Shown in pieces: positions 1-64,000 of a DNA stretch of 64,000 bases. The notes beneath the pieces are model-generated. The model saw only the letters and a list, made by a program, of their open reading frames with translations. It made no database searches and was not told where the DNA came from. The stretch is from Rhodocyclaceae bacterium (GTDB lineage Bacteria; Pseudomonadota; Gammaproteobacteria; Burkholderiales; Rhodocyclaceae), in contig JACFMQ010000015.1 of the NCBI GenBank assembly GCA_019455325.1, forward strand, positions 16,309-80,308, written 5' to 3'. The position numbers and the translations under genes are program-made. Within the stretch, counting starts at the first letter, position 1, and each line of letters starts with the position of its first letter.

Positions 1-1
1 C

Positions 2-334
2 GTCGGCAACCTGAAGAAGGGCGGCAAGTTCGAGGAACTGGCCAAGCAGTCGAAGGACCCCGGTTCCAAGGACAACGGCGGCGACCTCGGCTGGAGTGCC
101 GCGAGCAACTACGTGCCGCCGTTCGCCGAGGCGGTGAGCAAGCTGGAGAAGGGCAAATTCACCGAGACGCCGGTGAAGACGCAGTTCGGCTGGCACGTCA
201 TCCTGCTGGAAGACAGCCGCCCGCTGGAAGCGCCGCCGTTCGATGCGCTCAAGCCGCAGCTCGAACAGCGCGCCAACCAGCAGCTCGTGCAGCGGATGGT
301 CGAGGAGCTGCGGGCGAAGGCGAAGGTGAACTGA
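2..334 (+). CDS. PpiC-type peptidyl-prolyl isomerase, C-terminal part
   Basis: The gene enters from the left edge, so only the last 110 residues are visible. They carry the parvulin (PpiC/SurA rotamase) signature: GGDLGW, followed by a Phe-Ala-Glu-Ala stretch, a KGKFTETPVKTQFGWH segment and VILLED. Such proteins isomerise X-Pro bonds and help fold periplasmic or outer-membrane proteins. The last residues form a charged helix typical of the C-terminus of secreted parvulins. A rho-independent terminator follows 22 bases later, so this is the end of its transcription unit. The N-terminal signal or chaperone part lies outside the window, so the exact subfamily is unknown. Confidence 0.85.
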   Translation, partial: VGNLKKGGKFEELAKQSKDPGSKDNGGDLGWSAASNYVPPFAEAVSKLEKGKFTETPVKTQFGWHVILLEDSRPLEAPPFDALKPQLEQRANQQLVQRMVEELRAKAKVN

Positions 335-356
335 ACGCCTGCCGCGAGGCGAAGGG

Positions 357-382
357 AAAGGCTGCCGCGAGGCGGCCTTTTT
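357..382 (+). terminator. Intrinsic terminator after the PpiC gene
   Basis: A GCCGC-GAG-GCGGC stem, extended by AAAG/CTTT, is followed by a run of T residues. It lies 23 bases past the PpiC stop codon on the same strand. Confidence 0.8.
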
Positions 383-490
383 CGTTCACGCCCGCGTCGA
401 GCGCGCCGGTGCCGGCCACGGCTTGGGAACGCCGGCGTTCGTTTGCGCTCAAGGAACAGATACAGGCTTTCTTTCGTGAAGGATGCAATC

Positions 491-706
491 GTGACCGACC
501 ATCAGATACGCACCGCCATCCGCGCCGGCTGGCCGTTCTTCGGCGTGACCTCGCGCGGCGAAATCCTCGCCCGCTACATCCCGACCGGTCCGGTGTTCCG
601 CTGGACCAGGAACCACGTCATACCGATGCCGCTGCAGGGGAACGACCTGCTCTGGTGGTTGCGGGCGGCGGATGACGATGATTACCCGGAGGCGGAGGGG
701 GAGTAA
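491..706 (+). CDS. Small hypothetical protein (71 aa)
   Basis: No family was recognised. The proposed GTG start at 491 has an AAGGA Shine-Dalgarno-like element 8 bases upstream; in-frame alternatives are GTG 476 and ATG 443. The product would be a compact basic-to-neutral protein rich in Trp and Pro (RAGWPFFGV, FRWTRNHVIP, LLWWLRAA), ending in a strongly acidic tail (DDDDYPEAEGE). It stands alone between a terminator upstream and the convergent amidotransferase gene downstream. Coding is supported by the open frame and ribosome-binding site only. Confidence 0.5.
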   Translation: MTDHQIRTAIRAGWPFFGVTSRGEILARYIPTGPVFRWTRNHVIPMPLQGNDLLWWLRAADDDDYPEAEGE

Positions 707-746
707 CCGGCCAATTGCTGCCGCTGGCCCGGCGGTCAGGCTCGTT

Positions 747-1469
747 TCACTTCTGGTTCTTGTAGTCCAGCATCAATCCATCCAGGAACAGGCACAGCTT
801 GTGGTTCATATCGCGGAAGTCGTGCTCCCGGAGGATTTCGGGTTGCTGAACGAACCTGTGGCCGGCCAGTAAGGGCAATTCCTGTTCAGCTGCCTGAATC
901 AGGAGTTCGACGACTTCCGGCGTGAACTCCATGTGGCATTGAAAGCCATATACCAGGTTCGAGTACTCGACTATTTGCCGGGGGCAGCCTTCGCTATACG
1001 CCAGAATCTTCGCGTCCGGCGTCAGACCGGGCATGTCGTTGTGCCAGTGCCCCACTTCCAGACTGTGTCCGAAATGGCTGAATTTCCGGTTAACCAGCCC
1101 TTCCTCGGTAAGCATGATGGGGAACTTGCCGATCTCCTTCTCCGGGCTGTGGCCGAACTTCGCTCCGAGCGCCTCCCCGATGAGTTGGGAGCCCAGGCAA
1201 ACGCCAAGCACTGCTTTCTGCGCCCTTACACATTCGGCAATCAGCGCCATCTCTGCCCGAGCATCAAAATGCGGGCATTCAGCGATGGTGGTCGCCGGAG
1301 ACTGAGGTCCGCCAAGGACGATCAGAAGGTCTATGCCGTCAGCCGTCTCCGGCAGTGAATCTCCCAGGTAGACCCGAGAAAAGCCGATGGCACAGCCACG
1401 GCTGCTGGCCCAGGTCTCGAATGCTCCGGGAGCTTCAAACGCTTCATGAACTACGAAATGCACGCGCAT
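747..1469 (-). CDS. Class-I glutamine amidotransferase-like protein
   Basis: This 240-residue protein is a free-standing class-I glutamine amidotransferase (GATase1) domain. The nucleophile elbow GVCLGSQL places the catalytic Cys at residue 91; FQCHMEFTPE supplies His179 and Glu181 of the triad; an oxyanion-type GGPQ motif lies near residue 53. Such proteins resemble the glutaminase half of GMP synthase but have no synthetase domain, so the acceptor is unknown. It begins 45 bases after the stop of the Fsr-type transporter on the same strand, so the two are probably co-transcribed. Confidence 0.85.
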   Translation of the reverse strand: MRVHFVVHEAFEAPGAFETWASSRGCAIGFSRVYLGDSLPETADGIDLLIVLGGPQSPATTIAECPHFDARAEMALIAECVRAQKAVLGVCLGSQLIGEALGAKFGHSPEKEIGKFPIMLTEEGLVNRKFSHFGHSLEVGHWHNDMPGLTPDAKILAYSEGCPRQIVEYSNLVYGFQCHMEFTPEVVELLIQAAEQELPLLAGHRFVQQPEILREHDFRDMNHKLCLFLDGLMLDYKNQK

Positions 1470-1514
1470 ATTGTTTCGGCCCTGAATATCGAATCTGTTG
1501 CTGCGGTACCCGTT

Positions 1515-2759
1515 TCAGCGATTCTGCATCTTCTTGCGGATGTTCGGAAGGAAAGCGGTTGCCAGGCCGAGCAGCGGCAGGAAGGAAGTCAGGCCGTAGA
1601 CCCGGACGATCCCGTATCCATCCGCCAACTGTCCGAGTCCTGCCGCACCCACACCGCCGATGCCGAACATCAGACCGAACATCAAACCGGAGACCAGACC
1701 GACACGACCCGGCACAGCCTCTTGGGCATAGACGACCAGCGCTGCGAACGCCGAGGACATCATCAGACCGATCACGCTCGCGAGAACGGCCGTCCAGAAC
1801 AGATTTGCGTACGGTAAGGCCAACGCAAACGGGGCGACGCCGAGGAATGAAACCCAGATCACGGCCTTTCTGCCGATGCGGTCGCCGACCGGGCCGCCGG
1901 CAAAGGTGCCGATGGCCACGGAAGCCAGGAAAACGAACAGGAAGATCTGGCTCTCCCGGACATCCAGCCCGAATCGTTCAATCAGGTAAAAAGTGAAGTA
2001 GTTGGTAAAAGACGCGATATAGACGAATTTCGCAAACATCAGGACACAGATGACGGCAACGGCTCGAATGACGCCGGAACGGCCGAGCCCTTCCATCGGG
2101 TGGCGCGTCAATCTTTTCGATTGAACATGTCCGTGCGTGAGTGTCCATCTGGTGAGGCGAAACAGCACGGCGACAGCAATCAAGGCCGCCACCATGAACC
2201 AGGCCACCGCCGACTGTCCATGCGGGATGACGATGGCTGCGGTGAGCAGCGGGCCGATCGCCGAGCCGGCATTGCCCCCCACCTGGAAGGTCGATTGCGC
2301 CGTTCCGAAGCGACCGCCGGACGCCAGCCGGGCCACCCGCGATGCTTCCGGGTGGAAGGTTGCCGACCCGATGCCGACAACCGCGGCAGCGACGAGCAGC
2401 ATGGGATAGCTGCCTGCCGTGGCCAGGAGCGCAATGCCCAGCAAGGTCACGATCATCCCGGAGGGGAGCAGGTAAGGCTTGGGGTGTCTATCGGTGTAGA
2501 GACCGACCCAGGGTTGCAACAGGGAAGCGGTCACCTGATAGGTGAGCGCAATCATGCCGATCTCGCTGAAATTGAGCGAAAACTGCGCCTTCAGCATCGG
2601 GTAGATGGCAGGCAACATCGCCTGGATCAGGTCATTCAGCAGGTGCGCGAACGCGGCCGCACCGACGATACGCACGAAAAAGGTCGCTTTCTCGGGCGCT
2701 ACCGTCGATGTCGCAGGCGAGACAGGCGTGTTGTCGAGGACTGCTGTCTTGGTCGTCAT
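1515..2759 (-). CDS. fsr: MFS efflux transporter, fosmidomycin-resistance (Fsr) family
   Basis: The product is a 414-residue, 12-helix major facilitator superfamily protein. It matches remembered E. coli Fsr features closely: HLLNDLIQAMLPAIYP in helix 1, GIGSATFHPEASRVAR between helices 4 and 5, FQVGGNAGSAIGP, GGPVGDRIGRK in the central loop and VYAQEAVPGRVG near the C-terminus. Fsr exports fosmidomycin and related compounds; the natural substrate here is unknown. The ATG at 2759 was chosen because the frame upstream lacks transporter character and runs into the divergent regulator. An AraC regulator is transcribed divergently and an amidotransferase gene follows, suggesting a small regulated efflux unit. 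Confidence 0.88.
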   Translation of the reverse strand: MTTKTAVLDNTPVSPATSTVAPEKATFFVRIVGAAAFAHLLNDLIQAMLPAIYPMLKAQFSLNFSEIGMIALTYQVTASLLQPWVGLYTDRHPKPYLLPSGMIVTLLGIALLATAGSYPMLLVAAAVVGIGSATFHPEASRVARLASGGRFGTAQSTFQVGGNAGSAIGPLLTAAIVIPHGQSAVAWFMVAALIAVAVLFRLTRWTLTHGHVQSKRLTRHPMEGLGRSGVIRAVAVICVLMFAKFVYIASFTNYFTFYLIERFGLDVRESQIFLFVFLASVAIGTFAGGPVGDRIGRKAVIWVSFLGVAPFALALPYANLFWTAVLASVIGLMMSSAFAALVVYAQEAVPGRVGLVSGLMFGLMFGIGGVGAAGLGQLADGYGIVRVYGLTSFLPLLGLATAFLPNIRKKMQNR

Positions 2760-2883
2760 AGGTCGTTCACCGAATGCAGCTTGCTGACTGAAGGTGCGCG
2801 CCAGGCACCAACAGGCATCCAGTGTAGGAGGAGTACGACAGGCCGTCTCGCGCCAACCTGCCGAAAGATGTAGAATTTCTGCC

Positions 2884-3657
2884 ATGCCAGTACAAGCGTC
2901 CAACAAGTACCAGAACTTCCACGACCTGCCACGCTTGTTGGTTGCCATGGAAAACATGTGGCCCACCGGCGCATCGACCGGATGGCACGCGCACCCGAGA
3001 GGACAGCTCCTCTACGCCATCAAGGGCGTGATGATCGTTCAATCGGATGCAGGGACTTGGGTGGTTCCCCCGAATCGCGCACTCTGGATGGTGCCCGGCC
3101 TGCGTCACAACGTCACGATGTCCGGTGACGTGGAGATGCGCACGGCCTACATCGATTCGAACCTGATTCAGAACCTTCCCGGGCAGACGTGCGTCATCAA
3201 TGTATCCCCGCTCCTGCGGGAACTATTGGTGGAAGCCGTCCGAATCCCCTTGAACAGCGAGATCAGCCCGAGAGACGAGCGACTCGTTGGCCTGCTGATC
3301 GACGAGATGAAAGCTTCAAGCGCCATTCCCCTGCATTTGCCGATGCCGAGTGACCCGCGGCTTGCGACCCTGTGCCAATCGCTGATCGAGCAGCCGGCTG
3401 ACCGCTCGAGCGCGAAGACGTGGGCCGAAGCGATAGGCATGGGGGAAAGAACGCTTCACCGGCTGTTCTCCCAAGAGACAGGGATGACATTCTCACAATG
3501 GCGCGAGCAGGCCAGGCTTTTGTCAGCCCTCAGGGAAATTGCAGAAGGAAAGAAGGGGATCGAGGTTGCCTTCAATTGTGGATACGCCAGCCAAAGCGCC
3601 TTCTCTGCGATGTTCCGGCGCCACTTCGGCGTATCGCCATCGGCGTTTTACCGTTAG
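2884..3657 (+). CDS. AraC-family transcriptional regulator
   Basis: This 257-residue protein has an N-terminal cupin-like sensor domain (WHAHPRGQLLYAIKG, VVPPNRALWMVPG, HNVTMSG) and a C-terminal AraC DNA-binding domain with two helix-turn-helix units (WAEAIGMGERTLHRLFSQETG and VAFNCGYASQSAFSAMFRRHFGVSPSAFYR). It is divergent from the Fsr-type transporter, its most likely target. A TAGAAT -10 element at 2871-2876 ends only 7 bases before the ATG, so the transcript may be leaderless. A longer frame begins at 2794 but would overlap the divergent promoter region. Confidence 0.9.
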   Translation: MPVQASNKYQNFHDLPRLLVAMENMWPTGASTGWHAHPRGQLLYAIKGVMIVQSDAGTWVVPPNRALWMVPGLRHNVTMSGDVEMRTAYIDSNLIQNLPGQTCVINVSPLLRELLVEAVRIPLNSEISPRDERLVGLLIDEMKASSAIPLHLPMPSDPRLATLCQSLIEQPADRSSAKTWAEAIGMGERTLHRLFSQETGMTFSQWREQARLLSALREIAEGKKGIEVAFNCGYASQSAFSAMFRRHFGVSPSAFYR

Positions 3658-3690
3658 GTCTGCAGACGGCCTGTACGCCTGGCTTGGGTC

Positions 3691-3735
3691 GATGAATGAA
3701 AAGGGCTGCCACCGGCAGCCTTCTTTTCATTCATC
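3691..3735. terminator. Bidirectional intrinsic terminator between the AraC gene and purL
   Basis: Near-perfect inverted repeat: AAAAGGGCTGCC on the left and GGCAGCCTTCTTTT on the right of a 3-base loop, extended outward by GATGAATG/CATTCATC. A-tract on one side and T-tract on the other allow termination of both converging units. Confidence 0.85.
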
Positions 3736-3757
3736 GCCCGCAAGACGATTCCGCCCT

Positions 3758-6700
3758 CTACCCCACCCACTTCCGCGCATTGCGGAACATGCGCAGCCAC
3801 GGCGAATCCTCGCCGAGGTCCGCCGGGTGCCAGGACATCTGCACCGTGCGGAACACCCGCTCCGGGTGCGGCATCATGATCGTGAAGCGGCCATCCGCGG
3901 TGGTCACGCCGGTGAGACCCTGCGGCGAGCCGTTCGGGTTGTACGGATAGACCTCGGTGGCGTTGCCGGCGTTGTCGAGGTAGCGCATCGCCACGAGCGC
4001 GCGGCCGACATCGCCGGTCTCCGAGAAGTCGGCGCGGCCCTCGCCGTGCGAGACGACCACCGGCAGGCGGCTCCCCGCCATGCCGGCGAAGAAGATCGAC
4101 GGCGATTCCGGCACCTCGACCATGGTGAAGCGCGCCTCGAACTGCTCGACGCGGTTCCTGACGAAGCGCGGCCAGTGTTCGGCGCCCGGCACCAGCGTCT
4201 TGAGCGCGCTCATCATCTGGCAGCCGTTGCAGACGCCGAGCGCGAAGGTGTCCGGGCGGGCGAAGAAGGCGGAAAACTCGTCGCGCGCGCGGCCGTTGAA
4301 GAGGATGGTGCGCGCCCAGCCCTGGCCGGCGCCGAGCACGTCGCCGTAGGAGAAGCCGCCGCAGGCCACCGCGCCCTTGAAGTCCTTGAGGAAGACGCGG
4401 CCGGCGAGGATGTCGCTCATGTGCACGTCCACCGCCGTGAAGCCGGCGCGGTCGAAGGCGGCGGCCATCTCGACGTGGCCGTTCACGCCCTGCTCGCGCA
4501 GGATCGCCACCTGCGGGCGCACGCCGGTGGCAATGAACGGCGCAGCGACGTCCTCGGCCGCATCGAAGCTCAGGTTCACCGACAGGCCCTTGTCGCCGGC
4601 ATCCAGAATGCGGTCGTATTCCTGCTGCGCGCATTCCGGATCGTCGCGCAGCGACTGCATGCGGTAGCTGGTCTCCGACCAGGCGCGCTGCAGATCGACG
4701 CGCTTCTCGCGCAGCACGGCCCTGGCGTTGCGGATGACGCGCAGTTCGTCCCACGGATTCGGGTAGCCGACGAAGGTCGCGCAGGCGCCCAGCCCGGCGG
4801 CGCGCAGCACGCCCATCGCCGCCTCGCGGTCCTTGCGGCGGATCTGCACGACGGCGCCGAGTTCCTCGTTGAACAGCGCGCGCATCAGCATCTCGAAGGA
4901 GCGGCCGCCGAGCAGCTCGGGCTTCTTCTCGTTGCCGTCGACGTCGGCCATCAGCGGGTCGTAGCACAGCCCGTCGAGGTCGAGCGAGACGCCGCAGCGC
5001 GCGGCGAAGGCCATCTCGGCGACGGCGGCGAAGAGGCCGCCGTCGGAGCGGTCGTGGTAGGCGAGCAGCAGGTCGTCGGCGGCGAGCTGGCGCACGGCAC
5101 CGAAGAAGGCGGCGAGCCGCTGCGGTTCGTCGACGTCGGGCGCGTCCGAGCCGGTGGCGTTGTACACCTGCGCCAGCGCCGAGCCGCCGATGCGGTTCTT
5201 GCCTGCGCCGAGGTCGATCAGCAGCAGGTCGGTCTCGCCGGCGTCGAGCACCAGTTGCGGCGTCAGCGTGCGGCGCGCGTCCGAGACGCGGGCGAAGGCC
5301 GTGACGATCAAGGAGAGCGGCGACACCACCTGCTTCTTCTCGCCGCCGTCGTCCCAGGCCGTGCGCATGGACAGCGAATCCTTGCCGACCGGGATCGATA
5401 CGCCGATCTTCCGGCACAGGTCGGAGACCGCGCGCACCGTGTCGAACAGGCGCGCGTCCTCGCCCGGCGCGCCGGCCGCGGCCATCCAGTTGGCCGAGAG
5501 CTTGACGTCGCCGAGCCGGTCGACGTTCGCCGCGGCGACGTTGGTGATCGCCTCGCCGACCGCCATGCGGCCGGAGGCCGGCGCGTCGAGCACGGCGAGC
5601 GGCGTGCGCTCGCCCATGGCGAAGGCTTCGCCGACGTAGCCCTGAAAGCCCATCAGCGTCACCGCCACGTCGGCCACCGGCACCTGCCACGGGCCGACCA
5701 TCTGGTCGCGCGCAGTGAGGCCGCCGACGCTGCGGTCGCCGATGGAAATAAGGAAGGTCTTGTCGGCCACCGCCGGCAGGCGCAGCACGCGGTAGGCGGC
5801 GTCCTTCAGTTCGAGCGCGGCGACGTCGAGCGGCACGCTCGCCGGCGGCAGGTGCGCGACCGTGCGCGTCATGCGCGGCGGCTTGCCCAGGAGCGCGTCC
5901 ATGTCCATGTCCACCGGCCGGTTGCCGAAGTGGCGGTCGGCGACGATCAGGCGCGTCTCCGCCGTGGCCTGGCCGACGACGGCGAACGGGCAGCGCTCGC
6001 GCTCGCACATCAGCGCGAACTCTTCGAGCCGCGACGGCGGAATCGCCAGCACGTAGCGTTCCTGCGCCTCGTTGCACCAGATCTCGGCCGGCGACATGCC
6101 CGGCTCCTCGATCTTCACCTCGCGCAGCTCGAAATGCGCGCCGACGCCCGCCCCATGCGCCAGTTCCGGCAGCGCGTTGGAGATGCCGCCGGCGCCGACG
6201 TCGTGGATCGACAGGATCGGGTTGCCGTCGCCCGGCGCCGCCGGATCGTTCTGCGGCACGCCCATCTGCCAGCAGCGGTCGATGACTTCCTGCGCGCGCC
6301 GCTGGATTTCCGGGTTGCCGCGCTGCACCGAGGCGAAATCGAGGTCCTCGGTGTTGCTGCCGGTGCTCATCGACGAGGCGGCGCCGCCGCCCAGGCCGAT
6401 CAGCATGCCCGGCCCGCCGAGCTGGATGAGCAGCGTGCCGGCCGGGAAAGTCGGCGCCTTGAACGCCTGCCCGGCCTGGATGCTGCCGAGGCCGCCGGCG
6501 ATCATGATCGGCTTGTGGTAGCCCTTCACTTCGTCGCCGACCTGCTGCTCGTAGGTGCGGAAGTAGCCGGTGAGGTTCGGCCGGCCGAACTCGTTGTTGA
6601 AGGCGGCAGCGCCGATCGGCCCCTCGATCATGATCGACAGCGCGGACGCGATGCGCGACGGCCGGCCGATGCTCTTCTCCCACGGCTGCGGCGCGTCCGG

Positions 6701-7720
6701 GATGTTCAGGTTGGAGACGGTGAAGCCGCACAGGCCGGCCTTCGGCTTCGAGCCGCGGCCGGTGGCGCCCTCGTCGCGGATCTCGCCGCCGGAGCCGGTC
6801 GAGGCGCCGGGAAAGGGCGAGATCGCCGTCGGGTGGTTGTGCGTCTCGACCTTCATCAGGATGTGCGTCGGCTCCTCGCGGTAGCCGTAGCGGCCGCGCG
6901 CGTCCGGGTAGAAGCGCGGGATCGTCGCGCCCTCGATCACCGAGGCGTTGTCCGAGTAGGCGACGACGGTGCCCGCCGGATGCGCCTGGTGCGTCTCGCG
7001 GATCATGCCGAACAGCGTCTCTGCCTTCTTCTCGCCGTCGATCACCCACGAGGCGTTGAAGATCTTGTGCCGGCAGTGCTCGGAGTTGGCCTGCGCGAAC
7101 ATCATCAGCTCGACGTCGGTCGGGTTGCGGCCGGCCTTCGTGAAGATGTCGAGCAGGTAGTCGATCTCGTCCTCGGAGAGCGCCAGCCCGAGCCGGCCGT
7201 TGGCCTCGACCAGCGCCGCGCGGCCGCCGGCGAGCGCGTCGACGGTGGCCAGCGGCTTCGGCGCGAAGTGGCGGAAGAGTTCGGCGGTTTCGGCGAAGTC
7301 GGCCATCACCGATTCGGTCATGCGGTCGTGCAGCAGGCCGGCGATGCGGCGCCGCGCGTCGTCCGGGAAATCCTTGCCGGCGACGCGGAAGGCGATGCCG
7401 CGCTCGATCCGCTCGACGGCGTCGAAGCCGCAGTTCCACGCGATGTCGGTGGCCTTCGACGACCACGGCGAGATGGTGCCGACGCGCGGCACGACGAGGA
7501 ACAGCGCGCCGGCACCATCTTCTTCGGGCCGCGCTTCAAGCAGCGCCGCCAGCCCCTGCCGCGCCTCGTCCGAGAGCGGCGAGCGCAGCGCGACGAAGTG
7601 CCAGTAGTCCGCGGTCACGCCAATGATGCCGGGAACCGCGGCGGCCAGCGTCTGCCGGAGCCGCTGCAGGCGGAAAGCAGAAAAGGCGGGGGCGCCGCGA
7701 AGGAAGGAAATCTGGGCCAT
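3758..7720 (-). CDS. purL: Phosphoribosylformylglycinamidine synthase
   Basis: This 1320-residue protein is the large, single-chain PurL of purine biosynthesis. It converts FGAR, glutamine and ATP to FGAM in the cytoplasm. Visible parts are the N-terminal PurS-like region, the AIR-synthase-type ATP domains ([27 protein letters not shown] is the diagnostic stretch, broken here only for orientation), a second half with KDSLSMRT, and a C-terminal glutaminase with [12 protein letters not shown] and PHPERVFRT. Length fits the gammaproteobacterial/betaproteobacterial type (about 1300). ATG 7720 begins [14 protein letters not shown], the usual PurL N-terminus; 16 further in-frame upstream codons look non-native. 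A diguanylate cyclase gene ends 79 bases upstream. Confidence 0.96.
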
Positions 7721-7799
7721 GGCGGAAACGGCGGAGATGCCGGAAAAAGGGATTCGGAGAGGCGGCAATTATAGCCGAGAGCGGCCCCGCCCCGCCGCC

Positions 7800-9320
7800 T
7801 CAGGAACGGGCATGGCGCTCGCCGGCGGCGCGGACGACGACGCGGTTGCGGCCGGAAGCCTTGGCCGTGTGCAGCGCGGCGTCGGCGCGCGCGAGCAGGG
7901 CGTCGACCGAGGCGTCGTCGGCCGCGCCCTGGGTGACGCCGACGCTGACCGTGAAGCGGACCGTGCCGTGCTCGGTCTCGATGGCGATGCCGGCGATGGC
8001 GCCGCGGATGCGCTCGGCGACGATCTCCGCCTGCTCGGCGCGCGTGCCCGGCAGCAGGACGGCGAACTCCTCGCCGCCGAGGCGGCCGATGGCGTCCATC
8101 TCGCGCAGGCAGCGCGCCGCCGTCCGGACCAGGGCGCGCAGCGCCTCGTCGCCGACGGCGTGGCCGTAGCCGTCGTTGATCTGCTTGAAGAAGTCGAGAT
8201 CGACGACCATCAGCGACAGCAGCGTATCGTGCCGGCGGTCGCGGGCGAATTCGCGGTAGAGCAGCGACAGGAAGTGATGGCGGTTGTAGGCGCCGGTCGT
8301 CGGGTCGGTGGTCGCCAGGCGCTGCAGCTCGGCGTCGCGCGTCGCCAGCTCGACGCGCGCGCGCGCCAGGCGCGAGGCGAGGAGCAGCGCGGCGGCGCTG
8401 ACGCCGCCGGCGAACAGCGCGACGATCAGCGCCTGCCGCCGCCACTGGCCGAGGACGTCGTCGGCGGGGACCGACACCGCAAGCACCAGCGGCAGGTCGC
8501 CGAGCGCGGCATAGCCGACGTACTTCTCCTGCGCGTCGGTCGTCGCCCGCGCGATGTGGCCGAAGCCGCGCTCGGCGCGCGGCAGCAGCTCGCGATAGAG
8601 CTCGCCGCCGGCCATCGAGCGGCCGATCAGGCGCTCGTCGTGCGGGGTACGGGCGAGGAGCACGCCGTCGCGGCGCATCAGCGCGACGGCGCCGTTCGGC
8701 CGCATGCGCACCTCCTCGTAGAGCGAGAGGAGCGCCGACAGCTCGACGGTGGCGACCAGCGCGGCGGCCTCCGGCCGCCCCTGCGTCAGCCGGTGCGCGA
8801 CCGGGATCCGCCAGACGCCGTTCGGCCCGCTCGCCTGCGGCGCGCCGACGTGGAAGTGCCGCAGGTCGCCGCCGACGGCGGCGCGGAAGAAGTCGTCGTC
8901 GCCGAGCGGCCGCTCGCCGGCCGAGCGCGGCAGGAGCGTGCCGTCGCCGGTCGCCAGCCGGATGTCGACGGCGTTGCCGGAGCGCCGGCGGAAGTCGTCG
9001 ATCAGGCGCTGGAAGCCGGCGTCGCTGCGCGGGTCGCGCTGCGGGTTGTCGGCGATCCACTGGTCGGCGACGCCGAGGAAGAGGTCGACCGTGCGGAACA
9101 GGCGGCGCGTCTGCTCCTCGGCCGCGTGGTTCAGGCCGCGGAGGATCCGCTCGGCGCCGGTGATGGCCTCCTGGCGGGCGCCGACCGTCCAGTAGGCGAC
9201 GAAGGACCAGAGGAGGACGAGGAACAGCGCCGCCGCCGCGAAAACCGGGCGCGCCGCGCGCGCGGCGGCGGGCGCGGCGTTTCCTGCGGAGGGTCCGGCG
9301 ATGGGCGGCGGGGCGGGCAT
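7800..9320 (-). CDS. Membrane-bound diguanylate cyclase with periplasmic Cache-type sensor
   Basis: This 506-residue protein has an N-terminal membrane helix (about 25-47), a long periplasmic region of double-Cache type (about 48-280), a second helix (VALFAGGVSAAALLLASRL) and a C-terminal GGDEF domain. The active-site motif is GGEEF, and an RxxD inhibitory I-site (REMD) lies five residues before it, so both cyclase activity and product inhibition are expected. It would make c-di-GMP in response to a periplasmic ligand. The ATG at 9320 was preferred over one 12 codons upstream. It is divergent from the thioredoxin-like gene. Confidence 0.9.
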   Translation of the reverse strand: MPAPPPIAGPSAGNAAPAAARAARPVFAAAALFLVLLWSFVAYWTVGARQEAITGAERILRGLNHAAEEQTRRLFRTVDLFLGVADQWIADNPQRDPRSDAGFQRLIDDFRRRSGNAVDIRLATGDGTLLPRSAGERPLGDDDFFRAAVGGDLRHFHVGAPQASGPNGVWRIPVAHRLTQGRPEAAALVATVELSALLSLYEEVRMRPNGAVALMRRDGVLLARTPHDERLIGRSMAGGELYRELLPRAERGFGHIARATTDAQEKYVGYAALGDLPLVLAVSVPADDVLGQWRRQALIVALFAGGVSAAALLLASRLARARVELATRDAELQRLATTDPTTGAYNRHHFLSLLYREFARDRRHDTLLSLMVVDLDFFKQINDGYGHAVGDEALRALVRTAARCLREMDAIGRLGGEEFAVLLPGTRAEQAEIVAERIRGAIAGIAIETEHGTVRFTVSVGVTQGAADDASVDALLARADAALHTAKASGRNRVVVRAAGERHARS

Positions 9321-9432
9321 GGAAAGGATTCTAGCCCGAAACCATGGCGACGGCATGGCCTTGCCGAAGCCGCGGGCGATGGCCGGCGAATGCGCGATAA
9401 TCGGGTCTTTCAGCGAACGGGACGAAGAACCG

Positions 9433-10284
9433 ATGAGCCAGTTTTCCTACGATGTCGGTCTCGACAATTTTCAGAGCGGCGTACTCGAAGCCTCGCGCAC
9501 GGCGCCGGTGGTGGTCGATTTCTGGGCACCATGGTGCCAGCCCTGTCAGACGCTCAAGCCGCTGCTCGAAAAGCTGGCCGAGGAATACGGCGGCCGCTTC
9601 CTGCTGGCCAAGGTGAACGCCGACGAATACCCGGAGATCGCGCAGCAGTTCGGCGTACGCAGCATCCCGGCGGTGAAGGTGGTGTTCGACGGCCGCCTCG
9701 TCGACGAGTTCACCGGCGCGCTGCCGGAGGCCGAGCTGCGCGCCTTCATCGACCGCCTGACGCCGTCGCCGGCCGACCCGCTGCGCGAAGAGGCGGCGGC
9801 GCTCGCCGCCGAGGGCCGCAGCGAGGAGGCGCTGGCCTGCCTGGCCGAGGCCGGCCGGCTCGACCCGGCGAACGAGGCGGTACGCCTCGACGCCGCCGAG
9901 CTGCTGCTCGAACTCGGCCGCGGCGACGAGGCTCACGCCCTGCTCGGCGCCGACTTCGTCCAGGAGGCCGAACGCGCCGAGGCGCTGAAAAAGCGCCTCG
10001 AACTGGCCGAGACGAAGGTGGACACCGCGGCCCTCGACGCGCGGCTGGCCGCCGACGCCAATGACCACGCGGCGCGCCTCGAACGCGCGCGCGCGCTGGC
10101 CGGCGCCGGCCGCTACCGCGAGGCGCTGGAGGACGCCATGGAGGTGGTCCGCCGCGACCGCTTCCACGACGAGGGCGCCGGCCGCAAGGCGATGCTCGAA
10201 CTGTTCGCCCTGCTCGCCGGCAGCGAGCAGTACGACGACCTCGTGCGCGAATACCGGCGCGCGCTGTCGACGGCGCTGAACTAG
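9433..10284 (+). CDS. cnoX: Thioredoxin-TPR co-chaperone, CnoX/YbbN-like
   Basis: This 283-residue protein starts with a thioredoxin fold (FWAPWCQPCQTLKPLLEKL, active site Cys35-Gln-Pro-Cys38; cis-Pro in RSIPAV) and continues with TPR-like helices of the YbbN type (RLDPANEAVRLDAAELLLELGRGDEA and two later repeats). YbbN/CnoX proteins protect substrates under oxidative stress and hand them to GroEL or DnaK. E. coli CnoX lacks the first Cys, whereas this protein keeps CxxC and may be redox-active. An ATAAT element about 30 bases upstream may be its -10. The stop codon overlaps the stop of the convergent GGDEF-EAL gene within CTAG. Confidence 0.9.
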   Translation: MSQFSYDVGLDNFQSGVLEASRTAPVVVDFWAPWCQPCQTLKPLLEKLAEEYGGRFLLAKVNADEYPEIAQQFGVRSIPAVKVVFDGRLVDEFTGALPEAELRAFIDRLTPSPADPLREEAAALAAEGRSEEALACLAEAGRLDPANEAVRLDAAELLLELGRGDEAHALLGADFVQEAERAEALKKRLELAETKVDTAALDARLAADANDHAARLERARALAGAGRYREALEDAMEVVRRDRFHDEGAGRKAMLELFALLAGSEQYDDLVREYRRALSTALN

Positions 10285-12368
10285 CCGCGGCCGGCGCCTT
10301 CGAGCCAGGCGTCGAACGGCGCCGGCGCCTCGAAGCGGCCGCCCTGGCCGAGATCGACGCCGAGCGCGCGCAGCGCCGAGCAGACGACATCGTCGTCGAC
10401 CGCCTCGGCGATCACCCGGAAGCCCAGTTCGCGGCCCATGTCGCAGATTGCCGCCGCCACCGTGCGGCTGACGTGGTCGGTGGCGATCTCGCGGACGATG
10501 GCCGGGCCGATCTTCACGAAATCCGGCGGAATGTGGCGCAGGTACGAGAAGGAGGCGAAGCCGCTGCCGAAGTTCTCCAGGCAGAAGCGGCAGCCGAGCG
10601 CGCGCAGCCCCTGCACCAGCCGCATGGCGTCGGCCAGCCGCACGCTCGCCTGCGCCTCGTCGATGCCGAAGCACAGGCTGGCCGGCGCCACGCCGTGCCG
10701 GCGCGTCTCGGCGTCGATGCGGGAGAGCAGCGCGTCGGCGCCGGCGTCGATGCCGGCGAGGCTGATCGAGGCGAGCAGGCGGCGGCCGTCGCCGCGCGCG
10801 GCGAAGCGGGCGACCGCGCGGCAGGCGGCGCCGACCGCCCAGCGGTCGATCGCCGGCACCAGCTCGAAGCGCTCCGCCGCCGGCAGGAAGACCGAGGGCA
10901 GCACCGTGTTGCCGTCGTCGTCGCAAAGGCGCGGCATCAACTGGACGTGCACCTCGCCGTCGTCGTCCTCTTCGGCCAGCGGACGGATGCGCTGCGCGGC
11001 GAAGAACAGGCGATCCTCGGCGAGGGCGCGTTCGAGGCGCTCCGCCCAGTTCACCTCGCCGCGCCGGGCGAGCAGCTCGCGGTCGTCGCGGCGGCAGACC
11101 TGGACGCGGTTGCGCCCCTTCTCCTTGGCCAGGTAGCAGCCCTGGTCGGCGAGCGAGAGCAGCTCGGCGACGTCCTTCGCCGCGCCGTCGACGGCGATCA
11201 TGCCGATGCTCGCGCCGACGGCGAAGACGTGCTCGCGCCAGCCGAAGCGGTAATCCTCGACCAGCCGGCGCAGCGACTCGACGACGGAGAGCGCGTCCTC
11301 CTCCCCGCAGTCGGCGAGCAGCACGCCGAACTCGTCGCCGCCGAGACGGCCGAGCACGTCGCCGTCGCGCACCCGCCGCTGCAGCAGGTGGGCGAGCTGG
11401 CGCAGCAGCTCGTCGCCGGCAATGTGGCCGCAGGTATCGTTGATGATCTTGAAGCGGTCGAGGTCGAGGAAGCAGAGCACGTACCGGGCATCGCCCCCGC
11501 GCACCGCGCGCAGCGCCTCCTCGACGCGCCGCTCGAACTCGCGCCGGTTGACCAGCCCGGTCAGCGGATCGTGCCGCGCCTGGAAGGCGAGCTGCGCGGT
11601 GGCCGCGTCGATGCGGCGCTGCATGGTCTCGTGCAGCTCCTGCAGGCGCCCGGCCATGTCGTTGAAGCCGCGTTCGAGGATCGCCAGTTCGCCGGTGGAC
11701 GCCTCCGGCACGCGAGCGTCGAGCCGCCCCTCGCCCATCGCGCCGACGCCGGCGATCAGCCGCCGCAGCGGCCCGCTGAAGCCGCGCGCCATGCGCAGCG
11801 CGATCGCCGCGGCAACGGCCAGCCCGGCGCAGAGGATCAGCAGGCCGTCGCGGATCAGCGCCCGCTTGCGCGCGGCAAGGCTCTCGGTGCTGAATTCGAC
11901 GTAGACGAAGCCGATGCGGCGGTCGCCGCCGTCGCCGAGATTGGCGTAGGACTCTTCCGGGAAATCCTCGAACTCGACCATCGTCCGCCGGATGTCGGCG
12001 GCGAAGCCCAGCCAGCCGTCGCCCTCGGACGGCCCGACGGCGCCGGGCTGCTGCCAGGCCGGATTGAGCGGCGTGCCGAGCACGGCGAGGCCGCGCCCCT
12101 CGGCATCGGCAATGCCGATGCCGCGCACGTCCGGCTGGCGCAGCGTGGCCTCGACGAGGGCGCGCAGGCTGCCCTGGTGGCCGGAAATGACGCCGTATTC
12201 GCTGGCCGGCGCCAGGCTGCGCACGGTGGTCAGGCCGCGCGCGCGCATCTCCGCGTCGAGGGCGTTCAGCCCGCCGACGACGAAATGGAGCAGCAGCACC
12301 AGCGACAGCGCCGCCGCCGGCAGCAGCGCGAGGAAGAGCAAGCGGTGACTGATGCGCCAACTGTTCAT
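10281..12368 (-). CDS. HAMP-GGDEF-EAL protein with degenerate EAL domain
   Basis: This 695-residue protein has an N-terminal helix (LLFLALLPAAALSLVLLL), a periplasmic segment, a second helix and HAMP linker, then GGDEF and EAL domains. The cyclase motif is intact (GRLGGDEF), preceded by RDGD at the I-site position. The phosphodiesterase half looks dead: the EAL-motif Glu aligns with Gln in VQLMPRL, and the metal-binding DDFG motif reads ENFG. It may act as a cyclase with a c-di-GMP-binding or scaffolding EAL domain. Its ATG overlaps the stop of the binding-protein gene by ATGA, so it is translationally coupled as the third gene of a TonB receptor operon. Confidence 0.9.
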   Translation of the reverse strand: MNSWRISHRLLFLALLPAAALSLVLLLHFVVGGLNALDAEMRARGLTTVRSLAPASEYGVISGHQGSLRALVEATLRQPDVRGIGIADAEGRGLAVLGTPLNPAWQQPGAVGPSEGDGWLGFAADIRRTMVEFEDFPEESYANLGDGGDRRIGFVYVEFSTESLAARKRALIRDGLLILCAGLAVAAAIALRMARGFSGPLRRLIAGVGAMGEGRLDARVPEASTGELAILERGFNDMAGRLQELHETMQRRIDAATAQLAFQARHDPLTGLVNRREFERRVEEALRAVRGGDARYVLCFLDLDRFKIINDTCGHIAGDELLRQLAHLLQRRVRDGDVLGRLGGDEFGVLLADCGEEDALSVVESLRRLVEDYRFGWREHVFAVGASIGMIAVDGAAKDVAELLSLADQGCYLAKEKGRNRVQVCRRDDRELLARRGEVNWAERLERALAEDRLFFAAQRIRPLAEEDDDGEVHVQLMPRLCDDDGNTVLPSVFLPAAERFELVPAIDRWAVGAACRAVARFAARGDGRRLLASISLAGIDAGADALLSRIDAETRRHGVAPASLCFGIDEAQASVRLADAMRLVQGLRALGCRFCLENFGSGFASFSYLRHIPPDFVKIGPAIVREIATDHVSRTVAAAICDMGRELGFRVIAEAVDDDVVCSALRALGVDLGQGGRFEAPAPFDAWLEGAGRG

Positions 12369-13324
12369 CGTTCGTTCTCCGTGGCGCGCTCGACGGCCTT
12401 CAGCGCCAGGGCGTCGGCGGGCGGGTCGAGACCGAGCGAACGCGCCACCTGGCGATTGATCGCAACGGCGGGATAGGCGGAATGCTGCGGCGGCGGCAGT
12501 TGCACCGCCCGGCCGGGCGGCAGCGCGCGCACCAGCTCGGCGGCCTGCAGCGCAGAGAGCGCCGGCGTGCTGAAGACGGCGGCGGCGGCGCCGGCGTTCA
12601 CGTAGCTTTGCGAGAAGGCGATCACCGGTTTCCGATGGCGGTAGGTGGTGAGCAGGATGCCACGCACCGTGTCGCGCCGGTAGACGACGCCGTCGGGCAC
12701 CGCCAGCAGCCCGTCCACGGTCGGCAGCAGGCGGGCCAGCGCCGGCATCACCTCGCTCTCGGCGGCCACCGTCTCGACGGCGAGCTCGATGCGCGCCTGC
12801 GCGGCGGCGGCCTTCAGCGCGGCGAGCTGCGCCGCCGAATCGGGGCCGAGGACGACGCCGGCCCGCCGCGACTCCGGCAGTATCTGCCGGAACAGGCGGA
12901 GGAGGCGCAGCGGCGGCTGGTCCAGCCAGATCGCCGACAGCGATGCCGGCGGGCGCCGGCGGCCGACCTCGGCCGCCAGCCGCTCGAAGGCGAGCTGCGG
13001 CACCAGCGCGCCGAGCACCGGCAGCGGCGTCGGCCAGCCGACGGCGTCGCGCAGCGCCTGCACGCCGACGGCGACGATCAGGTCGCTGCCGGCCAGCGTC
13101 GCCTCGGGCGCCGTTGCCGAGGCGGCGACGCGACGCGTCCGCGGCGCTTCGCCGGGGCCGGCGAGCGTCGCCTCGAAGGCGTCGGCGAACTCCTCGTAGA
13201 CGCCGCCGCGCTCGCTCAGCACGAGCACCACCTGCTGCACCGCGTGCGCCGCCGGCAGCGCGACGCAGCAGAGGCACAGCGCGGCCAGCGCGCGGCGCAG
13301 GAAGGCGGTTACGGGAAGACGCAT
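12365..13324 (-). CDS. Periplasmic ABC-type substrate-binding protein (ABC_sub_bind family)
   Basis: This 319-residue protein has a clear signal peptide (ALAALCLCCVALPAAHA) and the two-lobed fold of the PF04392 family: LVLSERGGVYEEFADAF, DLIVAVGVQALRDAV, a hinge with LPESRRAGVVLGPDS and FSQSYVNAGAAAAVFS. No ABC permease or ATPase gene adjoins it. It lies 13 bases after a TonB receptor and overlaps the start of a GGDEF-EAL gene by ATGA. This points to a periplasmic ligand sensor feeding the downstream c-di-GMP protein rather than an importer component; that role is inferred. Confidence 0.82.
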   Translation of the reverse strand: MRLPVTAFLRRALAALCLCCVALPAAHAVQQVVLVLSERGGVYEEFADAFEATLAGPGEAPRTRRVAASATAPEATLAGSDLIVAVGVQALRDAVGWPTPLPVLGALVPQLAFERLAAEVGRRRPPASLSAIWLDQPPLRLLRLFRQILPESRRAGVVLGPDSAAQLAALKAAAAQARIELAVETVAAESEVMPALARLLPTVDGLLAVPDGVVYRRDTVRGILLTTYRHRKPVIAFSQSYVNAGAAAAVFSTPALSALQAAELVRALPPGRAVQLPPPQHSAYPAVAINRQVARSLGLDPPADALALKAVERATENER

Positions 13325-13337
13325 GCCGGCGGCGGCG

Positions 13338-15425
13338 CTAGAAGTCGAGTTTCAGGCCGGCCCAGAGGCGGCGGCCGAAGACGTTGTCGCGGTAGAACTC
13401 GCGGTCGCCGGAATCGTGCACGTTCTGCGCGACCAGCGCCGCCTCGGCGGCGACGCTGCCGAGGCGGAAGCTGTGCGCCAGCCGCAGATCCCAGCGGCGG
13501 TAGGCTGGCACCGCGTGCCCGCCGATCGCCTCCAGCGCCTTCATGTAGTAGCCGGCGAGGCTGGCCCGCCAGTTGCCGGGAAACTGATGCGCCAGCAGCA
13601 GGCTCCACGAATGGCGCGGGCTGGCGTGCTCGTACTCTTCCTCGACGGCGGCGCCGGCCAGGCGCACCCGCGTGGACGCCCAGGCGACGTGCACCTGCGT
13701 GCGCTGCCACAGGCGCTGCTGCCACTGCACCTCGTAGGCGTCGACCTGGAGCGCGCTGCGGTTCTCGAACAGGCGGACGTCGGTGCCCGGCGTCGTGCCG
13801 GCGCACTGCGGCAGCGCCATCTGGGCGGCGCCGCAGCGGAATTCGTACATCTCGATCAGGTCGCGCAGGCGGTCGCGCGAGACCTTGAAGTCGAGCGAAC
13901 CGCCCTGCCCCAGCTCGACGACGTAGCCGATCTCGCGGCTGTCGATGCGTTCCGGACGCAGGTTGTCGCGACCGTAGAGGTACTGGAAGGGCAGCACCTG
14001 GCCGGCGAAGGGAAGCGGCGCGACGACCGGAAAGCGCCAGCGCGCATCGCCCTGCTGCTCGTAGATCACCGGGTTGCGCCAGGCCCGGGAGGCGATCGCG
14101 CGCAGCGTGTGGCCGTCGGCGACGTGGAAGTTCACGCCCAGGCGCGGCGAGGCCCGGGTGCCGGCGAAGTCGTTGTTCTCGACCATCGTGCCGAGATTCA
14201 GCAGCCAGGCCGCGTGCGGCCGCCACTCCAGGTTGGCGAAGGTGTTCGCCTGGCGGAAGCGGCGGAAGTCCGACGAAGCGAAGTAGAGCGCGCTCTTCGC
14301 CTGGTCGAGGCGCGCGCCGGCACCCCAGACCAGCCGCGTGTCGGCGCTCGGCGAGAAGACGTGCTGCAGTTCGAGGTCGTAGCGTTCGGCGACGTGCGAC
14401 AGCGGCCGGTCGAGCGGCGCCGGCGCGCCGAGCGTGAAGGCCGCGAAGGCGGTCGTCCCGATCATGCCGCGCAGGTCCTGGCGGAAGGTGTCGCGGCTGT
14501 GGAAGAAGCGCAGCGAGAGCTGGTGGTCCGGCGCGAAGCTGCGCTGCCACTGCAGCATCTCGAACTGGCTGCGCACGTCCTTCTCGTGGAACGGCAGGTA
14601 GGGATTGCCGGCCTCGCCGGCCTCGCGCGTGCCGCCGGAGTAGCCGAGGTGGAACTGCAGCTCGTCGCGGGCGCCCAGGCGGTGGCTGCTGCGCAGCGCC
14701 AGGTTGTGGATCTCCTTGTCGTCGTGGCGCGGATGCACCGAACGCCCGTTCGACAGCTTGGTCGGCGTCTGCGTGTAGCCGCGGTCGTCGCGCCACTGCA
14801 GCGTCAGACGGTAGTCGGAATTCTCGGTGCCGCCGCCGTGGCGCCAGGTGACGTCGGCGCCGGGCTTGCCCGCGGCCAGCGACAGATGATCGCCGCGCGT
14901 CTCCGCCGGGTCGCGGGTGATAACGTTGATGACGCCGAGGAAGGAATTGGCGCCATAGCTCGCCGCGTTCGGCCCGCGCACGACCTCGATGCGCTCGATG
15001 TCGTCCAGCGCCAGCGGGATGTTGCTCCACACCGGGCCGCCGAACAGCGGCGTGTAGACGGTGCGCCCGTCGATCAGGATCTGCATGCGCTTGGCGTAGG
15101 GATCGGCGATGCCGTGGTAGCTGACGACGTGGCCGGGAACGATTTCCCGGTCGACGTTGTAGGCGACGTACATGCCCGGCACCAGCCGGAACAGGTCGGC
15201 GACGTCCCAGGCGCCGGAGTCGCGGATCATCTGCCGGTCGATGACGGTGATCGCCGCCGGCGTCTCGCTCAGCGGCTGGCGCAGGCGCGTCGCCGACAGC
15301 ACCACCGGCAGATCGTCGAGGAAATCCGCCTCCGAGAGATCGCCCGGCCGCTCGCCGCCGGCGGCGCCGGAAGCGAGGACGAACGCCAACATGCCGGCCA
15401 GCGCCGGCGCCAAACCTACCCGCAT
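13338..15425 (-). CDS. TonB-dependent outer-membrane receptor
   Basis: This 695-residue protein has a signal peptide (ATG 15425, MRVGLAPALAGMLAF), a plug domain (LSATRLRQPLSETPAAITVIDRQ, DLFRLVPGM, VVRGPNAASYGANSFLGVINVITR) and a 22-strand-type barrel ending in LKLDF with terminal Phe. The plug is of the BtuB/CirA kind. The substrate is unknown. It heads a minus-strand operon with a periplasmic binding protein and a GGDEF-EAL protein, so uptake or sensing of its ligand is probably linked to c-di-GMP. An in-frame ATG 15 codons upstream gives no better signal sequence. Confidence 0.9.
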   Translation of the reverse strand: MRVGLAPALAGMLAFVLASGAAGGERPGDLSEADFLDDLPVVLSATRLRQPLSETPAAITVIDRQMIRDSGAWDVADLFRLVPGMYVAYNVDREIVPGHVVSYHGIADPYAKRMQILIDGRTVYTPLFGGPVWSNIPLALDDIERIEVVRGPNAASYGANSFLGVINVITRDPAETRGDHLSLAAGKPGADVTWRHGGGTENSDYRLTLQWRDDRGYTQTPTKLSNGRSVHPRHDDKEIHNLALRSSHRLGARDELQFHLGYSGGTREAGEAGNPYLPFHEKDVRSQFEMLQWQRSFAPDHQLSLRFFHSRDTFRQDLRGMIGTTAFAAFTLGAPAPLDRPLSHVAERYDLELQHVFSPSADTRLVWGAGARLDQAKSALYFASSDFRRFRQANTFANLEWRPHAAWLLNLGTMVENNDFAGTRASPRLGVNFHVADGHTLRAIASRAWRNPVIYEQQGDARWRFPVVAPLPFAGQVLPFQYLYGRDNLRPERIDSREIGYVVELGQGGSLDFKVSRDRLRDLIEMYEFRCGAAQMALPQCAGTTPGTDVRLFENRSALQVDAYEVQWQQRLWQRTQVHVAWASTRVRLAGAAVEEEYEHASPRHSWSLLLAHQFPGNWRASLAGYYMKALEAIGGHAVPAYRRWDLRLAHSFRLGSVAAEAALVAQNVHDSGDREFYRDNVFGRRLWAGLKLDF

Positions 15426-15571
15426 GGAATTCCCTGTCTTGTTGCCCCTTTCATATAAACCTAACCGCAAACGGGGTCCGCCGGCAAGGCGGCCGGCCGA
15501 TCCGCCACACCGCGCGCGGCATTCCGGCGACGGTCTCCACCACGCGGCGCATCTTTGGCTAGAATCGCCCG

Positions 15572-17065
15572 ATGACTCCGAGCCAAGCCCTCTACCAGTC
15601 CGCCGGCCTGCGCGCCGTCGAAGCCGCGGCCGCCGAAGCGCCGCTGATGCAGCGCGCCGGCCGCGCCGCCGCCGATTTCGCCGGCCAGTTGGTCGCCGAC
15701 CGGCAGGCGCCGATCCTCGTGCTCGCCGGCCCCGGCAACAACGGCGGCGATGGCTTCGAGATGGCCACGCACCTGCTCGACGAGGGCCACGACCTGCGCC
15801 TGGTCTTCGCCGGCGACGCGGCGAAGCTGCCGGCCGACGCCGCCGCCGCGCGCCGCCGCTTCCTCGCCGCCGGCGGCGTCGAGCTGGCGGCGATTCCCGC
15901 CGGCGTGCGCTGGCGCCTGATCGTCGACGCGCTCTTCGGCATCGGCCTGGTGCGCCCGCTCGCCGGCCGCTTCGCCGAACTGGCCGAGGCCGCCAACGCG
16001 CTCGCCGGCCGCTGCCGCTGCCCGCTGCTGGCGCTCGACTGCCCGAGCGGGCTCGACGCCGACACCGGCGCCGTGCGCGGCGAACGGGCGGTGCGCGCCA
16101 GCCACACGATCACCTTCATCGCCTTGAAGCCCGGGCTGCTCACCGCCGACGGCCCGGACCACTGCGGCGTCCTGCGCCTGGCGCCGCTCGCGCTCGACGC
16201 GCCGGCGCTGGCCGCGCCCGACGGCGAGACCGTCGCCGTCGCCGGCTTCGCCGCGCATCTCGGGCCGCGCCGCCGCAACAGCCACAAGGGCAGCAACGGC
16301 AGCGCCGGCATCCTCGGCGGCGCGCCGTCGATGCTCGGCGCCGCCTTCCTCGCCGGCCGCGCGGCGCTGCAGTTGGGCGCCGGCCGCGTCTACCTCGGCC
16401 TGGTCGATCCGGCGGCGCCCGGTTTCGATGCGAACCAGCCGGAGCTGATGCTGCGCGGCGCCGAGGCGCTGCTCGCCACCGGACTCACCGCGCTGGCCTG
16501 CGGCCCCGGCCTCGGCGCCGGCCCGGCGCAGGTGGCGCTGCTCGAAGCCGCCTGCGCGCGCGAGCTGCCGCTGCTGCTCGACGCCGACGCGCTCAACCTG
16601 CTCGCGCACGAGGGCAACCTGGAGGTCGCCGTCGCCTCGCGACGCTCGCCGACGCTGCTGACGCCGCATCCGGCGGAGGCCGCGCGCCTGCTCGACAGCG
16701 ACGTGGCCACGGTGCAGGCCGACCGCATCGCCGCCGCCCGCGAGCTGGCCGCGCAGTTCGACGCCGAGGTCGCGCTGAAGGGCTGCGGCACCGTGCTCGC
16801 CTCGCCCGACGGCAGATGGCGCGTGAATGCCACCGGCAATCCGGGCATGGGCACGGCCGGCATGGGCGACGTGCTCTCCGGGCTGGTCGTCGCGCTGCTC
16901 GCGCAGGGCTGGCCGGCGGCAGCGGCGCTGGCCGCCGGCGTGCACCTGCACGGCGCGGCGGCCGACGCACTGGCCGCCGACATCGGCGAAATCGGCCTCA
17001 CCGCGAGCGAGACGATCCCGGTCGCGCGCCGGCTGTTCAACCGCTGGCTCGCCGCCCGTGAGTGA
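15572..17065 (+). CDS. nnr: Bifunctional NAD(P)H-hydrate repair enzyme
   Basis: This 497-residue protein fuses an N-terminal NAD(P)HX epimerase (YjeF_N; PGNNGGDGFEMA, DALFGIGL, DCPSGLDADTG) to a C-terminal ADP-dependent NAD(P)HX dehydratase (YjeF_C; GNPGMGTAGMGDVLSG nucleotide loop, LLDADALNLL, LTPHPAEAARLL). It repairs hydrated nicotinamide cofactors. A TAGAAT element at 15560-15565 ends 6 bases before the ATG, so a leaderless transcript is possible, though no good -35 is visible. The downstream DMT transporter begins inside its last codons. Confidence 0.95.
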   Translation: MTPSQALYQSAGLRAVEAAAAEAPLMQRAGRAAADFAGQLVADRQAPILVLAGPGNNGGDGFEMATHLLDEGHDLRLVFAGDAAKLPADAAAARRRFLAAGGVELAAIPAGVRWRLIVDALFGIGLVRPLAGRFAELAEAANALAGRCRCPLLALDCPSGLDADTGAVRGERAVRASHTITFIALKPGLLTADGPDHCGVLRLAPLALDAPALAAPDGETVAVAGFAAHLGPRRRNSHKGSNGSAGILGGAPSMLGAAFLAGRAALQLGAGRVYLGLVDPAAPGFDANQPELMLRGAEALLATGLTALACGPGLGAGPAQVALLEAACARELPLLLDADALNLLAHEGNLEVAVASRRSPTLLTPHPAEAARLLDSDVATVQADRIAAARELAAQFDAEVALKGCGTVLASPDGRWRVNATGNPGMGTAGMGDVLSGLVVALLAQGWPAAAALAAGVHLHGAAADALAADIGEIGLTASETIPVARRLFNRWLAARE

Positions 17066-17924
17066 TCCCGCGCACCGGCTGCGCGGGGTCGGCCTCTTCC
17101 TCACCGCCCTCCTCCTCTTCGCGCTGCTCGACGCCACGGCGAAGCACCTGACCGCCTTCTTCGCCGTGCCCTTCATGGTCTGGGTGCGCTACGTGGTGCA
17201 CTTCCTGTTCATGCTCGCCACCGTCGTGCCGGGCGAGAAGTGGGCGCTGGTGCGGACCGGGCACCCCTGGCTGATGACCCTGCGCGCGCTGATGCTGGTC
17301 GGCGTCACGCTGTTCATGCAGCTCGCGCTGAAGACGCTGCCGCTCGCCGAGACCTCGGCGCTGGTGTTCACGACGCCGCTGCTGGTCGCGCTGCTGGCCG
17401 GCCCGCTGCTCGGCGAGAAGGTCTCGGGCCGCGCCTGGATCGCCACCGCCGTCGGCTTCGCCGGCGCGCTGCTGATCGCTCGCCCCGGCGGCGCGCTGGC
17501 CGGCGTCGGCGTCGTCTATGCCGGCGCCGCGGCGCTGTGCTACGCGCTCTACCAGATCCTCACGCGCAAGCTGGTCGGCAGCGAGACGCAACTGCGCCTG
17601 CTCTTCTACACCGCGCTGGTCGGCACGATCTGCATGGCCTTCGCGCCGTTCACGCACTGGGACGGCCACTGGCCGACGCCGCTGGAAGCGGCCCTGCTCG
17701 CCTCGCTCGGCCTCTTCGGCGGCGTCGGCCACTTCCTGATGATCCGCGCCTTCCGCGAGGCGCCGGCGTCGACGCTGGCGCCGCTGCTCTACGTGCAGTT
17801 GATCTGGGCGACGCTGCTCGGCTGGCTGGTCTTTTCGCACCTGCCGGATGCGTGGGCCGTGCTCGGCATGGCGGTGATCGGCGCCTCCGGGCTGTGGCTG
17901 GCGCTCGGCGAGCGGCGGCGCTGA
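17058..17924 (+). CDS. DMT-superfamily (EamA) transporter
   Basis: This 288-residue, ten-helix protein has two EamA repeats (FALLDATAKHLTAFFAVPFMVWVRY and YAGAAALCYALYQILTRKLVG). Family members export metabolites or amino acids, or import small substrates; the substrate here is unknown. The GTG at 17058 gives VSDPAHRLRG and overlaps the nnr stop by 8 bases, implying translational coupling. Confidence 0.85.
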   Translation: MSDPAHRLRGVGLFLTALLLFALLDATAKHLTAFFAVPFMVWVRYVVHFLFMLATVVPGEKWALVRTGHPWLMTLRALMLVGVTLFMQLALKTLPLAETSALVFTTPLLVALLAGPLLGEKVSGRAWIATAVGFAGALLIARPGGALAGVGVVYAGAAALCYALYQILTRKLVGSETQLRLLFYTALVGTICMAFAPFTHWDGHWPTPLEAALLASLGLFGGVGHFLMIRAFREAPASTLAPLLYVQLIWATLLGWLVFSHLPDAWAVLGMAVIGASGLWLALGERRR

Positions 17925-17943
17925 GGCGCCATGTCTTCGGGTT

Positions 17944-18333
17944 TCACGCCGTCTTGGGAATGAACACCACGTCCGGCAGCTTCTCGAAGTGAGCATCGCA
18001 GGTCAGCAGCTCGGCCCGCCAGTGCCGCGCCGTGGCATAGACGATGGCATCGGCCGTGGCGAGCCTGTGCTCACGGTGCAGGTCCGCGGCAAGCAGGGCG
18101 ATGGTGGTGTCCAGCGGCGCGACGGTACATTTCTGCGTGTAGGCGATCACCTGGTCGGCCTGTTCCTCGCCGACCTCGCGGACCAGCCACTTCGCAAGTT
18201 CGAGCTGCACGATGGTGGGCACGATGCACTGCGCCTTGTCCGGGAACTGCCGCCCCAGCTTCTGCCCGAGCGCGCTGCCGGTGAGCCACTCGATCCAGGC
18301 CGAGGTATCGACCACGCGCAGCGGGCCTGCCAT
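17944..18333 (-). CDS. PIN-domain toxin (VapC-like)
   Basis: This 129-residue protein is a PIN-domain ribonuclease with the acidic residues in place: Asp9 in VVDTSAWIEW, Glu in QLELAKW, Asp in ATADAIVYATAR and Asp in LTCDAHFEKL. VapC-type toxins cleave RNA and block translation until neutralised. Its ATG shares one base with the stop of the upstream AbrB-type antitoxin, a classic toxin-antitoxin layout. Confidence 0.88.
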   Translation of the reverse strand: MAGPLRVVDTSAWIEWLTGSALGQKLGRQFPDKAQCIVPTIVQLELAKWLVREVGEEQADQVIAYTQKCTVAPLDTTIALLAADLHREHRLATADAIVYATARHWRAELLTCDAHFEKLPDVVFIPKTA

Positions 18334-18545
18334 CAGTAGCGGTCCTTGCGGTCGCGGTAGCCGTCCTTGCGCGCGCCCTTGGCGATACCGGCCAGTTCAT
18401 CCAGCTCGGGGACAGGCATCACCAGAACGCCCTTGCCCTTCGGAATGAACACGAACTCCTGTCCGGCCTGCCAATGCTGTTCTTCACGCACGGCCTTGGG
18501 GATGGAGATCTGGAACTTGCTTGAAAGGGTGGCGGTTGCAGTCAT
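18333..18545 (-). CDS. AbrB/MazE-type antitoxin
   Basis: This 70-residue protein has an N-terminal SpoVT/AbrB DNA-binding swapped-hairpin fold (TLSSKFQISIPKAVREEQHW) and a C-terminal charged tail that would wrap the toxin (LDELAGIAKGARKDGYRDRKDRY). It precedes the PIN toxin and probably autoregulates the pair. The ATG at 18545 begins the domain directly; longer in-frame extension upstream has no domain character. Confidence 0.88.
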   Translation of the reverse strand: MTATATLSSKFQISIPKAVREEQHWQAGQEFVFIPKGKGVLVMPVPELDELAGIAKGARKDGYRDRKDRY

Positions 18546-18769
18546 CTTCGTACTTCGCCCACATCGATGATCGTTTGGTAAGAGTACAAGGTCTTCAGCC
18601 CTTGTGCCAGCCGCGGTGCGCGCAAGCGCCACTTTTCTGGTCTTTATGCTGGTCTCGGCGATGGCATCGGACATTCGCGGCCCGCTGCGCCGTGTCATAC
18701 CGGAGGGCTTGCCGCATCGCCCGATCTTCGCCCAGAATGCAGCATCCCGCACAGCCCGAGGAGACAAAG

Positions 18770-19204
18770 ATGCCGAACCGTACACTCCGCGACGTCGTCG
18801 CCCATCAACAGGTCTTCAGCATGCCGCCGACGGCGAGCGTCCGCGACGCGGCGCTGCGCATGGCCGAAGCCAAGGTCGGCGCCATGCTGGTCGTCGACGG
18901 CGAGAAACTCGCCGGCATCTTCACCGAGCGCGACCTGCTCATCCGCGTCGTCGCCCGCCACCTCGACCCGGACGCGACGCGGCTCGCCGAGGTGATGACG
19001 CCCGATCCGTACACCGCCGACCCGGAGATGCCGCTGTCGCAGGCGCTGGTGATGATGTACGAGGGCTGCTACCGGCACGTGCCGGTGGTCGAGAACGGCC
19101 GGCCGCTCGGCGTCGTCTCGGCGCGCGACGCGCTCGGCCGCGAACTGACCGAACTCGAATACGAGCTGGAACGCCGCGACCGGCTCACCGAAATCATGAT
19201 CTGA
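18770..19204 (+). CDS. Tandem CBS-domain protein
   Basis: This 144-residue protein consists of two CBS motifs (SVRDAALRMAEAKVGAMLVVDG with GIFTERDLLIRVV, and PLSQALVMMYEGCYRHVPVV with GVVSARDAL), followed by a short charged helix. CBS pairs bind adenosine nucleotides and act as energy or redox sensors. The ATG at 18770 is preceded by a GAGGAG ribosome-binding site 6-11 bases upstream; a long upstream extension in frame is not domain-like. The following hypothetical gene may be co-transcribed. Confidence 0.9.
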   Translation: MPNRTLRDVVAHQQVFSMPPTASVRDAALRMAEAKVGAMLVVDGEKLAGIFTERDLLIRVVARHLDPDATRLAEVMTPDPYTADPEMPLSQALVMMYEGCYRHVPVVENGRPLGVVSARDALGRELTELEYELERRDRLTEIMI

Positions 19205-19277
19205 GGACCGCATCATCGAAGCACAGCACGACCCGCATCACGACCCCCTCCTCGAACTCGCGCCGCGCGAAGCCCAG

Positions 19278-19976
19278 TTGACCGCGGCGCGTTCCGTGCA
19301 GGATGCCTTCTCGCAAGCCTTCCGCCTGACGCTGGACGCCGCCGGCGACGCGCGGCGCGCGGGCATCGCCCGGCTCGCCCCGCCGCTGCTCGACTGGTGC
19401 CGCATGGCCGCCGGCGACGAGGCGCGCGCGCTGCGCCAGGCGCTGCTCTTCTCCGGCCTCGACCAGTGGGGGCAGGCGTGGAGCCGCGCCTACGGCGCCG
19501 GCGCCATGGCCGGCCTCTCCGAGCTGCTCGGCGCGCTGCGCGACGCCCTCGACCCGGCGGCGGAAGCCGCCGCGCAGGCGGCCCTCGCCCGGCTCGACGC
19601 GGACGAGGCCGGCGCCTTCGCCTTCAAGGCGGAGCTGCAAAAGAGCATCTGCGTCGCGCTCTGGCACGCGCTGATCGCGGAAGAGGACCGCGACGCCGCC
19701 GCCGCGCTCGCCGGCCAGCTCGGCAGCCTGCTGCTCGGCACGCTGCGGGCAATGCCGAAGAATGGCTGGATCGTCGCCGCCTCGGCGCTCGCCGACATCC
19801 AGATCCGCTGCCTGGCGCACGGGCTGGCGCAGCAAGGGCTGGCGCAGGAGATGACGCAGGAACTCTTCGCCGCGCTGGCGCAGGCGCTCCCGCCGGAGGA
19901 GCGCAAGCGCATCCTCGGCGGCGCCGCGCAGGCGGTGCTCGCCTGGCAGCAGGCGCAGCGCGCGACCGCGCACTGA
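19278..19976 (+). CDS. Hypothetical alpha-helical protein (232 aa or slightly longer)
   Basis: No family was recognised. The sequence is Ala/Leu/Glu-rich and almost entirely helical, with a segment DWCRMAAGDEARALRQALLFSGLDQWGQAWSR and a C-terminal EERKRILGGAAQAVLAW. The first conventional start is TTG 19278, without a good ribosome-binding site. The frame stays open to 19200, and a GAGG sits 5 bases before an ATC-ATC pair at 19212, so translation may start upstream at a rare codon or by coupling to the CBS gene. Function unknown. Confidence 0.6.
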   Translation: MTAARSVQDAFSQAFRLTLDAAGDARRAGIARLAPPLLDWCRMAAGDEARALRQALLFSGLDQWGQAWSRAYGAGAMAGLSELLGALRDALDPAAEAAAQAALARLDADEAGAFAFKAELQKSICVALWHALIAEEDRDAAAALAGQLGSLLLGTLRAMPKNGWIVAASALADIQIRCLAHGLAQQGLAQEMTQELFAALAQALPPEERKRILGGAAQAVLAWQQAQRATAH

Positions 19977-19994
19977 GGCCCGGCGGCCCCGGCT

Positions 19995-20981
19995 TCAGAT
20001 CATCTGCATCCGCTCGTAGGCGGCCAGCGCCTTCGCCACCAGCGCCGACGGGCGCGCCGGGTCGCCGAGGCCGAACTCGGCCTGCAGCGAGGATCTGTTG
20101 TCGGCGATGTAGTCGATCACCCGGTCGAGGTTGTCCAGCCGGTTCGGGATGAAGTTGTTCTCGGAGACGAGCAGTTCGGCCGAGCGCGCGAAGTTCTGGC
20201 CGAACTCGGCGACGGCGGCGACCGCGCCGTCGCGGTTGTTCGCCAGCACCGTGTTCAGGCGGTCGACGTCGAGCGTTGCCCGGTGCGTCGCCGGGTCGAT
20301 GGAAAGGCCGAGGTCGGACATGCCGCGCACGCCGCCCATGGCCCCGTTGAAGATGTTCTCGACGCTCTGCCGCAGCTCGTAGAGCGAAATTTCCGCCGCC
20401 TGCGTGCCGGCGAGCAGGCCGCCGCCGCGCACCGTATCCTCGAAGCGCCCGACCCATTCGTTGTAGGCAGCGACGAAGGACTGCAGTTCGGCGGCCAGCG
20501 CCGGATCGTCGTCGGCCGCCGTGCCGTCGGCCATCTTCGCCGCCAGCGCCGCGCCGGCGCGCTGCATGTCGCCGACCGCCGCCTTCATCTCGCTCAGCTC
20601 GGCGAACTGCGCCTTGTAGGTCACTTCGCGGCCGTTGATGTCGGTCATCATGCGATAGGCCGACTCCGGGTCGAACAGCGACAGGTTGCGGCCGCTGGCC
20701 GACAGCCCGTTTGCGCTGCCCGCGGCGAACGCGCCGTTGGCACCGAACAGGCCGTCGTAGAGCGATTCCAGGCTCGACCCGAGGCCGTCGACCGCGCTCT
20801 TGCCGGCCATTGCGCCGAACAGCGCATCGAAGGACTGCGTGCGCTGCTCGGCCAGACGCAGCGCGAGCGAGGCGGCGAAGTCGCTCCGCCCGGCGTCGGC
20901 TTTCGACGACGCGCCGGTGCCGAGGGCGGAAAAGAAGTTGAAGGCGGTACTGGCGATTCCGAGGCTTGAGAGGGGGGACAT
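19995..20981 (-). CDS. FliD-like flagellar-cap-related protein, orphan
   Basis: This 328-residue protein shows sequence character of the FliD/hook-associated C-terminal half: YELRQSVENIFNGAMGGVRGMSDLGLSID, an RATLDVDRLNTVLANN segment, and a helical C-terminus with NNFIPNRLDNLDRVIDYI. Gln/Asn/Ala-rich helices at both ends fit a D0-like coiled coil. It lacks flagellar neighbours, and it is shorter than FliD (about 450). It could be a FliD relative used for another filament or a stand-alone export substrate. The ATG at 20981 is preceded by a GGGGGG-rich AG tract acting as ribosome-binding site. Confidence 0.55.
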   Translation of the reverse strand: MSPLSSLGIASTAFNFFSALGTGASSKADAGRSDFAASLALRLAEQRTQSFDALFGAMAGKSAVDGLGSSLESLYDGLFGANGAFAAGSANGLSASGRNLSLFDPESAYRMMTDINGREVTYKAQFAELSEMKAAVGDMQRAGAALAAKMADGTAADDDPALAAELQSFVAAYNEWVGRFEDTVRGGGLLAGTQAAEISLYELRQSVENIFNGAMGGVRGMSDLGLSIDPATHRATLDVDRLNTVLANNRDGAVAAVAEFGQNFARSAELLVSENNFIPNRLDNLDRVIDYIADNRSSLQAEFGLGDPARPSALVAKALAAYERMQMI

Positions 20982-21046
20982 GGTGGCTCCCGAGGCTTGA
21001 TTTACGGACGCCATCAAGCAAAACTGGGGCCACACTCCGAGTCGCG

Positions 21047-21073
21047 AACTATTTTCTTATAAAACAAATAGTT
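21047..21073. promoter_or_regulatory. AT-rich inverted repeat upstream of the FliD-like gene
   Basis: AACTATTT and AAATAGTT are separated by 11 bases in an AT-rich patch that stands out in this GC-rich sequence, 66-92 bases upstream of the FliD-like start. It could be an operator or promoter-associated site. Confidence 0.45.
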
Positions 21074-21176
21074 GATGAATATCTTCCGCCGCCATCCAAA
21101 GACCGGCGGCAAGAGTTGCCGGCCCTTGGGAGCCATCTCTACGCAGCTTGCCGGCACGAATGAAGGAGCTGGCGAT

Positions 21177-21207
21177 GTTTCGCATGCGAAACGCCTTGCG
21201 ATAGACT
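21177..21207 (+). promoter_or_regulatory. Promoter with palindromic operator for the DUF4258/DUF2283 pair
   Basis: GTTTCGCATGCGAAAC (21177-21192) is a perfect 16-base palindrome. TTCGCA inside it (21179-21184) can serve as -35, with 17 bases to TAGACT (21202-21207) as -10. The -10 ends 7 bases before the ATG at 21215, so the transcript may be leaderless. An operator over the -35 fits autorepression of a toxin-antitoxin-like pair. Confidence 0.6.
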
Positions 21208-21214
21208 GCCGCCG

Positions 21215-21463
21215 ATGGACCACCTTCTGACCGACCACGCAATCAAGCGTTGTCACAGACGAAAAATCCTGCCCGAATGGATCGCGGCAACGCTTGAGCA
21301 CCCCGCGCGAACCGAAAACGACGACGACGACCCGACGCTGGTGCATGCACTGCGGGCAATCCCGGAAAGGGGCTTCCGGGTGCTGCGCGTGATCTACAAT
21401 GAGACCGTCGCCCCTGTTACCGTGATTACGGTTTATTTTGACGACGAGGCAACCGACCTATGA
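21215..21463 (+). CDS. DUF4258 protein, toxin-like partner
   Basis: This 82-residue protein has the DUF4258 pattern: HAIKRCHRRKILPEWIAATLEHP at the N-terminus, then a basic core and RVLRVIYNETVAPVTVITVYFD at the C-terminus. Such proteins resemble small RelE/BrnT-fold toxins and are often paired with DUF2283 proteins. The stop overlaps the start of the DUF2283 gene by ATGA. Toxin activity is inferred from arrangement and fold class only. Confidence 0.8.
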   Translation: MDHLLTDHAIKRCHRRKILPEWIAATLEHPARTENDDDDPTLVHALRAIPERGFRVLRVIYNETVAPVTVITVYFDDEATDL

Positions 21464-21648
21464 AGCTTGAATTCGATCCAAAGGCCGACGCGGCCTACCT
21501 GGAAATCTCGGACGCCGAAATCGAGACCACGCGGGAAATCGAACCCGGCATCATCGTCGACTACGACGCGCAAGGGCACGTCGTCGGCATCGAGGTGCTT
21601 TCGGTCAGCAAGCGGGCCGAGCATACGCCGATCAAACGGGCCGCCTGA
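21460..21648 (+). CDS. DUF2283 protein, antitoxin-like partner
   Basis: This 62-residue protein carries the DUF2283 core: FDPKADAAYLEISDAEI, TREIEPGIIVDYDAQGHVVGIEVLSVS, and a basic tail. It is acidic in the core and likely pairs with the upstream DUF4258 protein, whose stop codon it overlaps by four bases. Its role as antitoxin is inferred. Confidence 0.8.
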   Translation: MKLEFDPKADAAYLEISDAEIETTREIEPGIIVDYDAQGHVVGIEVLSVSKRAEHTPIKRAA

Positions 21649-21658
21649 TGGCGCCGAT

Positions 21659-22648
21659 TCATCCCCCGGCCGCGCCGAAGTAGCGCGCCTCTTCGAACAG
21701 CGACGAGATCACCACGCGCTTCACCGCCGGGTTGTCCGGCACCGCATAAAGCACCGGCGTGATCATCTCCTCGAAGATGCCGCGCAGGCTGCGCGCGCCG
21801 GCCCGGTATTCGACGGCGAGGTCGGCGACCTGCTCGAACACCGGCCGCTCGATCACCAGCTCGACCCCCTCGCGCCTCAGGATTTCGCGGAACTGGCCGT
21901 AGATCGAGTGCCGCGGCTCGACCATGATGCGCACCAGCATGTCGCGATCCAGCTCCCGCAGCCGCGCGACGATCGGCAGGCGGCCGGCGAACTCGGGGAT
22001 CAGCCCGAATTCGTAGAGGTCGGTCGGCTTCACGCGCGCGTTCAGGCGGTCGAGGATTTTCTGGCTGTCGCCGGCCGAGGTCGAGATGAAGCCGAAGCCG
22101 TGCGTGCGCGCGAGGATGTCGTCGAGGCCGACGAAGGCGCCGCCGCAGATGAACAGCACCTGCGCGGTATCGACGTACTGCCCGCCGCGCAGCTTGACCG
22201 GCGCGCCTTCCATGATCTTCAGCAGCGCGTGCTGCACGCGCTCGCCGGACACGGTGCGCCCCTGCCCGGCCGGCGCCTTCAGCTTGTCCACCTCGTCGAT
22301 GAAGACGATGCCGCGCTGCGCCTTCTCCAGATCGCCGCCGGCACGGTCGAGCAGGCGCTGCAGGATGGCCTCGATCTCGGCGCCGACGTACTCGGTCTGC
22401 GCCAGCGTCGTCGCGTCGGCGGTGACGAAGGGCACGTCGAGGATGCGCGACAGCGTCTCGCAGAGCAGCGTCTTGCCGGTGCCGGTGGGGCCGATCAGCA
22501 GGATGTTGCTCTTCGTGAGTTCGATCGCTCCCGCCTGCCCCGCCGCTCGCCGGAGGTGCGAATAGACGGCCACCGCCAGGATCTTCTTGGCCTCGTCCTG
22601 GCCGATGACGTGTTCGTCGAGCCGTCTGACGATGTCGCTGGGTTTCAT
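21659..22648 (-). CDS. ClpX-like AAA+ unfoldase lacking the zinc-binding domain
   Basis: This 329-residue protein matches the AAA+ part of ClpX: Walker A GPTGTGKT (53-60), Walker B IVFIDE (114-119), pore loop EYVG where ClpX has GYVG, sensor region and a C-terminal small domain ([17 protein letters not shown]). The HGFGF segment corresponds to the ClpP-docking IGF loop. The approximately 60-residue N-terminal zinc-finger domain of canonical ClpX is absent, and neither clpP nor tig is nearby. It is probably a second, specialised ClpX with different adaptor use. The ATG at 22648 begins [17 protein letters not shown], as at the AAA+ boundary. Confidence 0.87.
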
Positions 22649-22754
22649 GCGCCGTCCGGACCGACCCGGGGCCGGGGTGAATGCTGCGATTTCGCGCCCA
22701 TTGGCTTTCCTCGTGCCGATGCCGCGGCAAGGCTTGCCGCGCGGCCCCATCCTA

Positions 22755-23162
22755 TCATCCACTCTCCCCCGCCTTCCGGCATTCCTCCACCTGGCGCAGG
22801 GATTTCACCAAATCCCGGATCACCTGCCGGTGCGCCTCAGTCAGCGAGGCGATTTCCCGCATCAACTGGTAGTCGTATTCTGCCGCCGCATCCCGCGTGC
22901 CGGCGAGCACCGTTCCTTGACCGAAACGCAACCACTCCGACGTAACCCCGAGCCAGTCGGACAACACCCGCAGCTTGTCCTGCGAAGGAATCGACTCGCC
23001 CCCCAGCCATTTGCGAGTGGCGTGCAGCGTCACCGGCTCCCCGGCATAGCGGCGATTAAATTCACGGGCCAGAGCGGCCGGCCGCGCGGCGTTGGGAGCG
23101 ACACGCAGGAGCGCCTCGCGCAAGCGGCTGCTGAAGGCATCGCGTTCAAGATAGGGCTGCAT
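22755..23162 (-). CDS. HTH transcriptional regulator (phage-repressor-like)
   Basis: This 135-residue protein has an N-terminal helix-turn-helix region (LAREFNRRYAGEPVTLHATRKWLGGESIPSQDKLRVLSDWLGV), in which a substrate-like Trp-Leu-Gly pair follows the recognition helix, and a helical C-terminus (EIASLTEAHRQVIRDLVKSL). The pattern recalls small repressor-like regulators that choose binding sites with a winged or extended helix. It is divergent from the DUF4214/RTX-type gene, which it may control, and lies 106 bases upstream of the ClpX-like gene on the same strand. Confidence 0.8.
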   Translation of the reverse strand: MQPYLERDAFSSRLREALLRVAPNAARPAALAREFNRRYAGEPVTLHATRKWLGGESIPSQDKLRVLSDWLGVTSEWLRFGQGTVLAGTRDAAAEYDYQLMREIASLTEAHRQVIRDLVKSLRQVEECRKAGESG

Positions 23163-23212
23163 CGGCGGAACGCTAGCAGCAGCTCACTCGCCAAAAAGGC
23201 GACTCAATAAAG

Positions 23213-23241
23213 TTGACCGATAGTCGAGTTCACGTCATATT
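23213..23241 (+). promoter_or_regulatory. Candidate promoter for the DUF4214/RTX-type gene
   Basis: TTGACC and CATATT are 17 bases apart. CGACT (23200-23204) and AGTCG (23222-23226) form an inverted repeat that overlaps the -35 and could bind the divergent HTH regulator. The leader to the ATG would be about 130 bases. Confidence 0.45.
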
Positions 23242-23383
23242 TCCCCGGCATTGAACGGCCTCGGGGGAGGGTTCGGCAGACAAAACACCTCCCCTGCGCC
23301 TACCACTACCACTCGTTCCTAAATCGACCGCCTGCGTCCGGAGCGGTTCTCTTTTCGTCAATCAACGCACAGGAATCCATCCC

Positions 23384-25570
23384 ATGGCTACTTCCGAAAC
23401 CCTGAACAAGGTCCAGCAACTCTACGTCGCCTACTATGGCCGCCCCGCCGACCCCGGCGGCCTGCAGTACTGGGCAGCCATCGTCGAGCAGAACGCCGGC
23501 AACGTTGCCTCGATCATCTCCGCCTTCTCCAACACCCCGGAGGCCACCGCCCTCTACAGCACATCCGTCACGCCGGCCGAACGCATCGTCGTGCTCTACC
23601 AGAACATCCTCGGCCGCGACCCCGAGCCGGACGGCCTGACCTACTGGCAGAAGCAGGTCGCCGACGGCCTGATCTCCCTCAACAACCTCACCATCGCTAT
23701 CCTGCAAGGCGCACAGAACGAGGACGCCACCGTGGTGAGCAACAAGCTCGCCGTTGCCAACGCCTTTACCGACCTGGTCACCAGCAGCGGCCTCACCTAC
23801 GACGGCGACGCCGCCACCGCTGTGGCGCGTACCCTGCTCAACCAGGTCGGCAGTAGCGAAGAAAGCCTCAGCGCGGCCCAGGACAAGCTCCAGGCCGCCG
23901 TCAATACCGCCAGCGTTGCTTCCACGAACCCCGAGGCGTTTGCAGACATCATCCAGGACGGCATCGTCACCACGCCCGATGTCATCCGCGAAGACCTCAC
24001 CGCCGACAACGTGGCTGACGTCATCAAGGAAACCACCGCCCAACCGACTGAGCCGACCACACCGCCATCGACCGGTGGCTCCGGCGGCAGCGGCGGCGGC
24101 ACGCCTGCGCCGACGCCCACCTTCACGGTGACTGAAACGGAAGTCGGAGGACACGAGGTCATCACCTTCGGCGGCACGGCGACCGGCGACATCGTGATGT
24201 CGGTCAACACCACTCAGGCTGGTCCGAACACCGGATACGGCCTCGTCACCTTCACGCGCGGCGGCACGGCTGCCACCGCCTCCGATACCGTGTATTACGA
24301 GGATATCAGCAACGGCAACAAGATTTCGCTGGCCGCCGGACAAGTGTTGAGCGTTCCGGCCGAATTCGTGAGTTGGCTGTATGACAGCGAGTATGACTTC
24401 CCGGAGAACCCGAGCAATCTCACGCTGCACACGTTGGCGGTAGACGGCGCCGGCACGGTGAAGATCACCGGACTGGAAGGCCCGGCCGACGACGAGCATC
24501 TCGTCGATCTTTCCGGCATTACCACGAATACCCTCACGGCCATCGCCGATCTCGGCGGCGAGGACAAAGAATTCAAACTCGCCAGCGGATCGAAGCTCGG
24601 AAAGGCCGTCGTGACCGTCACGGCCTCCGCAGAAAACGGCGGTTTCGACGTAGGGGATGCAGACTTGGGCACGGCGACATTCCATGTAACCGGGTTTGGG
24701 GAAATCTCGGGCAGCAATCTCAGCGGCAGGATGATCACGGGCGACGGCAAGGTGGATATCGAGCTGGAAGTGGGTGGCGATACCGACTTCGATACCTCGA
24801 ACTTCGCGTCGAGCCTCAAGGTCGTCGTCGATGTGGAAGGAAACGGAACAGTCGATATCTCCGGAAAAACCGGGTACGGGCAGGTGGATGTCTACGAGAT
24901 CGAGTCGGGCGCAACCCTGAGACTCACCGCCGCCCAGGCTTCCGGCCGCGAGGTCGAAGGCTGGGGCAACATCAGCATCCAGGGGACTGCGGGTGCAGAT
25001 ACCATTACGCTCCCCAGCCCCGTCCCGGGCAACTTCGGCGGGAAGATTTTCGTGACCGGTGGAGCGGGCGACGACATCATTACCGGCAGCAGTGGTGCGG
25101 ATGTGTTCGTGTTCGAGAGCGATGCCGCAAGCAACGGCAACGATACGATCAACGGCTTCACCGTGGCCGACGACATGCTCAGCTTCACGCCATTCACCAG
25201 CATCACCGGTGGTCTGAAAGGCGCAGGCGAGAATGCCGGCGCCAACGCCTTCGAATACCTCACCGCAGGCGCATCGAGCGGTGGCACCGACATCGCCGGC
25301 AAGGTGTTCCTGTTCAAGTCGTCCGATGCCGTGGCCGAGCTTGGCAGCTTGATCGCATCCAGCGCCTCCGACGGCAAGCTCGGCCTTGGCAGCGGTGACA
25401 AAGCCATCGCCCTGGTCAGCAGTGAAGATAATCTGAGCACTGGCGCGCAAACCTTCAGCATCTACTACATCACCGGCTCCGGCAGCGACGGCGAGACCAT
25501 CGCCCTGGTCGGCACGGTGACGGTAGATGCAGGCAATGCGCTGCATGCCACGAACTTTGGCATTGCCTGA
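23384..25570 (+). CDS. Large exported protein with DUF4214 domains and an RTX-type C-terminus
   Basis: This 728-residue acidic protein begins with two DUF4214 repeats (LYVAYYGRPADPGGLQYW and LYQNILGRDPEPDGLTYW), then a Thr/Pro/Gly-rich linker (about 225-245), a long beta-rich region of Gly/Asn/Asp-rich repeats and, near residue 560, GGAGDDIITGSSGADVFVFES, a calcium-binding RTX-like motif. The absence of a classical signal peptide, together with the RTX motif, suggests type I secretion through a C-terminal signal; no ABC exporter is in view. Proteins of this build serve as S-layer-like or adhesive surface proteins. Only about one and a half RTX units are seen. Confidence 0.82.
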   Translation: MATSETLNKVQQLYVAYYGRPADPGGLQYWAAIVEQNAGNVASIISAFSNTPEATALYSTSVTPAERIVVLYQNILGRDPEPDGLTYWQKQVADGLISLNNLTIAILQGAQNEDATVVSNKLAVANAFTDLVTSSGLTYDGDAATAVARTLLNQVGSSEESLSAAQDKLQAAVNTASVASTNPEAFADIIQDGIVTTPDVIREDLTADNVADVIKETTAQPTEPTTPPSTGGSGGSGGGTPAPTPTFTVTETEVGGHEVITFGGTATGDIVMSVNTTQAGPNTGYGLVTFTRGGTAATASDTVYYEDISNGNKISLAAGQVLSVPAEFVSWLYDSEYDFPENPSNLTLHTLAVDGAGTVKITGLEGPADDEHLVDLSGITTNTLTAIADLGGEDKEFKLASGSKLGKAVVTVTASAENGGFDVGDADLGTATFHVTGFGEISGSNLSGRMITGDGKVDIELEVGGDTDFDTSNFASSLKVVVDVEGNGTVDISGKTGYGQVDVYEIESGATLRLTAAQASGREVEGWGNISIQGTAGADTITLPSPVPGNFGGKIFVTGGAGDDIITGSSGADVFVFESDAASNGNDTINGFTVADDMLSFTPFTSITGGLKGAGENAGANAFEYLTAGASSGGTDIAGKVFLFKSSDAVAELGSLIASSASDGKLGLGSGDKAIALVSSEDNLSTGAQTFSIYYITGSGSDGETIALVGTVTVDAGNALHATNFGIA

Positions 25571-25665
25571 CAGGAAGCGAGGGCTGTGCGAGGCAAGGGC
25601 ATCCTCGCCAAACGCAGCCGCAACACGCTGTAAATCAGGCACCCGGTCCGCATCGGGCCGGATTC

Positions 25666-25705
25666 CGCCTCCGCTCCGGCGCCGCGCCGGGGTGGAGGCG
25701 TTTTC
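25666..25705 (+). terminator. Intrinsic terminator after the DUF4214/RTX-type gene
   Basis: A strong inverted repeat, CGCCTCC...CCGGC and GCCGG...GGAGGCG, is followed by TTTTCT. It lies 96 bases past the stop codon. The rest of the gap to 25868 shows nothing recognisable. Confidence 0.85.
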
Positions 25706-25868
25706 TCTGGCGCATTCCGTCCAATGCGCCGCCCAAGTCCCTCGCCCCGTCATTATCGCCACTTCGAAATGCGAATACGATATTGACCGAACAGATATCC
25801 TGGCGTCTGATGCTTGGCGCAAGGGCAGGCTTGGCTGCGCATGGCAGGCCGACCGGCCCATCATCGTA

Positions 25869-25896
25869 CTGACAATGACACTACACATGCTATATT
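25869..25896 (+). promoter_or_regulatory. Promoter of the TacA/TacT-type pair
   Basis: CTGACA and TATATT are separated by 16 bases; a TSS near 25903 leaves a 20-base leader holding AAGGAAAGG before the ATG. The two TGACA copies around the -35 could be repressor half-sites. Confidence 0.6.
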
Positions 25897-25922
25897 GCAG
25901 GCACCGAAGGAAAGGATCAAAC

Positions 25923-26719
<797 letters not shown>

Positions 26720-26900
26720 CACCGGCGAATCTCGAAGCTGGCAACTTCGGTATGCTCTGATAACACCTCTGACCCCGCCATCCCCGCGAAGGGGCGGGCG
26801 CCCCTAAACGGACAAGAAACCCCACCCTGGGTCGGTTCGGGCCGGAGTTACTTTTACAGCAGCGCCTTACTGCACTCGACGCCCACGCCCTGGCCGACGG

Positions 26901-27677
26901 CTATTCCGCTTCGAGCACCAGCCGAAAACCGACGAAATCGAAGCGCGCGCTCGGCCGGCAATGCATGTGGCGCTTGCTGCAGCGGGCGAACGCCGCATCG
27001 TGCGACCAGGCGCCGCCGCGCAGCAGGCGCGAAGGTCCGCTGCCGGTATAGCGAGGCGCCTGGCGGTCGTGGTGCAGGTAGGCGTCGCTGGCATAGACGT
27101 CGGCCACCCATTCCCAGAGATTGCCGCTCATGTCGTACAGACCCAGCGCGTTCGGCGGGAAGCTGCCGACCGGCTGCGATGTTTCGCCGTGCACCGCGGC
27201 ATGTTCGGCCGTATTGGCGCCGGCCGGCGGCGGCTCGCCCGCGAACCGCTCCTGACGGCCGCCGCCGCGGCAGGCGTATTCCCATTCGGCCTCGGTCGGC
27301 AGCCGGAAGCGGCGCCCCGGATTGGCGGCCCCCAGCTTGCCGACGAAGGTCGCGATGTCCGTCTGGTTGACGCTGTCCATCGGGTAGTTCCCGCCCTTGT
27401 CGAAAACCGACAGATTGACCGGCATCGCCTTCAGCCACTCCGCCTGCGTCACCTCGTACTGCCCGATCCAGAAGCTCTCCAGGCAGACCTCGTGCACCGG
27501 CAGTTCGTTCGTCTCGCCGCCGCCGAAGGTGTCGCCCATCGGGTAGCAGCCCGCCGGCACCCGGACGAACTGCATGCCGGTGAGCGGTTCGCGCCAGCGG
27601 TCGGGCGACGGGCCGTCCGCCGCCCGCAGCGGTTGCAGGAAGGCGAACAGCGAAAGCAGTGCGATGAGTCTGCGCAT
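26901..27677 (-). CDS. Formylglycine-generating-enzyme-like (SUMF1/FGE-sulfatase) secreted protein
   Basis: This 258-residue protein has a signal peptide (LIALLSLFAFLQPLRAAD) and the FGE-sulfatase/SUMF1 fold: MQFVRVPAGCYPMGDT, FWIGQYEVTQAEW, RRFRLPTEAEWEYACRGG, LYDMSGNLWEWVAD and LLRGGAWSHDAAFARCSKR, ending in FVGFRLVLE. The family oxidises Cys to formylglycine in sulfatases or serves other roles such as ergothioneine synthesis or as a structural protein. Here no sulfatase gene adjoins, and the export signal suggests a periplasmic substrate. A GC hairpin without T-run lies between it and the GNAT gene. Confidence 0.88.
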   Translation of the reverse strand: MRRLIALLSLFAFLQPLRAADGPSPDRWREPLTGMQFVRVPAGCYPMGDTFGGGETNELPVHEVCLESFWIGQYEVTQAEWLKAMPVNLSVFDKGGNYPMDSVNQTDIATFVGKLGAANPGRRFRLPTEAEWEYACRGGGRQERFAGEPPPAGANTAEHAAVHGETSQPVGSFPPNALGLYDMSGNLWEWVADVYASDAYLHHDRQAPRYTGSGPSRLLRGGAWSHDAAFARCSKRHMHCRPSARFDFVGFRLVLEAE

Positions 27678-27853
27678 GTCTGGATCATCCTCCCGCCGGG
27701 AATCCGGCAGCCGTGGGTCGCATCGAAAAATGCCGGCGTCGGCGCGCCGCGTTGCAGGATTCTACGAGAAAAATCCGTTCGCATCGACTCCGCAGCGACC
27801 TGCGCCGCCCTCCCGGCCGATGCTAGAATCCCGGCCTCCACAGGAGACACCCG

Positions 27854-28711
27854 ATGAACATCCCCCTGCCGCCCGCCGAAGAGATCGAACGCAACGTCGA
27901 CGCCGCGCTGACCGAGGACATCGGCGCCGGCGACCTGACCGCCGGCCTCGTCCCCGCCGGCCGGCGCGGCAGCGCCGCGGTCGTCGCGCGCGAGGATGCC
28001 GTGCTCTGCGGCACCGCCTGGTTCGACCGCGTCTTCGCCCGCCTCGACCCGAGCGTTTCCATCCGCTGGCACGCCAGGGACGGCGAGCGCGTCGCCGCCG
28101 ACCAGTTGCTCTGCGAGATCGAGGGCGAGGCGCGCGCGCTGCTCTCGGCCGAGCGCAGCGCGCTCAACTTCCTGCAACTGCTCTCCGGCGTCGCCACCAA
28201 GGCGCGGCAGTACGCCGACGTCGTCGCCGGCACGCGGGCGAAGGTGGTCGACACGCGCAAGACCCTCCCCGGCCTGCGGCTGGCGCAGAAGTACGCGGTG
28301 AAGTGCGGCGGCGGCGACAACCACCGCATCGGCCTGTTCGACGCCATCCTGATCAAGGAGAACCACATCCTCGCCGCCGGCGGCATCGCGCCGGCGCTGG
28401 CCGCGGCCCAGGCCGCGGCGGCGGCGAGCGGCGGCGCCTGCAAGTTCGTGCAGATCGAGGTCGAGAATCTCGACGAGCTGCGTCAGGCGCTCGCCGCCGG
28501 TGCCGAGATGATCCTGCTCGACAACATGAGCCTCACCGACATGCGCGCGGCGGTGCAGACGGCGGCCGGCCGGGCGGTGCTCGAAGCCTCCGGCGGCGTC
28601 GGCCTCGACGCGCTGCGCGCCATCGCCGAGACCGGCGTCGACCGCATCTCGATCGGCGGCCTGACCAAGGACGTGCGCGCGCTCGACCTGTCGATGCGCT
28701 TCCGCGTCTGA
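27854..28711 (+). CDS. nadC: Nicotinate-nucleotide diphosphorylase (carboxylating)
   Basis: This 285-residue protein is quinolinate phosphoribosyltransferase of NAD synthesis. Diagnostic stretches are [63 protein letters not shown], and EVENLDEL...AEMILLDNM with [29 protein letters not shown]. Length is normal. TAGAAT at 27824-27829 with a TG two bases before it looks like an extended -10, and AGGAGA is the ribosome-binding site. The convergent thrC gene ends 9 bases after its stop. Confidence 0.97.
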
Positions 28712-28720
28712 GGGCGTGCC

Positions 28721-30157
28721 TCAGCCGCCGACGCGGTCGGCGATGAAGCGCTTCACGGCGTCGACGTCCGGGTCCATCACCTCGACGCGCTGCGGCAGGT
28801 TCTCGATCCCTTCCAGCCCGGCCGGACGCTCGGGCGCGCGATTCAGCGCCTCGCGGATGGTCTCCTCGAACTTGGCCGGCAGCGCCGTTTCCAGCACCAG
28901 CACCGGCACGCCGGCCGGGCGCCGTTCGAGCGCCACCTTGAGGCCGTCGGCGGTGTGCGTGTCGATCATCGTGCGGTACTTTTCCCAGGCCAGCCGGATC
29001 GTCGCCAGGCGGCCGGCGTGGTCGTTGCTGCCGGAGACGAAGCCGAACTCCGGCAGCTTCTGGAAGTACGGCGTGGCCGAGAGGTCGAAGCCCGTGCCGG
29101 CGTCGACCTTGGCCCACAGTTCGCGCACCTTGGCGCCGTCGCGGCCGAGCAGGTCGAAGACGAAGCGCTCGAAGTTCGAAGCCTTGGAAATGTCCATCGA
29201 CGGCGACGAGGTGGCGTGCGTCTCGGCCGTGCCGCGCGGGCGGTAGACGCCGGTACGGAAGAACTCGTCGAGCACGTCGTTTTCGTTGGTGGCGAGGATC
29301 AGTTGCGCCACCGGCAGGCCCATCATGCGCGCGATGTGGCCGGCGCAGATGTTGCCGAAGTTGCCCGAGGGCACGCAGAAGGCGACCTGCTCGTCGTTGG
29401 ACTGCGTCGCCGCGAAGTAGCCCTTGAAGTAATAGACGATCTGCGCGGCGACGCGGCCCCAGTTGATCGAATTGACCGCGCCGATCTTGTACTTCGCCTT
29501 GAAGGCGTGATCGTTGGAGACCGCCTTCACGATATCCTGCGCGTCGTCGAACATGCCGCGCACGGCGACGTTGAAGATGTTCGCATCCTGCAGCGAATAC
29601 ATCTGCGCGCGCTGGAACGCCGACATGCGGCCGTGCGGGCTGAGCATGAAGACGCGCACGCCGTGCTTGCCGCGCATCGCGTACTCGGCGGCCGAACCCG
29701 TGTCGCCGGAGGTGGCGCCGAGGATGTTGATCTCCTCGCCGCGCTTTTCCAGCACGTACTCGAACAGGTTGCCGAGGAGCTGCATGGCCATGTCCTTGAA
29801 GGCCAGCGTCGGACCGTTGGAGAGTTCGAGCAGGCCGAGCTTTCCTTCCTCCAGCCAGTGCACCGGCGTGATCTCGGCGGCGTTCTCGCCGGGGCGGCAG
29901 TTGCGGTAGACCTCGGCGGTGTAGGTCTTGTCGCAGATCGCCTTGAGATCGGCCGGCGGGATGTCGTCGACGAACTTGGACAGGATGGCGAAGGCCAGCT
30001 CGGCGTAGGAGAGTTTGCGCCAGGCGTCGAGTTCGGCGCGCGTCACCTGCGGGTAGGTTTCCGGCAGATAGAGGCCGCCGTCCGGCGCCAGGCCGCCGAG
30101 CAGGATGTCGCAGAAGGATTGGGCCGGCGCGTTGCCGCGGGTCGAAAGGTAGCGCAT
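28721..30157 (-). CDS. thrC: Threonine synthase
   Basis: This 478-residue protein converts O-phosphohomoserine to threonine. It shows the beta-family PLP-enzyme signature LSNGPTLAFKDMAMQLLGNLFEY with the PLP lysine, ATSGDTGSAAEYAMRG and VPSGNFGNICAGHIA, and starts with MRYLSTRGNAPAQSFCDILL. It belongs to the long threonine-synthase class. It lies downstream of the membrane-protein gene (35-base gap) rather than directly after hom. The ATG at 30157 fits the family N-terminus; the long open frame upstream is not coding in this frame. Confidence 0.96.
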   Translation of the reverse strand: MRYLSTRGNAPAQSFCDILLGGLAPDGGLYLPETYPQVTRAELDAWRKLSYAELAFAILSKFVDDIPPADLKAICDKTYTAEVYRNCRPGENAAEITPVHWLEEGKLGLLELSNGPTLAFKDMAMQLLGNLFEYVLEKRGEEINILGATSGDTGSAAEYAMRGKHGVRVFMLSPHGRMSAFQRAQMYSLQDANIFNVAVRGMFDDAQDIVKAVSNDHAFKAKYKIGAVNSINWGRVAAQIVYYFKGYFAATQSNDEQVAFCVPSGNFGNICAGHIARMMGLPVAQLILATNENDVLDEFFRTGVYRPRGTAETHATSSPSMDISKASNFERFVFDLLGRDGAKVRELWAKVDAGTGFDLSATPYFQKLPEFGFVSGSNDHAGRLATIRLAWEKYRTMIDTHTADGLKVALERRPAGVPVLVLETALPAKFEETIREALNRAPERPAGLEGIENLPQRVEVMDPDVDAVKRFIADRVGG

Positions 30158-30192
30158 GGGAACGGATTCGGAAAAGCGGAAAAGCGGCGATT

Positions 30193-31317
30193 CTACCGCG
30201 CCTCGCGGACGACGCGCAGCGCCGCGGCGAGATCGGCGAAGAAGAGCAGCAGGCCAATACCGGCGAGCGCGGCGCCTGCCGGCGCCAGACCGGCGGCGAA
30301 GGCCAGCCCGGCGGCCGGCAGCAGCGCGGCGCGCAGGCGGCCGCAGCGCACCAGGCGGCGGCGCATCTCGTCGCGCGCCGGCGTCTTCGGGCCGGGCCAG
30401 CGCCAGACCGGCAGCAACTGGGAGAGCGCACCGGTGACCAGCGGCAGCAGGAAGCCGGCGGCGAAGGCGGCGATCATCCGGTTGCCGTCGCCGCCGCCGG
30501 GCAGGCCGTGGCTGGCGCCGAGCAGTTGCAGCAGCGCGAAGAAGGCGAGCGCGGCGGCAAGCGGCGCGGCCGCGCCGTCGGCGACGATCGCCCGCCAGCC
30601 GAAGGTACGCAGCCAGTGCGCGAGCAGGCCGCCGGCGACGACGGCGAGGAAGGCGGCGCCGACCAGCGCCAGCGGCCAGACGACGGCGGCGCCGACGGCG
30701 AGCGCAACAACGCCGGCCACCGCCACCGGCAGTCGCCGGCGCAGCCAGGGCGCGGCCTGCGCGTCGGGCCGGCCGAGCGCGGTCGGCAGCAGCACCGGCA
30801 GCGTGCCGAGCGCGGCGAGGCCGACGAAGCCGAGCGTATTGGCGTGCAGGTGGAAGAGGCGCAGCAGCGCCGGCGCCGCGCCGGCGGTCAGCGGCGGCAC
30901 GACGGCGAGCGCGGCGACGAGCACGAGCAGCGCCGCCGCGTACCAGCGCCAGCCCGGGTGCGGCGAACCGAGCGCGCGGCGCGAGCGGCGCCGCATCCAG
31001 ACGAGGAGAACGACGGCGATGGCGGCATCGACCGTCGCCGCCGCGTGCAGCGCGGCGGCCGGCAACACGCCCTGCATGGCGAGGACGGCGGCGACGCCGG
31101 CGGCCTGGGCGAGGAAGGGAAGCTGCGCGATCCGGCGCTGCGGGCTGCCGCTGCGCGTCAGCACCGGCACGAAGTGCAGCATGGCGCCGAAGATCAGCGG
31201 CACGATGCCGACGGCGAAGGCGACGTGCGCCGCCGCGGCCGGCGTAAAAACGCCACTGGCGCCCGCAAGGAGCGCCAGTGGCAGGGTTACGGCGGCCGAG
31301 GCGGCGAGGAGGATCAC
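30193..31317 (-). CDS. Polytopic membrane protein, NnrS-like
   Basis: This 374-residue protein has about ten to twelve hydrophobic helices, with His residues at helix ends: FAVGIVPLIFGAMLHFVPVLTRSG, LLRLFHLHANTLGFVGLAALGTLPVLLPTALGRPD, and GFLLPLVTGALSQLLPVWRWPGP. The layout is like NnrS/heme-copper-type membrane proteins linked to nitric-oxide stress, but a firm family match was not made. The GTG start overlaps the DUF2249 stop (GTGA). A perfect terminator-like hairpin lies in its first 25 codons. If the real start is downstream of the hairpin, the first helix is lost. Confidence 0.7.
   Translation of the reverse strand: MILLAASAAVTLPLALLAGASGVFTPAAAAHVAFAVGIVPLIFGAMLHFVPVLTRSGSPQRRIAQLPFLAQAAGVAAVLAMQGVLPAAALHAAATVDAAIAVVLLVWMRRRSRRALGSPHPGWRWYAAALLVLVAALAVVPPLTAGAAPALLRLFHLHANTLGFVGLAALGTLPVLLPTALGRPDAQAAPWLRRRLPVAVAGVVALAVGAAVVWPLALVGAAFLAVVAGGLLAHWLRTFGWRAIVADGAAAPLAAALAFFALLQLLGASHGLPGGGDGNRMIAAFAAGFLLPLVTGALSQLLPVWRWPGPKTPARDEMRRRLVRCGRLRAALLPAAGLAFAAGLAPAGAALAGIGLLLFFADLAAALRVVREAR
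31246..31282 (-). terminator. Terminator-like hairpin inside the membrane-protein gene
   Basis: On the minus strand GCCACTGGCGC and GCGCCAGTGGC (31282-31252, 11 perfect pairs, 9-base loop) are followed by G and TTTTT. It begins about 35 bases after the GTG start, so transcripts from the DUF2249 promoter could end here unless translation of the coupled gene prevents it. Confidence 0.7.
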
Positions 31318-31580
31318 CCGACCTTGGCGAAGTCGATGACGATGGCGCCCGGCTCGCGCTGCAGATACTCGATGCTGACGGCGTCGGCGTAGCGCTGCTG
31401 GATCTGGGCGAGCAGCGGCAGCGGGTCGTGGTCGTTGCAGAAGCGCATGGTCTCGCCCGGGTGCAGCGCGTCGAGCGCGCCGAAGATGGCGGCGTGGCGG
31501 AAGCGCTTGGCGATGCCGCGCGCGTCGAACGGGTAGATGGCTTCGGGCGTGGTGTGGTTGCAGACGTGGATGGGTTGCAT
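31314..31580 (-). CDS. DUF2249 domain protein
   Basis: This 88-residue protein matches DUF2249 small proteins: HVCNHTTPEAIYPFDARGIAKRFRHAAIFGALDALHPGETMRFCNDHDPLPLLAQIQQRY, with conserved His and the FxNDHxPxPL motif. The family occurs with nitric-oxide and anaerobic-respiration genes and may bind a metal or modify a partner; biochemical function is unknown. Here it is led by an FNR/DNR-like site at a class II position and coupled by GTGA overlap to a membrane protein. The ATG at 31580 has the ribosome-binding site AAGGAG. Confidence 0.85.
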   Translation of the reverse strand: MQPIHVCNHTTPEAIYPFDARGIAKRFRHAAIFGALDALHPGETMRFCNDHDPLPLLAQIQQRYADAVSIEYLQREPGAIVIDFAKVG

Positions 31581-31619
31581 GTCGAAACTCCTTCGGTAAC
31601 CGGTTGGGGAAACGGCGAC

Positions 31620-31661
31620 ATTGTGCCGGGCGCCGGTCGCTCATTCCTTGATGCAAATCGC
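31620..31661 (-). promoter_or_regulatory. FNR/DNR-like site with class II promoter for the DUF2249 gene
   Basis: On the plus strand TTGATGCAAATCGC (31648-31661) matches the FNR/DNR consensus TTGAT-N4-ATCAA at 8 of 10 positions. On the minus strand CACAAT (31625-31620) can be the -10, giving a TSS near 31613. The site centre at 31654.5 is then about -41.5, the usual position for a class II FNR-activated promoter. The start codon follows about 33 bases downstream of the TSS. Confidence 0.6.
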
Positions 31662-31714
31662 AAAAACCCCGTAAATTTCAGGGATTTGGCGACCGCCAGG
31701 CGGCCGGCGGCAAG

Positions 31715-31734
31715 GCCCCGCCGCGCGGCGGGGC
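31715..31734 (-). terminator. Hairpin after hom
   Basis: GCCCCGCC-GCGC-GGCGGGGC lies 12 bases past the hom stop on the minus strand. It lacks a strong T-run, so it may be a weak terminator or a barrier that separates hom from the DUF2249 unit. Confidence 0.45.
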
Positions 31735-31745
31735 GGCGGCGCCTC

Positions 31746-33056
31746 TTACTGCAGCGTTTCCAGGCGGATGCGCTTGACCTTGCCCTTCTGCACCGGCAGC
31801 GACTCGATCTTCGCGATCGCCGCGTCGGCGGCGCTTTCCCGGCAGACGTGGGTGAGGATGATGATGTCGGTCTCGCCCTCGCCCTCTTCCGGCTCGCGCT
31901 GCAGCAGCGCGTCGATCGAGATGCCCTGGTCGGCGAGGATGCGCGTGACCTCGGCGAGCACGCCCGGCTTGTCCTCGACCCGCAGGCGCAGGTAATAGCC
32001 GGTCTCGACCTCGCTCATCGGCAGCACCGGCAGGTTCGACATGGCGTCCGGCTGGAACGCGAGGTGCGGCACGCGGTGCTCGGGATCGGCGGTGGCCAGA
32101 CGGGTCACGTCGACCAGGTCGGCGATCACGGCGGAAGCGGTCGGCTCGGCGCCGGCGCCCTTGCCGTAGTAGAGCGTGGTGCCGACGGCGTCGCCCTTCA
32201 CCACGACGGCGTTCATCGCGCCTTCGACGTTGGCCAAGAGGCGCTTGGCCGGGATCAGCGTCGGGTGCACGCGCAGTTCGACGCCCTCGCTGCGCCGCTT
32301 GGCGATGCCGAGCAGCTTGATGCGGTAGCCGAGCTGCTCGGCGTACCGGATGTCGGAGGCTTCGAGCTTGGTGATGCCCTCGACGTAGGCCTTGTCGAAC
32401 TGCACCGGAATGCCGAAGGCGATGGCCGAGATGATCGTCGCCTTGTGCGCGGCATCCACCCCTTCGATGTCGAAGGTCGGGTCGGCCTCGGCGTAGCCGA
32501 GGCGCTGCGCTTCCTTCAGCACGGTCTCGAAGGAGAGGCCCTTGTCGCGCATTTCGGAGAGGATGAAGTTGGTCGTGCCGTTGATGATGCCGGCCGCCCA
32601 CTCGATGCGGTTGGCAGTCAGCCCCTCGCGCAGCGCCTTGATGATCGGGATGCCGCCGGCCACCGCCGCCTCGAAGGCGACCATCACGCCCTTCTGCTGC
32701 GCCGCGGTGAAGATCTCGGTGCCGTGCACCGCGAGCAGCGCCTTGTTGGCGGTGACCACGTGCTTGCCGTTGGCGATCGACTGCATCACCACGTCCTTGG
32801 CGACGCCGTAGCCGCCGATCAGTTCGACGACGATCTCGACGTCCGGATCGTTCGCCACGGCGAAGGCGTCGTCGGTGACCTTGCAGGCGCCGCCGGTGAT
32901 CTGCTGCGCCAGCGCGACGTTCTTGTCGGCGACGACGGTGATCCGGATCGGGCGGCCGGCGCGGCGGGTGATCTCCTCCGCGTTGCGTTTGAGGACGGTC
33001 CAGGTGCCGCCGCCGACGGTGCCGATGCCGATGAGGCCTACGTTGATGGGTTTCAT
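31746..33056 (-). CDS. hom: Homoserine dehydrogenase
   Basis: This 436-residue protein reduces aspartate semialdehyde to homoserine. It has a Rossmann nucleotide site (VGLIGIGTVGGGTWTVLK), a central domain with GIINGTTNFILSEM and PTFDIEGVDAAHKATIISAIAFG carrying catalytic Asp and Lys, and a C-terminal ACT domain (YYLRLRVEDKPGVLAEVTRILADQGISIDALLQ) for feedback regulation. It overlaps the GNAT gene stop (ATGA). The ATG at 33056 matches the family start; the 7-codon extension upstream is unlikely. Confidence 0.97.
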   Translation of the reverse strand: MKPINVGLIGIGTVGGGTWTVLKRNAEEITRRAGRPIRITVVADKNVALAQQITGGACKVTDDAFAVANDPDVEIVVELIGGYGVAKDVVMQSIANGKHVVTANKALLAVHGTEIFTAAQQKGVMVAFEAAVAGGIPIIKALREGLTANRIEWAAGIINGTTNFILSEMRDKGLSFETVLKEAQRLGYAEADPTFDIEGVDAAHKATIISAIAFGIPVQFDKAYVEGITKLEASDIRYAEQLGYRIKLLGIAKRRSEGVELRVHPTLIPAKRLLANVEGAMNAVVVKGDAVGTTLYYGKGAGAEPTASAVIADLVDVTRLATADPEHRVPHLAFQPDAMSNLPVLPMSEVETGYYLRLRVEDKPGVLAEVTRILADQGISIDALLQREPEEGEGETDIIILTHVCRESAADAAIAKIESLPVQKGKVKRIRLETLQ

Positions 33057-33502
33057 TTGATTACCTTCCTGAAGCAAAACGAGGGAATGTGCATGCCCTC
33101 ACGAAAATAAAACCTGTGCGCCCCGGCGCGCTGCACGCCGGAGTCGAGCGCGACGACGTCGCAGCCGAGCCGCCGCGCCGTGTCCTGCAGCCAGTCGAAC
33201 AGCCGCCTGCCGAAGCCCTGCGAGCGCCGCGCCTCGTCGGCGACGAGGTCGTCGACGTAGAGGCGGCGCCCCTCGTAGGTGTTCTCGATCAGCCGCCAGA
33301 CGGCCAGCGCGCGCACCGCGCCGTCCTCGGCGACGACGGCCATGCGCCCGCCGTTGGCGAACACCTCGGCCAGCCGCCCGGCGTAGTCCGCCGGCAGGCC
33401 CGGCCGCAGTTGCCGGTGCACGCCCTCGGCGCGCGCCAGCCAGCCGGGCTCGGCGAGCGCGCCGTCCGCCGCGGTGATCTCGATCACCTCAGGCAGTGCC
33501 AT
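33053..33502 (-). CDS. GNAT N-acetyltransferase
   Basis: This 149-residue protein has the GNAT fold: VAEDGAVRALAVWRLIEN, the beta-strand 4/loop LYVDDLVADEARRSQGFGRRLFDWLQDTARRLGC (acetyl-CoA site RxxGxG, here RSQGFG) and HRFYFREGMHIPSFCFRKV at the end. Substrate unknown. It overlaps alaA by 14 bases and hom by 4, so the three genes are co-translated. Confidence 0.85.
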   Translation of the reverse strand: MALPEVIEITAADGALAEPGWLARAEGVHRQLRPGLPADYAGRLAEVFANGGRMAVVAEDGAVRALAVWRLIENTYEGRRLYVDDLVADEARRSQGFGRRLFDWLQDTARRLGCDVVALDSGVQRAGAHRFYFREGMHIPSFCFRKVIK

Positions 33503-34718
33503 GCCGCTTGCGATAGCCTTCGAGGAAGCGGGCGATGCGGCCGATCGCTTCCTTCAGGTCGTCCTCGTGCGGCAGGAAGACCAGCCGGAAGTGGTCCGGA
33601 TGTGGCCAGTTGAAGCCGGTGCCCTGGACCAGCAGCACCTTCTCCTCCTGCAGCAGTTCGGCGATGAATTCCTGATCGTTCACGATCGGGTACACCGCCG
33701 GGTCGAGCCGCGGGAACATGTACAGCGCCGCCTTCGGCTTGACGCAGGTGACGCCGGGAATGGCCGTGATCAGCTCGTGGGCCACGTCGCGCTGGCGGCG
33801 CAGGCGGCCGCCCTCGGCGATCAGGTCGTCGATGCTCTGGTAGCCGCCCAGCGCCGTCTGGATGCCGTGCTGCCCCGGCGCGTTGGCGCACAGACGCATC
33901 GAGGCGAGCATGTCGAGGCCCTCGATGTAGTCCTTGGCCCGACGCTTGTCGCCGGAGACGACCAGCCAGCCGGCGCGGTAGCCGCAGGAGCGGTAGTTCT
34001 TCGAGAGGCCGTTGAAGGTGATGGTCAGCACGTCTTCGGAGAGCGAGGCGATCGCCGTGTGCTTCTCGCCGTCGTAGAGCACCTTGTCGTAGACCTCGTC
34101 GGAATAGACGATCAGGTGGTGCTCGCGGGCGATGGCGAGGATTTCCTTCAGCAGCTCGTCCGGGTACAGCGCGCCGGTCGGGTTGTTCGGGTTGATGACG
34201 ACGATCGCCTTGGTGTTCGGCGTGATCCTGGCGCGGATGTCGGCGAGGTCGGGCAGCCAGCCGTTCGCCTCGTCGCACAGGTAGTGCTTCGGCGTGCCGC
34301 CGGAGAGGCTGATCGCCGCCGTCCACAGCGGGTAGTCCGGCGCCGGCACGAGCACCTCGTCGCCGGCGTCGAGCAGCGCGTTCATGGCCATCACGATCAG
34401 CTCGGAAACGCCGTTGCCGACGTAGATGTCCTCCAGCGTCACGCCCTTGATGTGCTTCTGCTGGCAGTAATGCATGATCGCCTTCCTGGCGGCGAAGATG
34501 CCCTTCGAGTCGGTGTAGCCGGCGGCGTGCGGCAGGTTGCGGATGATGTCCTGCTGGATCTCTTCCGGCGAGTCGAAGCCGAACGCGGCGAGGTTGCCGA
34601 TGTTCAGCTTGATGATCTTGTGGCCCTCCTCCTCCATCTGCTTGGCCATCTGCAGCACGGGGCCGCGGATGTCGTAGCAGACGTTGGCGAGTTTGGCGGA
34701 TTTCTTGACGGGGCGCAT
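33489..34718 (-). CDS. alaA: Alanine-synthesising aminotransferase AlaA
   Basis: This 409-residue PLP enzyme matches remembered E. coli AlaA (YfbQ): LANVCYDIRGPVLQMAKQMEEEGHKIIKLNIGN, YVGNGVSELIVMAMNALLDAGDEVLVPAPDYPLW, INPNNPTGALYP and TFNGLSKNYRSCGYRAGW with the PLP lysine. AlaA transfers an amino group from glutamate to pyruvate. It leads the alaA-GNAT-hom string. A second aminotransferase, AlaC, is in the same window. The ATG at 34718 fits the family start. Confidence 0.93.
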   Translation of the reverse strand: MRPVKKSAKLANVCYDIRGPVLQMAKQMEEEGHKIIKLNIGNLAAFGFDSPEEIQQDIIRNLPHAAGYTDSKGIFAARKAIMHYCQQKHIKGVTLEDIYVGNGVSELIVMAMNALLDAGDEVLVPAPDYPLWTAAISLSGGTPKHYLCDEANGWLPDLADIRARITPNTKAIVVINPNNPTGALYPDELLKEILAIAREHHLIVYSDEVYDKVLYDGEKHTAIASLSEDVLTITFNGLSKNYRSCGYRAGWLVVSGDKRRAKDYIEGLDMLASMRLCANAPGQHGIQTALGGYQSIDDLIAEGGRLRRQRDVAHELITAIPGVTCVKPKAALYMFPRLDPAVYPIVNDQEFIAELLQEEKVLLVQGTGFNWPHPDHFRLVFLPHEDDLKEAIGRIARFLEGYRKRHGTA

Positions 34719-35228
34719 GGCGGTGTTTCTCTGGGCTCGAAATGGCGGCATCCGGCGCCACGGGTGGCGGCACGGAGAAACCCGTGATCCTACTTTATCG
34801 GATTGTGCACCGCAATTTTCCGTGCGCCGCCCGCGATCCGGCGCCGGCCTCTGTTGCCATCGGATGACGGCGCTTCTGCATCTGAGCCTGCGCCGGGGTA
34901 GCGCGACAATGGCGGCGATGCGGACGCCGCGCCGCAGACGAGGCCCGACGATGAAGAGCGTTTCCGCCAGCCGCGACCACGCGCCGCCGCCCATCCTCTA
35001 CCGGGGCGCGCGCCGGCATCGACACCTCCGCACCTGCCATTTCCACTGCCACCGCGCCGCCAATCCCTGCCCTTGGCAGCGTGCGCCGCGCCGCGCACAT
35101 CGGCCGGAGCCAGGCCCGGCGCGGCATCGGCCGGCAGGCGGTCGCAGGCCCGGGATTTGCTGTTGCCGTGTCTTCGGGCACAAGAACCAGAAACGCGCGC
35201 CGGCCAGGCCGGCGCTCCTGGAGGAAAA
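34719..35228 (+). other. Intergenic region between alaA and narG (510 bases)
   Basis: No gene was recognised here. The left part holds the alaA promoter region, including the 38-base segment shared with the alaC/Mth938-like intergenic region (34787-34824). No FNR-type TTGAT-N4-ATCAA box was found in front of narG. Only the GGAGGAAAAATG ribosome-binding site at 35219-35231 is clear. Open frames through the region are short or lack family character. Confidence 0.6.
34787..34824. repeat. 38-base segment similar to 53194-53231
   Basis: The segment starting ATCCTACTTTATCGG matches 32 of 38 bases of the segment at 53194 (starting ATCCTACTTCAACG), including TGCACCGCAATTT exactly. The other copy ends at the GTG start of the Mth938-like gene and is divergent to alaC, while this one is divergent to alaA. 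It may be a remnant of a duplication or rearrangement. Confidence 0.6.
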
Positions 35229-38200
35229 ATGAGTCATTTTCTCGACCGGTTGAAGTTCATGTCGCGGGTGGAGTCCACCTTCGCGAACGGGCACGGTGCA
35301 ACGGTCAACGAGGACCGCAGGTGGGAAAACGCCTACCGCGCCCGCTGGCAGCACGACAAGGTGGTGCGCTCGACGCACGGGGTCAACTGCACCGGCTCCT
35401 GCTCGTGGAAGGTCTACGTGAAGAACGGGCTGATCACCTGGGAGACGCAGCAGACGGACTACCCGCGCACGCGCCCGGACCTGCCCAACCACGAGCCCCG
35501 CGGCTGCCCCCGGGGCGCGTCCTATAGCTGGTACGTGTATTCGGCCCAGCGCGTCAAATACCCGATGATCCGAGGCCGGCTCATGGAGATGTGGCGCGAG
35601 GCCCGCAAGACCCTGGACCCGATCGCGGCCTGGGAATCCATCAGCCAGGACCCGGAGAAGGCGCGCCGCTACAAGTCGGTGCGCGGCCTGGGCGGCTTCG
35701 TGCGGGCCGACTGGGACACGGCCGCCGAGATCGTCGCCGCAGCCAATGCCTACACCATCAAGCGCTACGGCCCGGACCGCCTCGTCGGCTTTTCGCCCAT
35801 CCCGGCCATGTCCATGGTCAGCTATGCCGCCGGCGCGCGCTACCTCAGCCTGCTCGGCGGCGCCTGCCTGAGCTTCTACGACTGGTATTGCGACCTGCCG
35901 CCCGCCAGCCCGCAGATCTGGGGCGAGCAGACCGACGTGCCGGAGTCCGCCGACTGGTACAACGCCACCTACCTGATGGTGTGGGGTTCGAATGTGCCGC
36001 AGACGCGCACGCCGGACGCGCACTTCTACACCGAGGTCCGCTACAAGGGCACCAAGACGGTGGCCGTATCCAGCGACTTCGGCGAAATGGTCAAGTTCGG
36101 CGACATCTGGCTGGCGCCCAGGCAGGGCACCGACGCGGCGCTGGCCATGGCCATGGGCCACGTGATCCTCAAGGAATTCCACCTGTCGGGCAGCTCCGGC
36201 TATTTCCGCGACTACGTCAAGCGCTACACCGACATGCCCATGCTGGTGCTGCTGGAACCGCACGACGGCTTTCACGCGCCCGGCCACTTCCTGCGGGCCT
36301 CGCACCTGGACGGCGCGCTGGGCGAGCGCAACAACCCCGAGTGGAAGACGCTGCTCATCGACGAGCGCAGCGGCGAACTCGTCGCGCCCAACGGCAGCAT
36401 CGGCTTCCGCTGGGGAGAAGCGAAGGTGGACGGCGGCGCCAAGGTCGGCCGCTGGAACCTGGAAGCCAGGGACGGCGGCAGCGGCCGCGACATCGACCCG
36501 GTGCTGACCCTGGCGGGCCAGGGCGGCGAGGCGGTGGACGTGGGCTTTCCGTACTTCGGCGGGGAGCACGGCGAAGTGCTGGTGCGCAAGGTTCCGGCGC
36601 GCCGCCTGCAGCTCGCCGACGGCAGCGAGGCGCTGGTGGCCACCGTGTACGACCTGCAGATGGCCAACTACGGGCTGGATCGGGGCCTAGGCGGCGGCAA
36701 CGTGGCGGCCTCGTACGACGACGACGTGCCCTACACGCCCGCCTGGCAGGAGAAGCACACCACCGTGCCGCGCCACCTGGTCGTCCAGGTCGCCCGCGAG
36801 TTCGCCCGGAACGCGCACGACACCCAGGGCAGGTCCATGGTGATCCTGGGCGCGGCGCTGAACCACTGGTACCACATGGACATGACCTACCGCGGCATCA
36901 TCAACATGCTGATGATGTGCGGCTGCGTCGGCAAGAGCGGCGGCGGCTGGGCGCACTACGTCGGCCAGGAGAAGCTGCGGCCGCAGTTCGGCTGGGCTCC
37001 GCTGGCGTTCGCCGCGGACTGGTCGCGCCCGCCGCGCCAGATGAACGGCACCTCGTTCTTCTACGCCCACACCAGCCAGTGGCGCCACGAGAAGCTGCAC
37101 GTCGACGAAATCCTGGGACCGACGGCGGACCGCGCGCGCTATGGCGGCCTGAGCATGATCGACCTGAACGCCAAGGCCGAGCGCATGGGCTGGCTGCCGT
37201 CCGCGCCGCAACTGCGCACCAACCCCCTGGACGTGGTGGCGCAGGCCGAGGCGGCCGGCAAGGAGCCCGCGGCCTACGTGGCCGAGCAGTTGAAGTCGGG
37301 CGCGCTGGAGATGAGCTGCGAGGACCCGGACGACCCGGCCAACTTCCCGCGCAACATGTTCGTCTGGCGCTCCAACATCCTGGGCTCCAGCGGCAAGGGG
37401 CACGAATACTTCCTGAAATACCTGCTCGGCACGCAGAACGCCGTCTTCAGCGACGAGGCGGACGCCATCCGGCCGGCCGAAGTGCGCTACCGGGAACAGG
37501 CCGCCGAGGGCAAGCTGGATCTGCTGACGGTCCTCGACTTCCGCATGAGCACGACCTGCCTGTACGGCGACATCGTGCTGCCCACCGCCACCTGGTACGA
37601 GAAGGACGACCTGAACACGTCGGACATGCACCCCTTCATCCACCCGCTGTCCGAGGCGGTGCAGCCGCTGTGGGAAAGCAGGACGGACTGGGAGATCTAC
37701 AAGCTGCTCGCCCGCAAGTTCAGCGAGATCGGCGGACCGTACCTGGGCACGCGCCGGGACATCGTGCTCACGCCGCTGCTGCACGACACCCCCGGCGAAC
37801 TGGGCCAGGCCTTCGAGCCGCACGACTGGAAGCACGGCGAATGCGACCTGGTGCCGGGCAAGACCGCGCCCGCCATGACCGTGGTCGAGCGCAACTACAA
37901 CGACATCTACCGCAAGTTCACCTCGGTCGGCCCGCTGCTGGACAAGCTCGGCAACGGCGGCAAGGGCATCAACTGGAACACCGAGCACGAAGTGCACGAA
38001 CTGGGCGGCGTGAACAGCGTCGTGGCCGAACCCGGCGTCAGCCAGGGGCGCCCGCGCCTGGAAACGGCCATCGACGCGGCCGAGATGATCCTGACCTTCG
38101 CGCCGGAGACCAACGGCCACGTTTCCGTCAAGGCCTGGGAGGCGCTCGGCAAGATCACCGGGCGCGACCATACCCATCTCGCGCTGGGCCGCGAGCACGA

Positions 38201-38972
38201 CAAGATCCGCTTTCGCGACATCCAGGCCCAGCCGCGCAAGATCATCTCGGCGCCGACCTGGTCGGGGCTGGAAAGCGAGGAAGTCAGCTACAACGCCGGC
38301 TACACCAACGTCCACGAGCTGATCCCGTGGCGCACGCTGACCGGCCGCCAGCAGTTCTACCAGGACCATCGCTGGATGCTGGACTTCGGCGAGGGCTCCT
38401 GCGCGTACAAGCCCGTGATCGACACCAAGACGGTCAAGCCCATGCTCGGCAGGTACGCCAACGGCGAGCACGAACTGGTGCTGAACTGGATCACGCCGCA
38501 TCAGAAGTGGGGCATACACAGCACCTACTCGGACAACCTGCGCATGCTCACGCTCAGCCGCGGCGGCCCCCACGTCTGGGTGTCCGAGGTCGAGGCCAGA
38601 GAGGCCGGGCTGGTGGACAACGACTGGGTCGAGGTATTCAACGTGAACGGCACGCTCACCGCCCGCGTCGTCGTCAGCCAGCGCGTGCCCGTGGGCATGT
38701 GCCTGATGTACCACGCCCAGGAAAAGATCGTGAACGTGCCCGGCGCCGAGACCAGCGGCATGCGCGGCGGCATCCACAACTCGGTGACGCGCACGGTGCT
38801 CAAGCCGACGCACATGATCGGCGGCTACGCCCAGCAGGCCTACGGCTTCAACTACTACGGCACGGTGGGCAGCAACCGCGACGAGTTCGTCGTGGTGCGC
38901 AAGATGAGAAAGGTCGACTGGCTGGAAGGGCCGCTCGTGGAAGAACCGCAACCGGAAGAGAACCGAAAATGA
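35229..38972 (+). CDS. narG: Respiratory nitrate reductase alpha subunit
   Basis: This 1247-residue catalytic subunit reduces nitrate to nitrite at a Mo-bis-MGD site on the cytoplasmic side of the inner membrane. The FS0 ligands His50, Cys54, Cys58 and Cys93 (HGVNCTGSCSW, RGCPRG) are in place, and the Mo-coordinating Asp lies in YDWYCDLPPASPQ. Length fits NarG. The ATG at 35229 follows GGAGGAAAA; its stop overlaps the narH start (ATGA). No narK precedes it and no FNR-type site was found upstream. Confidence 0.97.
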   Translation: MSHFLDRLKFMSRVESTFANGHGATVNEDRRWENAYRARWQHDKVVRSTHGVNCTGSCSWKVYVKNGLITWETQQTDYPRTRPDLPNHEPRGCPRGASYSWYVYSAQRVKYPMIRGRLMEMWREARKTLDPIAAWESISQDPEKARRYKSVRGLGGFVRADWDTAAEIVAAANAYTIKRYGPDRLVGFSPIPAMSMVSYAAGARYLSLLGGACLSFYDWYCDLPPASPQIWGEQTDVPESADWYNATYLMVWGSNVPQTRTPDAHFYTEVRYKGTKTVAVSSDFGEMVKFGDIWLAPRQGTDAALAMAMGHVILKEFHLSGSSGYFRDYVKRYTDMPMLVLLEPHDGFHAPGHFLRASHLDGALGERNNPEWKTLLIDERSGELVAPNGSIGFRWGEAKVDGGAKVGRWNLEARDGGSGRDIDPVLTLAGQGGEAVDVGFPYFGGEHGEVLVRKVPARRLQLADGSEALVATVYDLQMANYGLDRGLGGGNVAASYDDDVPYTPAWQEKHTTVPRHLVVQVAREFARNAHDTQGRSMVILGAALNHWYHMDMTYRGIINMLMMCGCVGKSGGGWAHYVGQEKLRPQFGWAPLAFAADWSRPPRQMNGTSFFYAHTSQWRHEKLHVDEILGPTADRARYGGLSMIDLNAKAERMGWLPSAPQLRTNPLDVVAQAEAAGKEPAAYVAEQLKSGALEMSCEDPDDPANFPRNMFVWRSNILGSSGKGHEYFLKYLLGTQNAVFSDEADAIRPAEVRYREQAAEGKLDLLTVLDFRMSTTCLYGDIVLPTATWYEKDDLNTSDMHPFIHPLSEAVQPLWESRTDWEIYKLLARKFSEIGGPYLGTRRDIVLTPLLHDTPGELGQAFEPHDWKHGECDLVPGKTAPAMTVVERNYNDIYRKFTSVGPLLDKLGNGGKGINWNTEHEVHELGGVNSVVAEPGVSQGRPRLETAIDAAEMILTFAPETNGHVSVKAWEALGKITGRDHTHLALGREHDKIRFRDIQAQPRKIISAPTWSGLESEEVSYNAGYTNVHELIPWRTLTGRQQFYQDHRWMLDFGEGSCAYKPVIDTKTVKPMLGRYANGEHELVLNWITPHQKWGIHSTYSDNLRMLTLSRGGPHVWVSEVEAREAGLVDNDWVEVFNVNGTLTARVVVSQRVPVGMCLMYHAQEKIVNVPGAETSGMRGGIHNSVTRTVLKPTHMIGGYAQQAYGFNYYGTVGSNRDEFVVVRKMRKVDWLEGPLVEEPQPEENRK

Positions 38973-40531
38973 GGATTCGCGCGCAGATCGGCATGGTGCT
39001 GAACCTGGACAAGTGCATCGGCTGCCACACTTGCTCGGTAAGCTGCAAGAACGTCTGGACCAGCCGCGACGGCGTCGAGTACGCCTGGTTCAACAACGTC
39101 GAGACCAAGCCCGGCATCGGCTATCCCAAGGAATGGGAAAACCAGCGCAAGTGGCAGGGCGGCTGGGTGCGCACCGCCGCGGGCAGGCTCGAACCGCGCC
39201 AGGGCAGCAGGCTGCGCATCCTGGCCAATCTCTTCGCCAACCCGAACCTGCCGCGGATCGACGACTACTACGAGCCGTTCACCTACGACTACGAGCACCT
39301 GCGCCAGGCGCCGCTGTCGCAGACCCCGCCGACGGCGCGTCCGGTGTCGGTGCTGACCGGCAAGAAGATGGACAAGATCGAGTGGGGTCCGAACTGGGAG
39401 GACGACCTCGGCGGGGAGTTCAGCGCGCGCAGCCGCGACGCGCTGTTCGAGGGCGTGCAGAAGGAGATGTACGCCACCTTCGAGAACACCTTCATGATGT
39501 ACCTGCCGCGCCTGTGCGAGCACTGCCTGAACCCGGCCTGCGTGGCGAGCTGCCCGTCGGGGTCGATCTACAAGCGCGAGGACGACGGCATCGTCCTGGT
39601 GGATCAGGACAAGTGCCGCGGCTGGCGCATGTGCATCTCGGGCTGCCCGTACAAGAAGATCTATTACAACTGGCAGAGCGGCAAGGCGGAGAAGTGCATC
39701 TTCTGCTATCCGCGGATCGAGGCGGGCCAGCCCACGGTGTGCTCGGAAACCTGCGTCGGCCGCATCCGCTACCTGGGCGTCATGCTCTACGACGCCGACC
39801 GCATCGAATCGGCCGCGGCCGTGGCCGACGAGCAGGATCTCTACCGGTCGCAGCTCGACCTGTTCCTGGACCCTGCCGACCCGGCGGTGATCGCGGCCGC
39901 GCGCGAACAGGGCATCCCGGAATCCTGGCTGGCCGCCGCGCGCCGGTCGCCGGTTTACAAGATGGCCTGCCAGTGGCGCGTGGCGTTTCCCCTGCATCCG
40001 GAATACCGCACGCTGCCCATGGTGTGGTACATCCCGCCGCTTTCGCCGATCCAGTCCGCCGCCGAGAGCGGCCGCATGCCGCAGCGCGCGCTGGGCAAGG
40101 ACGGGGTGATCCCGGACGTTGCCAGCCTGCGCATCCCGGTGCGCTACCTGGCCAACCTGCTGACGGCGGGCGAGGAAGCGCCGGTGCTGCGCGCCTTGGA
40201 GCGCATGCTGGCGATGCGCGCCTACAAGCGCCGCGAGACCGTCCACGGCGAACGCGACCAGGCGCTGCTGGACGCGGTGGGCCTGGACGACGCGACGGTG
40301 CAGGACATGTATCGCATCATGGCCATCGCCAATTACGAAGACCGCTTCGTCGTGCCCACCAGCCACAAGGAAATCGTCGAGGACAGCTTCAACGAGCGCG
40401 GCAGTTGCGGCTTCACCTTCGGCAACGGCTGCTCGGGCGGGCTGTCCGAAGGCTCGCTCTTCGGCGGCAAGCCGCAGGGCAGCGAGATCTTCGTCGACAT
40501 GCCCAAATCGCGCCGCAAGGCGGCCGTCTGA
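38969..40531 (+). CDS. narH: Respiratory nitrate reductase beta subunit
   Basis: This 520-residue iron-sulfur subunit passes electrons from NarI to NarG. Four clusters are visible: CIGCHTCSVSC (Cys16, 19, 22, 26), CEHCLNPACVASC, CRGWRMCISGC with Trp marking the [3Fe-4S] cluster, and CIFCYPRIEAGQPTVCSETC. It overlaps narG by ATGA and lies 15 bases before narJ. Confidence 0.97.
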   Translation: MRIRAQIGMVLNLDKCIGCHTCSVSCKNVWTSRDGVEYAWFNNVETKPGIGYPKEWENQRKWQGGWVRTAAGRLEPRQGSRLRILANLFANPNLPRIDDYYEPFTYDYEHLRQAPLSQTPPTARPVSVLTGKKMDKIEWGPNWEDDLGGEFSARSRDALFEGVQKEMYATFENTFMMYLPRLCEHCLNPACVASCPSGSIYKREDDGIVLVDQDKCRGWRMCISGCPYKKIYYNWQSGKAEKCIFCYPRIEAGQPTVCSETCVGRIRYLGVMLYDADRIESAAAVADEQDLYRSQLDLFLDPADPAVIAAAREQGIPESWLAAARRSPVYKMACQWRVAFPLHPEYRTLPMVWYIPPLSPIQSAAESGRMPQRALGKDGVIPDVASLRIPVRYLANLLTAGEEAPVLRALERMLAMRAYKRRETVHGERDQALLDAVGLDDATVQDMYRIMAIANYEDRFVVPTSHKEIVEDSFNERGSCGFTFGNGCSGGLSEGSLFGGKPQGSEIFVDMPKSRRKAAV

Positions 40532-40546
40532 ACGCGGGAGCGGATC

Positions 40547-41212
40547 ATGAGCCTGTATCGCATACTCTCGGCCCTGCTCAGCTACCCGGAAGCGGAGCTG
40601 CTGGACGCGCTGCCGGAAATCGACCGGGCGCTGGACGCTCATCCGGCGGCGCAGGGCACACTCGCCCCGCTGACGGCGTTCCTCGCCGGCGAAACGCTGA
40701 TCGCCGCGCAGGAGAACTACGTGGCGACCTTCGACCGCAACCCCGCGCATTCGCTGCACCTGTTCGAGCACGTGCACGGCGAGAGCCGCGATCGCGGGCA
40801 GGCCATGGTCGATCTCCTGGCCACCTACCGGGAGCACGGCTTCGCGCCGGCTGTGCCGGAGCTGCCGGACCACGTGCCGCTGTTCCTGGAATTCCTCGGC
40901 GTGGTGGACGAAGGCGAGGCGCAGCGCCTGCTCGACGACGCCATCCACGTGCTGGCCGCGATCGGCGCGCGGCTGGCGCGCAAGGGCAGCCCCTATGCCG
41001 CCGCCTTCGCCGTGCTGCGCGATCTCGCCACCGTCACCCCGCGCGAGCGGACCGAGGCGCCGGTACGCGACATGGACGAGGCGATGGCAACCTTCGGCGC
41101 CGGCCCGGACGGGATGGAACCCCTGCTGCGGCCGCGCGCGGACGGCGTGCACGCGCTGCGCTTCCATGCCCCCGCGCACCGACCGCCAGACTTCGAGGAG
41201 CGCACATCATGA
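40547..41212 (+). CDS. narJ: Nitrate reductase assembly chaperone
   Basis: This 221-residue protein belongs to the NarJ/TorD family that assists cofactor insertion and membrane attachment of NarGH. Diagnostic segments are LYRILSALLSYPEAELLDALPEI, ENYVATFDRNPAHSLHLFEHVHGESRDRGQAMVDLL and PDHVPLFLEFLG. Its stop overlaps the narI start (ATGA). Confidence 0.95.
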   Translation: MSLYRILSALLSYPEAELLDALPEIDRALDAHPAAQGTLAPLTAFLAGETLIAAQENYVATFDRNPAHSLHLFEHVHGESRDRGQAMVDLLATYREHGFAPAVPELPDHVPLFLEFLGVVDEGEAQRLLDDAIHVLAAIGARLARKGSPYAAAFAVLRDLATVTPRERTEAPVRDMDEAMATFGAGPDGMEPLLRPRADGVHALRFHAPAHRPPDFEERTS

Positions 41213-41892
41213 ACACCCTGGATCAATTCCTCTTCGGCATCTACCCCTACATCGCGCTGACCATCTTCCTGCTGGGCAGCCTGGTGCGCTTCGAGCGCGA
41301 GCAGTACACCTGGAAGAGCGACAGCTCGCAGCTCCTGTACCAGGGGTGGCTGCGGCTGGGCAACAACCTCTTTCACGTGGGCATCCTCGGGCTCTTCTTC
41401 GGCCACCTGGCGGGCCTGCTCACGCCCGTGATCGTCTGGGACACCCTGGGGGTGTCGCACGGCCTGAAGCAGACGGTGGCGATGGCGGCGGGCGGCGTGA
41501 TGGGCAGCCTGTGCCTGGCCGGCCTGCTGATCCTGATCCACCGTCGCCTGACCGATCCGCGCATCGCCGCGACGACCCGGCCGGGCGACAGGATCGTACT
41601 CGTCTGGATCCTGGCGACGCTGCTGCTCGGGCTGTCCACCATCTGGCTGTCGGCGGGCCACCGCGACGGCGTCGTGATGGTGCAGCTCATGACCTGGGCC
41701 CAGCACATCGTCACTTTCCGCGGCGACGCCGCCAGCCACATCGCCGACGCGCCCGCGCTCTTCAAGGCGCATCTGTTCATGGGGATGACGCTGTTCGTCA
41801 TCTTCCCCTTCACCCGGCTGGTGCACGTGTGGAGCGGCTTCGCCTCGGTGGCCTACCTGGGCCGCGCCTGGCAGCTCGTGCGGCCGCGCTGA
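41209..41892 (+). CDS. narI: Respiratory nitrate reductase gamma subunit
   Basis: This 227-residue, five-helix membrane cytochrome oxidises quinol and anchors NarGH. The heme b ligands His56, His66, His188 and His206 fall at the positions known for E. coli NarI (NNLFHVGILGLFFGHLAG, FKAHLFMGMTLFVIFPFTRLVHVWSG). The gene is coupled to narJ. Confidence 0.96.
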   Translation: MNTLDQFLFGIYPYIALTIFLLGSLVRFEREQYTWKSDSSQLLYQGWLRLGNNLFHVGILGLFFGHLAGLLTPVIVWDTLGVSHGLKQTVAMAAGGVMGSLCLAGLLILIHRRLTDPRIAATTRPGDRIVLVWILATLLLGLSTIWLSAGHRDGVVMVQLMTWAQHIVTFRGDAASHIADAPALFKAHLFMGMTLFVIFPFTRLVHVWSGFASVAYLGRAWQLVRPR

Positions 41893-41915
41893 CCGGCCAG
41901 GCGGCGGAACCCATC

Positions 41916-42641
41916 ATGCCCATCACCGTCAACGGCGTGGAACTGAGCGACGCGGAAATCGAGCGCGAACTGCCCCGGCACCAGGGCGCCGGCGACCCGC
42001 TGCGGCTGGCCGTGATCGCGCGCATCCTGCGCCGCGTGCTGCTGGACGAGGCGGCGCGCCTGGGGCTGGACACCGCCGACGAGGAAGAGGCCGTGGGCGG
42101 GCTGCTGGCGCGCCAGGCGGCCAGCCCGGCGCCGGACGAGGCCGCCTGCCGCCGCTTCTACCTGTCGCACCCGGAACGCTTCATGGCCGGCGAATGCCTG
42201 GAAGCCGAACACATCCTGTTCCAGGTGACGCCGGACGTGGACCTGGAGGCGCTGCGGGCGCGGGCCTCGCAAGTCCTGTCCGGGCTGCTGGACGATCCGT
42301 CCCGCTTCGCCGAGCGCGCCCGGGAACTGTCCAACTGCCCGTCCGCGGCGATCGGCGGCAGCCTCGGGCAGCTCACGCGCGGCGACACCGTGCCGGAATT
42401 CGAGCGCGCCGTGTTCGCGCTGCCGGCCGGCGCCATGCTGCCCAGGCTGCTGCAGACGCGCTACGGACTGCACATCGTGCGCGTCACGCGCAGGGTGGAA
42501 GGCCGCCTGCTGCCGTACGAACGGGTGGCTGGCGACATCGCCGACGTCCTGACGGCGATGAGCCGCGACACGGCGTGGCGCCAGTACGTCAAGGTGCTGG
42601 TCGGACGCGCCCGCATCGAGGGCATGGACCTGGAGGAATGA
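41916..42641 (+). CDS. Peptidyl-prolyl isomerase (PpiC) of the nar operon
   Basis: This 241-residue protein has a parvulin domain: CLEAEHILFQVTPDV, SNCPSAAIGGSLGQLTRGDTVPEFERAVFALPAG and TRYGLHIVRVTRR. The N-terminal part is helical and no signal peptide is visible (MPITVNGVELSDAEIERELP), suggesting a cytoplasmic foldase. It starts 23 bases after narI on the same strand. PpiC-type genes are known at the end of some proteobacterial nar operons and are thought to help nitrate reductase assembly. An IS remnant follows. Confidence 0.9.
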   Translation: MPITVNGVELSDAEIERELPRHQGAGDPLRLAVIARILRRVLLDEAARLGLDTADEEEAVGGLLARQAASPAPDEAACRRFYLSHPERFMAGECLEAEHILFQVTPDVDLEALRARASQVLSGLLDDPSRFAERARELSNCPSAAIGGSLGQLTRGDTVPEFERAVFALPAGAMLPRLLQTRYGLHIVRVTRRVEGRLLPYERVAGDIADVLTAMSRDTAWRQYVKVLVGRARIEGMDLEE

Positions 42642-42698
42642 CGCCTGCCAGCCTGTCGGCGCAGGCGGTTCGGCAAACAGACGCATGGCCGTCGGACT

Positions 42699-42806
42699 TA
42701 CGAGCGCCTCCCCGAAACCTTGGCCGGATTGCACTACCTCGCCTTTGCCTGCCTCATGTTGCCCCACTCGGCCGATGCCATGAACATCGTTCAGAACATG
42801 CTCTAA
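42699..42806 (+). pseudogene. IS5-type transposase C-terminal remnant
   Basis: Only the last 35 codons of an IS5/IS4-family transposase are left: YERLPETLAGLHYLAFACLM, then LPHSADAMNIVQNML and a TAA. The preceding sequence is out of frame and unlike the family. Its end overlaps the last codon of the convergent FhaC-like gene by a few bases. It marks a past insertion and rearrangement between the nar operon and the adhesin locus. Confidence 0.75.
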
Positions 42807-44470
42807 AACTGGCGCGCCATCTGTATCCATCCGCGCGGACTGCGCTCGGGGCCGCTCTCGGCCGCTTCACTGCCGATCTTCCATGCGGCGCTGAGCTGTA
42901 CGCTCCAGCGGCCGTCGGCCCAGCTCACTCCGAGGCCGGTCCCGGAAAGCTGCCGGTGCCTGCGCCCCGCCGCCCAGGAATCCTTGTTCGAACGCACTTC
43001 GCCATGGTCGGCGAAGGCGGCCAGTTGCCAGCCGGGAGCGAAGGCGTAACGCACCTCCAGCCGGGCCAGCCAACCCTGGTCGCCCGCCGCTTCGCCCTGG
43101 GGATAGGCGCGTACCCCATGTGCGCCGCCCAGCGTCATTTTTTCCGAACCATCCAGGTTGCCGTCCGCCCATTGGCCCTCCAACTGGCCGTACAGGCTGA
43201 ACGGGCCGGCCAGTCGCTGCCAGCGCGCCAGGCTGGCGTCGAGCTTGTGGAAACGGCCCTGGGTGCGGGCCGTGGCCGCATCGACGGCGCGCCTGTCCGC
43301 ATCGTCCAGATCCAGTTCGCCGCGGCTCCAGGCCAGGGAAAAGCTGCTCAGGCCGCCGCCCAGCAGGGCATCGCTGCCATTGCCGGACAGCGTCGCGCTC
43401 CATGCCCGCGAACGTTTCGGGTTGCGGCTGCCGAACAGGTCGATGTCGTCCCGCAGGCGCTTGCCGTCGAACTGCACGGTGGCGAAGAGCGAAAAATCGC
43501 GGGAGCGCACCAGCGGCTGCATCGCCCAGACGCTGACGATACGCGCCCGGCCCGAAGCATCCAGATCGGCGAAATCCTTGCCCAGTTCATAGTGCATCTG
43601 CGCATAGGCCGCGCCCACCTGGGTCGCCCACGGGCCGACGCGGCCCTGCCAGCCGATGCGGCCGTAAATCTGCCGCTCGTCCGTGCCCAGCGCCCGCACG
43701 CTCAACTGGTCGCCCAGGCCGAGCGGGTTGTTCAGCTCTGCCCGGACGCCCAGCCGGTATTCGCCGGTGTAGCGGTTGCCGAAGTTATCCGCCTCGATAC
43801 CGCCGCTGGCGCGCCGGCCGGGCGACACCTCGACCGACAGATCGGTGGCGCCGACGCTGGCTCCGGGTTGCAGCGCCGCCTCAACCTCCACCCCGTTCAG
43901 GTCGCGGGTCAGCAACAGGCTGCGCTCCAGCGCCCCGGCCGCCACCAGGTCGCCCGGCCTGAGCGCGGCCAGCGGCGCGAGTGCCGATTCGCGCAGGCCC
44001 GCCCGGTTGCCGATCCTCACCTCTCCGTAGCGCCCTTCCAGCACCTCGACGCGCACCACGCCTTCGACGACTTCCTGCGGCGGCAGCCAGACGCGAGCCA
44101 GCGGATAGCCGTGTTCGCGGTACAGCCGCGCGATGCGCCGCATGCCTTCCTGCAACTCGGCCAGCGACGATTCGCGCCCGACCAGATCGGCGGTCAGCGC
44201 AGCCAGTTCATCGCCGCCGAACACCGTGTTGCCGCCGAAGCGGAACGCGCGCACGGCAATGCGCCGGCCGTCGGCGGCAGGCGGCGCCTCGCCCGCATCC
44301 GGCAGGTCGATGCCCAGCGGCTGGCGCGGCGGCGGGGCCGGCGGCGCACGTTCGATGTCGCGCAGCGAGCGGCCGGCATCGGGAATCGCCTGGGCATGAA
44401 CGCCGGAAGCGGCGAACAGGGAAAGCACGGTGGCGGCCAGCGCCCGGCGAGGGAAATGTCTGCAGTTCAT
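42803..44470 (-). CDS. Two-partner secretion transporter (FhaC/ShlB-like, TpsB)
   Basis: This 555-residue outer-membrane protein has a signal peptide (ALAATVLSLFAASGVHAQ), a Pro-rich linker, a POTRA domain (FRFGGNTVFGGDELAALTADLVGRESSLAELQ), a second POTRA-like part (VVRVEVLEGRYGEVRIGNRAGLRES) and a 16-strand barrel with GGAHGVRAYPQGEAAGDQGWLARLEVRY (the conserved VRGY-like motif) and a terminal Phe. It secretes the adjacent TpsA adhesin, whose stop is 2 bases upstream of its ATG. The end of the gene lies in the IS remnant, but the terminal MARQF looks intact. Confidence 0.92.
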   Translation of the reverse strand: MNCRHFPRRALAATVLSLFAASGVHAQAIPDAGRSLRDIERAPPAPPPRQPLGIDLPDAGEAPPAADGRRIAVRAFRFGGNTVFGGDELAALTADLVGRESSLAELQEGMRRIARLYREHGYPLARVWLPPQEVVEGVVRVEVLEGRYGEVRIGNRAGLRESALAPLAALRPGDLVAAGALERSLLLTRDLNGVEVEAALQPGASVGATDLSVEVSPGRRASGGIEADNFGNRYTGEYRLGVRAELNNPLGLGDQLSVRALGTDERQIYGRIGWQGRVGPWATQVGAAYAQMHYELGKDFADLDASGRARIVSVWAMQPLVRSRDFSLFATVQFDGKRLRDDIDLFGSRNPKRSRAWSATLSGNGSDALLGGGLSSFSLAWSRGELDLDDADRRAVDAATARTQGRFHKLDASLARWQRLAGPFSLYGQLEGQWADGNLDGSEKMTLGGAHGVRAYPQGEAAGDQGWLARLEVRYAFAPGWQLAAFADHGEVRSNKDSWAAGRRHRQLSGTGLGVSWADGRWSVQLSAAWKIGSEAAESGPERSPRGWIQMARQF

Positions 44471-44472
44471 GC

Positions 44473-47400
44473 CTACAGTCCCTCCGGCAGACGGATGCCG
44501 CTGTCGACAATGGCGTAAGGCAGCCGGCGGTCGGTCAGTTGCATCGTCACCCCGTCCTCCTCCGCGTTGCCCTGCCGTGCGTTCAATGGGCGCGTGCTTG
44601 CCAGTGCGCTGTCATAGGGCGAGGAGAGATCCGAGGGCATTTCCGGCACCGGCGCGGGAGTCGGTTCCGGGCTCGGTTCCGGGCTCGGTTCCGGGCTCGG
44701 TTCCGGGCTCGGTTCCGGATTCGGCTCCGGGTTCGGCTCCGGGTTCGGCTCCGGGTTCGGCTCCGGGTTCGGCTCCGGGTCGGGGGGCGGCGGCGGATTG
44801 GGAGGGGGCGGCGGATCGGGGGGCGGCCCGCCGTTGATCTGCAATACGCCATCGGCGTAAGCAATATCGTAGCCCCGCTGTGTCGAATACAGACCGCCGG
44901 GCGCGATGGCGTAGCTGCCCGCGTTCACCGCCCCCTGGCTGTTGCCGCCATAGGTCGGCGTGCCGAGCAGGCGGGCATCGGGGGCTTCCGAATACGTCAC
45001 GCCATCGCCACCGCTCCACGGCACGCCATCCCAGGTCTTGCTCGCACTGTTGGCCGTCACCGTCAGCGGCGTGAGGAAGCTGCGCAGTAGCGGCGTGGTA
45101 CTGCCCTCGTAGATGCGCCAGACCTTGCCGGTGCCGCCGGCATCGTCGATGTTCGTCCAGCCGGCATCGGTGAAGGTGGCAAGCTGCCGCAATTCCGCCA
45201 GCGTCCTGCCCGTGCCCAGCGCATTGAAGGCCGCGCCCCCGTTGATGGCGTTGCCGTTGGCGTCGGTGGTGGCGTAGAAACCGTTGCTCGTGCCGCCCGT
45301 CTGCCAGCCGACCAAGCCGCCCAGATTGCTCGTGCCACTCACGGCGCCGGTGGCGTAGCTGTTGTCGATGCTGCCGCCGGTTTGCTCACCGACCAGCCCG
45401 CCGACCGCATTGCCGCTGCCAGTCGCGTTGCCGGTGGCATAGCTACCCGCGATGGCGGCGGAAGTCCAACCCGCCAGCCCGCCGACCTGGTCGACGCCCT
45501 GCGCCGTACCGGTCGCATAGCTGCCGGTGATGGCGTGATCCGTCGCCCCGACCAGTCCGCCGACCAGATCGCCGGTGCCCGTCACCGAGCCCGTGGCATG
45601 ACTGTCGGCGATGTCCATGTGCGCCTCGCCGACCAGTCCGCCGATGTGATTCTGGCCGGTCACGTCACCGCTCGCATGGCTACCGGTAATGACGCCCCCC
45701 GCCTGCGCAACGCCGACCAGCCCGCCCACGTAATCGACACCGCCGACATCCCCGCTGGCATGGCTGCCACTGACGCCGCTCCCGGCGGCGATGACACCGA
45801 CCAGCCCGCCCGCCTGCCCCGCATTCGCCTGGACCAAGCCCGTGGCGTAACTGTTGCCGATGCTGGCCGTCGTGGTACTGGTGCCAAGCTGTCCGACCAG
45901 CCCGCCGGCATTGACGTCCGTCGCTGTGACATTGCCCGTCGCATGGCTACCGCTCACCGTGCCGTGGCCGACGACACCCACCAGACCGCCGATACCGCTA
46001 TCGCCGTCGACGCTGCCCGTGGCGTAACTGTTGCCGATGCTGGCCGCCGTGGTGCTGTTGCCAAGCTGGCCGACCAGCCCGCCGGCATTAACGCCCGTCG
46101 CCGTGACATTGCCCGTCGCATGGCTGCCGCTCACCGTGCCGCCGTTGGCGATGCCGAGCAGACCGCCGACGCCGCTGGCGCCAGCGACATTACCGCTGGC
46201 GCTGCTGCCGGCAATGGTAGACGCGCCCGCCGTATTGACGCCGACCAGGCCGCCGACACCGTCGCCCGTGCCGGTTACCAGCCCGCTGGCCGAACTGCTG
46301 CCGACCGTCGAACCATTGCGCGCCCAGCCGATCAGGCCGCCCACCGTCGCTCCGCCGGTCACCGTGCCGCTGGCGCTGCTGCCGGTGACGCTGCCGGTGT
46401 TTTCGCCGATCAGCCCGCCGGCATTGTTACCGCCGGACACCGTCGCCGAGGCGCTACTGTTGGTGACGCTGCCGGCGCTGCTGCCGATCAGGCCGCCCAT
46501 GAAATTGCCGGTGGCGGTCACCGTGCCGCCCACGGCGCCGGCATTGCTCACCGTGGTCGCCGCATCGCCCTCGCCGAGCAAGGTGCCGACGTAGCTGTTG
46601 TTGCCGCTCGCCAGCCCGCCCGTCACCGTGGCGCCGGTCAGTGTCACGTTCGCCAGCGCGGCGCCTGCCGCCTTGCCGAACAGGCCGAGCCAGGCGCTGC
46701 CGCTGCAGACGATGCTCAGGCTGCCGATGCCGTAGTCGCGCCCGTCGAAGCTGCCGGCGAAGGCCGCGGCATTGCCGCCCACCGGCACGAAACCGGCGCC
46801 GCCGTTCCATTGCGCCGTGCCGCTGGCATCGATGTCATTGGCCAGGGCGAAATGCCGGCCGAGCAGCGAGGTCGACGCCATGCCCTGCAGGCCGTAAATA
46901 TCGGTCAGTTGATAAGCGTTGTCCTCGTCGGAACCATCGCCGCCGATAGCGCGCAGGAAAGTGCCGCCCGCCAACTGGAAGTCGCTCACGCTGAAACCGG
47001 CGAGGCTCGCGCTGTTTTGCAGCCAGTTGCCGTTCACCAGCCGGAAGGCATCACCGCTGATCGCCGTGGTGTTCACCCCGGTCGAGTCAGTGGTGACACT
47101 GCCTGCCGTGTCGATGACCAGCGTGCCGCTGGTCCAGGTGATGCTGCCCGGCAGTTGAATGTCGCCCGCCGCGCTACCGGGTGTGGCGATCGTGCGGCTG
47201 GACGCGTAGGCGATGTCGTAGCCCTGCTGGTCGGAATACAGGCCGCTGACCGTGGCGTTGCTGGTGGCGGTGTAACTGTCGGCCTGCGTGCTGCGCAGGG
47301 TCAGCGTATCGCCGTTGATGACGCTGGCCGCGCCCAGGACGTGGGGATCGCCGCCGGGCAGGCCGGTCAGCGTGGCGCTGCCGATGTCGGCCAGCGCCGT

Positions 47401-50400
47401 ACCCGAGCCGTCGTAATCCGGCGTTACGCTGACCGTCAGCGGCTTGAGAAAGCCGCGCAGCAGCGGCGCGGTGTGGCCGTCGTAGATGCGCCAGACGGTG
47501 CTCTCGCCGCCGTTGGCGGAAATGTCGGCACCCCAGGCCGTAAAGTTGGTGATGTCGGTCATTTGCGCGGCATCCAGGCCGGTGACCCCGCCAACGCCCG
47601 CAGCGCCGATGCCGGCAGCCATCAGGCCGTTGTCCCAGACACTGTTGCTGATCGTGCCGCCGCTCCAGTTTTCCCCGACCAGGCCACCGGCCGCCGTACT
47701 TCCGGCGGTGGCGGCCGCAGTCACTGCCGCCCAGGACTGGCTCAGCGTGGCAACAGCATTATTACGCCCGAGCAGGCCCCCCGCCTCGGCTTTCTGCTGG
47801 GCCGTTGCCTGTACCGTGCCCGTTGCATAGCTCCGGGTGACGGTGCTGCCTGTCTCGTTCCAACCGACCAGGCCGCCGCCGAAGGCATGTGTGTCGGCGG
47901 CGGCAGAGGATGCCTGGACATCGGCCCCCAGGGCAAAACTCTCCTCGATCCGGCCACGGTTCTCGCCCGCCAGGGCGCCGGCCTGGTAGTAACCCCAGTC
48001 TGTCGTGCCGGTGAGCTTGACCACCGGGTTCACCAGCCCCACCCGGCGCACCACCCCGCTGCTGCCGATGGAGCCGAACAAGCCTGCCATGCCGTTGTTG
48101 ACCCCGGTATTCACGTCGATGCGCAGATCGCGGATGACGTGGTACTGGCCGTCGAATACGCCGCGAAAGCGCAGGGCGGGATCGTAATTGTTGTAATCGG
48201 GGTCTCTGCCCACCGGGGCGAAGCCCCTGCCGCCCCACACGTCCGCCAGGTCGGTGCTGGCGGTGGCGCTGGCGTCGATGTCCTGCGTCAGCAGATAGTG
48301 GCCGGCCAGGTTCGCGGCCATACCCTGCAACTGGTAGAGGTTGGTGACGGCGGTCAGGCCGTTGCTGTCGGCCTGGTTGAGCAAGGCGCGCAGCATCGGT
48401 CGGGAACTGCCTTCGACCATGAACCAGTCGCTGCCGAAATCGAAATTGGTGTAGGCGCTTTGCTTGAAGGCGTAGTCGGCGGCGCCGGATTGGCTGGGTT
48501 CGCTGGTGACGGCAGCGATGCCGGAGGAATTGCCAACGCCTACCGCGTTGTTCTGGCCGGTGGTCCAGGTATCCCAATGGCTGTTGGTGACGGCAGCGCC
48601 AGCCGCGACGCCGCCCACGAGGCCGCCGACTTGGCTGCTGCCGCTGACCGCGCCGGTGGCGTAGCTGCGGTCTACCGTGCCGGTTTGGTAGCGTCCGACC
48701 AGGCCGCCTACCCAACTGCCTCCCGTGACCGAGCCGGTGGCATAGCTATGGTCAATCGTGCCGTTGTTGTAACCCGCCAAGCCACCTCCATAGATACTGG
48801 TCGCCGTGACCTTGCCCGTGGCATGGCTGTGGGTAATGGTGCCGTTGTTCTGCCCCACCAGCCCACCAACGTAGCCAGCGCTGGTGACGTTGCCCGTGGC
48901 GTAGCTGTTGCGGATCGTGCCGTTGTCGTAGTTGCCGCCGACCAGTCCGCCAATCGTATTGCCCGAGCTTGTCGTCACCGTGGCGCTGGACGAACTGCCC
49001 TCGATCACGCCGGCAAGACCTCCCGACCCCAGCGAAGAGCCGTTGAGGGCGATCAACCCGCCCACAATGCCGTGGCTGGCGGTGACGCTGCCGCCGGCAT
49101 GGACGTTGACCACGCTGCCCAGATTAATCGCTGCCAGCAGGCCCACCACGCCGCGGCCGCTGACGCTGCCGTCGATGTTGAGGTTGCGCACCATGCTGCC
49201 TTGTTCCAGCGTGTGGAACAGGCCGACGTTGTCGTTGCCCGACGTATCGTTGATGTTGATGCCGCTGACGGTATGCCCCAAGCCTTCCAGCGTGCCGGTG
49301 AGGCTGCCGAGCATGGCGGCGATGGCGTCGCCGCTGTCCTGCACCAGCGCGTAATGGCCGTTGGGGGTGTTCAGGCCGGCGAGGCTGTCGATCAGCGTAT
49401 AGCCCTGCCCGTTGATGGCCAGGCTGCCGGTGACGGGCAGCTTGACGCTGGCGTTGACGTAAAAATTGCCGTCGGTGATGCCCGCGCCCTGGTTGTAATC
49501 CACCGTCAGCCCCGCGCCGCTGCCGGTGGCGGTGATGGCTGAATTCACGTTCACGCTGCGCTCGGCTTGCAGGGTGAGGGTGGCGTTGCTGCTCCAGTTC
49601 ACCGCATCGTTGACGTTGATGTCGCCGCTGCCGCCCGCCGTGCCCTGGCCGGCGGTCTGGATGACGAAATCGCCGTTGTTGTCGAGCGCGTTGCCGACCG
49701 CCGTGCCGCTCATGTTGCCGCCGCTTTGGGCGATGGTGAAATCGTTGGGGTCGATCAGCCAGGTGCCGCTTTGGCCGCGTTCCGATTTCGTGGTGACGAC
49801 GGCGCTGCCGGCAATGTGGACATTCGCGCCGCTGGTTTCGATGAAGCCGCCGTTGCCGCCATCCGGGGCGGAAGCGTCGAGCGTGCCGTCGACTTGCGTC
49901 GAACCGCCGTCGAAGCCGCCGAGCAGCACGATCCTGCCCGCGCGGTTCTCCAGCGTATGCGCCTCGATCAGGCCGGTGTTGTTCACCACGGTTTGCAGCA
50001 ACGCCTCGCCGGCGTCCGCCGTCAGCAGCACGCTGCCGCCGCCGGCGCGGATGGCGCCGTGGTTCTCGACCAGCGCATCGAGCGCGGCTTTATCGACTTT
50101 TACGGTCAACAGCCCGTCCCCGGCAAAATCCAGCGTCACCTGCCCGCCCGCCGCCAGCGCCACCGAACCGAGCTTCGCTTCGACCACGCCCGTGTTGCCC
50201 ACCTTGCCGCCGAGCAGGGCGATGGCCCCGCCTTCCGCCGCGCGCAGCGTGCCCGCGTTGCTGACCGTGCCGCCGCTCCCCTTGAACACGTAGTTGCCGT
50301 TCAGGAAATCGCCGTCGCCGAGATCCAGCGTCGAGGCCACCAGGCCGCCGACATCCACCTGCGCGCCCGGCCCGAACAGCACGCCGTTCGGGTTCACCAG

Positions 50401-50793
50401 GAACACCCGGCCATTCGCCGTGAGTCTGCCGAAAATCCGCGAGGCATCGCTGCCGAGCACCCGGTTCAGCGCCACGGCGGTTTTTCCCGGCTGGACGAAG
50501 TTGACCGCTGCATCCGCCCCGATGTCGAAGTTCTGCCAGTTGGCGATCAGCCTGCCGCTGCCTTGCGTGACGGTGAGCGTGCTGCCGTTCTGCGCGATGC
50601 TGCCGGCGCCGGCAACGATCTGGCCGCCGCCGGGCAAGGCGTTGCCGTCGAGCGCCTGCGCCGGCGCGGCGAGCATCGACGCGGCGAGCAGCAGGGCGCC
50701 GCCGCGGCGCCCACCCCGGCTACGGACGATTTCGGCGACGGCCGTCCAGGCTTGCAGGAGTTCGTTCCAGATCAGGCGGTAGATGCGGTTCAT
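44473..50793 (-). CDS. Two-partner secreted adhesin/exoprotein (FhaB-like, TpsA) with GLUG repeats
   Basis: This 2106-residue protein starts with an extended signal peptide (MNRIYRLIWNELLQAWTAVAE, ESPR type), followed by a TPS haemagglutination domain (about 50-300) with the NPNG motif at 134-137. The passenger contains two blocks of GLUG-type repeats (pattern GGLVGxNxGTIxNSYATGxV; about 610-760 and 1480-1900), MBG/YDG-like beta domains and a Pro-rich spacer near the end (PEPN and PEPS repeats). The gene feeds a TpsB transporter downstream. The ATG at 50793 begins the ESPR; the 41 codons upstream are not typical. Function is probably surface adhesion or aggregation. Confidence 0.9.
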   Translation of the reverse strand: MNRIYRLIWNELLQAWTAVAEIVRSRGGRRGGALLLAASMLAAPAQALDGNALPGGGQIVAGAGSIAQNGSTLTVTQGSGRLIANWQNFDIGADAAVNFVQPGKTAVALNRVLGSDASRIFGRLTANGRVFLVNPNGVLFGPGAQVDVGGLVASTLDLGDGDFLNGNYVFKGSGGTVSNAGTLRAAEGGAIALLGGKVGNTGVVEAKLGSVALAAGGQVTLDFAGDGLLTVKVDKAALDALVENHGAIRAGGGSVLLTADAGEALLQTVVNNTGLIEAHTLENRAGRIVLLGGFDGGSTQVDGTLDASAPDGGNGGFIETSGANVHIAGSAVVTTKSERGQSGTWLIDPNDFTIAQSGGNMSGTAVGNALDNNGDFVIQTAGQGTAGGSGDINVNDAVNWSSNATLTLQAERSVNVNSAITATGSGAGLTVDYNQGAGITDGNFYVNASVKLPVTGSLAINGQGYTLIDSLAGLNTPNGHYALVQDSGDAIAAMLGSLTGTLEGLGHTVSGININDTSGNDNVGLFHTLEQGSMVRNLNIDGSVSGRGVVGLLAAINLGSVVNVHAGGSVTASHGIVGGLIALNGSSLGSGGLAGVIEGSSSSATVTTSSGNTIGGLVGGNYDNGTIRNSYATGNVTSAGYVGGLVGQNNGTITHSHATGKVTATSIYGGGLAGYNNGTIDHSYATGSVTGGSWVGGLVGRYQTGTVDRSYATGAVSGSSQVGGLVGGVAAGAAVTNSHWDTWTTGQNNAVGVGNSSGIAAVTSEPSQSGAADYAFKQSAYTNFDFGSDWFMVEGSSRPMLRALLNQADSNGLTAVTNLYQLQGMAANLAGHYLLTQDIDASATASTDLADVWGGRGFAPVGRDPDYNNYDPALRFRGVFDGQYHVIRDLRIDVNTGVNNGMAGLFGSIGSSGVVRRVGLVNPVVKLTGTTDWGYYQAGALAGENRGRIEESFALGADVQASSAAADTHAFGGGLVGWNETGSTVTRSYATGTVQATAQQKAEAGGLLGRNNAVATLSQSWAAVTAAATAGSTAAGGLVGENWSGGTISNSVWDNGLMAAGIGAAGVGGVTGLDAAQMTDITNFTAWGADISANGGESTVWRIYDGHTAPLLRGFLKPLTVSVTPDYDGSGTALADIGSATLTGLPGGDPHVLGAASVINGDTLTLRSTQADSYTATSNATVSGLYSDQQGYDIAYASSRTIATPGSAAGDIQLPGSITWTSGTLVIDTAGSVTTDSTGVNTTAISGDAFRLVNGNWLQNSASLAGFSVSDFQLAGGTFLRAIGGDGSDEDNAYQLTDIYGLQGMASTSLLGRHFALANDIDASGTAQWNGGAGFVPVGGNAAAFAGSFDGRDYGIGSLSIVCSGSAWLGLFGKAAGAALANVTLTGATVTGGLASGNNSYVGTLLGEGDAATTVSNAGAVGGTVTATGNFMGGLIGSSAGSVTNSSASATVSGGNNAGGLIGENTGSVTGSSASGTVTGGATVGGLIGWARNGSTVGSSSASGLVTGTGDGVGGLVGVNTAGASTIAGSSASGNVAGASGVGGLLGIANGGTVSGSHATGNVTATGVNAGGLVGQLGNSTTAASIGNSYATGSVDGDSGIGGLVGVVGHGTVSGSHATGNVTATDVNAGGLVGQLGTSTTTASIGNSYATGLVQANAGQAGGLVGVIAAGSGVSGSHASGDVGGVDYVGGLVGVAQAGGVITGSHASGDVTGQNHIGGLVGEAHMDIADSHATGSVTGTGDLVGGLVGATDHAITGSYATGTAQGVDQVGGLAGWTSAAIAGSYATGNATGSGNAVGGLVGEQTGGSIDNSYATGAVSGTSNLGGLVGWQTGGTSNGFYATTDANGNAINGGAAFNALGTGRTLAELRQLATFTDAGWTNIDDAGGTGKVWRIYEGSTTPLLRSFLTPLTVTANSASKTWDGVPWSGGDGVTYSEAPDARLLGTPTYGGNSQGAVNAGSYAIAPGGLYSTQRGYDIAYADGVLQINGGPPPDPPPPPNPPPPPDPEPNPEPNPEPNPEPNPEPNPEPSPEPSPEPSPEPSPEPTPAPVPEMPSDLSSPYDSALASTRPLNARQGNAEEDGVTMQLTDRRLPYAIVDSGIRLPEGL
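44661..44780. repeat. Ten 12-base tandem repeats encoding PEPS/PEPN units
   Basis: Ten consecutive 12-base units run TCGGTTCCGGGC (first five, with one variant) and TCGGCTCCGGGT (last five). They encode a Pro-Glu-Pro-Ser/Asn spacer in the adhesin, in frame, so copy-number change would lengthen or shorten the spacer without frameshift. Confidence 0.95.
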
Positions 50794-50924
50794 GATGCGC
50801 TCTTCGGAAACACACGGAAAAAGACGCATGCATGTTAAAGAAGAGCCGGCGCAGCGCGGTGCGTCGTCTTGGGCGCATACGTCCCGAATGCAGGAAATGC
50901 GTCCCGCGTGTACCATTCGGTGTC

Positions 50925-51941
50925 ATGTATTCCCCTTCGCCACCGCCCTGTGTGCTGGAGCAATGGTCTTCCAGCCAGGTCGATCCCGCCATCCGCCTGG
51001 ACTACTGGCGCGACGTGGCGCACAACTGGGTCGACGTGCAACCCCTGTCGCCGGGCGCCGAGCTCGATGCCTCGTGGTCGCTGCTGCGCGGCGAGAATTG
51101 CTTTTTCGGCAGCAAGCGTTCGTCCGCCTACGCGATGCGCACCAGCCCGCGGCACGTGCCGCCGGGGGAGGACATGGTGGTGATTTCGCTGCTCGAAGCG
51201 GGCGAGATGCGGCTGAACGCGGCGCCGGGCGAAAACCAGCGCGTCACGCCGGGCATGCTGGGCATGTATGCGCCCCGGCAGGAAGGCCATTACCTCTGGA
51301 GCCAGGGCGCGCGCCAGACCTATGTGGCGCTGCCGCGCAGCATGGTGCTGAACGCCCTGGGGCGCGAGCCGGGCAATCTGCTGCTGGCGCCCCAGCGCTG
51401 CGCGCTGGCCCCGCTGCTCTCCAGCCATCTGAGCCACCTGGGACAACAGCTTCGGCAGCCCGGACAACTCGACGCGCTGGAGTACGCGAGCCTGTTCGAA
51501 GGCGCCCGGGCGCTGGCACTGCTGATGCTGCGCAACCTGGGACGCCAGGGGGAGAACGCCGACCTGCCGGACCTGGAAGAAAGCCTGAACGCGGGCCGCC
51601 GCGCGGCGGCGCTGCGCTTCATGGAACGCGAGGCCCATCGCCACGACCTGGATGCCGCCGCCATCGCACACGGCGCGGGCTGTTCGCGCACCCGGCTGTA
51701 CGCGGCCTTCGCCGCGCAAGGGGAGACGGTGATGGGGGCGCTGCGCGAAATCCGCCTGCTGCGCGCCAGAAGGGTGATCGAGTCGAGCCCCCGCCTGAAC
51801 GTCGGCGCCCTCTCGTGGCGCTGCGGCTTTGCCGATCAGTCGGGCTTCAGCAAGCTCTTCCGGGCGCGCTTCGGTCTGCTGCCCTCGGAATGGCACCGGC
51901 GCGCATGGGCGCAGCCGGCGATGGGGATGCCCGCCGCCTGA
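50925..51941 (+). CDS. AraC-family regulator with AraC-binding-like N-terminal domain
   Basis: This 338-residue protein has a ligand-binding-like N-terminal half (RLDYWRDVAHNWVDVQPLSPG, VISLLEAGEMRLNAAPG, YAPRQEGHYLWSQGARQTYVALPRSMV) and a C-terminal AraC helix-turn-helix pair (IAHGAGCSRTRLYAAFAAQGETV and LSWRCGFADQSGFSKLFRARFGLLPSEW). It is divergent from the TpsA adhesin gene and is the obvious candidate for its regulator. The gene ends 12 bases before the convergent alaC. Several in-frame starts exist; ATG 50925 gives MYSPSPPPCVLEQW. Confidence 0.88.
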   Translation: MYSPSPPPCVLEQWSSSQVDPAIRLDYWRDVAHNWVDVQPLSPGAELDASWSLLRGENCFFGSKRSSAYAMRTSPRHVPPGEDMVVISLLEAGEMRLNAAPGENQRVTPGMLGMYAPRQEGHYLWSQGARQTYVALPRSMVLNALGREPGNLLLAPQRCALAPLLSSHLSHLGQQLRQPGQLDALEYASLFEGARALALLMLRNLGRQGENADLPDLEESLNAGRRAAALRFMEREAHRHDLDAAAIAHGAGCSRTRLYAAFAAQGETVMGALREIRLLRARRVIESSPRLNVGALSWRCGFADQSGFSKLFRARFGLLPSEWHRRAWAQPAMGMPAA

Positions 51942-51953
51942 GCGCCCGGCCGC

Positions 51954-53138
51954 TTACAGCAGGCCGTCCTTGCGGAACATGTCCTTGATGCCGCGGACCG
52001 CCTGGCGGATGCGCTCTTCGTTCTCGATCAGCGCGAAGCGCACGTGATCGTCGCCGTACTCGCCGAAGCCGACGCCCGGCGACACGGCGACGCGCGCCTC
52101 GACGAGCAGCTTCTTGGCGAATTCAAGCGAGCCCAGCGCCGCATACGGCGCGGGAATCTTCGCCCAGATGTACATCGACGCCTTCGGCACCTCGACCGGC
52201 CAGCCGGCCTCGTGCAGGCCCCTGGCGAGCACGTCGCGGCGGCTCTGGTACATGGCGCGGGTCTCCTCGACGCAGTCCTGCGGGCCGTCGAGGGCGATGA
52301 TCGACGCCACCTGGATCGGCGTGAAGGTGCCGTAGTCGTGGTAGCTCTTGATGCGCGCCAGCGCGCCGACCAGTTCCTGGTTGCCGACCATGAAGCCGAT
52401 CCGCCAGCCGGCCATGTTGTAGCTCTTCGACAGGGTGAAGAACTCCACCGCCACGTCGCGCGCGCCGGGCACCTGCATGATCGACGGCGCCTGCCAGCCG
52501 TCGAAGACGATGTCGGCGTAGGCGAGATCGTGCACGACCAGGATGTCGTGCTGCTTGGCGAGCGCGACGACGCGCTCGAAGAATTCCAGCTCGACGCAGC
52601 GCGCGGTCGGGTTCGACGGAAAGCCGAGGATCATCATCTTCGGCTTCGGCGTGCATTCGCGGATCGCCCGCTGCAGCTCCTCGAAGAAATCGACGTCCGG
52701 CGTCATGCGCACCGAGCGGATGTCGGCGCCGGCGATGATCGCGCCGTAGATGTGGATCGGGTAGCTCGGGTTCGGCACCAGCACCGTGTCGCCGCGGTCG
52801 AGCGTCGCCAGCATCAGGTGGGCGAGGCCCTCCTTCGAGCCGATGGTGACGATGGCCTCGGTTTCCGGGTCGAAGGCCACGTCGTAGCGGCGCCGGTACC
52901 AGTCGCAGATCGCCTTCCTGAGCCGCGGGATGCCCTTCGAGATCGAGTAGCCGTGCGTGTTCTCGCGCTGCGCCGCCTCGACCAGCTTGTCGGTGATGTG
53001 CTTCGGCGTGGGCTGGTCCGGATTGCCCATGCTCATGTCGATGATGTCCTCGCCGCGGCGGCGGGCGGCCATCTTCAGCTCGCCCGTGATGTTGAACACG
53101 TAGGGCGGCAGGCGCTGGATGCGGGGAAAGTCCTTCAT
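51954..53138 (-). CDS. alaC: Alanine aminotransferase AlaC
   Basis: This 394-residue PLP enzyme matches remembered E. coli AlaC (YfdZ): [94 protein letters not shown] and [21 protein letters not shown] with the PLP lysine. In many betaproteobacteria alaC leads the hom-thrC operon; here it stands alone next to the adhesin block. The ATG at 53138 fits the family. Confidence 0.94.
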
Positions 53139-53193
53139 GGGGCGGCGGGCGGCTCGAAACGGCGCCGGCGGGCGCCTTGCGGGAAAGGCTATA

Positions 53194-53231
53194 ATCCTAC
53201 TTCAACGTTTTATGCACCGCAATTTGCCGTG
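53194..53231. repeat. 38-base segment similar to 34787-34824
   Basis: See the copy upstream of alaA. This copy contains the end of a TATAAT -10 element (53190-53195) and runs to the GTG start of the Mth938-like gene; the other copy lacks the -10. Confidence 0.6.
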
Positions 53232-53597
53232 AAACTCCATCGCTCCGACGCTGACGGCCTGAATACCTTCACCGGCTACGGGGAAGGCTACGTCGCCGTG
53301 AACGGCATCCAGTACCGCGGCAACATCGCGGTGCTGCCCGGGCAGTTGCTGCCCGAATGGACCGCCGCCCGCTTCGAGACGCTCGCCGAGGCCGATTTCG
53401 TCAGGCTCGCCGAGCTGCAGCCGGAAATCCTGCTGCTCGGCACCGGCGCCGTCCTGCGCTTCCCGCCGCCGGCGCTGCTGCAGCCGCTGATGGCCGCCCG
53501 CATCGGGCTGGAGGTGATGGACACGCAGGCCGCCTGCCGCACCTACAACATCCTCGTCGCCGAAGGCCGCCGGGTCGCCGCCGCCATCCTCGCCTGA
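53229..53597 (+). CDS. Mth938-like domain protein
   Basis: This 122-residue protein has the Mth938/NDUFAF3 fold: NTFTGYGEGYVAVNGIQYRGNIAVLPGQ, PEILLLGTGAVLRFPPPAL, and EVMDTQAACRTYNILVAEGRRVAAAIL. In proteobacteria this domain is typically adjacent to alaC; no defined function is established. The GTG at 53229 matches the family start. TATAAT (53190-53195) is a good -10 with a short leader; a tiny in-frame-stop peptide MHRNLP overlaps the leader. Confidence 0.87.
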   Translation: MKLHRSDADGLNTFTGYGEGYVAVNGIQYRGNIAVLPGQLLPEWTAARFETLAEADFVRLAELQPEILLLGTGAVLRFPPPALLQPLMAARIGLEVMDTQAACRTYNILVAEGRRVAAAILA

Positions 53598-53694
53598 GCG
53601 CCGGCGCGCAGCGCAGCGGCAAGCTGCGGAGCAACCCGGCGCGGCAGGCATCGATCGAAAGATTTTGCGAGTTGCCTCGAGGGTCAGAAATCGG

Positions 53695-53725
53695 TTGACC
53701 TCGAGTGCGCTCCAACTTCTAGGAT
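53695..53725 (+). promoter_or_regulatory. MerR-type promoter (19-base spacer)
   Basis: TTGACC (-35) and TAGGAT (-10) are separated by exactly 19 bases, the over-long spacer typical of MerR-regulated promoters. The spacer contains GAG-TGCG-CTC, a dyad between the two elements. The -10 ends 6 bases before the MerR ATG, so the transcript may be leaderless. CCTCGAGG at 53675-53682 may be an extra site. Confidence 0.7.
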
Positions 53726-53731
53726 CACCTC

Positions 53732-54193
53732 ATGGAATCCCATCTGAGCATTGACGAAGCCGCAAGACGCACGGGCCTGACGGTTCACACCCTGCGCTAT
53801 TACGAACGCATCGGCCTGATCGCCCCGGTCGGTCGTGCCGCAGGCGGTCAGCGGCGCTATGCGGCTTCGGACATGGCCTGGATCGAATTCCTGCTGCGGT
53901 TGCGGACGACGCGCATGCCCATAGGCAAGATGCAAGCGTTTGCAAAATTACGCGGCGCTGGGGACTCGACGGTGCCGGACCGTCGCCGGATGCTGGAAGG
54001 GCACTTGACGGACGTCCTTGCCGAAATCGAGGCGATGCGCCAATCCGCGGCAGCCTTGCAGGCAAAGATCGAGTATTACCGCTCGTTCGAGCAGTCCCTG
54101 GCGTCGGGTTCACTCTCTGCTGAAGGACATGCCGATGGACACCAGGAATCGTTACGAGCGCGGGCTCGCAAAGCTGCGGGAAATAGACGGTGA
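53732..54193 (+). CDS. MerR-family transcriptional regulator
   Basis: This 153-residue protein has the MerR winged helix (LSIDEAARRTGLTVHTLRYYERIGLIAPVGRAAGGQRRYAASDMAWIEFLLRLRTTRMPI) and a coiled-coil dimerisation helix (EIEAMRQSAAALQAKIEYYRSFEQ). The effector region lacks the Cys motifs of metal sensors. Its end overlaps the following decarboxylase gene by 65 bases. It probably autoregulates the three-gene operon. Confidence 0.9.
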   Translation: MESHLSIDEAARRTGLTVHTLRYYERIGLIAPVGRAAGGQRRYAASDMAWIEFLLRLRTTRMPIGKMQAFAKLRGAGDSTVPDRRRMLEGHLTDVLAEIEAMRQSAAALQAKIEYYRSFEQSLASGSLSAEGHADGHQESLRARARKAAGNRR

Positions 54194-54518
54194 GGCCGGG
54201 GAACGCGTGCTGGAAAGCCTGGGCGATATCGCCCCGGACTTCGCGCGCTACCTGATCGAATTCCCTTTCGGGGACATCTACGCCAGGCCGGGCCTGGATC
54301 TGAAAAGCCGGGAAATCGCGGTCGTCGCCGCGCTGACGGCACTGGGCAATGCGGCGCCCCAGCTCAGAGTACACATCCAGGGTGCGCTCAACGTGGGTGC
54401 GACTCGCACGGAGGTCATCGAGACCATCATGCAAATGGCGGTCTACGCAGGATTCCCGGCGGCCCTGAATGGACTGACGGTAGCCAAGGAAGCGTTTGCG
54501 CAAGGAGGCGGCCGATGA
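54129..54518 (+). CDS. Carboxymuconolactone decarboxylase family protein
   Basis: This 129-residue protein fits the CMD/AhpD-like fold: NRYERGLAKLREIDGEAGERVLESLGDIAPDFARYLIEFPFGDIYARPGLDLKSREIAVVAALTAL, then QLRVHIQGALNVGATRTEVIETIMQMAVYAGFPAALNGL. There is no CxxC pair in the reduced-peroxidase position, so it is not an AhpD. In the operon it follows a MerR regulator and precedes a secreted beta-propeller. It overlaps both neighbours. Confidence 0.9.
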   Translation: MPMDTRNRYERGLAKLREIDGEAGERVLESLGDIAPDFARYLIEFPFGDIYARPGLDLKSREIAVVAALTALGNAAPQLRVHIQGALNVGATRTEVIETIMQMAVYAGFPAALNGLTVAKEAFAQGGGR

Positions 54519-55348
54519 AGCGGATGACGATCTGCATGAGCCTCGCACTGGGTGTCGCAGGCATCGTTCCGCACGCGGTTTTCGCGCAGACGGAGGCAAT
54601 GCAAGCGAACCAGGCCGCATGGCAACTGAAGCCTGCCCCCATCCATGATGGACTGGGTTCGCCCGTCGGCATAGCCTATGACGCCAGCGGCAACCTGTAT
54701 GTCGCCAACTGGTCGGCCGGCACGGTGCTGCGGCTTGCGCCGGATGGCAGGCGCAGCATCCTTGCCGAGGGGTTGCGTGGTCCATCGGGTCTGGCCATCT
54801 CGCCGGCAGGCGACATTTATGTCGCCTCTTACAGCGAGGACTTGGTCTGGCGCTTCACGCCCGGCGGCGAACGGACCGTTTTCGTTCGCGGACTGGCGAC
54901 TCCCGCAGGCTTGTCATTCGACGCGCGCGGTCGCTTGCTGATCGCCAACAGAAGAACCAACCAGATTCTCGCCGCGCATCCGGATGGAAGAATCGAAGTG
55001 GCCGCCGAGGGATTGCAAACGCCGGTCGGCGCCGTCGAGCTTGCCGATGGAGCGCTTCTGGTGAGCAACATCGCCGGCGGCATTTCCCTGGTTTCGGGCA
55101 GCCTTCGGGCTCGTACCGTCAATTCCGAACTGGCAAGCCCGGGCCCGGGCATCGTACGTGCCGGAACCGATTCGGCGTATGTCGTGGACTATGGCGGCAC
55201 GACGGTCAGCCGGATCGATCGCGATGGCCGGCGCACGGTGATTGCCGACGGCCTGAGCAGCCCTGTCGGCCTGGCGCTTGCACCCGATGGCAGTCTGACC
55301 GTGGCAACGTGGGGAGCAAACGCAGCCTTCCGGATTGCGCGGCCATGA
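54515..55348 (+). CDS. Secreted SMP-30/NHL-type beta-propeller protein
   Basis: This 277-residue protein has a signal peptide (MTICMSLALGVAGIVPHAVFAQ) and NHL-like repeats, e.g. GLGSPVGIAYDASGNLYVANWSAGTVLRL, GLRGPSGLAISPAGDIYVASYS and GLSSPVGLALAPDGSLTVATWG. It would form a periplasmic or extracellular six-bladed propeller; the function is probably gluconolactonase-like or sensing, not assignable here. Its ATG overlaps the upstream stop (ATGA). Confidence 0.85.
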   Translation: MKRMTICMSLALGVAGIVPHAVFAQTEAMQANQAAWQLKPAPIHDGLGSPVGIAYDASGNLYVANWSAGTVLRLAPDGRRSILAEGLRGPSGLAISPAGDIYVASYSEDLVWRFTPGGERTVFVRGLATPAGLSFDARGRLLIANRRTNQILAAHPDGRIEVAAEGLQTPVGAVELADGALLVSNIAGGISLVSGSLRARTVNSELASPGPGIVRAGTDSAYVVDYGGTTVSRIDRDGRRTVIADGLSSPVGLALAPDGSLTVATWGANAAFRIARP

Positions 55349-55426
55349 ACATCGGCGAAGCCAGCCGGCAGGCCATGCGGCATGGGGCGGATTGTAGCGT
55401 TCAGGCGTCTGCCTCGCTTTCTCGAT

Positions 55427-55451
55427 GAAAAGCCCCGCCGCAGCGGGGCTT
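55427..55451 (-). terminator. Intrinsic terminator after the PqqU-like receptor
   Basis: AAGCCCCGC-CGCA-GCGGGGCTT; on the minus strand it is followed by TTTT. It is 29 bases past the receptor stop. Confidence 0.8.
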
Positions 55452-55479
55452 GCCGGCCGCGGCGCGGGCCGCCCGGAAT

Positions 55480-57645
55480 TCAGAAGGTATAGCGCGCGCC
55501 GGCGCCGACCAGCCAGTTGCGCCCCGGCGCCGATTCGTAATAGCGGCCGTTGCCGTCGCCGACGATGACCGAGCCGACGTACTGCCGGTCGAACAGGTTG
55601 TCCACGCGCGCGAAGGTCCGCAGCAGCCATGGACCGTACTTCCTTTCCACGCCCACGCGCAGATTGGCGATGGCGAAGCCCGGCGCCGCCGGCTGCGCGT
55701 TGCTGTCCTCGACGTAGATCTTGCTGCGCGCGGTCGCCTCCAGCGCCGCCTGGAAGCCGCTCGCCGCGTGCCGCCAGGCCAGTTCGCCGAACAGCGTGTG
55801 CGCGGCGATGCCGGGCAGCCGCCGGCCGGCGGCGACGGTGCCGCCGCCGCTCGTCACGAAGCTCTGGTCGTAGATCGCGCGCAGCCCGGTGTAGGCGACG
55901 CGGCTGGTGAAGCCGTTGCCCCACTCGCTGTCCGCCGCCAGCTCGACGCCGCGGCGCAGCGTCTGGCCGGCGTTGCGGTAGCTGGTGCGGCCGCCGGACG
56001 AGGCGGCGACGACCAGTTCGTCGTCGGTGCGCACCTCGAACAGCGCCAGGTCGACGCGCGTGTTGTCGCCGACGAAGGCCTTGACGCCCGCCTCCAGGTG
56101 GCGGCTGCTCGCCGGCTTCAGGTCGAAGCTGAAGCCGCCGTTGGCGCCGGAGTAGAACAGCTCGTTCATGGTCGGCGCCTCGAAGCCGCGCGCGGCGCTG
56201 GCGTAGAGGTTGAGCGTCGGCGTCAGCTTGTAGGTCGCGGCCAGCACCGGCGTCGTCCGCCGGTAGGTCACCGCGCCGCTGTCGTCGCCGTTGCCGACGG
56301 CGACGTAGCGGTCGTCCACCTCGAAGCGCACGACGCTGCGGCGCAGCCCGGCCAGGAAGGTCCAGCGCTCGCCCTGCCACTCGGCCTGCACGTAGGGGTC
56401 GGTGCTCGTCACCTCGTCGGTCTCCCGGCGGCGCAGATTGCCCTTGACGCCGCAGACCGTGTCGCCGACGCCGCAGACGGGCGCGGCGCTGGTGGTGACG
56501 AAGTTCTCCCAGCCGCGGCGCTCGTCGGTCGAGGTCTCGCGGTCGATGCCGAAGGTCGTCGTCAGCCGGCCGCCGGCCAGGTCGCGGCGCATGATCCAGC
56601 GCAGGCCGACGCCGGCGAAGTCGCGGTCGAAGTCGATGATGCCGCCGGAGTGCCGGCGCTGCGCCGCGCCCGCCGGCGCGCCGGCGGCGATGCGCTGCAC
56701 GGCGATCGGGATCGACTGGTACTGGATCACCGAGCGCCGCCCCATGTACGCCGAGACCTGCAGCGCGTCGTCGCCGAAGCGGCGCTCGTAGCTGAGGCCG
56801 CCCTGCGTATGCTCGATGCTCTTGCGCGTGTCGAAGGTCAGCGCCGCCGCATCGACCGACTTCGGCGCCGCGCGGTACTGGTTCCAGTTCAGGCCGAGCG
56901 GATCGTCCGCGTCCATCTGGCGGAAGCCGTTGGCCACCAGCGTCAGCCGGCTGTCGGCGTCGGGCGCGAAGGAAAGCTTGGCCATCTGCTGGTCGCGCGT
57001 CGCCGAACTGTGGTCGCGGTAGCCGTCGGTGGCAAAGCGCGAGGCGTCGAGCACGTAGCCGACGCCGCCGGCCTCGCCCTGCGCCGCGACGTCGATCTTC
57101 CAGGTGCCGTAGCTGCCGGCCGAGAAGTTCGTCTCGACGCTCGGCGGCCCCTTGCCGTCCGGCGTGAACAACTGGATGACGCCGCCGGCGTGGTTGCCGT
57201 AGACCGCCGACAGCGGCCCGCGCATGACCTCGATGCGCTCGGCGCGGTCGAGGTTGAAGGTCGCCGCCTGCCCCTGCCCGTCCGGCATCGACGCCGGGAT
57301 GCCGTCGGCGACGAGCCGGATGCCGCGCACGCCGAAGGCCGAGCGGGCGCCGAAGCCGCGCGACGAAATCTGCAGGTCCTGCGCGTAGTTCTGGCGGTTG
57401 AGCACGGTGATGCCGGGCACCGCGGCGAGCGCCTCGGAGGCGTTCACGCGCGCCCGGCCGGCGCCGATGCGCTCGGCGTCGACGACGTCGACCGCCGCCG
57501 GCAGGTCGAAGCTGCTGTGCTCGATGCGGCTGCCGGTGACGACCACCGTATCGAGGGTCAATGCGTCGGCGGCGGCGAGGCCGGGCAGCGCCGCGGCGAC
57601 GAGGAGCGCCAGCGGGCGGCGGGCGAAGCGGAGAGAAACATTCAT
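55480..57645 (-). CDS. pqqU: TonB-dependent receptor resembling PQQ receptor PqqU (YncD)
   Basis: This 721-residue receptor has a signal peptide (PLALLVAAALPGLAAADA), plug domain and barrel ending in YTF. It matches remembered E. coli YncD/PqqU in long stretches: NRQNYAQDLQISSRGFGARS, RGIRLVADGIPASMPDGQGQ, RGPLSAVYGNHAGGV, YQSIPIAVQ, GFEAPTMNELFYS, and YVGSVIVGDGNGRYYESAPGRN. PqqU imports the redox cofactor PQQ across the outer membrane. The presence of pqqA and pqqD directly upstream in the same orientation strongly supports this assignment. The ATG at 57645 begins the signal peptide. Confidence 0.85.
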   Translation of the reverse strand: MNVSLRFARRPLALLVAAALPGLAAADALTLDTVVVTGSRIEHSSFDLPAAVDVVDAERIGAGRARVNASEALAAVPGITVLNRQNYAQDLQISSRGFGARSAFGVRGIRLVADGIPASMPDGQGQAATFNLDRAERIEVMRGPLSAVYGNHAGGVIQLFTPDGKGPPSVETNFSAGSYGTWKIDVAAQGEAGGVGYVLDASRFATDGYRDHSSATRDQQMAKLSFAPDADSRLTLVANGFRQMDADDPLGLNWNQYRAAPKSVDAAALTFDTRKSIEHTQGGLSYERRFGDDALQVSAYMGRRSVIQYQSIPIAVQRIAAGAPAGAAQRRHSGGIIDFDRDFAGVGLRWIMRRDLAGGRLTTTFGIDRETSTDERRGWENFVTTSAAPVCGVGDTVCGVKGNLRRRETDEVTSTDPYVQAEWQGERWTFLAGLRRSVVRFEVDDRYVAVGNGDDSGAVTYRRTTPVLAATYKLTPTLNLYASAARGFEAPTMNELFYSGANGGFSFDLKPASSRHLEAGVKAFVGDNTRVDLALFEVRTDDELVVAASSGGRTSYRNAGQTLRRGVELAADSEWGNGFTSRVAYTGLRAIYDQSFVTSGGGTVAAGRRLPGIAAHTLFGELAWRHAASGFQAALEATARSKIYVEDSNAQPAAPGFAIANLRVGVERKYGPWLLRTFARVDNLFDRQYVGSVIVGDGNGRYYESAPGRNWLVGAGARYTF

Positions 57646-57667
57646 CGGTATCGTTCCTGGCAAGGGT

Positions 57668-57946
57668 TCATGCGGCCGGCCGCAGCCAGCCCTTGTCGTG
57701 CGCCAGCGCGACGAAGCCGCGCGTGCCGGCGGCCACCTCGGCGGCGTCGCCGGCGAAGACGGCGGCCAGCTCGGCGGCGATCTCGTCGACGCTGCGCCGG
57801 CCGTCGCAGCGGCTGAGTATCTCGCCGGCGGACGGGTTCAGTTTGATCAGCCCCTCCGGGTAGAGCAGGATAAATGCCTCCTGGCTCGGCTCCCAGCGGA
57901 ACACGAAGCGCGGGTCGAGCCGCGGGCGGAAATTGGCGCTGTCCAT
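57668..57946 (-). CDS. pqqD: PQQ biosynthesis protein PqqD (RiPP recognition element)
   Basis: This 92-residue protein matches PqqD: RPRLDPRFVFRWEPSQEAFILLYPEGLIKLNPSAGEIL, then RCDGRRSVDEIAAELAAVF, ending in ALAHDKGWLRPA. PqqD binds the PqqA precursor and delivers it to the radical-SAM enzyme PqqE. It lies 54 bases after the pqqA stop and 22 before the receptor start. PqqE and the other PQQ enzymes are not in the window. Confidence 0.93.
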   Translation of the reverse strand: MDSANFRPRLDPRFVFRWEPSQEAFILLYPEGLIKLNPSAGEILSRCDGRRSVDEIAAELAAVFAGDAAEVAAGTRGFVALAHDKGWLRPAA

Positions 57947-58000
57947 CGTCGTCGCGGGCCGGCGGCGCGGTGCGTGTTCCGCCCGCGCCGCCGCGTCGCC

Positions 58001-58075
58001 TCAGCGCACGTAGACGTAGGCCGTGACCTCGAAGCCGAGGCGGATTTCGCAGTAGGCGGGGGTTTCCCAGTTCAT
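58001..58075 (-). CDS. pqqA: PQQ precursor peptide PqqA (24 aa)
   Basis: This 24-codon gene encodes MNWETPAYCEIRLGFEVTAY followed by VYVR. It has the PqqA hallmark Glu16-x3-Tyr20, whose side chains are cross-linked into PQQ, and the leader pattern W..PAY.E/D.R.GFEVT.Y. A GGAGA ribosome-binding site lies 7-11 bases before the ATG. It heads a minus-strand group with pqqD and the PqqU-like receptor. Cys9 is unusual compared with the common Thr/Val. Confidence 0.93.
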   Translation of the reverse strand: MNWETPAYCEIRLGFEVTAYVYVR

Positions 58076-58259
58076 GACGTGTCTCCCAGATTGGCGGAGC
58101 GGCACCGCGCCGTTCCTGTGCCGATTATTCGGCGCCCGCCGCCGCCGGCGCCTGCGCCCTTCGTCCAGAAGCGCCTACAGAAAATCATGAAACGGCGGCG
58201 GCCCGCAGGATCGCCGGTTGCCCTGCGCCGGCCCGCAGCGCCGGCAAGTGCTCCACTTT

Positions 58260-58275
58260 TGAACGCCGCCGTTCA
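58260..58275. promoter_or_regulatory. Palindrome upstream of the sigma-54 promoter
   Basis: TGAAC-GCCGCC-GTTCA forms a dyad about 60-70 bases before the -24 element, a normal distance for an enhancer-type activator site. It could also serve the divergent pqqA unit. Confidence 0.45.
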
Positions 58276-58326
58276 TTTCCGCGACAGCCGCAGCGCCGGC
58301 GATCGGTTCCGCCGCCGCCATTGCTT

Positions 58327-58342
58327 TGGAACGCTTCTTGCG
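58327..58342 (+). promoter_or_regulatory. Sigma-54 (-24/-12) promoter candidate
   Basis: TGGAACG-CTTC-TTGCG matches the sigma-54 consensus TGGCACG-N4-TTGCW at every fixed position except one (C to A), with the invariant GG and GC at the right spacing. A TSS near 58353 leaves about 58 bases to the ATG. The rest of the 335-base gap 58076-58410 holds no recognisable gene. Confidence 0.65.
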
Positions 58343-58410
58343 CTGCCGGCAGGCCCCCCGGTGCACGCGCATTCGGACGAAGAAGAACGACGACGCAGGA
58401 GACGCACGAC

Positions 58411-59097
58411 ATGACCCCGGAGGATCTGTTGCAGCAGGCGCTTTCGATCGACCCGCCCTGGCGGGTCGTGGAAGTGCGGGACAACCTTGGGCGGAACCAG
58501 ATCGACGTCTGGATCGGCCGCAGCAGCGGCCGCGGCGGCTGGTTCTTCGGCAGCCGCGCGGCGCCGGAGACGCACCCACTGGCCTGGCGGCACATCAACG
58601 TCGGCCAGGCGCGCTGCCTGGTGCATGCGCCGCCCGAGGCGGCGGACGACGATCTGCCCTGGTCGGGCAGCGCCGAACAGCCGTTCACGCGCGCGCTGTC
58701 GCGCCAGATCGCCGACCTCTTCCGCGAAGGCGTCAGGTTCCAGACCGTGTGCACCATGCTCGACATCGCCGTCGCCGATCTGTGGCGCTTCAAGCACGGC
58801 CTCGATCACGGGCTGGCCGGGCTGTCGGGCGCGCCGCTGCCGGCCGCCGTCGCCGACGAGGACGCCTCCGACGTGCCGGCCGCCGGGAACCCGGTGTGGC
58901 GGATGCTGCTCGACGGCGCCATCGACATCGACATCCGCATGCTCGGCCTGAAGCTGCTGCTGACCAAGCTGCGCGAGCAGATGCGCCTGATCACCGACGA
59001 CGAGGTGCGCCTCCTGAAGACGCACGAGCTGCGGCGCTATTTCGTGCGCTACGAACGTCAGCTCGGCCACGAGCTGGCGCAGTTGAAAAGATTCTGA
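58411..59097 (+). CDS. Hypothetical protein, first gene of the NosR-like operon
   Basis: This 228-residue protein was not recognised. The N-terminal part (DPPWRVVEVRDNLGRNQIDVWIGRSSGRGGWFFGSRA) has a beta character that recalls the N-terminal domain of ISL3-type transposases; residues about 85-125 (TRALSRQIADLFREGVRFQTVCTMLDIAVADLWRFKHG) could hold a helix-turn-helix, and the C-terminus is helical. It has no signal peptide. It starts 58 bases downstream of the predicted sigma-54 TSS, and the DUF6976-like gene follows 13 bases after its stop. Confidence 0.7.
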   Translation: MTPEDLLQQALSIDPPWRVVEVRDNLGRNQIDVWIGRSSGRGGWFFGSRAAPETHPLAWRHINVGQARCLVHAPPEAADDDLPWSGSAEQPFTRALSRQIADLFREGVRFQTVCTMLDIAVADLWRFKHGLDHGLAGLSGAPLPAAVADEDASDVPAAGNPVWRMLLDGAIDIDIRMLGLKLLLTKLREQMRLITDDEVRLLKTHELRRYFVRYERQLGHELAQLKRF

Positions 59098-59110
59098 CCC
59101 AGGACGAACG

Positions 59111-60100
59111 ATGAGTACGCAACACGGAATGATGTCGGTGGCCGATGCCGCGACGCTGATCAGAAGCGGGTGCAGCCTGTGCATCGCCGGCGACGAATCG
59201 GCGCTGCGCCGCCTGCCGGCCGGCAACTGGATCGGCGGCACGACGCCCTACTTCATGGGCGAGCGCGGCGGCCTGATCAGCCGCGACGCGGTGCATGCGA
59301 CCGTCGTCGCCGAGCACGGCGGCCGCCCCCGGACCCGCTTCTACGACGCCGCGTCGCTGCCGCAGCTCTGCCGCAACGCGCCCGACCACGGCTACAGCAT
59401 CCTCATCCTGCCGGCGTTCAGCGACTGTCATCTGGGCTTCGCCCGCAATGCCCCGAACTACGAAGAGATGTACCTGAAGCCCCTGGTCGGCTGGGTCGCC
59501 GGCGTGCACCTGGAAGGCCCCGAGCGCGCGCGGCCGCTGGTCGCGCTCGGCAGCAGCGGCGAATTCTCGGCGACGCAGGCCGTGGTCATGGACGTGCCGC
59601 TGCCGCCGGAGAAGTTCGCCCGCGTCGATATCGTCAACCCTTTCCTGCCCGGCGACGGCGCGCGCATCACCTTCGCCGACACCGGGTTCACCGCCGGCGA
59701 CTGCAGCATCGACGGGCATCGCGGCAACCTCGCCGAGCACCTGCTGGCGACCGATGCGGACACGCGGCTGCCGCTGGTCGCCGACTACTGCGGCGCGCCG
59801 GTGAACGTCAGCATCAGGAACGTCGACCTGGCGACCGGCCTGGTCGAGTTCTACGCGCCGGTCTTTCCGGGGCTGACGTACCGTCAGGCGGCGCCGGCGG
59901 GCGACCGGCTCGCCGCCTTGCGCGCGGCGCTGCCGCCGCCGGACGCGGACATTTCGTTCGCCTGCAACTGCATCCTCAACTTCCTCCACCTGGAACTCGA
60001 GGGAAAACACAGCGGCGGCGTCACCGGCCCGGTCGGCTTCGGCGAGATCGGCTACCAGTTGCTCAATCAGACGCTCGTCTACCTGAGCGTCGGCGAGTAG
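59111..60100 (+). CDS. DUF6976-like protein with FIST-like C-terminal signature
   Basis: This 329-residue protein has no signal peptide. The C-terminal segment FACNCILNFLHLELEGKHSGGVTGPVGFGEIGYQLLNQTLVYL resembles that of DUF6976/FIST-C-like proteins, which are thought to be small-molecule sensors; N-terminal segments (GNWIGGTTPYFMGERGG) fit the same family. Naming comes from memory of family patterns and needs a profile search. It lies between the hypothetical and NosR-like genes in one operon. Confidence 0.6.
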   Translation: MSTQHGMMSVADAATLIRSGCSLCIAGDESALRRLPAGNWIGGTTPYFMGERGGLISRDAVHATVVAEHGGRPRTRFYDAASLPQLCRNAPDHGYSILILPAFSDCHLGFARNAPNYEEMYLKPLVGWVAGVHLEGPERARPLVALGSSGEFSATQAVVMDVPLPPEKFARVDIVNPFLPGDGARITFADTGFTAGDCSIDGHRGNLAEHLLATDADTRLPLVADYCGAPVNVSIRNVDLATGLVEFYAPVFPGLTYRQAAPAGDRLAALRAALPPPDADISFACNCILNFLHLELEGKHSGGVTGPVGFGEIGYQLLNQTLVYLSVGE

Positions 60101-60110
60101 GCCCGGGACC

Positions 60111-62204
60111 ATGTCCGCCATCCGCTTCGGACGCTTCGCCGCCCTGCTCGCCTGCGCCGGTTTCCTCGCCGCCCCGGCCGCCGCCGGCGTACTCACGCAC
60201 GCCGACCTGCAGCGCCACTTCCCCGAGCCGCTGCGCGTCGAGGCCAGGGACGAGAAGCTGCCGGTGTGGCCGATCGTCAAGCGCGACGGGCCGACCGAGG
60301 CGGTCGTCGCCTACGCCTTCGAGTCCATCGACCTGGCGCCGATCCTCGGCTTCGCCGGCAGCCCGTTCAACCTGCTGATCGCGCTCGACCGCGACGGCCG
60401 CTTCCTCGACGTGCGCGTGCTCTCGCAGCGCGAGCCGGTGTTCGTCGACGGCCTCGGCGCCGAGCCGCTGTTCCGCTTCGTCGACCAGTACAAGGGGCGC
60501 GGCCTGCGCGATGGCATCCGCGTCGCCTACGGCGGGCGGGGCGCCGGCGGCGACGAGCTGGACGGCATCAGCCGGGCCACCGTCTCGGTGCGCATCCTCA
60601 ACGAGACGATCCTCGCCGCCGCGCTGCAGGTGGCGCGCGAAAAGCTCGGCTTCGCGCCGGGCGGCGCGCGGCCGGCGGCGACGGTGAAGGACGGCGTGTT
60701 CGAGCCGCTGGACTGGCGCGGGCTCGTCGAGCGCGGCTACGTCGCGCACCGGCGCGCGCGCAATGCCGAAGTCGAAGCACTCTTCGCCGGCACCGTCGGC
60801 GAGGGCGTCGACGACGCCGCGCTGGAACGGCCGGACGACACGGCCAGCGAACTGTGGACGGCCTGCCTCAACGTGCCGACGGTCGGCCGCAACCTGCTCG
60901 GCGAGGCGCGCTGGCGCGCGCTGATGGCGCGGCTGGCGCCGGGGCAGCACGCGCTCCTCGTCGCCGGCACCGGCCGCCTCGGCTTCCTCGGCGAGGAGTT
61001 CATCCCCGGCACCGTGCCGCGCCGCCTCGCCGTGCGCCAGAACGACCTGACCATCGAAATCCGCGACCTCGACGTCGACCTCGCGGTGGACGGTGCGCCG
61101 GCCTTCGCCGAGCTGGCCGCCTTCGGCATCGCCGCCACCGCCGGCTTCGACCCGGCGCAGCCGTGGCAACTGGTGCAGCGCATCGAACGGCAGAAAGGCA
61201 TCGTCTGGCCGGAGCGCGTGGTCCGCGAACTGACCGTCGACCACCGGCTGCCGGAACGCTTCTTCGACATCCCGGAGAGCGAGGAAACGATCGCCTGGAA
61301 GGCCGCCTGGAAGAACCGCGCGCCGGATCTGGCGGCGCTCGCCGCGCTGTTCGCCGTGCTCGCCGCCGCCCTTTTTGCGCAGCGCCGGCTGGTGGCGAAG
61401 CCGGCGCGGCTGGCCGCCTTCCGCTGGGCGGTGCTGGCGGCGACGCTGGTCTTCGTCGGCTGGATCGCGCAGGCGCAGCTCTCCATCGTCAATCTCTCCG
61501 GACCGCTCGCCGCGCTGACGCACGGCCGCGACCTCGGCTTCCTGCTCTACGACCCGGCGACCTTCGCCGTCGCCGCCTTCACGCTGCTGACGCTCGCCGT
61601 CTGGGGGCGCGGCGTGTTCTGCGGCTGGCTGTGCCCGTTCGGCGCGCTGCAGGAGTTCATCGGCAAGGCCGCGCAGCGGCTGCGCGTGCCGCAGTGGAAG
61701 GTGCCGAAGCGCCTCGACCGCGCGCTCGGCCGCGTCAAGTACGCGCTCGCCGCCGCCATCCTCGTCGCCGCCGTCGCCGCGCCGGCGCTCGCCGACCGGC
61801 TGGTCGAGGCCGAGCCGTTCAAGACGGCGATCACGCTCGGCTTCGACCGTGCTGGCCCGGCCTTCTGGTACGCGCTGGCGACGCTGGCGCTCGGCGCCTT
61901 CGTCTACAAGGGCTACTGCCGCTGGATCTGCCCGCTCGGCGCGGCGCTCGCCACGCTGGCGCGCGTGCGCCGCTGGGACTGGCTGCCGCGCCGCGCCGAA
62001 TGCGGCCAGCCCTGCCAGCGCTGCCGCCACGCCTGCGCCTACGACGCCATCGAGGAAAGCGGCGAAATCCGCTACCACGACTGCTTCCAGTGCCTCGACT
62101 GCGTCGCCATCCACGACGACCGCAGGCGCTGCGTGCCGCTGGTGCTGATGGACCGCCACGGCCGGCCGGTGCCGCTGCACGGCCGGCGCGCGCAGAAAGA
62201 CTAG
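60111..62204 (+). CDS. NosR/NirI-like membrane iron-sulfur flavoprotein
   Basis: This 697-residue protein has a signal peptide, a periplasmic FMN-binding domain with SRATVS (the Thr that can carry covalent FMN), five to six membrane helices, two CxxxCP motifs (FCGWLCPFGALQEF and YCRWICPLGAALA) and a C-terminal cluster region (ECGQPCQRCRHACAYDAIE and HDCFQCLDCVAIHDDRRRCVP). NosR and NirI supply electrons for nitrous-oxide or nitrite reduction. No nosZ or nirS is seen here, so the partner is unknown. It ends the sigma-54-led operon. Confidence 0.9.
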   Translation: MSAIRFGRFAALLACAGFLAAPAAAGVLTHADLQRHFPEPLRVEARDEKLPVWPIVKRDGPTEAVVAYAFESIDLAPILGFAGSPFNLLIALDRDGRFLDVRVLSQREPVFVDGLGAEPLFRFVDQYKGRGLRDGIRVAYGGRGAGGDELDGISRATVSVRILNETILAAALQVAREKLGFAPGGARPAATVKDGVFEPLDWRGLVERGYVAHRRARNAEVEALFAGTVGEGVDDAALERPDDTASELWTACLNVPTVGRNLLGEARWRALMARLAPGQHALLVAGTGRLGFLGEEFIPGTVPRRLAVRQNDLTIEIRDLDVDLAVDGAPAFAELAAFGIAATAGFDPAQPWQLVQRIERQKGIVWPERVVRELTVDHRLPERFFDIPESEETIAWKAAWKNRAPDLAALAALFAVLAAALFAQRRLVAKPARLAAFRWAVLAATLVFVGWIAQAQLSIVNLSGPLAALTHGRDLGFLLYDPATFAVAAFTLLTLAVWGRGVFCGWLCPFGALQEFIGKAAQRLRVPQWKVPKRLDRALGRVKYALAAAILVAAVAAPALADRLVEAEPFKTAITLGFDRAGPAFWYALATLALGAFVYKGYCRWICPLGAALATLARVRRWDWLPRRAECGQPCQRCRHACAYDAIEESGEIRYHDCFQCLDCVAIHDDRRRCVPLVLMDRHGRPVPLHGRRAQKD

Positions 62205-62222
62205 GCGGCGACAGGATCGCGT

Positions 62223-62246
62223 GCGCCGGCACGGAATCGCCGGCGC
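62223..62246 (+). other. Hairpin between the NosR-like gene and pirin
   Basis: GCGCCGGC-ACGGAATC-GCCGGCGC, 18 bases past the NosR-like stop. There is no T-run, so termination would be weak. Confidence 0.4.
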
Positions 62247-62287
62247 GCTGCATTGTCGAACCGACATCGCCCCCCGGAGCCGACCCG

Positions 62288-63178
62288 ATGTACGTACCGC
62301 CGCCGACCCTCCAGCGCATCGCCGCGCGCACCGCCCACATCGGCGGCGGCATCCCGGTCAAGCGCCTGCTGCCGGTGCGCGAGCGGCGCTGCATCGGCGC
62401 CTGGTGCTTCCTCGACCACGCCGGGCCGGCGACCTTCGCGCCCGGCGGCGGCATGCGCGTCGGCGCGCACCCGCACATCGGCCTGCAGACCTTCACGTGG
62501 ATGATCGAGGGCGAGGTGCTGCACCGCGACAGCCTGGGCAACGAGCAGATCGTCCGCCCCGGCCAGGTGAACCTGATGACCGCCGGCCGCGGCATCGCCC
62601 ACACCGAGGCGTCGCTGCCGGGCGAGCGTCGCCTGCACGCGGCGCAGTTGTGGATCGCGCTGCCGCCCGCGGTCGCCGGCTGCGAGCCGGCCTTCGAGCA
62701 CCATCCGGCGCTGCCGCAGTGGCGGCTCGGCGGCTGCCGCCTGACGCTGCTCGCCGGCGGCTTCGGCGACCAGGTGGCGCCGACGCGGCTGCATTCGCCG
62801 CTGCTCGGCCTCGAACTCTTCAGCCCGCAGGGCGAGGCCATCGGCCTGCCGCTCGACCCGGGCTTCGAATACGGCATCCTGCCGCTCGCCGGCGAGGTGC
62901 ACGTCGCCGGCGGCCGCTTCGCCGCCGACGAACTGGCCTACCTCGGCGGCGGCCGCGAGGCCATCGGCCTCGACCTCGCGCCCGGCACCCGCCTGCTGCT
63001 GCTCGGCGGCGCGCCGCGCCGCGAGGCGCCGATCATCTGGTGGAACTTCGTCGGCGACAGCCGCGCGGAGATCGTACGGGCGCGGCACGACTGGGAGAAC
63101 GGCGACGCCCGCTTCGGCCGCGTCGCCGGCGGCGGCGAACCGCTGCCGGCGCCGCCGCTGCCGTGGATCGCCGCCTGA
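62288..63178 (+). CDS. Pirin family protein
   Basis: This 296-residue bicupin protein has the pirin N-terminal metal site pattern: FLDHAGPATFAPGGGMRVGAHPHIGLQTFTWMIEGEVLHRDSLG, with His-x-His, and RPGQVNLMTAGRGIAHTEASLP. The C-terminal cupin is also present. Bacterial pirins act as quercetinases or redox-linked regulators. It lies downstream of the NosR-like gene with an 83-base gap, so co-transcription is uncertain. Confidence 0.9.
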   Translation: MYVPPPTLQRIAARTAHIGGGIPVKRLLPVRERRCIGAWCFLDHAGPATFAPGGGMRVGAHPHIGLQTFTWMIEGEVLHRDSLGNEQIVRPGQVNLMTAGRGIAHTEASLPGERRLHAAQLWIALPPAVAGCEPAFEHHPALPQWRLGGCRLTLLAGGFGDQVAPTRLHSPLLGLELFSPQGEAIGLPLDPGFEYGILPLAGEVHVAGGRFAADELAYLGGGREAIGLDLAPGTRLLLLGGAPRREAPIIWWNFVGDSRAEIVRARHDWENGDARFGRVAGGGEPLPAPPLPWIAA

Positions 63179-63187
63179 CAGCGGTGC

Positions 63188-63228
63188 GCCCGGAGCGCCG
63201 CGTCAACGGAATTGACAGCGCTCCGGGC
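63188..63228. promoter_or_regulatory. Nested inverted repeat upstream of the TumE/TumA-type pair
   Basis: GCCCGGAGCGC and GCGCTCCGGGC (11-base perfect arms, 63188-63198 and 63218-63228) enclose a second inverted repeat, GTCAA-CGGAA-TTGAC (63202-63216). It lies between the pirin stop and the toxin start and may be an operator, a hairpin, or both. Confidence 0.55.
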
Positions 63229-63247
63229 TGTTGTCAGAATCTCCAAC

Positions 63248-63544
63248 ATGAAGGCCGCTCTGCTCATGTCGACGCGCATACCGTACTCGGAGTCGGCTTT
63301 CGCTGAACTCGTGCTGTGGCGATTGCCCAAACCCGTCGAGGGGTCAGCCCATGGCTTCAAGTACCGGCTCGCTTACGTAGTGCGTGGCGAATGCATTCTC
63401 CGTTACGACAACGAAGCTGGAAAAGGCGATCACCGACACGTTGGCGGGAGTGAGAGCGCCTACACCTTCACGACTCCGGAGCAACTGATTGCCGACTTCC
63501 AACGTGACATTGAGAGGTGGAACGATGAAAACCGTGACTCTTGA
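63248..63544 (+). CDS. tumE: DUF6516 toxin (TumE-like)
   Basis: This 98-residue protein has the DUF6516/TumE pattern: MKAALLMSTRIPYSESAFAELVLWRLPKPVEGSAHGFKYRL, YDNEAGKGDHRH and FTTPEQLIADFQRDIE. It is paired with a downstream HTH antitoxin, which overlaps its last 20 bases. The ATG at 63248 begins the domain; the upstream frame lies in the inverted repeat region. Confidence 0.75.
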   Translation: MKAALLMSTRIPYSESAFAELVLWRLPKPVEGSAHGFKYRLAYVVRGECILRYDNEAGKGDHRHVGGSESAYTFTTPEQLIADFQRDIERWNDENRDS

Positions 63545-63872
63545 CGTCCGCTCGCCCTCCGATGCGATAGCGGACTTCGCCCAGACCTGGAGAACGGGCA
63601 AACCGCAGCGCTCCGCCCACATCAGCTTTGCCACGCCTGAACTGCTCTGGAAGGTACTTACCGCAAAGCGGTGGGAACTGCTGAAGGCATTGTGCGGAGC
63701 CGGTCCGGTGTCGATTCGCGAGGCTGCCCGCCGCGTTGGCCGAGACGTGAAGGCCGTCCACGGCGATGTAACGGCGCTGTTGAACGCTGGCGTGCTTGAC
63801 CGCACCGGGGACGGCCGGATCATCTTCCCGTTCGAGGCCGTGAAGGTCGAGTTCCTTTTGCAGGCTGCGTAA
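63525..63872 (+). CDS. tumA: HTH antitoxin (TumA-like)
   Basis: This 115-residue protein has an N-terminal toxin-binding part and a winged-helix region (LLWKVLTAKRWELLKALCGAGPVSIREAARRVGRDVKAVHGDVTALLNAGVLDRTGDGRIIFPFEAVKVEF), as in antitoxins of DUF6516 toxins. It overlaps the toxin gene by 20 bases and probably autoregulates the pair. Confidence 0.75.
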   Translation: MKTVTLDVRSPSDAIADFAQTWRTGKPQRSAHISFATPELLWKVLTAKRWELLKALCGAGPVSIREAARRVGRDVKAVHGDVTALLNAGVLDRTGDGRIIFPFEAVKVEFLLQAA

Positions 63873-64000
63873 ACGCTCATGAACCAGAGGCCGGGCCCGA
63901 CAGTCGCGCGGAGCCGCGAAAAAAACCCCGCAGGCCGTTCACTTCCACTACAAGGGCTTCCCCAAAACGCAAGCGCCAAGACGGTTTTCTAGTTCATCAT
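63873..64000. other. Right edge, no gene recognised
   Basis: 128 bases after the antitoxin. A short open frame from an ATG at 63879 to about 63991 has no family character and no ribosome-binding site. No clear terminator is present. Confidence 0.5.

What the first reader, a model, noticed from the sequence alone, without database searches (positions are those of the whole stretch)
55480..58075. pqqA-pqqD-pqqU mini-cluster without pqqB, pqqC or pqqE
A 24-codon pqqA (58001-58075), pqqD and a receptor that matches PqqU/YncD over long stretches lie in one orientation with short gaps and a terminator at the end. Usually pqqA and pqqD sit with pqqB, pqqC and pqqE. Coupling the precursor and its carrier protein to the importer suggests a unit for balancing PQQ synthesis and salvage, or a PqqA/PqqD remnant kept beside uptake. 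The layout is not one I know as described.
Basis: partly seen in the sequence, partly recalled or inferred. Interest (0 to 1): 0.78.

Follow-up and report, generated by a model that had tools for sequence, protein, structure and literature searches.

The report
PQQ operon missing pqqB and pqqC
A bacterium related to Dechloromonas has lost two genes of its operon for the vitamin-like cofactor PQQ but keeps the precursor, carrier and importer genes behind what looks like a PQQ-specific DNA switch, which suggests that it went from making PQQ to taking it up.

Summary
The three genes are real: pqqA, pqqD and a PqqU-type TonB receptor, in one orientation. They look like a deletion product rather than a purpose-built unit. 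Two congeners carry pqqB-pqqC-pqqA-pqqD-pqqU between the same flanks; a third carries pqqB-pqqC-pqqA-pqqD. The window genome lacks about 1.77 kb holding pqqB, its promoter element and nearly all of pqqC. Neither gene was found elsewhere in the assembly (31 contigs, rated 100% complete). An intact pqqE lies on another contig near two PQQ-dependent alcohol dehydrogenases. The receptor keeps the published PQQ-contact residues. Most likely this cell imports PQQ, its own synthesis being blocked after the peptide-crosslinking step (A, D, E), whose genes are intact. One other near-complete genome among 121 sampled shows the same absence.

An unexpected find is a palindrome, TCATGAwwwTCATGA or a close variant, 105-177 nt upstream of pqqA in 39 of 39 loci examined (16 of these built the model) and upstream of 32 of 36 stand-alone pqqU genes, but of 0 of 5 pqqU genes that follow pqqD. 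It looks like a shared PQQ operator. Importer genes beside PQQ synthesis genes are already in print; the deletion, the operator and the split into an A-D-E part and a B-C part were not found in my searches.

The parts
58001..58075 (-). pqqA, 24-aa PQQ precursor MNWETPAYCEIRLGFEVTAYVYVR, with Glu and Tyr in E-x-x-x-Y spacing
   Evidence: Pfam and NCBIfam matches over cut-off; the same peptide type in 15 other loci
57668..57946 (-). pqqD, 92-aa PqqA-binding chaperone
   Evidence: PF05402 and TIGR03859 over cut-off; the only PqqD match in the genome
   Evidence: 296 of 686 aligned residues identical to E. coli PqqU, K274, R304, R365 and R536 kept, Phe at Y99; best PDB hits YncD/PqqU
58176..58190 (-). 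palindromic operator-like element TCATGATTTTCTGTA, 115 nt upstream of the pqqA start
   Evidence: Same kind of element upstream of pqqA in 39 of 39 loci and of 32 of 36 stand-alone pqqU genes; one of two strict-pattern matches in this genome
58204..58238 (.). deletion junction: 35 bp in place of 1,766 bp (pqqB, its promoter element, nearly all of pqqC) of congener G053
   Evidence: Flanks align on both sides to G053 and G106; against G106 the right-hand match starts at 58191, so the borders are good to a few tens of bases

Best explanation
The trio is what remains of a pqqB-pqqC-pqqA-pqqD-pqqU operon after a deletion removed pqqB and pqqC. SHOWN by sequence: the gap between syntenic flanks; no PqqB or PqqC match in the assembly; intact pqqA, pqqD, pqqE and pqqU; the retained pqqA operator-like element; two PQQ-dependent alcohol dehydrogenases in the genome. 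INFERRED: PqqE with PqqD can still crosslink Glu and Tyr in PqqA, but without PqqB and PqqC the intermediate is not finished to PQQ (the roles of PqqB and PqqC are textbook knowledge, not tested here). The cell therefore fills its dehydrogenases with PQQ imported through PqqU. The remaining pqqA-pqqD-pqqU unit and the separate pqqE are probably still switched on together through the TCATGAwwwTCATGA element, so the importer stays under PQQ control and A, D and E come along, not yet decayed.
For: G053 and G106 have B-C-A-D-U at the syntenic place; G123 has B-C-A-D. Flanks match at 82-88% identity. PqqC: no match here, 371 bits in G053 and G106 in the same search. PqqB: no match here, 419-424 bits in G053, G106 and G123 in the same search. 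PqqE at C25:177364-178398, 472.5 bits, cut-off 381.35, keeps all 109 columns that are invariant in 34 other PqqE sequences, 10 cysteines included. Two TIGR03075 dehydrogenases (717.3 and 784.5 bits, cut-off 480.05) lie about 7-12 kb from pqqE. PqqU contact residues are kept.
Against: A, D, E and U have no internal stops, so the synthesis half is not visibly decaying. Only this genome shows this junction; no second strain was available. The assembly has 31 contigs, so a relocated pqqBC in a gap is not excluded, nor is a PqqC substitute too distant for the profile. Neither PQQ uptake nor need for it is shown.
Confidence: 0.8

Rival explanations
1. The A-D-E part is still selected for itself: it makes a crosslinked PqqA peptide or dipeptide that has its own use, or that neighbours with PqqB and PqqC finish, while PqqU brings finished PQQ back.
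For: All 109 invariant PqqE columns are kept. The deletion spares the pqqA operator by 13 bp. G103 (99% complete) has A, D, E and U but no B or C match. In 4 of 4 genomes with two PqqE one set is A-D-E without B-C.
Against: Each of those four genomes still has one B-C pair that both sets could feed. A recent deletion would leave the same intact genes. PqqE looks somewhat relaxed here: dN to D. denitrificans is 0.138 against 0.103 (G053) and 0.110 (G106) at similar dS; changes unique to this genome are 53.8 non-synonymous to 43.2 synonymous, against 9.5 to 23.5 and 11.8 to 23.2 (the count for this genome includes the stem of the other two); its tree branch is 0.19 against 0.085-0.095 for the path to its sisters.
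Confidence: 0.12
2. Assembly artefact: pqqB and pqqC exist but were dropped or lie in an assembly gap.
For: 31 contigs; pqqE lies about 8 kb from a contig end and the window ends at a contig end 5.9 kb from pqqA.
Against: The junction lies inside a contig with homologous sequence on both sides and 35 bp between; rated completeness is 100%; no piece of either gene was seen.
Confidence: 0.06
3. PqqB and PqqC are replaced by unrelated enzymes and PQQ is still made.
For: Two PQQ dehydrogenases and an intact A-D-E set are kept.
Against: 28 of 31 PqqE-bearing genomes of 121 sampled have PqqC. I know of no PqqC substitute (recall).
Confidence: 0.02

Closest known systems
PqqU (YncD), PQQ importer of E. 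coli
   Same: 43% identity; of five PQQ-contact positions four are kept and Y99 is Phe, which PMC12124388 accepts
   Different: Encoded behind pqqA-pqqD; NCBIfam equivalog cut-off not reached (680.6 against 1200)
pqq operons in synteny with pqqU (four Burkholderiales genomes, PMC12124388, passage)
   Same: Import and synthesis genes together in one orientation, the state of congeners G053 and G106
   Different: pqqB and pqqC are gone in the window genome and pqqE is unlinked
Partly duplicated or split pqq sets (P. putida pqqD-II, PMC12997753 passages; D. denitrificans with B-C-A and D-U on two contigs)
   Same: pqq genes scattered, some in extra copies
   Different: Here no B-C pair was found anywhere in the assembly

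Membership tests
PqqU PQQ transporter | Y99 (or F/W), R304 and R365, the signature used in PMC12124388 | tested here: met
   F110, R310, R382 of the 727-aa reading; K274 and R536 also kept
PqqU PQQ transporter | NCBIfam equivalog cut-off of 1200 bits | tested here: not met
   680.6 bits: best family by far, but distant from the E. coli type (43% identity)
PqqU PQQ transporter | High-affinity PQQ uptake | not testable with these tools
   Needs an uptake or growth assay
PqqA precursor peptide | Profile match over cut-off and E-x-x-x-Y | tested here: met
   GFEVTAY
PqqD chaperone | TIGR03859 over cut-off | tested here: met
   85.3 bits, cut-off 46
Complete PQQ biosynthesis set (A, B, C, D, E) | PqqC in the genome | tested here: not met
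   No match; found in 31 of 121 genomes by the same search
Complete PQQ biosynthesis set (A, B, C, D, E) | PqqB in the genome | tested here: not met
   No match; found in 9 of 15 genomes by the same search
Complete PQQ biosynthesis set (A, B, C, D, E) | PqqE over cut-off with its cysteines | tested here: met

The most novel reading that the evidence does not exclude
The PQQ system falls into two parts: a peptide-crosslinking part (PqqA, PqqD, PqqE) that can be duplicated, moved and kept alone, and a finishing part (PqqB, PqqC) kept at most once per genome. In the window genome and in G103 selection keeps the crosslinking part without the finishing part, behind an undescribed PQQ operator that also drives the importer; the crosslinked intermediate would then be used or exchanged rather than finished.
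Probability: 0.12. Interest if true: 0.75.

Novelty: new variant of a known kind. Interest (0 to 1): 0.5.

Why it matters
It catches a step on the road from PQQ producer to PQQ scavenger: the finishing enzymes are gone, while the importer and its likely switch are kept. The palindrome links pqqU with pqq genes by sequence alone and makes a so far unnamed PQQ regulator findable in this bacterial family. Genomes with two A-D-E sets but one B-C pair suggest that PqqB and PqqC act on a product common to both PqqA types.

Tried and rejected
Rejected: a purpose-built A-D-U unit (relatives show what is missing); a receptor of another kind; a known RNA family at the locus (three matches, all below their gathering scores); arrival of the trio from elsewhere (flanks syntenic).

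Against the operator: 4 of 36 stand-alone pqqU genes lack it. In 5 whole genomes the strict pattern has 16 places (17 rows; the reversed-pattern control has 1): I assign 5 to pqqA and 1 to pqqU, two others are start codons of PII-type genes (name recalled), 8 are unassigned. For pqqE and pqqB no site passes the 99% null, which itself contains real sites. Many loci are close relatives and not independent. E. coli pqqU has a weak match only (8.4, uniform background) and Duganella L160 scores 4.6, so the element is not shown outside this family.

Limits: junction borders rest on pairwise alignments; against G123 they could not be placed cleanly. dN/dS is a simple Nei-Gojobori count and does not date the deletion. 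The leader hairpin was not tested for covariation. PqqF/PqqG proteases were not searched for. One PqqE reference was out of frame and gave no family; PqqE rests. Papers: PMC12124388, section 10 whole and passages of the rest; PMC13300288 and PMC12997753, passages; all others, search listings only. 'Not in print' rests (three exact 15-mers) found 0 papers.

Full report
OBSERVATION. pqqA (58001-58075), pqqD (57668-57946) and a PqqU-type receptor (55480 to 57645, or to 57663 with a TTG start) are real and on the minus strand. The gaps are 54 bp (A to D) and 22 bp (D to the ATG at 57645). The receptor is 43% identical to E. coli PqqU (296 of 686 aligned positions), keeps K274, R304, R365 and R536, and has Phe for Tyr99, a change that PMC12124388 accepts in its signature.

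GENOME. The window is G000:C15:16309-80308 of a 4.46-Mb assembly in 31 contigs, rated 100% complete and 2.03% contaminated. It has one PqqD match, one PqqE over cut-off, on contig C25, no PqqC match and no PqqB match. Two PQQ-dependent methanol/ethanol-family dehydrogenases lie about 7-12 kb from pqqE.

WHAT HAPPENED. The genus set holds 7 genomes, this one included; 4 of 7 match the locus DNA. Of the other three with the locus, G053 and G106 have B-C-A-D-U; G123 has B-C-A-D, with no PqqU match in the remaining 3.7 kb of its contig. The three without a match are 65-87% complete. Among named records fetched through the receptor, Dechloromonas hortensis (L134) and isolate AG28 (L153) have B-C-A-D-U and Dechloromonas sp. 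STC_94 (L137) has E-B-C-A-D-U; most other loci show pqqU without pqq genes nearby. Relative to G053, positions 7248-9013 of L099 (1,766 bp) are absent here and 35 bp (58204-58238) stand in their place. The lost piece holds the pqqB promoter element, pqqB and all but the last codons of pqqC. Against G106 the right-hand match starts at 58191, so borders are approximate. pqqE is unlinked in the congeners too: about 31 kb (G053) and 26 kb (G106) from pqqB.

HOW COMMON. Of 121 family genomes, 31 have PqqE and 28 of these 31 have PqqC. The exceptions are this genome, G077 (85% complete, no PqqD or PqqB match either) and G103 (99% complete, 320 contigs). G103 also lacks PqqB; it has pqqA-pqqD at a contig end, pqqE on a second and pqqU on a third contig.

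TWO TYPES, TWO PARTS. Two PqqE groups separate on the tree (type 2: 14 of 35 rows, support 100/100; the program warns of long branches, G049 and G094). Where pqqA was seen, type-2 loci have GFEVTAYVYVR and the others GFEI(T)-type endings, mostly GFEITMYIAxR. Four genomes (G028, G045, G060, G110) have two PqqE and two PqqD but one PqqC and one PqqB. In G028, G060 and G110 the type-2 set is A-D-E without B-C in the 13-14 kb read; in G045 it is the other set, on a 10.5-kb contig. I infer that B and C act on a product common to both PqqA types.

STATE OF THE REMAINING GENES. A, D, E and U are open. PqqE keeps all 109 columns invariant in 34 others. It evolves somewhat faster than in the two congeners (dN to D. 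denitrificans 0.138 against 0.103 and 0.110; branch 0.19 against 0.085-0.095); PqqD and PqqU show no such excess towards D. hortensis. Constraint looks reduced for PqqE but not lost.

THE OPERATOR. A palindrome TCATGAwwwTCATGA or close variant lies 113-157 nt upstream of pqqA in 16 of 16 type-2 loci (15 by strict pattern, one with a single change). A matrix made from these sites alone was then tested on other genes. pqqA of the other type: 23 of 23 loci score at least 13.1, at 105-177 nt (one locus had only 146 nt upstream). Stand-alone pqqU: 32 of 36 score at least 12, at 71-153 nt; pqqU just behind pqqD: 0 of 5; 5 of the 46 loci given were not testable; 2.0% of 2,460 control stretches reach 12. 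Type-2 pqqE: 10 of 14 pass the 95% null, and the four that fail are those where pqqE directly follows pqqD. Type-2 pqqB: 7 of 10 pass, and the three that fail lie behind pqqE. In the other type, sampled thinly, pqqE passes in 0 of 4 and pqqB in 1 of 4, as inner genes should. In G053's whole genome the strict pattern occurs once, at pqqA; in this genome twice, once at pqqA. The window copy (58176-58190) survives 13 bp from the junction; pqqE here has a weaker copy at -101 (12.6). The binding protein is unknown. A histidine kinase and a LuxR-type response regulator stand upstream of the hydrolase gene that precedes pqqE; a link is a guess.

MECHANISM AND NOVELTY. Best reading: PQQ synthesis is blocked after crosslinking, PQQ comes in through PqqU, and the importer stays under the PQQ switch. 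pqqU in synteny with pqq genes is in print. A Sphaerotilus paper reports genomes lacking pqqA or pqqE (passages). Loss of B and C with A, D, E and U kept, and the palindrome, were not found in the searches named under Tried and rejected.

Noticed in passing
L120 9175-10467 (G000:C25); also L113 1-1014, L106 11811-12698, L194 466-1500: An alpha/beta hydrolase of the S33 / proline-iminopeptidase kind (name by recall) stands next to pqqE here and in G103, between pqqU and pqqE in G049, and divergent from pqqA in G044: a candidate PqqA-processing peptidase.
   Followed up: partly
L120 11827-12333; also L110 8294-8791, L109 7746-8252, L111 8184-8690, L118 1578-2096: A similar-looking protein of 165-172 aa follows pqqE in these five loci; the window genome's copy matches part of the urate oxidase N-terminal family.
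   Followed up: partly
L120 3883-9502 (G000:C25): A TonB protein, a second TonB-dependent receptor, a histidine kinase and a LuxR-type response regulator lie between a PQQ dehydrogenase and pqqE.
   Followed up: partly
window 60086-60174: About 13 kb that congener G053 has between the DUF6976 gene and the nosR-like gene are absent here.
   Followed up: no
window 58076-58130 and pqqA leaders of type-2 loci: A GC-rich inverted repeat lies between an AATAAT-like stretch and pqqA in many type-2 loci; it may be a hairpin at the 5' end of the mRNA.
   Followed up: partly
L103 and L105 (Dechloromonas denitrificans): The operon is split: pqqB-pqqC-pqqA on one contig and pqqD-pqqU on another.
   Followed up: no
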